Source of the DNA: a virus | Length of the DNA stretch: 23,280 nucleotides | Reading direction: 5' to 3' (one strand) | IMG/VR virus record: IMGVR_UViG_3300031963_000952 | Span: 1 to 23,280 of that record | Part shown: piece by piece, positions 1 to 23,280 of the stretch | How the letters are laid out: each line of letters opens with the position of its first letter | Numbering within the stretch: the stretch's first letter is position 1 | The notes under the pieces: model-generated | Told to the model about the DNA's origin: nothing | The model's input: only the letters and a program-made list of their open reading frames with translations | The model's database searches: none | Translations under genes and position numbers: made by a program

Positions 1-597
1 TTTTAACCAAATAACACCATTACGTTTAATTTTATCTTCAAATGTTTCATTCCAACAAGTAGTATAAGCGGCTAATTGCAAATCATATGAAGTGTGTAAA
101 CTGTTAGAAGTTTTAATATCTAATATCCATAATTCATCTCTAAGTCTAACAACTAAATCACAAGTACCAGCTATTTTATGGATATCTGAAAATAAATGTA
201 TTTCGCTTTCAACTAGTTCAGGTTTTTCAGTTTCCCAAAATTCAACAAATTTAAGTAACATCTGCCAAACATTTAATGAACAAGTTGCATGCCCATATTC
301 ATCTAACCAATTGATTTGTTCACCAGTTAAGTATTTTTCAATCAAACTATGAGTTTGAGTACCTTCATCAGCTGATTTTCTAGCTATATGTTCAGCATTA
401 TGTCCTACATCTTTAAGCCAATTCTCAAAAAACTTACCTTTAGGAAAATAACTTAAGATACTAGTTACAGAAGGATAATATTCATTATTTCTTTTATAAA
501 ATCTATTATCTAAAAAATTAACTTGTTTACCTTCAGGATCTACTTCAAGTATACGTTTAATACTTTTTTTATGGATTGAGTGACCTTTTTCTATCAT
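1..597 (-). CDS. PD-(D/E)XK (RecB/Cas4-like) phage exonuclease, 3' end outside window
   Basis: The gene begins with ATG at 597-595 and is open for all 199 codons to the window edge, so its C-terminus is missing. The protein carries the core of a PD-(D/E)XK nuclease: a helix with GTQTHSLIEKYL, then VESEIH, then GTCDLV, then LDIKTS, then QLAAY. These match, in order, the helix-1 His/Glu, motif I Glu, motif II Asp, the (D/E)XK motif and the QxxxY motif of RecB/Cas4-type exonucleases. Such phage enzymes trim DNA ends during recombination or replication-linked repair. The start overlaps the primase stop as ATGA, which suggests the two are translated together and belong to one replication/recombination unit. 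The fold is well supported. Whether the enzyme is an exonuclease or an endonuclease cannot be settled from the fragment. Confidence 0.85.
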   Translation of the reverse strand, partial: MIEKGHSIHKKSIKRILEVDPEGKQVNFLDNRFYKRNNEYYPSVTSILSYFPKGKFFENWLKDVGHNAEHIARKSADEGTQTHSLIEKYLTGEQINWLDEYGHATCSLNVWQMLLKFVEFWETEKPELVESEIHLFSDIHKIAGTCDLVVRLRDELWILDIKTSNSLHTSYDLQLAAYTTCWNETFEDKIKRNGVIWLK

Positions 598-1526
598 ATT
601 ATTTGTAATTTTTTCTCAAGTAAATTTGAGAAAGTTAAAGGTAAAGTGTTTTGGATTAAATTAGTAAAATTAACAAACCCCATGTCACTTGGATCTTTTT
701 CATTTAAATCCACTAAATAAACTTCTTTACCTTCGTTCATTAATGTTTCACAGAAATTTAGGGCCTGCTTGATTGCGTCTTTATCTAACGCTATATATAT
801 TTTTTGTACTGAAGAGTTAATTATTTTTTTCATTAAGCTATTTTGAATTGTTTTACCTAATAATGGTATAACATTTCTTTTAATAGCAATAGCATCAAAC
901 ATACCTTCACATAAAGTAATTGGTACATTCCAATTAATAAAAAGTTCTAATCCAATGATATCTCGAGAGACATCAGGATTGCGATATTTGATTGAAGAGT
1001 TTTTATCAAAGTTTCTTGCGGTAAAATAATTAAGATTACCTTCAGCATCATATGAAGGTATAATAATCATATTAGCAAATTTACCAAACTCACAATAACC
1101 TATATTATATTTAATTATATCTTCTCTAGTTATATTTCTGTTTTTTAAATAGTGTAAAGCATGTTTAGTAGATATATTTTTAGGTGGATTAACTAATGAT
1201 ATAAATTCATCAGGTAATTTAACCTTTTTATTGTCAATAATTTGTACTTTATCTTTAGGAGAAGATTTAACTAATAATTTTAATTGATTTACTTTATCAA
1301 AATCTATTTCTAATTTTTTAAATAAAGTAGTTAATTTTTTACCTTTAAATCCACAAACCCAACATTGATATGATTGAAAATGAGGTGATGTTTCATCTAA
1401 ATTAATTTCTAATTTTAATTTATGATGGTTACAACTTGGACAGTGATATGCTTTGTTTCCTTTAGATGTTGGTTTGCCTCTACCTAAAACAGAATCAATT
1501 AAATATGTTAAAGCATTATTAACCAT
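594..1526 (-). CDS. DNA primase, zinc-finger plus TOPRIM (T4 gp61 / DnaG type)
   Basis: The 310-aa protein would make RNA primers for lagging-strand DNA synthesis. A zinc-binding module near the N-terminus uses C29-x2-C32 (HCPSC) and C55-x2-C58 (CWVCG). The TOPRIM catalytic core follows: E207 in LCEGMFDA, D248 and D250 in ALDKDA, and a later KDPSDMG segment typical of DnaG-type TOPRIM domains. There is no helicase domain, so the arrangement resembles T4, where primase (342 aa) and helicase are separate proteins, and not the fused T7 gp4. The stop overlaps the start of the downstream nuclease gene (ATGA). The leader has no Shine-Dalgarno sequence. The assignment is firm at family level. The helicase partner is not in the window. 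Confidence 0.92.
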   Translation of the reverse strand: MVNNALTYLIDSVLGRGKPTSKGNKAYHCPSCNHHKLKLEINLDETSPHFQSYQCWVCGFKGKKLTTLFKKLEIDFDKVNQLKLLVKSSPKDKVQIIDNKKVKLPDEFISLVNPPKNISTKHALHYLKNRNITREDIIKYNIGYCEFGKFANMIIIPSYDAEGNLNYFTARNFDKNSSIKYRNPDVSRDIIGLELFINWNVPITLCEGMFDAIAIKRNVIPLLGKTIQNSLMKKIINSSVQKIYIALDKDAIKQALNFCETLMNEGKEVYLVDLNEKDPSDMGFVNFTNLIQNTLPLTFSNLLEKKLQII

Positions 1527-1558
1527 GATTATATTATATGAATAATAATCTAGGAGCC

Positions 1559-2014
1559 CTAATTTAAGGGTATAAAATCTTTTTTAAAGAATTTACCTAA
1601 AATATTATCATTATAATAATCAGATGGAGTTTCTAAAACACCTAATGAGAATAAATACTTACATTCATAATAAGTTAATAATTTTTTATTATAAACTATT
1701 TGTAGTATTTCACGTTCAAATTCATATTCTCTACCTAATTTTAATATATCTAAAATAGGTTTAGCAGAACCATAATATGTTTTCCAATCAGATTCTTTTG
1801 AAATTGTTTTTGTAGTTGATTTACGACCAGGACCTGTTTGTTCAGCTAGTTCTTTTTTAGTTAATTTTTTCTTTAAGTTATGGTAAAGTACTTTTTTACC
1901 AATATAAGATCTATCTGTAGGTAAATGAGTAGTTTTATAAATAAAACCGTAGGTACCAGCTGGAAAATCTTCTAATTTTTCTATAACTTTATTTTCATAT
2001 AACCAATTTTTCAT
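1559..2014 (-). CDS. GIY-YIG-fold protein, putative nuclease of the T4-type phage family
   Basis: The 151-aa protein has the GIY-YIG signature: YGFIYKTT (residues 22-29) as the GIY strand and SYIGKK (36-41) as YIG. A lysine-rich insertion (about residues 45-70) follows, then ESDWKTYYGS (74-83). A candidate metal-binding glutamate is E117 in LTYYECKY, and an Asn lies in DNILGKF. From memory, T4-like marine phages carry a similar compact protein with the ESDW-YYGS block. Homing endonucleases of this fold usually carry an added DNA-binding domain. None is visible here, so a domesticated repair or DNA-processing role is as likely as homing. The gene sits between the tail genes and the primase, 5 nt after the 369-aa gene, whose end it follows. 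The fold is confident and the activity is not. Confidence 0.75.
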   Translation of the reverse strand: MKNWLYENKVIEKLEDFPAGTYGFIYKTTHLPTDRSYIGKKVLYHNLKKKLTKKELAEQTGPGRKSTTKTISKESDWKTYYGSAKPILDILKLGREYEFEREILQIVYNKKLLTYYECKYLFSLGVLETPSDYYNDNILGKFFKKDFIPLN

Positions 2015-2019
2015 AAATT

Positions 2020-3129
2020 CTATCTATCTAAATTTATTAATATTGTTGTATCTGTAGTTGGTGAGGTAGGTAAAGGTTGAGATAATTTAGCTACAGCTAA
2101 TAATTCTTGAGCTTCATTGTATAAACCTATTGTAGTAATGTATGGTGAAAAATAAAACTGATTAACATAATCATATGGTATCCCTTGAATAAGAGTAGAG
2201 CCTGTAGCTAGTGATGCTGTAACATCACATGGAGAAAGATTAAAGTTAATATCTAAAACAGATCCGGAAAGACTACTAGTAAATGTACTTGGATTTAAAG
2301 TATAATTAAATTCATTTTCTCTTATGGTGCACTTATATTGGTTTTCATAAATAGTATATGTACTATTAAATGAACATGTTATGTTAGAAGAAGTAATAAA
2401 AGCTAATAATTCTAAATAAAAAGGAGTCAAACCACCATAAGTACTATTAACATTTCCATACACAGCTGTGCCATAAACTGATGATGTAGTAAATGTATAT
2501 GAGCTACTATAAACATTAGGGTTACCAGTTATGGTTATTATACCATGAGGATAAAATATATTACCCACTATTTCATTATCAACTCTACTACTACTAAATA
2601 AAATATTGCCTTCTCCATCATCTGTCAATACTAAACTTCCAGTTCCATTACCTATAGATAAAGTAAAAGAATAAGGTTCAATATAATCTCCAAATAATCT
2701 AACAGGAATAGAAATTACACCAATAGTAGCATTAGACCATGTAGGAAAAAATTTAGGATAAGATAAATCAGTTTGAAGATAATTATAATAATTTGTTGAA
2801 CTAGCTGATCCTATTAATACGTCTCCACTTGAACTAACTCCCGGTATTAAAACAGGTCTATTAGCTAAATCTCCATAACTACAGGTTAAATAATTAGTAT
2901 AATAAAGTTCTTTAATAGAATGGTAAACTAGTCTTTGATATTGAGATCCTAATTGACCTGTAACTGGCTCTGTTAAATCAAATGTAGGGGTAGTTATATG
3001 TCTACCTAAAAGTCTTTCTATACCAACATTAGGATCTATTAAAGAAGTTCCATAAAAATCAAATTCCTTATGTACTTCAAATGGAGAAACAATTACATCT
3101 GTGGTTAAAAATTGTTTGTAAGCTCCCAT
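2020..3129 (-). CDS. virion structural protein with C-terminal module shared with its neighbour
   Basis: This 369-aa protein has no catalytic motif that I recognise. It is rich in Ser, Thr, Tyr and Asn with short beta-strand-like segments, as in tail, fibre and baseplate-periphery proteins. Two parts can be described. A middle block contains IGVISIPVRLFGDYI followed by LVLTDDGEGNILF. The C-terminal block contains EFNYTLNPSTF, TTIGLYNEAQELLAVAKLS and a final NLDR. The same C-terminal block closes the adjacent 334-aa protein, so the two genes look like paralogues or proteins sharing an attachment module. It lies 5 nt downstream of that paralogue, inside the tail gene run. I recall related proteins in T4-like marine phages, annotated only as structural. 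Confidence 0.7.
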   Translation of the reverse strand: MGAYKQFLTTDVIVSPFEVHKEFDFYGTSLIDPNVGIERLLGRHITTPTFDLTEPVTGQLGSQYQRLVYHSIKELYYTNYLTCSYGDLANRPVLIPGVSSSGDVLIGSASSTNYYNYLQTDLSYPKFFPTWSNATIGVISIPVRLFGDYIEPYSFTLSIGNGTGSLVLTDDGEGNILFSSSRVDNEIVGNIFYPHGIITITGNPNVYSSSYTFTTSSVYGTAVYGNVNSTYGGLTPFYLELLAFITSSNITCSFNSTYTIYENQYKCTIRENEFNYTLNPSTFTSSLSGSVLDINFNLSPCDVTASLATGSTLIQGIPYDYVNQFYFSPYITTIGLYNEAQELLAVAKLSQPLPTSPTTDTTILINLDR

Positions 3130-3134
3130 TCATT

Positions 3135-4139
3135 TTAGAAATCTAATTTAACTCTTATTAGGGCTTCTTTAGTAAAATCTTTTAATAAAGGTCTTGACAA
3201 TTTTGCTACTGCTAATAACTCATTGTTATCATTATATAGTCCAATTGTTGTAACATATGTTTGAGGATTATTAATAAAATTATTATATATCAATTCACCT
3301 GTACTTCCAGATATATAACTAGGATTTTCAGAATAATTAAATTCAGCATTTCTAGCTCTAACAAATATATAATCTGCTGAAATATTTTCTTGGCTGTTTA
3401 ATTGAAAACTGCCACCTCCTAATATAGCGTTATATAATCTTCTATAATTAAAACCATCTGAATTATATGTTTGATTTGAAGCTAATCCTATAGATTCTGA
3501 TAATGCTAATGGATTTAATAAAATTGTTCCAATATCTGGTAAAAACCAACCGTATGATCCTGAATTTATACTATATCCATTATTGTTTGTTCCTGTATAT
3601 ATTAAACCTTGAGATCCACTAACTATTTGAAATACTCTCCCCGCATCATTAAATATTATTGATGTAGCTACTTGACTATTATCTGTTAAAGTTATATAAC
3701 CGTTACTACCTGAAAGAACTAAAGATAATGAACCAGGGAATAAACTTTGTTTATAACGTGTTCTATCAACAGATATAGCCCAAAATTCTGAAGATGTAAT
3801 ACTACCAAAAGCAAAATTTGTATTTTCATCTCCGATAATTAAATTTCTATATTGTCCATAAGTAGTTCTTGTTGGGGAAGCTCCTATAACAGAATTATTG
3901 TAAAAATTACTTCCACTACCATTAAGATTACCATATGCTATAGCAAATTGAATAGCAGCTGAGGCGTCATCAGATTGTGTTTGAAATACATTAAGATAAA
4001 AAAGTCCAGATGTGCCTCCTTCTTGTACTGAAGAAGTATAACTAGCACTTAAAGAAGATATTCCTCCTGACCATAAAACAGCAGTTATTGAGTCTGAACT
4101 TACAACAAAATCTTCTGGAGATAAACGATTGAATGACAT
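3135..4139 (-). CDS. virion structural protein, paralogue of the adjacent downstream gene in its C-terminus
   Basis: The 334-aa protein is dominated by Ser, Gly, Asn and Tyr and has no recognisable enzymatic motif. Its last third holds AEFNYSENPSYISG, TTIGLYNDNNELLAVAKLS and a terminal VKLDF. These match, segment by segment, the C-terminus of the 369-aa protein encoded just downstream. A middle segment (LSLVLSGSNGYITLTDN) also resembles the SLVLTDDGEGN part of that neighbour. The shared tail suggests that both dock on the same partner in the virion. A TATAAT sequence sits 9 nt before the start codon, inside the stop region of the upstream gene, and no Shine-Dalgarno sequence is present. The structural role is inferred from location and composition. 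Confidence 0.7.
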   Translation of the reverse strand: MSFNRLSPEDFVVSSDSITAVLWSGGISSLSASYTSSVQEGGTSGLFYLNVFQTQSDDASAAIQFAIAYGNLNGSGSNFYNNSVIGASPTRTTYGQYRNLIIGDENTNFAFGSITSSEFWAISVDRTRYKQSLFPGSLSLVLSGSNGYITLTDNSQVATSIIFNDAGRVFQIVSGSQGLIYTGTNNNGYSINSGSYGWFLPDIGTILLNPLALSESIGLASNQTYNSDGFNYRRLYNAILGGGSFQLNSQENISADYIFVRARNAEFNYSENPSYISGSTGELIYNNFINNPQTYVTTIGLYNDNNELLAVAKLSRPLLKDFTKEALIRVKLDF

Positions 4140-4149
4140 ATGTTATTTA

Positions 4150-4803
4150 TTATAATATTTTAGTTACAGTTAAAGGAATTGTTAATCTAGCGCCACTATC
4201 TCTACCTTCTACAGTTAAAGTAGCATATAATTGATTATTAGATCCAAATAGTGTATTAACAGTTGTAGCTCTTAAATTTATTGTTGTACCAACAACTGTT
4301 TTAGATACATTAGTACCTAAAGTTGTTGTAGAGTTAAGAGCTTGAGCGGATGGAGTATTTATACCTACTCCCTCAAATGTACTCATTAACCGAACATCTG
4401 AAATTGTAGCTGTATATCCTGAGCTTTCAAAAGTATTACCTCCAAAATAGTTTAAAGTTTGAGGAGTAATAGCTAGTTGAGCTCCTTGTTTAATTACTAT
4501 GGCTGAGTATCCTAAATCAAGAACCGGTAACTTAGCTGTTCCTCTAGGTAATGTAACTAATTTATATTTCATTATTTGAGTTTCCTGAGGAAACGCTTCT
4601 AGTAAAGGCATATTCTGAATAGCTTCACCATAAAAAGCTGAACCAGATGGATGGTTAGGATTATATAATGTATAATCTATTTCATCATCTGCTAAAGCAA
4701 ATTGAGTAATTCTAAAAGTACCATCATTTCTAGCTAATAACTCTCTTCCTTTTGTTGTTAGGATTGCGTCTACTGTTATTACTGCATTGTTAAGATATCC
4801 CAT
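4150..4803 (-). CDS. conserved virion structural protein (tail region)
   Basis: This 217-aa protein begins with an N-terminal block containing ITVDAILTTKGRELLAR and then ITQFALADDEIDYTLYNPNH, followed by YGEAIQNMPLLEAFPQE. I recall this arrangement from uncharacterised structural proteins of T4-like marine phages. The rest is a Thr/Val/Leu-rich, probably beta-structured region ending in a stretch of alternating hydrophobic residues (ARLTIPLTVTKIL). No membrane segment or catalytic motif is visible. The gene has a TATTTATAAT promoter-like motif 15 nt before its ATG, so it may head a separately initiated late transcript covering the tail genes downstream. The function within the virion is unknown. 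Confidence 0.7.
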   Translation of the reverse strand: MGYLNNAVITVDAILTTKGRELLARNDGTFRITQFALADDEIDYTLYNPNHPSGSAFYGEAIQNMPLLEAFPQETQIMKYKLVTLPRGTAKLPVLDLGYSAIVIKQGAQLAITPQTLNYFGGNTFESSGYTATISDVRLMSTFEGVGINTPSAQALNSTTTLGTNVSKTVVGTTINLRATTVNTLFGSNNQLYATLTVEGRDSGARLTIPLTVTKIL

Positions 4804-4818
4804 TTTTTATTGATTTTT

Positions 4819-4828
4819 ATTATAAATA
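4819..4828 (-). promoter_or_regulatory. late-promoter-like motif TATTTATAAT (site 1)
   Basis: Exact copy of the 10-mer on the coding strand, 15 nt before the ATG of the 217-aa structural gene. It contains the -10-type hexamer TATAAT and has no TTGACA-like partner upstream. Distance would allow an untranslated leader of several nucleotides. Confidence 0.5.
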
Positions 4829-4831
4829 TTA

Positions 4832-7612
4832 TTAGAGTAAACCTTTTTCATTTAAATTTTTTATTATATTTTGTAAGTTATTATTTACTTTATCACTTGG
4901 ATATTCAGGAAATAAAAATCCAAAATCAGTAACTGTAGGGGTAGTGTCTAGTGTTAAATTGAAATCTTTTACAGGTCTTCTTATTATAAAATGATTTATA
5001 TTTATGGATGGGGATACTGGAAAAGGTCGATCTAAAGTTAAAAGAATTAAAGGATCAGTTCCAGATGATGATGGTAGTACTTCTACTATTCTATAAGCAG
5101 TAGCTTCATCATACTCAAATCTAATCTCATCTCCAGGAAGAATTAAAGATGGGAATTCAATAGGTTCAAATCCAGAATTTGGAATATCTTGTTGTTTATA
5201 CATTCCTTGAAGAGCTACTCCTAATGAAACTGAGCTAGTTAATGATATAGAAGCTGAGGAATTATTGTAGACTGAAGATCCAGTTGTCCAAAAAGGAGCA
5301 GTGACTGATGTATTTTGAGCTGCATTTGTTGTTATTTTTAAAGAGGTATCATAATTAACAGTATTAGCAAACTGGAGTGTTACACTGCTTCCTCCTACAA
5401 GTCTAGCTAAAACATAAATTTGATCATTAGGTTGTGGATAAAAATTGTTCTCTTGTGCTAAGACTGAAGAATAATAAGCTCCAAAAGTTATGTCTCCACT
5501 AGTAGATAATAAAGTATCAGTTCCTCCTCTTTTATACCATATTTCTAATCGAATTGTACTAGTTCCAGTTCCTGAACCTTTTGGTTTTACTTCTGCTCGT
5601 ATATTAACAGAAGTTAAAGGAACTCCATTAAATTCATAATATGGATTAGGAAGTGAATTTACCCATCCATTTTGAATGTCATATCCCATTCCTGACTCTA
5701 TACCACTAGCAAAAATATTTGCAACTGGGTTAGATGGAGTTAGTATAAGTGGAGGTAAAGCTGCTTCTCTATAAAATCCATAGTCTGGAGGAGTAGAAGG
5801 TACTATCATGCCTTCTAGATTAATAAAATCTAATGTATTAGTCCAATCAACAATATTAGCTGTTGAAGCTGATATAGCATATATAATTGGTTTATATGAG
5901 ATACCTGAGTATTTTATAAGTTGAGGAGAATTGATATCACTAGTTGCTAAGCTATTTAACAATGAAGCATATGCTTTTTTTCCAGTTTCAAATGAATCTA
6001 TTAAATTATAATAATCACTTGAATTTAAATTTGGGGTAAAAACATTTCCTTCTTCATCAATTAAATATTTTATAGTAAATCCGGTTTTATTTTTTACTAT
6101 AGGATAAGTATTGTATATTTGAGAAAAATAAATAAAATATGTTATACCAGTTTTAACAGAAGGTTCTTTTCCAAAACCTATATCTCCTTCAGTCCATTTA
6201 TTTTCATTTTGTTGATATGTTCTTACACCTTCATATCTTGGCAATGTTTGAGCTTTTAAAGCATAATTATATGGTTTAACAGGTGCTCTTTCAGCTGATC
6301 CAGATAAAATTTCTTCTTGATTAGTAGGAATAGCTTGTCCAGTATCATATAATACTTTCATAAAATTTTGATCAAATTCTAATCCATCAGCATTACCATA
6401 TAAAGCATTCCAATCATTATAAAAGAAATTTTGAGATAAATAAGGAGAAAAAATAACTAAATCTTGGTTTCCTGATATTGGAAAAACTATTGAAGATTGA
6501 GTTATGTTAAATTGAGTAAAATTTAATGAAGCAGTATGACCTAAAGTAAAATTAGCAAACACTAAAGCATATGATTGACCTTCTATAGGTGTAAAAGATC
6601 CTGTAATTAAAACATTGTAAGGTGAGGCTACTGAGTTGAATTGTTCTCCTATAGGTGTTGGAGTTAAACTAGGATATTCCATTAAATAAAGAAATCCTGA
6701 AACTGTAGCTGAAGTAGTACTAGAAACAGTTGTACTAGCAGTAAAATCTAACTGTATATTAGGGGTGTCTCCCAATGTATATACACCTGTATTAATATCT
6801 AAATATCCTAGTGGGTTAATAGGTGTAGGAGTATTTAAATATGTTATAATAGAAGAAGATAAGGGGCCAAAATTTAATTGTAATAAATTTGAAGCACTAA
6901 CATTATAATTTAATCTTCTAGAATCTACAGAAGTGTAAGCAGTTGTTGTAGTTACTTTAAATAAGTAATAATCAGGACCAGGAACTATATTAGTTATATT
7001 ATATTGTCTAATATTTCCATTAGAATATTGTATAAAAATATCTTGTAAACCTTGTAAAGATGGAACATTATCATTTCCGTTACTATCTATTGTTGCTATT
7101 TTAAGATATTCTACTCTATATTGAGGAGTTAATATACCTCCAATATTATAGTTTCTTCTAACAATAGATAAGTATATTTCTCCGGAATTTGGAGATGTAT
7201 TAGGGTTTAAAAAATTACTTTGAGGAGTTATAGCAGGACCTGGAGCGCCAAAACTAACAGTATCATCAAAATATAAAACAGTAACATAATTAGATAATAT
7301 ATTATTAGGTTCTAAAAATGGATTATCACTAGATAATTCTCCATCTGTGGCTACAAAAGTTGATCCTTTAAATTGACCATCAATGAATTCATATCCAACA
7401 CTGTTGATAGAAGTTACCCTACCTGAAGGGGTATTTATAGATTCTGAAAATGATTGGGTTATTCCAAATCTATAGTTTAATCCGTATTCACCAATAACTT
7501 TAACAATTGGAAAAGATTGATAATCTGTTGAAGGAATATAAGTTTTTTGCCCATATGATAAAGTAGGTAAACTATTAATAGAACTAGTTATTATTATATT
7601 CTTAACTGACAT
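4832..7612 (-). CDS. large virion structural protein, probable tail or fibre component
   Basis: At 926 aa this is the largest protein in the window. It is rich in Ser, Thr, Asn, Tyr and Pro, has no enzymatic motif that I recognise, and reads as a chain of beta domains. Recognisable landmarks are NDWNALYGNADGLEFDQNF near the middle, followed by QAIPTNQEEILSGSAERAPV, and a segment with GTSTIRLEIWYKRGGTD that resembles a jelly-roll or carbohydrate-binding type strand pattern. The C-terminus (LQNIIKNLNEKGLL) is helical. The start overlaps the stop of the 345-aa gene by one base (TAATG), which suggests coupled translation. A receptor-contact or fibre role is plausible from size and composition but is not shown by any motif. 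Confidence 0.7.
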   Translation of the reverse strand: MSVKNIIITSSINSLPTLSYGQKTYIPSTDYQSFPIVKVIGEYGLNYRFGITQSFSESINTPSGRVTSINSVGYEFIDGQFKGSTFVATDGELSSDNPFLEPNNILSNYVTVLYFDDTVSFGAPGPAITPQSNFLNPNTSPNSGEIYLSIVRRNYNIGGILTPQYRVEYLKIATIDSNGNDNVPSLQGLQDIFIQYSNGNIRQYNITNIVPGPDYYLFKVTTTTAYTSVDSRRLNYNVSASNLLQLNFGPLSSSIITYLNTPTPINPLGYLDINTGVYTLGDTPNIQLDFTASTTVSSTTSATVSGFLYLMEYPSLTPTPIGEQFNSVASPYNVLITGSFTPIEGQSYALVFANFTLGHTASLNFTQFNITQSSIVFPISGNQDLVIFSPYLSQNFFYNDWNALYGNADGLEFDQNFMKVLYDTGQAIPTNQEEILSGSAERAPVKPYNYALKAQTLPRYEGVRTYQQNENKWTEGDIGFGKEPSVKTGITYFIYFSQIYNTYPIVKNKTGFTIKYLIDEEGNVFTPNLNSSDYYNLIDSFETGKKAYASLLNSLATSDINSPQLIKYSGISYKPIIYAISASTANIVDWTNTLDFINLEGMIVPSTPPDYGFYREAALPPLILTPSNPVANIFASGIESGMGYDIQNGWVNSLPNPYYEFNGVPLTSVNIRAEVKPKGSGTGTSTIRLEIWYKRGGTDTLLSTSGDITFGAYYSSVLAQENNFYPQPNDQIYVLARLVGGSSVTLQFANTVNYDTSLKITTNAAQNTSVTAPFWTTGSSVYNNSSASISLTSSVSLGVALQGMYKQQDIPNSGFEPIEFPSLILPGDEIRFEYDEATAYRIVEVLPSSSGTDPLILLTLDRPFPVSPSININHFIIRRPVKDFNLTLDTTPTVTDFGFLFPEYPSDKVNNNLQNIIKNLNEKGLL

Positions 7613-8649
7613 TAATAAGGGGTATTAAATGTTGGTGTTAATGGATTTCCTACAAATGTTATTTCGCTTTCTATAGTAGCTTGAGGTAATGGATATTTAC
7701 ATCTTTCTAGCAATGTAGGTTTAATAACAATACCTGTAGCTAATCCTGATCTTGCAGGTGTAAAATCTTGAATCATTTTAAATAATGAATTATCATAGAA
7801 TTTAATTAATCTTATATAATCCCACAAATCATAATTGTGAATATATTTAGAAAAATATTCATCTCTTAATTTATTAAAATCAGGATAATAAGTTAAAGAA
7901 GATGATACTTGTCTTGGATCACCAATGTAATTACCTACATTAAAATCTCCAAGCTGAGCTATAATGTCATCATTAACTTCATCTTGAGGAGAAAAAGCAG
8001 CTTCAACATAATTTACATCTTTTGTAAAATTTATCCCTAATGGAGAGGTTTGTTGTATAGATATATATGGAGATAAAGTATTTCCAGAAGGAAGAATCAT
8101 ATCTATAATTCTTATTTTTTCAGCTACTGAGTTTTTTATTCCTACACTAGCTTGATCTTGATATATTACTTCTACTTGAGGATTAAAAGAATGTGAACCA
8201 TATAAATAATAAACACTACTACTATTAATGTTATTTATAGTAAAAGATTGAGTTGGGGGTATAACTGAGATGGAGGGATGGATAGAGGTTCGAGTAGTGT
8301 TTGAACCACTATCTAAAACTGTTCCTAATGGTGCTCTAAAAATTAATTTATTTAGAGAATTTTGAGGACCAGTAACTTGATTTCCTTCTATAGAGTAAGG
8401 ATTCATCACATAATCATCAAATCTATCTTCATTTAAATTAATTTTATAAAATCTTAACTCTTGAAAAGATCCTGAAAATGGGATGTATGTTTTTCCTGCT
8501 ATATTTAAAGAAGAAGAATATGATAAATAAAAACTTCCACTTTGAACTGTAGAGAAAGCTAAAGATAAGACACTAGATGAGGCTTGAAACCCTATATCAC
8601 TACCATCATATCCAGTATAAATTTTATTTTTAGCGTATAAAACAGCCAT
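7612..8649 (-). CDS. virion structural protein beginning with a half concanavalin-like domain
   Basis: The 345-aa protein opens with strands that look like the second half of a LamG/concanavalin-like jelly roll: YAKNKIYTGYDGSDIGF, then GKTYIPFSGSFQELRFYK and DDYVMNPYSIEGN. The first half of such a domain seems to end the preceding 748-aa protein, so the domain is probably divided between two polypeptides. The rest contains SLTYYPDFNKLRDEYFSKYIHNYDLWDYIR-type helical segments (broken here into KLRDEYF and YDLWDYIRLIKF) and FKMIQDFTPARSGLATGIVI, typical of phage structural proteins. The start ATG lies directly after an in-frame TAA, so no upstream extension is possible in this frame. A TATTTATAAT motif ends 3 nt before the ATG. 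Confidence 0.7.
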   Translation of the reverse strand: MAVLYAKNKIYTGYDGSDIGFQASSSVLSLAFSTVQSGSFYLSYSSSLNIAGKTYIPFSGSFQELRFYKINLNEDRFDDYVMNPYSIEGNQVTGPQNSLNKLIFRAPLGTVLDSGSNTTRTSIHPSISVIPPTQSFTINNINSSSVYYLYGSHSFNPQVEVIYQDQASVGIKNSVAEKIRIIDMILPSGNTLSPYISIQQTSPLGINFTKDVNYVEAAFSPQDEVNDDIIAQLGDFNVGNYIGDPRQVSSSLTYYPDFNKLRDEYFSKYIHNYDLWDYIRLIKFYDNSLFKMIQDFTPARSGLATGIVIKPTLLERCKYPLPQATIESEITFVGNPLTPTFNTPY

Positions 8650-8652
8650 TTA

Positions 8653-8662
8653 ATTATAAATA
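8653..8662 (-). promoter_or_regulatory. late-promoter-like motif TATTTATAAT (site 2)
   Basis: Exact copy in the 14-nt gap between the 748-aa and 345-aa genes, ending 3 nt before the ATG. If it is a promoter, its own product would start inside the 345-aa frame, so here it may act for genes further downstream or serve as the A/T-rich ribosome-binding context. Confidence 0.4.
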
Positions 8663-8663
8663 T

Positions 8664-10910
8664 TTAATCTAACCAATTTTCAGTACTAATCCATATACCA
8701 TTATCATCCCAGAAACCTGTTTCTAAAATCCAATTAAATTCATCATTAAAATTATACATAACTGACCACCAATTACCGTTAAAGAATGGTAAATATAAAC
8801 TAGAAGAAGCACCAGATGATAACTCAATAAATTTTAAAGTACCCCAAGTGTTATAAGGATCAGGTATTGAACCACTATATGATCCACTAATATAACCAGA
8901 TCCTGTATATTCTAAAGCTAATAATAAATCATTTTCTGGGGCATAAGCTATTATTTGATTATAAGCATTTGGATCAGTTGGTATACCAGTTGTTTTAAAT
9001 CTAAATTCTATACTAAAAGATGAAGTAATTTCATTAAATGAACCAGATCCAGAGCCTGAAGCTATAAGTAAAGGAACTTCAACATATCCTGAACTAGTAG
9101 TAAAATATTCATAGTTAAATTGATCAACAAAATTATCCCAATCATTAGTTAATCTAGTAATTTTACCTCCAAACTCATTTATTCTTAATATTGTCTCAGG
9201 AACACCATATATATTCAATAATAATTGTAATCCTTCAGGAGTACCTTTTTTCTTTAATAAAATAGGTAAATTATGATAAATTCTTTTATATATTTCTTTA
9301 TTAATATCATCTAAAGGTTCTAAAGCATTAGGACTAGAAGCTGTTATAACTGTATTTATATATTCTAAACCTGAACCTGATGGAACAGGTAAAGATCCGG
9401 TAATATTGGGTATATTTAAATTACTTCCAGATATTGTATAGCCTAATAAAGCAGAATACAAGTCTCCTGTAGAAAAATTATTTTGGTATATTTTTAATCC
9501 TAAATCTCTAATGGCTTGAGCTACTATATCTTTTGATATCCCAAAATCTAACCTATTATCAGCGTCAAATTTATTAGAAATATCTTTTAAATAAATCCAT
9601 ATATTATCAAAATGTTGCCCAACCATTTGAACAAATAATGAATAAGAATCATTTTCAGGATCATCTCTTAAATAATCAGGGACTGCATTTACTAAAGCAT
9701 CTTTATTTTCAGAATCAAAATATGATGCTGAAAATGACTGATTTTCTAGCCAAGTTAAAACTATAGAAGAAGTTGTTGGATAATTACTATATGGAGGGGT
9801 AGAGTTTAATTTAGGCCAAGCATAACTTTCAGAACTATAATATAAATAATATTCATATCCATCAAAATTAGTTATAATTTCATTTATTTTATCATTCCAA
9901 ATATTTTGACTAGCAGAAATATATGGGTTAGAGGTTAAAGGAGATATATTACTATTAGCAGTATATTGTTCTATTAAAGATAATTTATAATAAAAATTTT
10001 CTAATCTAGTTTGAGCTGAAGAGAAATGAATAAAGTCAGAATATTTTGAGTAATCAATACTTATTTCAATCCCTTTTTCAGCTAAAAGACTATTTATTTG
10101 ATATAATAAACTACTAGATCCAAAAGTAGAAATATTTTGTTGTAAAGAAGTTTGGTTATAATAAGGTGTTGAATTATTAATTTGATCTTGAATAGATAAA
10201 TTAAAATTAGGACCTTGTAAATAATTAAATTGATCTTCAAAATTAAAAACATTAGTAATTTCAATTTGATAAGCTATTGTTCTAGCTACTTGTTCAACAA
10301 CCCAACACTGAGTGTTATAAGTGAATTCGCTGGGTAAAGGTTCGTATAATTTAATTAAAACAGTTGGATCTCCAGGGTTAGTATTATCTAAAGCTATGTT
10401 TATAGCTATAATTCTAACATTATTACCAAAATTTAAATAAAAATCGATATACGATCTTTGAACAGAAGTATTTATTTGATTTTCAAACTCTTGAGTTAAA
10501 TTAACAATATCTTCATTAGGTATAGTAGTCGTATTTAATCTTAATTCAGTCCGATCAATACTTATTTCTTGAATATAAAAAGTTCTACTTGGAGATGAAT
10601 TTAATTTTAGTTTTAAAAAATTATAAACAGTATAATATTTTCCTCCGGTGTAAGAAAATGATTCTAAATCTTTTTGAGGATCAACAACAACATTATCATC
10701 AATAATTCTATAATTAGGAAATCCATATACATTTCCACTTAAAACTTTTTTATTTAAATCTAAAACAAAATATTCTATATAATCTTCATTTGGATTAAAA
10801 GTTGTTGTTGAAGTAAATGAAGAAAGTAAATCTCTATCAGCTACAGAATAATTTTGAGATTGAAAAAAAACAGGATCAACAGGTTTTATATTTACTATTT
10901 TTTCTTCCAT
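8664..10910 (-). CDS. virion structural protein with tail-protein core and truncated concanavalin-like C-terminus
   Basis: The 748-aa protein has a helical core with QMVGQHFDNIWIYLKDIS (about residues 428-445) and then LPILLKKKGTPEGLQLLL (548-565) and VPETILRINEFGG. Similar helical segments occur in phage tail and baseplate-periphery proteins that carry receptor-binding parts. From about residue 600 a concanavalin/LamG-like region starts (YVEVPLL, SFSIEFRFKT, NQIIAYAP, NWWSVMYNFNDE), but it stops after five or six strands. It ends in a short acidic, Trp-rich tail, GFWDDNGIWISTENWLD. The missing strands appear at the start of the next gene, 14 nt downstream. The protein starts 2 nt after the upstream 120-aa gene. 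The structural role is likely and the exact position in the tail is unknown. Confidence 0.72.
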   Translation of the reverse strand: MEEKIVNIKPVDPVFFQSQNYSVADRDLLSSFTSTTTFNPNEDYIEYFVLDLNKKVLSGNVYGFPNYRIIDDNVVVDPQKDLESFSYTGGKYYTVYNFLKLKLNSSPSRTFYIQEISIDRTELRLNTTTIPNEDIVNLTQEFENQINTSVQRSYIDFYLNFGNNVRIIAINIALDNTNPGDPTVLIKLYEPLPSEFTYNTQCWVVEQVARTIAYQIEITNVFNFEDQFNYLQGPNFNLSIQDQINNSTPYYNQTSLQQNISTFGSSSLLYQINSLLAEKGIEISIDYSKYSDFIHFSSAQTRLENFYYKLSLIEQYTANSNISPLTSNPYISASQNIWNDKINEIITNFDGYEYYLYYSSESYAWPKLNSTPPYSNYPTTSSIVLTWLENQSFSASYFDSENKDALVNAVPDYLRDDPENDSYSLFVQMVGQHFDNIWIYLKDISNKFDADNRLDFGISKDIVAQAIRDLGLKIYQNNFSTGDLYSALLGYTISGSNLNIPNITGSLPVPSGSGLEYINTVITASSPNALEPLDDINKEIYKRIYHNLPILLKKKGTPEGLQLLLNIYGVPETILRINEFGGKITRLTNDWDNFVDQFNYEYFTTSSGYVEVPLLIASGSGSGSFNEITSSFSIEFRFKTTGIPTDPNAYNQIIAYAPENDLLLALEYTGSGYISGSYSGSIPDPYNTWGTLKFIELSSGASSSLYLPFFNGNWWSVMYNFNDEFNWILETGFWDDNGIWISTENWLD

Positions 10911-10912
10911 TA

Positions 10913-11275
10913 TTATCTAGATCCAGATATTTGTAATTCAACTAATTGTTGGTTAAGTTCTAAATTTTGCTGTTGCAATAAATTAATTTCATCAATTAAA
11001 GCTTGAATTTCATCATTTGTTAAAATTGAACCAACATATTCTGTACTACGTTTGATAAGATACTCATGAGAATTAACTTCACCTAATTTAGGAATTCTAA
11101 AAAACAAATCATCATAACTACTAAAAAATTCTTCTATGTCAAAATTTTGTTGTTCAGAAGTAGGTGTAGTTTCTCTTAAAATAGTAGTATTAGCTAATTG
11201 AGAAAATTTATTATCTATAACTTTTTCATATTGATTTTTATCATATGAAGTTTTAATCAAATTTACTTTTTCCAT
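10913..11275 (-). CDS. small coiled-coil virion-associated protein
   Basis: The 120-aa protein has an N-terminal half with RETTPTSEQQNFDIEEFF and a middle motif FRIPKLGEVNSHEYLIKRS. The C-terminal half runs NDEIQALIDEINLLQQQNLE with heptad-spaced Leu and Ile, a clear coiled coil that may drive oligomerisation. It lies 3 nt from the upstream 366-aa gene and 2 nt from the downstream 748-aa gene, so it is made with the tail proteins. No enzymatic motif is present. An assembly adaptor or a minor structural role is the likeliest reading. I do not recognise a named family. Confidence 0.65.
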   Translation of the reverse strand: MEKVNLIKTSYDKNQYEKVIDNKFSQLANTTILRETTPTSEQQNFDIEEFFSSYDDLFFRIPKLGEVNSHEYLIKRSTEYVGSILTNDEIQALIDEINLLQQQNLELNQQLVELQISGSR

Positions 11276-11278
11276 ATT

Positions 11279-12379
11279 TTATCCATTAATTATTTTAAAG
11301 TAATAATTATTATCTAAAACTAAAGTAGTTCCATTAACTGTGGTTTTAATTAGAATTTTGTAGTATCTTTCTGATTGTAAACCACTCATATATAATGTAA
11401 AATAACTACTTATTTCATCTTGAGATAATTGAGTATAAGTAGAATCAAAATCAATAACAAATTCATTTGTATCTAAATCTTTAATAGCATAAGAAGAAGA
11501 TACAGGTAAATAATAATTTTGAATATAATATGAAGATGTTGAAAAAGTTCTAGCAGGATATTCAGGTCTTGAATATACTCTAAATTTTTGAATACTGTCT
11601 AAATAAAAAGTCCCAGGATTATCTCCTATTGTTACTACAAATGGATTAATGTTAATAGTAGGTAAAGAACTAGTAATAAAAGTAGCATCAGTCCATCTAA
11701 ATTCTAGACAGGGAGGATATATTGTATGAGTATCAACTGAAAAGTATTTTATTTTAGGTTGAAGATCTTCACTATCAATAAATTCTTGTTGTTGTTTTAC
11801 AATAAACCCATTATTATCTATAGAAGCACTATTCCAAGCATTTACTATATTAGTTACATCAATATTTAAATCTTTATCCGAATAATAACTAAAAGTTTGA
11901 GATCCTGAGTACGTATTATACCATGTTCCTCCTCCTATATTAGCTGGAGAAGTATATGAACTAGTGACATTAGGAGGTAAACTACCTGATATCCATTTAG
12001 TTCCTCCTTGGTAGTCTCTCCAAATCCAACTAGTACCATTTGTTACTTCAGGTAAATATCCAAATCTACCTGTACCCATGTTCCAGGGTTGATATATAGG
12101 ATATATTTCTAAAGTAGTGTTATAATTTAAAGCTGTTACATTAGCTGTAAAGCATCTTAAATTTGATTGCCATTGTACTCCAGCTATTTTATTATTAATA
12201 ATGTCAGATATTTCATCTGAGGAAAATTGAATTAGGAATCTACTAGCTTGAGGAGCGGGTTTAATAAAAGCTCCTACTTCAAGAGAAGCTTCTATAATTT
12301 CATCCAATCCAGTATTTCTTTCTAAATATAAAGAATATAATGTAGTGTCTTGAGTTGGAAATATTTTATATATAGCCAT
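11279..12379 (-). CDS. virion structural protein with DNRLRE-like beta domain
   Basis: The 366-aa protein starts with YKIFPTQDTTLYS and contains NTGLDEIIEASLEVG. Later it has LNIDVTNIVNAWNSASIDNN followed by GFIVKQQQEF. This order (exposed strand with DTTLYS, then IDVTNIVNAW, then GFIVK) recalls DNRLRE-type beta domains found on surface and extracellular proteins, although the match is by eye only. The C-terminal third (YSRPEYPARTFSTS to NYYFKI) is again beta-rich and may be a second small domain. It is the first gene after the gp6-like protein, which suggests a baseplate-periphery or fibre-attachment role. A degenerate TATAAT-containing motif (CCTTTATAAT) lies 9 nt before the start codon. 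Confidence 0.65.
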   Translation of the reverse strand: MAIYKIFPTQDTTLYSLYLERNTGLDEIIEASLEVGAFIKPAPQASRFLIQFSSDEISDIINNKIAGVQWQSNLRCFTANVTALNYNTTLEIYPIYQPWNMGTGRFGYLPEVTNGTSWIWRDYQGGTKWISGSLPPNVTSSYTSPANIGGGTWYNTYSGSQTFSYYSDKDLNIDVTNIVNAWNSASIDNNGFIVKQQQEFIDSEDLQPKIKYFSVDTHTIYPPCLEFRWTDATFITSSLPTININPFVVTIGDNPGTFYLDSIQKFRVYSRPEYPARTFSTSSYYIQNYYLPVSSSYAIKDLDTNEFVIDFDSTYTQLSQDEISSYFTLYMSGLQSERYYKILIKTTVNGTTLVLDNNYYFKIING

Positions 12380-12389
12380 TTTTATATTA

Positions 12390-14243
12390 TTATAAAGGTA
12401 CTACTCTACCTTGAATATCAACACTAGGATATTTAACTTCAAATACCATAGGATCTAGTGAAGGATAAATTACATTATTTTTTGTAGCTCCAGAAATATC
12501 ATAAGCCCATTGTGAATATCCTAAATATTCTCCTACTTTATTTACAACATTTATATTTTTAACTGTTTGTACACCTTCAATTTTGTCTAAAAGAATATAT
12601 ATTTCTCTTAATATAATAGGTTGATTAATCTGCCATTTACTAGTAACAAAATATGATTGAATAGCACTTATACAATCATTTAAAACAGAATTATTACTAA
12701 AATTAGGTAATACTATAATATCAAAGTTTATTCCTATATTAATTATAAAAGCATCTTTAATACTAATAGTATCATTTATCATTCTATATTGTGATAAATA
12801 AGTAACTAAATTTTGTTTTAAAGCTGGAGAAGCATAATTTAGGTTTCCATTTATATCGTATGCTAATATATATAGATCTAAAATTCCTGGGGCGGTCCCA
12901 GGCATCATGTTTTGAATTTTAGCTGGTTCAACATATGCTTTAGCTATGTCTCCATATTTAGACGGCAGACTTAAAGTTCTAGCTAAATAGTCATCTTGGG
13001 TTACATTTCGTAATTGGGAAGAAAAATTAACTAAAGAATTTTGTCTAATTTCTTCAATTGTATCACCACTTCCACCACCTGACGCGGCATTAGGATTATT
13101 TACAGCTAAAGAATTAAAAACATTTTGAGCTAAAGCTCCATTTAATCCTATATTTAAAAATCTTGAAGTACCTATAAGTTTATTTAAAGTATTAGAGGAT
13201 ACATTAGCAGTTACTCCTCCCCCAGATAGGTATCTAAAACTTAAAGTTGTATTAGAAGGAGCTATTCCATAGGTATCTGTAAAAAGAAAATTTGAAGGAG
13301 AAAAAGCAGTTGTTAATTTAGATTGTTCAAATAATAATCCTATACCAACATTATCAGGATTAGGTATTATTACTTCATCAACATCATTTGTTGTCCCTGC
13401 TCCAAATTGAATTCTTAAAGTATTAGAGTTTCTTAATCTAGTAGTAAATCTTCTTTGTATTTTCTTTAATTTTAATAAATAAGGAGTATCATTATATTGA
13501 GATAAATTAGGATCATTAAAAGATGTATTCTTAATTGAATCATATATCATTTCTTGACCCAAATGATCTACTTCATACCATTGATTTCCATCACCATCAA
13601 TACAATCTAAAATTCCAATAAAACTATTAATGTTAAATTCTATAGTTTTAAATTTTTCAGGACTACCAAATGAATAATTAATAGTATTAATATTAGCGGA
13701 TATTGCTCTGCGAGTTTTTTTCAGTAAATAAAAAACAGGTTCATTAGTAATACTAGATACTTCTAAAACAGATATAGTAGTAGGATCTAATGAACTTGAT
13801 GTTGAAAAATCTACAGCATCTGTTACTAAAAATGATATACCTGTATTGCTGACAATTGTTGAGTTAGATTCAATAAATATACTATAATTAAAATCAGGTA
13901 CATATGTTGATCCAGATATTTTAGATGGAATTTTTTGATAAAAATCTACATCTACAGTCGCTACCCCAGTTACATTTGGTTTATAACCAAACATATATGC
14001 TAGTTCAAATAAATTATTTGATTGTCTAGCATATTGTAAATAACTTTCTTGGATTTGATTATCTAAATAGAATGATAAAACATCTCCAACATATGCTGCC
14101 ATTTCAATAAACATCATACCTGGAGAGGCAGGACTAAAATCATTATATGTTGTTGGAAAGTAAGTTTTAGTATAATCTATTAAACTAGCTCTAAATTCAC
14201 TAAAATCTTTATTTATGTATTTTATATTTTTATTAACTGCCAT
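12390..14243 (-). CDS. baseplate wedge protein, T4 gp6-like (baseplate J family)
   Basis: The 617-aa protein is close in length to T4 gp6 (660 aa) and has its diagnostic N-terminus: NKDFSEFRASLIDYTKTYFP, then NDFSPASPGMMFIEMAAYVG and DVLSFYLDNQIQESYLQYAR, then ELAYMFGYKPNVTG. Further on it has GGGSGDTIEEIRQNS and DYLARTLSLPSKYGDIAKAY, the usual core segment of the baseplate-J/gp6 family. In T4, gp6 dimers form the continuous ring that joins the six wedges and controls sheath contraction. This protein therefore marks the phage as having a contractile tail. The start overlaps the gp25 stop by one base (TAATG), and gp25 is its wedge partner in T4. I am confident of this assignment. Confidence 0.92.
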   Translation of the reverse strand: MAVNKNIKYINKDFSEFRASLIDYTKTYFPTTYNDFSPASPGMMFIEMAAYVGDVLSFYLDNQIQESYLQYARQSNNLFELAYMFGYKPNVTGVATVDVDFYQKIPSKISGSTYVPDFNYSIFIESNSTIVSNTGISFLVTDAVDFSTSSSLDPTTISVLEVSSITNEPVFYLLKKTRRAISANINTINYSFGSPEKFKTIEFNINSFIGILDCIDGDGNQWYEVDHLGQEMIYDSIKNTSFNDPNLSQYNDTPYLLKLKKIQRRFTTRLRNSNTLRIQFGAGTTNDVDEVIIPNPDNVGIGLLFEQSKLTTAFSPSNFLFTDTYGIAPSNTTLSFRYLSGGGVTANVSSNTLNKLIGTSRFLNIGLNGALAQNVFNSLAVNNPNAASGGGSGDTIEEIRQNSLVNFSSQLRNVTQDDYLARTLSLPSKYGDIAKAYVEPAKIQNMMPGTAPGILDLYILAYDINGNLNYASPALKQNLVTYLSQYRMINDTISIKDAFIINIGINFDIIVLPNFSNNSVLNDCISAIQSYFVTSKWQINQPIILREIYILLDKIEGVQTVKNINVVNKVGEYLGYSQWAYDISGATKNNVIYPSLDPMVFEVKYPSVDIQGRVVPL

Positions 14244-14650
14244 TATTCAAAAGTTATTGATACTTGATCTGTTATACCTGTGTCTTTTATACTATAAAAT
14301 AATTGAACAGTTATAGCATTATTATCTGGGTCTTGTATTATATCTAAATTACTTACAATAACGTTTGAAAAATATGCTTGAATGTAACGTTCTATATTAT
14401 TTTCAAGATTTGATATTGAACCAGCGGTTATTTGTTCATATAGAAATGCTCTTAAATTAGCCCCAAAATTAACATTAAGATATCTTTCATTTCTATTAGT
14501 TAGAAAAAAATTTAATAAATTATTTCTGATAGCATCTTTTGTAGTATACGTTGAAAAAAATACACCTGGGGCATTAAAAGGGATAGATATACCAACAGCA
14601 GTACTAGGTCTTTGATCTATAGGAAATATTTTTTTAGCTCCAAATGCCAT
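14243..14650 (-). CDS. baseplate wedge protein, T4 gp25-like
   Basis: At 135 aa this matches T4 gp25 (132 aa) and the gpW/gp25 family in size. The key segment is NERYLNVNFGANLRAFLYEQ, which corresponds to the family core in which a conserved Glu-Pro-Arg-like turn is followed by FG-x2-L and a helix. The N-terminus (FPIDQRPSTAVGISIPF) and the C-terminal strands (NAITVQLFYSIKD) also fit. The protein forms part of the inner baseplate and is the point from which sheath assembly starts. It is flanked by one-base TAATG overlaps on both sides, so the 117-aa, gp25 and gp6 genes are probably coupled in translation. This is one of the firmest assignments in the window. Confidence 0.9.
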   Translation of the reverse strand: MAFGAKKIFPIDQRPSTAVGISIPFNAPGVFFSTYTTKDAIRNNLLNFFLTNRNERYLNVNFGANLRAFLYEQITAGSISNLENNIERYIQAYFSNVIVSNLDIIQDPDNNAITVQLFYSIKDTGITDQVSITFE

Positions 14651-15003
14651 TATTTTTTAATTAAATTCATTATTTGATCTAAACCTAATTGTCCATCAGG
14701 TAAAGAACTACCTTCAGACATGGTATTTATAGGTCCATTAACTTTAAAATCTCCACTAAATCCTGATTTAGGTCCTTGAGACATATCATTTAAAATATCC
14801 ATATATGCCTTTTTAGTATCTATTGGACTTTTAGGAACATTTTGAGAGGTAAAAGATATAGTTTTATTATCTGAAGGAATATATGATTCTTTAATAGGTT
14901 GTTTACCTGATTTAAAGGCTTCAAATAGAATGTCTTTTAATTCTTCATTTATTGCTTCTTTTACTGCCTCTTTAATGAGATTTTTTAAAATATCAGTTTT
15001 CAT
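14650..15003 (-). CDS. small protein with N-terminal amphipathic helix, in baseplate operon
   Basis: The 117-aa protein starts with a charged amphipathic helix, ILKNLIKEAVKEAINEEL followed by KDILFEAF. The remainder is polar, Gly/Ser/Pro-rich and probably disordered (QGPKSGFSGDFKVNGPI), with a short terminal helix LDQIMNLIKK. The N-terminal helix resembles that of the 143-aa protein at the right of the window. I recall the same kind of opening on many small proteins of T4-like marine phages. The sequence LFE at residues 27-29 fits the L-x-E cleavage rule of T4-type prohead proteases, which would be meaningful only if the protein is packaged. A TATTTATAAT motif lies 2 nt before the ATG and the stop overlaps the gp25 start. 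The function is unknown. Confidence 0.6.
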   Translation of the reverse strand: MKTDILKNLIKEAVKEAINEELKDILFEAFKSGKQPIKESYIPSDNKTISFTSQNVPKSPIDTKKAYMDILNDMSQGPKSGFSGDFKVNGPINTMSEGSSLPDGQLGLDQIMNLIKK

Positions 15004-15005
15004 CT

Positions 15006-15015
15006 ATTATAAATA
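15006..15015 (-). promoter_or_regulatory. late-promoter-like motif TATTTATAAT (site 3)
   Basis: Exact copy ending 2 nt before the ATG of the 117-aa gene, in the 17-nt gap after the 270-aa gene. The close spacing raises the same question as at site 2: promoter for downstream genes or initiation context. Confidence 0.4.
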
Positions 15016-15020
15016 TTATA

Positions 15021-15833
15021 TTAATAAGCTTTTAAATCACTTTTATTAATTATTAATTTAAGTTCTTCTATCAATATTTGAGAAGTTGTAGTAAATGATA
15101 AAGGAGTTTTTAATAAAACTATTCCACTAGGATTTTTTGCTACAGCTTGTCTCCTATTTACTGTGGGAGAGTATGGTTCTTCAACTATTTCTAATATAAA
15201 TCCTTTATATATTTGAGTATTAGTATTAGGTATAAGAGTTTGATTATAATCATTAATAGCTTTAGTTAAATTTTCATTTTTTTCTGGGGGCGGTGTGCCT
15301 AAACATTTTTGTAAATATTGATCTATAATTTCAATTATTTTTGTTACTTTAGCTAAAATCTCATTAGCAAAATCTAATGCTAACGAAATAGTTGATATAG
15401 CTACTTGAGCTACAGCTATTTTAGGTTTTAAAAATTCTTCTACATCTTTTAAAGTATTTAATCCAGATATTACTGCTCCTGGGGGAGAAGCAGGAGGAGG
15501 AATAAGAGCTATAGCCGCGTTTGTAGTTTTTCTAAGAGTGGAAACTGTAGCTAATGTTGCTGATGTAGTTGTAACTATTGTATTTAATGTGCCTATTGGT
15601 TTACTTAATTTAACAAAAAGATCAGCTGTCGAATTAACTTTACCATATATGTTATTTCTAATTTCAGATATTTGATTAAGTCTTTCAGTTGGTAAACAAG
15701 AACTAGGTATAGTAGGTGTATTTATATTTTGTATGCCTATTTCACTAATTAATTGAGCTAAAGTAGGAGTCAAAGAAGTAATTAGTTCTTGAGCTTTTTT
15801 AGTTATTAATTGAGCTACTGTATTATTTGCCAT
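15021..15833 (-). CDS. virion structural protein in baseplate cluster
   Basis: The 270-aa protein is mostly helical in its first two thirds (LITKKAQELITSL, EIRNNIYGKVNSTADLFVKL, ISTISLALDFANEILAKVTK) with a proline-rich break, IPPPASPPGAV. The C-terminal part is a compact beta segment: YKGFILEIVEEPYSP, RRQAVAKNPSGIVLLKT, PLSFTTTSQILIEELKL. From memory this C-terminal block occurs in structural proteins encoded next to gp5- and gp25-like genes in marine myoviruses. No signal peptide is present, and the hydrophobic helices look like buried core and not like membrane spans. It lies 3 nt after the 72-aa gene. A role in the baseplate hub or in wedge assembly is inferred from position alone. Confidence 0.65.
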   Translation of the reverse strand: MANNTVAQLITKKAQELITSLTPTLAQLISEIGIQNINTPTIPSSCLPTERLNQISEIRNNIYGKVNSTADLFVKLSKPIGTLNTIVTTTSATLATVSTLRKTTNAAIALIPPPASPPGAVISGLNTLKDVEEFLKPKIAVAQVAISTISLALDFANEILAKVTKIIEIIDQYLQKCLGTPPPEKNENLTKAINDYNQTLIPNTNTQIYKGFILEIVEEPYSPTVNRRQAVAKNPSGIVLLKTPLSFTTTSQILIEELKLIINKSDLKAY

Positions 15834-15836
15834 TAT

Positions 15837-16055
15837 TTATTTAATAATATTTCGTACTAAATCCGAACCAAGTTTATATATTTCTTTAGTTTTAATATTT
15901 TTTAAAGTTATCTGATTAATTTGTTCTGGTGATAAAGAAGGAGTTGTTATATATTTTGAGGCAAAACCAATTGTTCTATTAACTAGATTTTCTTGTATTA
16001 ATTGAGGATCTATATTTTCATTTATATTAGTTATACTCCCTGTTATATTGATCAT
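15837..16055 (-). CDS. small baseplate-cluster protein, start set by ATGA overlap
   Basis: I place the start at the ATG at 16055-16053 (MINITGSITN), giving 72 aa. This ATG shares two bases with the TGA of the spike gene (ATGA), the same coupling seen at other junctions in this block. An ATG 33 nt further upstream is in frame but would overlap the spike gene by 37 nt. The protein contains DPQLIQENLVNRTIGFASKY, LSPEQINQITLKN and a final YKLGSDLVRNIIK. It is short, mixed helix and strand, with no known motif. T4-type clusters often have a small hub-associated gene beside the spike, so a hub role is possible. I do not recognise the family. Confidence 0.55.
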   Translation of the reverse strand: MINITGSITNINENIDPQLIQENLVNRTIGFASKYITTPSLSPEQINQITLKNIKTKEIYKLGSDLVRNIIK

Positions 16056-17368
16056 AATGTAAAATTTCGTTTTGATGTTATAGTACAAGTTTCATTACTG
16101 TATCCTAATTGTTTTTCTAAACTTTCTAAACATACAAGAGCTTTAGTAGCTTCAAAACTAGCAGTAGGAAAAAATACAGGTTGACCAGGTCCAGTTACAG
16201 GTGTAGATGTTAAATTTTGAAGAGTAGATGTTATTTCTTTAACAGCATAAATTAAATCTCTTAATAGTTGAGTTGTAGTATTACCTAATAATAATGGTTC
16301 AGTAGCTAAAGCTTCATTACCTAAAAATATTTTATCTGCTTGAGTAACAAATTTTTTAGTATCTATATTAACAGATTCTTTAGAATTTAAATTAATAGAT
16401 TTAGCTGAGCTTAATAAGATATGATCAGATTTAGTATTAAATACTAATCGTCCAGAATTTATAAGTATTTGTTGTCCTGCAAATTGATTAGTAGCTGTGG
16501 GGGGAGTACTTGAATTCTTATAACTAGTATAATCTGTACTAGATGCTTGTAAATTTATTTTTTGAGTACTAGATAAATAAATAGAAGATTCATCTTTATT
16601 TATATCTTCAACAATAGGTATTGCTGCTTCCTTTGAAATGTCTTCTCCAGTATCTGGATCAATTATAGGTAGACCTTGTCCATTCCTTATTATTATTACT
16701 GGGTCTCCGTTTTTGCTAGTAGCATCATCAGACCAATCATTAGGGGTACCTTTAACGGTACTTCCAAATCTAATAGAACTACCCCATCTACTTTCAACTA
16801 TTAAATCTCCTTCAAATGGTCGAATTGGATGTACATTATCTTTTTCAACAAATGTATCTCCAAGTTTAATTTCTCGTGGTTCAGAAGAAACAATAGCTGT
16901 ACTTCCTGCTTCTATCATATCAAAAGATTTTTGTTGAGATGATGGAGCGACATTAGGATTGCCTGGGAAAGCGTTATGATGTGGGTGATTCCATATATTA
17001 ACTCCTCCTACATAATAATTTCTTACTTTATTATTATCTTTATTTAAATCCCCAGGTAATGGAAGTAAATAAACTATTTCATCTATTGTAGGGTATTGTT
17101 TTACTCCAACATAATTAGGGTATGCAGGTAAAGAAGAAACATTTTGAGGACCTTTTACAGGGGTGTAAAATATTGCTCCTAGACCTGTCCATCCTCCTAC
17201 TTCTTCAAATTTAGGATGAGAATCGTCTAATACAATTTGTTTAACTCTAACAGCTATAAAAAGATCTTCTTGATCTAAAGCCATTTTATTAATAGCATTA
17301 GATAAACCCGTTACTGTTGAATTAAGATTACTATTTAATCCACTAAAACCATAATTTGTTCTAGCCAT
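16052..17368 (-). CDS. baseplate central spike protein (gp5/VgrG-like), without lysozyme domain
   Basis: The 438-aa protein has an OB-like N-terminal part (residues about 35-105: DLFIAVRVKQIVLDDSHPKF, GLGAIFYTPV, IDEIVYLLPLPGD). NIWNHPHHNAFPG (124-136) and FEGDLIVESRWGSSIRFGST (185-204) follow, the latter typical of spike proteins. From about residue 262 a repetitive stretch of alternating hydrophobics (ISLNS-like repeats: HILLSSAKSINLNSKESVNI) predicts a triple-stranded beta-helix needle. In T4 the equivalent gp5 also carries a lysozyme domain between the OB fold and the helix. None is visible here, so cell-wall digestion during entry would need another protein. The gene overlaps the 118-aa gene by 8 nt and the 72-aa gene by 4 nt. 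Family confidence is good. Confidence 0.82.
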   Translation of the reverse strand: MARTNYGFSGLNSNLNSTVTGLSNAINKMALDQEDLFIAVRVKQIVLDDSHPKFEEVGGWTGLGAIFYTPVKGPQNVSSLPAYPNYVGVKQYPTIDEIVYLLPLPGDLNKDNNKVRNYYVGGVNIWNHPHHNAFPGNPNVAPSSQQKSFDMIEAGSTAIVSSEPREIKLGDTFVEKDNVHPIRPFEGDLIVESRWGSSIRFGSTVKGTPNDWSDDATSKNGDPVIIIRNGQGLPIIDPDTGEDISKEAAIPIVEDINKDESSIYLSSTQKINLQASSTDYTSYKNSSTPPTATNQFAGQQILINSGRLVFNTKSDHILLSSAKSINLNSKESVNIDTKKFVTQADKIFLGNEALATEPLLLGNTTTQLLRDLIYAVKEITSTLQNLTSTPVTGPGQPVFFPTASFEATKALVCLESLEKQLGYSNETCTITSKRNFTL

Positions 17369-17717
17369 TATCTTTAGAATTTAAATTTTCACCTAATTTA
17401 TTAATATCATTTAATAACTGAGCTTTTTCTTCTTCAGATATATTAAATCCACTTTCAGTAGTAGTATTATTAGTTAAACAACGTTGTATAATAGTTGCCA
17501 TTTTAATTAATTGTTCATCATTTTTTACACCTATTTCTAAGTATTCTTTAATAAGAGGAACAACTAAAGTAGCATCACCTATATCTTCAACTAATGGTTT
17601 TAATTCATCAATTAAAGCTGATATTTGGCGTTCTTTTTTCTTTTGATTAGTGTATATTTCTTGAAATAAATCTTTTAGTTTTTTATCCCCAAAAATATTA
17701 GAATCTAAACTATCCAT
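17361..17717 (-). CDS. small helical protein upstream of the spike gene
   Basis: The 118-aa protein is almost entirely helical and charged: KKLKDLFQEIYTNQKKKERQ, SALIDELKPLVEDIG, VVPLIKEYLEIGVKNDEQLI and a C-terminal SEEEKAQLLNDINKLGENLN. No Cys pattern, membrane segment or catalytic motif is present. It overlaps the spike start by 8 nt, so it is co-translated with baseplate proteins, and it is the first gene after the late sigma factor. A TATTTATAAT motif lies 12 nt before its ATG, making it the likely first gene of a late structural transcript. It could be a chaperone or a minor virion protein. I cannot name it. Confidence 0.62.
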   Translation of the reverse strand: MDSLDSNIFGDKKLKDLFQEIYTNQKKKERQISALIDELKPLVEDIGDATLVVPLIKEYLEIGVKNDEQLIKMATIIQRCLTNNTTTESGFNISEEEKAQLLNDINKLGENLNSKDNG

Positions 17718-17729
17718 AAGATTGTATTT

Positions 17730-17739
17730 ATTATAAATA
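17730..17739 (-). promoter_or_regulatory. late-promoter-like motif TATTTATAAT (site 4)
   Basis: Exact copy 12 nt before the ATG of the 118-aa gene, just after the stop of the gp55-like sigma gene. It is well placed to start the transcript of the spike and baseplate block. Confidence 0.5.
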
Positions 17740-17748
17740 CTTAAAATA

Positions 17749-18450
17749 TTAAAATTTTATATATCCATTTTCTAAATAAAATATATATCCTTTTTTAAAT
17801 ATAGAATGTAATCTATCAGCTATTTTAGTTATTTTAGGAGTTTTAACATCTATTTGTTCTCGAATATATATGTATAATGCTTTTTTATTAAAGATAATTA
17901 AACTATCACGTTTTCTAAATAATTCAAGTATAGCATCCGCTATTTTAGCATCAATTTCTTTAGGAAATAAAGTATATATATTATTAGTACAATACTCTAC
18001 AAATAGATCTGTAAAAAAAGCTATTTTATCATTATGAGATAATTTATCACTGGGTGAGTTATTTTCCTCTATAGTGTAAGAATATGAATTATCTTCTTCA
18101 AGAGTTTCTATAGGAGAAGAATTAACACGTTTTTTATAATTATTTTCATTATATAATATGAGCCAACGTTTAACTATAGTACCGAAATAAGAATATGCTT
18201 TAGTTCCTTTACTTGGATCAAATAAATGTATTTTAGTTAATAAAAATGTAATTATCTCATGTTGTAAATCCTCTATATTTTCTACTTCTGTATAATAAAA
18301 TTTAAAAGTATGAATGATATTTTGGGTTAATTTAAAAAACGCGTAATGAATTTTTTCACTATAAATTCTACTTCTTTCTTCAGGATTAGTATTTAAATTG
18401 TAAGCTACAATAGCATTTTCAGTTTCTTGGGTAAAGTAATTTTTTGACAT
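17749..18450 (-). CDS. late-transcription sigma factor, T4 gp55-like
   Basis: The 233-aa protein has a sigma-70 region-2-like core: IEDLQHEIITFLLTKIHLFD (59-78), then PSKGTKAYSYFGTIVKRWLI (79-98), then NNYKKR (103-108). The FDPSKG-(x)-AYSYFGTI-x2-RWLI run matches the core-polymerase and -10-binding helices of group sigma factors and of T4 gp55-like late factors. A clear region 4 is not visible, as in gp55, which recognises a -10-only promoter with help from gp33 and the clamp. The C-terminus (ITKIADRLHSIFKKGYIFYL) may form a small helical domain. The gene lies 1 nt from the membrane protein upstream. Directly downstream begins the late block with a TATTTATAAT motif, a plausible target of this factor. 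Confidence 0.85.
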   Translation of the reverse strand: MSKNYFTQETENAIVAYNLNTNPEERSRIYSEKIHYAFFKLTQNIIHTFKFYYTEVENIEDLQHEIITFLLTKIHLFDPSKGTKAYSYFGTIVKRWLILYNENNYKKRVNSSPIETLEEDNSYSYTIEENNSPSDKLSHNDKIAFFTDLFVEYCTNNIYTLFPKEIDAKIADAILELFRKRDSLIIFNKKALYIYIREQIDVKTPKITKIADRLHSIFKKGYIFYLENGYIKF

Positions 18451-18451
18451 T

Positions 18452-18721
18452 TTAGCTTACTTTAAAATTATTTAATTGTTCTTGTAAAAATTGTAATGTT
18501 TTAAAAAAGAATCCTATTTCATCATCACTATCAAAAGTTCCTTTAGCATCAACTTCTTTTAGTTTTTTATTAGAAAATTCAATAGTATTAGATAAATTAA
18601 TCATATAATTTTCATATGATTTAATTACATCTTCACATTTTTCATTCTTTTTAAGTAAATTATATGTAGTAAATAATAATACTACTATAATTAAAGATAA
18701 AATAATAATTGTTATTATCAT
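18452..18721 (-). CDS. small single-pass membrane protein
   Basis: The 89-aa protein starts with a strongly hydrophobic helix (IITIIILSLIIVVLLFTTYN, residues 2-21) that should act as an uncleaved membrane anchor. A charged cytoplasmic or periplasmic domain follows with KCEDVIKSYENYMINLSNTI, KGTFDSDDEIGFFFKTLQFL and a helical end. I recall small phage proteins with the same anchor plus the SDDEIGFFFK block, but no function is established. It is the first gene after the terminator at 18.73-18.77 kb and is followed 1 nt later by the sigma gene, so the two are probably expressed together. A holin role cannot be excluded, although the long soluble domain argues against it. Confidence 0.65.
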   Translation of the reverse strand: MIITIIILSLIIVVLLFTTYNLLKKNEKCEDVIKSYENYMINLSNTIEFSNKKLKEVDAKGTFDSDDEIGFFFKTLQFLQEQLNNFKVS

Positions 18722-18733
18722 AATTTACAAATT

Positions 18734-18766
18734 AAAAAAGGTCGTGACTGTTAAATCACAACCTTT
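18734..18766 (-). terminator. rho-independent terminator after the HD-hydrolase gene
   Basis: On the minus strand AAAGGT-t-GTGA, an 8-nt loop and TCAC-g-ACCTTT form a 10-bp stem with one mismatch, followed directly by a run of six T. The stem is nearly symmetric and could also act on the plus strand. It lies 18 nt after the stop of the HD gene and before the membrane protein plus sigma pair, so it separates the accessory genes from the late block. Confidence 0.85.
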
Positions 18767-18784
18767 ATTTTTAAAATTTAATTT

Positions 18785-19579
18785 TTATTCCTTATTAAAA
18801 AAATCATCCATTACATTTTTTAAACCATTACTTTTAATATTACTTAAAGCTTTAGTTTTAGTTGGAGTCTTTTTTTCTGTTTGTTTCGTGTTCAATGTAT
18901 AATTTTTTTCTTGAGAAGGCAAGCTATTTTTAAATTTTGGAAACCACTCACGTTCAAATTCAATACGAGCGGCCATTAAATCTGCTTGATGAATAATATA
19001 AATTAAAGAAGTACGTGGTTTTGTTTCTGGCATCCAAGTCATTAAATATGGTTTATTTGCTTCATCATATAAGCCATCATGTAACTTAATAGCTAGCATT
19101 TCATTTTTAGTAAATGGAATGCCATGTTGAGTAAGTAAATGTAGGCCACGATCTGGAACTGACATAAATTCAAGTTTATCATTAAATTTATAGTCTTCAC
19201 CTAATTTTTCTTTACGCCATTGATCAGTTTGAGGTAAATAAGCTTCATTTTCTGTATCACCCATTTTACCTAAATCATGATTCATAGCTGAAAATACTAC
19301 TTCTTCAACTGTATATGTAGAACTATCTACTCCAAAGTCTTCCCATAATGAATGTAATTTAAGAGCTCCTTCTATAACTCTATTTACATGTTCAATATAA
19401 CCACCTGGGAAAGCATTATGATACTCTTTTTTATGAGAAGCAGGCATCAACATAATACGTTCCGCGTAGGTATTATAGAATTCTTTTAATTTAGATGCTC
19501 TGGGTTCTGAGATGTGTTTATCTATATAAGATATAAAGGTCTCCCAGTTTTGTTGAATTTGTTCAGCTGTTTGTTTCAT
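18785..19579 (-). CDS. HD-domain metal-dependent phosphohydrolase
   Basis: The 264-aa protein has the HD superfamily pattern: H54 and H64 in EYHNAFPGGYIEHVNRV, the paired H101-D102 in AMNHDLGKMGD, H167-D168 in IKLHDGLYD, and D200 in IIHQADLMAARIEFE. These residues bind the metals that hydrolyse phosphate esters in nucleotides or nucleic acids. The C-terminal 50 residues are Lys/Thr-rich and probably disordered, ending in a helix (LKNVMDDFFNKE). Phage HD proteins may act as nucleotidases or as counter-defence enzymes that degrade signalling nucleotides, but the substrate cannot be read from sequence. The gene follows a 64-aa coiled-coil gene by 20 nt and is closed by a terminator. No Shine-Dalgarno sequence precedes the ATG. 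Confidence 0.82.
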   Translation of the reverse strand: MKQTAEQIQQNWETFISYIDKHISEPRASKLKEFYNTYAERIMLMPASHKKEYHNAFPGGYIEHVNRVIEGALKLHSLWEDFGVDSSTYTVEEVVFSAMNHDLGKMGDTENEAYLPQTDQWRKEKLGEDYKFNDKLEFMSVPDRGLHLLTQHGIPFTKNEMLAIKLHDGLYDEANKPYLMTWMPETKPRTSLIYIIHQADLMAARIEFEREWFPKFKNSLPSQEKNYTLNTKQTEKKTPTKTKALSNIKSNGLKNVMDDFFNKE

Positions 19580-19599
19580 AACTTTTATTTATTTGATTT

Positions 19600-19794
19600 T
19601 TAGATTTGATTCATTTCATTACCAGTGATAGGTTCAGATTCAACATATGTTCTAAGTTGACTAATCTGTTCCATCAATTTATCAAATGTTTCATTATATA
19701 ACTCTCTATCACCCTTATTTAACGCGAAGTTCAGTTTATTAACATTCGTCTCTAAACTATCTATTTTCTTCATTATTGCTTCTCTGTTTCTCAT
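19600..19794 (-). CDS. small helical phage protein
   Basis: The 64-aa protein is helical throughout: REAIMKKIDSLETNVNKLNF, then YNETFDKLMEQISQLRTYVE, ending in ESEPITGNEMNQI. The two helices could form an antiparallel hairpin. From memory, proteins with the MRNREAIM-K-I-(D/E)-SLE opening occur in many T4-like marine phages without known function. It lies 20 nt upstream of the HD gene in the same direction. The 78-nt gap before it contains TATATTTTG with a TTG further upstream, which only loosely resembles a Bacteroidota-type promoter (TTG-N19-TAnnTTTG). Confidence 0.6.
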   Translation of the reverse strand: MRNREAIMKKIDSLETNVNKLNFALNKGDRELYNETFDKLMEQISQLRTYVESEPITGNEMNQI

Positions 19795-19872
19795 ACATTT
19801 ATTTTTTATGTTTATTAATTTTTCTTAAAACCCGTATTCAAAATATAACTTTATAAATCGTACAAGCCAAAC

Positions 19873-20301
19873 TTAGGTTGACAATTCTTTAAGCTTATTT
19901 TCTATATTTTTTAAATGAGCACATTTTTCATATTCCTCCAGCGGTTCATAGAACTTAATAGTCATAATTAAATTATCAATGAATTCATCTGATTTTTTAG
20001 TTTTTAAACAGTCAACATGAAATAGATTATCTATTTTTATATATTTAATATAATTCCAAGCTTTATCAAACATTAATTGTTCACCTACTTTTTCAATTTC
20101 TTCTAAATCCAACTCAGGATCTATTTCTTTAAACATTTTAGCAGTATATCTAGTAAAAAATTTATGATTACTAATAACTTTATTATATCCACTTATCCAA
20201 TAAAGAGGATGTTCAGAAAAATCTACTAATAAAGATGATTCATCATTTTGTGGATCATTATAATCGTTGTTAAATAAGTTAAATAAACTATTAATATTCA
20301 T
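19873..20301 (-). CDS. hypothetical phage protein with UVR-like C-terminal motif
   Basis: The 142-aa protein is acidic and mainly helical. The middle holds LYWISGYNKVISNHKFFTRY and FKEIDPELDLEEIEKVGEQL. The last 25 residues (YEPLEEYEKCAHLKNIENKL) resemble the UVR motif of UvrB/UvrC/McsA, where a helix with EDYE-x-A-x-LR-x-I mediates protein contact. Here the Arg of that motif is replaced by Lys. This would suggest an adaptor that docks a partner, but the likeness is limited to about 20 residues. There is no Shine-Dalgarno sequence before the ATG, and a terminator precedes the gene. Confidence 0.55.
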   Translation of the reverse strand: MNINSLFNLFNNDYNDPQNDESSLLVDFSEHPLYWISGYNKVISNHKFFTRYTAKMFKEIDPELDLEEIEKVGEQLMFDKAWNYIKYIKIDNLFHVDCLKTKKSDEFIDNLIMTIKFYEPLEEYEKCAHLKNIENKLKELST

Positions 20302-20360
20302 TGTTAAAAGTATTAAAAAATGTTTTTAAAGAACAATCAATCAATTTTTAATATTCTATG

Positions 20361-20418
20361 TTTAAAATAAAAATTGCTCCATATAAACAGTTTAAAAAAC
20401 TATAAATATGAAGCAATT
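20361..20418 (-). terminator. terminator after the lipoprotein gene
   Basis: On the minus strand AATTGCT-t-CATAT pairs with ATATG-g-AGCAATT (12 bp plus one wobble), and an inner AGTTT/AAACT stem closes around TTT. The outer stem is followed by TTTTATTTTAAA. The hairpin begins 20 nt after the lipoprotein stop, so that gene is probably transcribed alone. Confidence 0.75.
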
Positions 20419-20437
20419 CTAATTTACTTACTAATAA

Positions 20438-20611
20438 TTACTTTTTAACTGCTGTAGTATCTACTTTTAAAGTATCAACTACCTTTACAGTGTCCGCACA
20501 GCATGCTGCTGAGTCGGTTTTAAGGGTGTCAACCGCGGTTGCTTCACCAGTTGATGAACCACATGATGTTAATACTGCTACTGTAGTAAGTAAAATGATA
20601 AACTGTTTCAT
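20438..20611 (-). CDS. small lipoprotein, 57 aa
   Basis: The reading frame gives a 57-aa protein beginning MKQFIILLTTVAVLTSCGSS. This is a type II signal peptide: Lys at position 2, a hydrophobic core, and a lipobox (VLTSC) with Cys17 as the lipidation site. The mature part is only about 40 residues, acidic and Thr/Val/Asp-rich, with two copies of VDTLK-x-D (residues 28-34 and 45-51) and a CC pair. Gly at +2 and the SCGSS end are common in Bacteroidota lipoproteins. It stands alone, with a TATTTATAAT motif 31 nt upstream and its own terminator downstream. Short lipoproteins of similar size, such as Llp of phage T5, block receptors against superinfection, so such a role is a reasonable inference but is not shown. 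Confidence 0.8.
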   Translation of the reverse strand: MKQFIILLTTVAVLTSCGSSTGEATAVDTLKTDSAACCADTVKVVDTLKVDTTAVKK

Positions 20612-20750
20612 AATTGTTTTTAAATAATTTATATGTTAATATATTATAAATATCTATGGTTAGCAAGCTAAATGAAAAAAGAACAAAAGGCTTGGCTTCT
20701 AAGACGTATATATTTATATTTAGATATATAAATAATTAAAAATAAAGGTT
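20612..20750. promoter_or_regulatory. divergent promoter region between lipoprotein and 158-aa gene
   Basis: This 139-nt gap separates two genes that point away from each other. Toward the plus strand there is TTG (20692-20694), 20 nt, then TATATTTA (20715-20722), one base off the Bacteroidota -7 consensus TAnnTTTG, about 30 nt before the ATG. Toward the minus strand there is TATTTATAAT (20652-20643). Promoter assignments are by eye. Confidence 0.4.
20643..20652 (-). promoter_or_regulatory. late-promoter-like motif TATTTATAAT (site 5)
   Basis: Exact copy 31 nt before the ATG of the isolated lipoprotein gene, which has no upstream gene on its strand to read through from. This makes it the site where a promoter role is easiest to argue. 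Confidence 0.55.
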
Positions 20751-21227
20751 ATGAAAGCAAGTATGATTAAAACTCAAATTGAAAATAGTAAAGATCCATT
20801 TATGTTTTTTCAATTAGATCTCCTAAACTCTATAGAGGAAATAGAAACCATCACTGATAATGTTGAAAATATTCTAACTTTAGATGAAATTATGCTTATT
20901 GAAAATAATGTAATATCAGCTGATGTATCTAAGACAAAAGATTATATTATTATTAATCAATCATTTATTGAACAATTTAAACAATTAATGATTAAATGTG
21001 GTTTTAAAATGCAAATAACTGATTTAACTAATCAAATTTGGAATTCAAATAATATTGAGGAATTTGTTAAACTATTTGAAAATAAAAATGAAAAAGTAGA
21101 TGAAATTCTAAAAGTAGTAGTTGAATCTCAATTCACAATAAATGACGTATTAGATAAAATTAGTGAGAAAGGAATTGATTCACTAAATGAACTAAACAAA
21201 TATATCCTAGAAAAAGAAAGCCGCTAA
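20751..21227 (+). CDS. hypothetical protein, only plus-strand gene in the window
   Basis: The 158-aa protein is acidic, rich in Asn, Ile and Glu, and predicted to be mostly helical (FFQLDLLNSIEEIETITDNV, QFKQLMIKCGFKMQITDLTN, FVKLFENKNEKVDEILKVVV, LDKISEKGIDSLNELNKYIL). It has no signal peptide, membrane span or catalytic motif, and I do not recognise a family. It is transcribed opposite to all other genes, with its own promoter-like sequence and a strong terminator that begins inside its last codons. This independent unit fits a moron-type gene expressed separately from the lytic programme, but a phage early gene of unknown function is equally possible. Confidence 0.7.
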   Translation: MKASMIKTQIENSKDPFMFFQLDLLNSIEEIETITDNVENILTLDEIMLIENNVISADVSKTKDYIIINQSFIEQFKQLMIKCGFKMQITDLTNQIWNSNNIEEFVKLFENKNEKVDEILKVVVESQFTINDVLDKISEKGIDSLNELNKYILEKESR

Positions 21228-21243
21228 AAAGCGGCTCTTTTTT
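21219..21243 (+). terminator. strong rho-independent terminator of the plus-strand gene
   Basis: AGCCGCT-aaaa-AGCGGCT forms a perfect 7-bp GC-rich stem followed by C and six T. It overlaps the stop codon of the 158-aa gene (TAA at 21225-21227) and lies 16 nt from the stop of the convergent minus-strand gene, insulating the two. Confidence 0.95.
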
Positions 21244-21258
21244 ATCTATATCTTAAAA

Positions 21259-21690
21259 TTATTCTGCAGATCCAGCACCCCCAGGTTGAAGACCACCCAT
21301 TCCCGTAGCAGGAGCAGCTGATTTACCTGTAAATGCCCATTTTTTAAGTTTAGGAACAAATTCTAATTGACCAATATAAGCATATGATTTAGCAGTATCA
21401 CTTATAGCCTTAATATTAGCATCATCAATAGCACCTTCAGCTTTTAATTTAGCAACTGCATCATCAAAAGTTTTTTTATCTGAAGTTCTTGGAACACCAA
21501 AAGTTTGTCTAGCTATATCAGCAATTTTCTTTAAAAAGTCACCTTCTAAAAGATCAGCTTCAGTTAGTTCATTTTCAGCTAAGAAACGTTTAGCTTCTCT
21601 AATTGCTTTAGTTTTTTTATCAGCTGATTCCTCAGCTAGCACTTCGTGAATGCATTCGTTTATAAGTGCTTTTAAATCAGATTTTTTCAT
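21259..21690 (-). CDS. hypothetical phage protein with N-terminal amphipathic helix
   Basis: The 143-aa protein opens with KKSDLKALINECIHEVLAEE, an amphipathic helix like that of the 117-aa protein in the baseplate cluster. LAE at residues 18-20 fits the L-x-E rule of T4-type prohead proteases. A second helix (TKAIREAKRFLAENELTEAD) follows, then a folded alpha region (FDDAVAKLKAEGAIDDANIK, YIGQLEFVPKLKKW) and a disordered Gly/Ala tail (ATGMGGLQPGGAGSAE). No enzymatic motif is visible. The gene stands alone after the tmRNA terminator. A near copy of the promoter motif (TATTTATGAT) lies 17 nt before its ATG. It could be a packaged or head-associated protein, which is inference. Confidence 0.62.
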   Translation of the reverse strand: MKKSDLKALINECIHEVLAEESADKKTKAIREAKRFLAENELTEADLLEGDFLKKIADIARQTFGVPRTSDKKTFDDAVAKLKAEGAIDDANIKAISDTAKSYAYIGQLEFVPKLKKWAFTGKSAAPATGMGGLQPGGAGSAE

Positions 21691-21707
21691 TTTAATTAAT
21701 TAATTTG

Positions 21708-21717
21708 ATCATAAATA
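21708..21717 (-). promoter_or_regulatory. variant of the promoter-like motif (TATTTATGAT)
   Basis: One mismatch to TATTTATAAT, 17 nt before the ATG of the 143-aa gene and downstream of the tmRNA terminator, where a new promoter is needed. Confidence 0.4.
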
Positions 21718-21740
21718 TATAAAGTTCCCAAAAAATCGCC

Positions 21741-21773
21741 AAAAAGTAGCCTTGCTTTACCCAGCTTGGCTAC
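21741..21773 (-). terminator. terminator after the tmRNA
   Basis: On the minus strand GTAGCC pairs with GGCTAC around a 16-nt loop that has a further short AGC/GC pairing. The stem is followed by TTTTT and, a few bases later, TTTTTT. It lies about 60 nt past the mature 3' end of the tmRNA, so it would end the transcript that contains tRNA-Glu and tmRNA. Confidence 0.8.
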
Positions 21774-21834
21774 AGAAAAGATCTGATCAGGTGCGCTTCA
21801 TTCGGGTAAAAGAGAGGCGTCTCAGATACATTTG

Positions 21835-22243
21835 TGGAGTCGGAGGGATTCGAACCCTCGTCCAAATGATGGCTCATTGAAATTCATTCACAAGCTTAGT
21901 TTATTTTTTTAAACAAACAAACAGTCGGTTGGTTCTTCAGCCATCGTCAACCTAACAACCAATGGTTTTTTAACTGTGTTTTATGAGCTAGTTAACGCAC
22001 TCTTTTTAGTAAACCTTCTGTTCCTAGGTGATGTTTACAATAACCCGTTTGGTTAAGCTGCTAATAGCAACTCAGCCTCTTCTACTACCGCTAAGCGAGT
22101 AATAGAAGTTGGGATACTCATCATATCCTCAGAGTTATAAACGTTGTCGTTTAAATTGTACATAGGTGATTATCGTGTTTCCAATGCTAACACGGCTTGC
22201 ATTTCAAAGAACTCTTACCACTTGTCAAAACCATGTCGACCCC
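21835..22243 (-). ncRNA. ssrA: tmRNA (transfer-messenger RNA)
   Basis: This is a complete one-piece tmRNA of about 409 nt that would rescue stalled ribosomes. The 5' end GGGGTCG pairs with CGACTCC near the 3' end as a 7-bp acceptor stem with a G3-U70 wobble, the alanyl-tRNA synthetase identity element, and A73 follows. CCA is not encoded. The 5' segment GACATGGTTTTGACA and the T-arm GAGGGTTCGAATCCCTC are canonical. Helix P2 forms between TTGAAAT-GCAAGC (22207-22195) and GCTTGT ... ATTTCAA (21895-21877). The tag frame ends in CTA TTA GCA GCT TAA (Leu-Leu-Ala-Ala-stop). The region after the stop is long enough for the usual pseudoknots. The phage would supply its own rescue RNA during infection. 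Presence in a phage is uncommon, although known in some other phages. Confidence 0.95.
22053..22163 (-). other. tmRNA tag reading frame, unusually long
   Basis: The frame that ends in the expected Leu-Ala-Ala-stop is open for 36 codons from an ATG at 22163-22161: MYNLNDNVYNSEDMMSIPTS, continuing ITRLAVVEEAELLLAA. The last upstream in-frame stop is TAA only two codons before the codon preceding this ATG. The ATG is at tmRNA position 81, close to the usual resume-codon position (about 90 in E. coli). The true resume codon cannot be read with certainty, so the tag may be somewhat shorter. The frame contains a 13-bp hairpin (22079-22108) and a 5-bp one (GGATA/TATCC, 22128-22112). Confidence 0.55.
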
Positions 22244-22267
22244 TTTAATACATATATACATATATAG

Positions 22268-22339
22268 TACTCCCGAGCAGAATCGAACTGCCGTTTCATC
22301 CGTGAAAGGGACGCGTCCTAACCCCTAGACGACGAGAGT
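22268..22339 (-). tRNA. tRNA-Glu (UUC)
   Basis: A 72-nt cloverleaf: acceptor ACTCTCG/CGGGAGT with one G-U pair, D-arm GTC...GAC around TAGGGGTTAG, anticodon arm CGTCC-CTTTCAC-GGATG with anticodon TTC, a 4-nt variable loop, and T-arm GGCAG-TTCGATT-CTGCT. The discriminator is A, and CCA is not encoded (CTA follows). It lies 24 nt upstream of the tmRNA on the same strand and is probably processed from the same transcript. Confidence 0.95.
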
Positions 22340-22366
22340 ATATACTATCCTACTATACGTATATAC

Positions 22367-22531
22367 CTATATATTTGTACCTTTTGATAATTTATTTATA
22401 GTATATAAACCCAACAACACATAAACTAACTTAACTCCCCAATGCCAAGTTAGTAAATATGGATTGCTGGTAATAAATGCTATAAGTAAATAAAATACTA
22501 TCATTGATAATGTGAATACAAATACTTTCAT
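22367..22531 (-). CDS. 54-aa membrane protein
   Basis: A 54-aa protein starts at ATG 22531-22529. Two hydrophobic segments, VFVFTLSMIVFYLLIAFI (residues 3-20) and VKLVYVLLGLYTI (33-45), are joined by a short loop with NPYLLTWHW. The end is basic (NKLSKGTNI). This two-helix hairpin of about 6 kDa resembles small holins or other phage membrane peptides, but no family is recognisable and no endolysin gene is in the window. It lies 28 nt upstream of the tRNA-Glu and would be on the same transcript. There is no Shine-Dalgarno sequence before the ATG. Coding status rests on the clean start, the hydrophobic pattern and the position. Confidence 0.55.
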   Translation of the reverse strand: MKVFVFTLSMIVFYLLIAFITSNPYLLTWHWGVKLVYVLLGLYTINKLSKGTNI

Positions 22532-22874
22532 ATTACTGAATATAATAAAAATGTTTGGTTAAACAAAGTTTAGGTTAGGCTCTTGATATATACATATATA
22601 TTTTGTCGACAGACAAATTTTTTTAGTTTTCTTACAAGTTGAGACTTGTGATTTTTGGCCAAAATGGCTATAGTGAAAATTGGATTTAAGTTGTAGGTGT
22701 GGTAGGTTCAATATATATATTTATATAAGTATATACACATCGACCTGCTATAGTTATATTATATCTAAAAATTAATCGACCCTCACCTCAACACATACGT
22801 ACCACTATATGGAAATCAACGCACGTGGTCTATATTACCACATCACACAGTACGTATATATACACACGCAGTCA
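22532..22874. other. 343-nt gene-free stretch with several inverted repeats
   Basis: No open frame of useful length or tRNA is visible on either strand. The stretch holds TTTGTC/GACAAA (22602-22617), ACAAGT/ACTTGT (22634-22649), the 12-nt palindrome TTTTGGCCAAAA (22653-22664), GTGGT/ACCAC (22825-22841) with an alternative ACCAC partner at 22801-22805, and several TATATA tracts. It could be a leader, an untranslated RNA or a control region; none is demonstrated. Confidence 0.5.
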
Positions 22875-22982
22875 CTAGCGTACCAAATGGTATACGCCAG
22901 CAACTACACTCATTACTACTATGCCAACAAACATTATAATGTTAATGGCAACACATATTTTTTCTAATTTATCGCTATTCAT
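22875..22982 (-). CDS. 35-aa single-pass membrane protein
   Basis: The protein begins MNSDKLEKICVAINIIMFVG and continues IVVMSVVAGVYHLVR. A charged N-terminus precedes a hydrophobic helix of about 21 residues (VAINII to VAGVY) and a short basic end. The start lies 3 nt after the stop of the 28-aa gene (TAA CAT ATG), in the same direction, and both start codons sit in the same context (CATATGAA). A plus-strand frame across the same bases is longer but antisense to these genes. Function unknown; size and topology fit a membrane micro-protein. Confidence 0.5.
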   Translation of the reverse strand: MNSDKLEKICVAINIIMFVGIVVMSVVAGVYHLVR

Positions 22983-22985
22983 ATG

Positions 22986-23072
22986 TTATTGTTCTTTAAA
23001 TATTATTTGGTACATAAATCCACCTATCACCATTGATGCTACTACGAGCGCTGTTATTTCTATTATGTTCAT
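22986..23072 (-). CDS. 28-aa single-pass membrane protein
   Basis: The protein is MNIIEITALVVASMVIGGFM followed by YQIIFKEQ: one hydrophobic helix with a short charged end. It starts 24 nt after the stop of the gene at the right edge and is followed at once by the 35-aa membrane protein. Its ribosome-binding region is A-rich with no Shine-Dalgarno sequence, as elsewhere in the window. With only 28 codons, coding status depends on the tandem arrangement and the hydrophobic pattern. Confidence 0.4.
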   Translation of the reverse strand: MNIIEITALVVASMVIGGFMYQIIFKEQ

Positions 23073-23096
23073 ATGTGTGTTATTTATTTGTTATTA

Positions 23097-23280
23097 TTAT
23101 TTTACTACAAACCAATATCTATTTAAAGGAAAATATACGTAACCATTTATAGCAGTATAATTACCTACATCACCTATTGGTTTTAATATTATCTGATCAT
23201 CTTCTTCATCTACAGCCATCACTTCAAATAATGTTGGTGCGATAAATTGGTTAGGCTCTAAATCAAATACTAATTGACCT
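23097..23280 (-). CDS. 3' end of an unidentified gene
   Basis: The last 60 codons of a minus-strand gene enter from the right edge and stop at TAA 23099-23097. The fragment includes FDLEPNQFIAPTLFEVMAVD, DDQIILKPIGDVGNYTAING and a final YFPLNRYWFVVK. The acidic linker and alternating hydrophobic strands suggest a small beta-rich domain. Nothing identifies the family from this part. It is followed by the two micro membrane genes in the same direction. Confidence 0.65.
   Translation of the reverse strand, partial: GQLVFDLEPNQFIAPTLFEVMAVDEEDDQIILKPIGDVGNYTAINGYVYFPLNRYWFVVK

Follow-up and report, generated by a model that had tools for sequence, protein, structure and literature searches.

tmRNAs are known from phages (402 of 18,146 genomes), where they have been proposed to maintain the hijacked translation machinery or to help degrade proteins of the host (PMC9004378). 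Mycobacteriophages, Bacillus phage G, and Melnitz-like and crAss-like phages carry their own tmRNA, usually without smpB, and in this they resemble the phage described here; unlike the tmRNA of the latter, theirs are described without a long tag with a conserved internal motif in the available portions of the reports. For tmRNAs, mRNA-like regions of 48 to 126 nt have been reported, and Ala, Gly, and Asp are all known as first tag residues (PMC1168896). In Mesoplasma florum, a long tag is recognized by a different protease, Lon, which sets a precedent (PMC8138137).

Here, we analyzed a 23,280-base virus record (the window), which is probably a fragment and in which an earlier note had proposed a phage tmRNA with an unusually long, hairpin-containing tag. 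The tmRNA is real and complete. In an Rfam search it matched RF00023 with 114.8 bits (gathering threshold, 47), covering model positions 1-374, and its PK1 is followed by the resume codon, an open frame, and a stop inside a P5-like hairpin (Table 1). Neighboring genes in the window encode a gp25-like baseplate protein, a baseplate wedge protein, a DNA primase, and a SegE-like GIY-YIG endonuclease; the endonuclease gene (1559-2014) adjoins the primase gene. A conserved 233-aa protein encoded at 17749-18450 shows a weak sigma-70 region 2 match below the Pfam cutoff and is possibly a phage sigma factor. The closest sequenced isolates of the window's phage are Flavobacterium phages of the genus Immutovirus (about 45% amino acid identity), and no RF00023 match was found in the one Immutovirus record examined.

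Table 1. Position and basis of the features at the tmRNA locus of the window
Feature	Position	Strand	Basis or remark
One-piece tmRNA gene, complete	21832..22243	minus	RF00023 over the full model, 114.8 bits; gene also called by ARAGORN
tRNA-Glu (TTC)	22267..22339	minus	Just upstream of the tmRNA
Pseudoknot PK1, CGUGUU/AACACG + GCAUUGG/CCUAUGU	22160..22194	minus	Rfam alignment and sequence
Resume codon GAC (Asp), 11 nt past PK1	22146..22148	minus	Alignment with relatives having GCA or GGN there
31-codon tag frame, DNVYNSEDMMSIPTSITRLAVVEEAELLLAA	22056..22148	minus	
Conserved core N-S-EDMMSIPTS	22104..22136	minus	Invariant or nearly so in relatives; pN/pS 0.11 for EDMMSIPTS
Hairpin A, GGAUAU-GAUGA-GUAUCC, over core codons	22112..22128	minus	Folding; recoding comparison
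Hairpin B (hairpin of the earlier note)	22079..22108	minus	Folding; 7 pairs changed on both sides
P5-like hairpin C, spanning ELLLAA and the stop	22054..22074	minus	Folding; 4 pairs changed on both sides
C-terminal tag part ELLLAA, like ordinary ssrA degrons	22056..22073	minus	Recognition presumed from known tags
Tag stop codon TAA	22053..22055	minus	

With the resume codon placed by homology, the window tag is predicted to be DNVYNSEDMMSIPTSITRLAVVEEAELLLAA, 31 residues in length. UUUAAAC-GAC (GAC starting at 22148) aligns with AUAAAC-GCA or AUAAAC-GGC in relatives, which are ordinary resume codons. The frame had previously been read as 36 codons from an ATG. It is indeed open through PK1 and ends in ELLLAA and a stop, but the true resume codon comes five codons later; since it is the GAC at 22148-22146, the tag has 31 residues rather than 36. 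The ATG (22163-22161) was rejected as the resume codon because it lies within PK1, as the AUG of the 3' strand CCUAUGU, and the MYNL that had been taken as the tag start is outside the tag. By alignment, the stop is 31 codons away from the resume codon, not within about 15, and in relatives the upstream half stays in phase as the best-conserved part of the frame. The claim of an unusually long tag with an internal hairpin was borne out, and the internal part of the tag looks selected for some role. The conservation would also fit the earlier suggestion that the tag recruits something besides the usual adaptor.

Peptides expected from the tag include NSEDMMSIPTSITR and EEAELLLAA. For the window and for locus L002, ARAGORN reports a tag of the EEAELLLAA type, which would mean that only this short stretch is translated and the remainder is not. 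We regard this as hardly conceivable: the 9-residue call for the window is wrong by the alignment with relatives, its resume point would fall within hairpin B, 77 nt away from PK1, the codons upstream of EEAELLLAA are the most conserved ones, and ARAGORN itself returns a long tag in most relatives. A purine-riboswitch-like appearance of UAUAA...GGAUAUG was dropped, as no such Rfam match was found.

Relatives were collected by DNA patterns in IMG/VR and by a 33-nt blastn match (97%) to a 735-kb phage (LR756501). Thirty further viral loci with the core in phase were found in several distinct phage groups, including the 735-kb phage, a few of the loci being near-identical. Their tags have 25 to 33 residues and share E-D-(M/I/V)-M-S-(I/L/F), mostly as N-x-EDMMS(I/L)PTS; examples are ANVYNAEDMMSIPTSITRVAVAEEAELLMAA, ANKYNSEDMMSIPTSITRVAEEAELLLAA, GKVYNSEDMMSIPTSITRTAVAEEVECLMAA, GNIYNSEDMMSIPTFITRVAQEAKPEVLEVA, GNVNLNTEDMMSIPTSLVMTPEVIEEVA, GNGYNSEDMMSLPTSLMKSFKTQEAELELA, and ANVYNSEDIMSIPTSLTRSVVTEEVELAVAA, while the 25-residue form is ANVELSTMTFEDVMSFVGADYAVAA. 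The 735-kb phage has the tag GDYKMNAEDMMSIPTSLTGKVATESFVEDLVLA within a tmRNA sequence that has diverged. The core is near constant although many of the contigs that carry it have few or no genes in common, and each fully read contig has a single copy of the motif, located in the tmRNA only. The window tag ends in ELLLAA, an LAA-like C-terminal end as in ClpXP-type ssrA tags, and those of relatives mostly end in xAA, some in LELA, LVLA, LEVA, or MELV. Group I introns occur beside or within two of the tmRNAs, one splitting the T loop in the 735-kb phage (L003:3247-3478) and one abutting the tmRNA match (L006:7609-7837). Directly 3' of another tmRNA end lies an HDV-like ribozyme (L104:1243-1317; RF02682, 48.7 bits), which suggests ribozyme processing of that end.

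Several candidates were excluded: the sole exact 17-mer match without a tmRNA (L018), unrelated loci without a tmRNA obtained with a loosened pattern (EEDVMAVPT and similar), and three PK1-pattern loci that are not tmRNAs (L107, L111, and L113). No useful match came from searching phage records, solved structures, and Pfam with the tag peptide. The tblastn search with the 31-aa tag missed even the 735-kb phage, which carries the core, and its negative result is therefore without weight. In 84,980 cellular species (one genome each), a degenerate E-D-M-M-S-I-P-T pattern had no match in a tmRNA; the only two pattern matches (L020 and L021) are not in tmRNAs and were excluded. The scan covered the EDMMSIPT type alone, in its Ile form. 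Within the collections searched, the EDMMSIPT-type tag is restricted to viruses.

In phages that share the gene order of the window, the tmRNAs adjoin the same gene block, and these syntenic tmRNAs encode three forms of the tag. Two of them (L106 and L120) have a 14-residue tag without the core, ANVDYSTEYYAVAA; those of the sister group of the window's phage (L114, L117, and L122) have a 25-residue tag with EDVMSF; and further ones have 29- to 31-residue tags with EDMMSIPTS. Because of these forms, the module behaves as an insert between a standard tag start and a standard tag end. The core is dispensable for a phage tmRNA, since related phages lack it. The tree of these phages is small and is built from three short proteins. 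About 0.6 kb downstream of the tmRNAs with 14-residue tags are GOLLD RNAs (L106:9601-10019 and L120:4155-4573). Cellulophaga phages Calle_1 and phi40:1 (L032:672-1031 and L034:672-1031) also have a tmRNA, with a 22-residue tag, AQIEANMEAVNAILNLEVAVGV, that lacks the core.

For the core EDMMSIPTS, pN/pS averaged over pairs is 0.11 when read in the tag frame versus 2.46 and 1.75 in the other two frames; it is 0.55-0.60 outside the core. Differences within the core are nearly all synonymous, with L017 and L102 using other Ser, Asp, Glu, or Leu codons. The core is constrained as RNA as well, so the peptide does not account for all of the conservation; this is seen in a codon choice that opposes the phages' own usage: GAG stands at 18 of 19 positions (26% in the phages), and ATC serves for 16 of 16 Ile codons (13% in the phages). 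The tag frame folds into three hairpins (-31.8 kcal/mol, z -3.7). The hairpin noted earlier inside the frame (hairpin B) is real and carries compensatory changes in relatives, as does hairpin C. At 0.170, covariation over the structure as a whole scores higher than any of 500 shuffles (mean, 0.113) or any slid register; the pair counts are valid for hairpins B and C as folded and void for hairpin A, which was one column off register. The arms of hairpin A differ in sequence between members, and its stability exceeds that of synonymous recodings with a p value of 0.002-0.01 for the main variants and about 0.13 for L017 and L093. Related sequences count as independent in these conservation and structure tests, which were picked after the data had been seen, so the tests are supportive rather than exact. 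The core is constrained both as peptide and as RNA, and there is good support for a genuine long tag that is under selection.

The codon choice, the stability of hairpin A, and the compensatory changes in hairpins B and C would all fit an added stretch that is kept solely for its hairpins, which might help the tmRNA to fold, protect it, or serve as a protein-binding site, with the peptide being incidental. Yet the low pN/pS of the core is exclusive to the tag frame, L017 and L102 keep the peptide with different hairpin arms, and E-D-x-M-S is retained in 25-residue tags whose arms are unrelated; we therefore consider an RNA-only role rather unlikely. It is much less probable still that the AUGAUG of the core starts a free small peptide with GAGG as its ribosome-binding site. 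Although GAGGAUAUGAUG resembles a start region in most members, GAGG is absent from L017, the first AUG is missing from the 25-residue and EDIM tags, and the codons on either side of the AUGs are equally conserved.

On balance, we lean toward a phage-specific two-part tag that acts as a peptide and combines an internal docking or degron module with an ordinary hydrophobic C-terminal degron. The phage tmRNA, presumably charged and translated in the usual manner, would enter stalled ribosomes, probably with the SmpB of the host. Among the phage records, an SmpB gene was found only in the 735-kb phage, so the other phages probably use host SmpB; most contigs are fragments, which makes such an absence weak evidence. 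In the 735-kb phage, the SmpB gene (L035, LR756501 199506-199931) is far from the intron-bearing tmRNA. The appended tag of 31 residues would consist of an ordinary start (D/A/G-N-x-Y-N), the added module (x-E-D-M-M-S-I-P-T-S and an E/V-rich linker), and the ordinary hydrophobic end ELLLAA, while the three hairpins may keep the long frame compact until the ribosome melts them. Most likely, the module is a docking site that brings tagged proteins to an AAA+ protease or its adaptor, whether this supplements or replaces the contacts of the short host tag, and we infer that the core is read by such a protease or adaptor of the host. That the tag signal of distinct phage groups sends rescued proteins to a receptor, be it a protease, an adaptor, or another partner, other than that of the host tag, amounting to a takeover of the trans-translation output, is a possibility that we put forward tentatively.

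Two other peptide-based readings concern the receptor. The core could specifically be a degron for Lon, like those of the long Mollicute tags. Lon reads the M. florum tag (PMC8138137), and N-x-E-x5-(V/I)-P-T is common to that tag, AANKNEENTNEVPTFMLNAGQANYAFA (PMC9097571), and the phage tags, a weak likeness seen post hoc, with shuffle p values of 0.0003 to 0.08 over seven phage tags compared with this single reference tag. The 25-residue phage tags have E-D-V-M-S-F but lack P-T, the end of most phage tags remains ClpXP-like, and the phage records yielded no Lon gene, all of which makes a Lon-specific core unlikely. A ClpP-like gene is present on two near-identical contigs and may encode a prohead protease. 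Alternatively, the tagged or freed peptide might bind and alter a host protein without directing degradation. Its strong conservation, confined to phages, would suit such an effector, which would also be made in quantity if infection cuts host mRNA. The degron-like end is, however, retained in most members, and the peptide resembles no known protein in the phage records, solved structures, and Pfam, leaving an effector role improbable in our estimation. With the two-part tag as the preferred reading, phages seem to add their own signal to rescued proteins. Because the module is seen only in phages and is present or absent among syntenic tmRNAs of related phages, the tag itself appears to be a selected output of the phage tmRNA. 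The module may also yield a new orthogonal degron.

A text search of the literature for MMSIPTS or DMMSIPT found no paper using either string, and the searchable literature, which leaves most subscription journals outside, yielded no conserved internal tag motif common to distinct groups of phages. Like a canonical one-piece ssrA tmRNA, that of the window has tRNA-like ends, P2, PK1, a resume codon about 11 nt past PK1, a hydrophobic tag end, and a P5-like hairpin at the stop. Whereas the canonical tag has about 10 residues, that of the window adds about 20 that include a conserved core, and its frame contains two further hairpins. The Lon-read tags of Mollicutes are the closest precedent in function. 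The extended M. florum tag is likewise long (27 residues), and its internal residues matter besides its end; it has the weak N-x-E-x5-(V/I)-P-T in common with the phage tags. Unlike those of the phages, this tag is carried by cells without ClpXP, lacks the E-D-x-M-S core, and ends in NYAFA. Tag length alone has precedent; what is new is the internal motif and its conservation.
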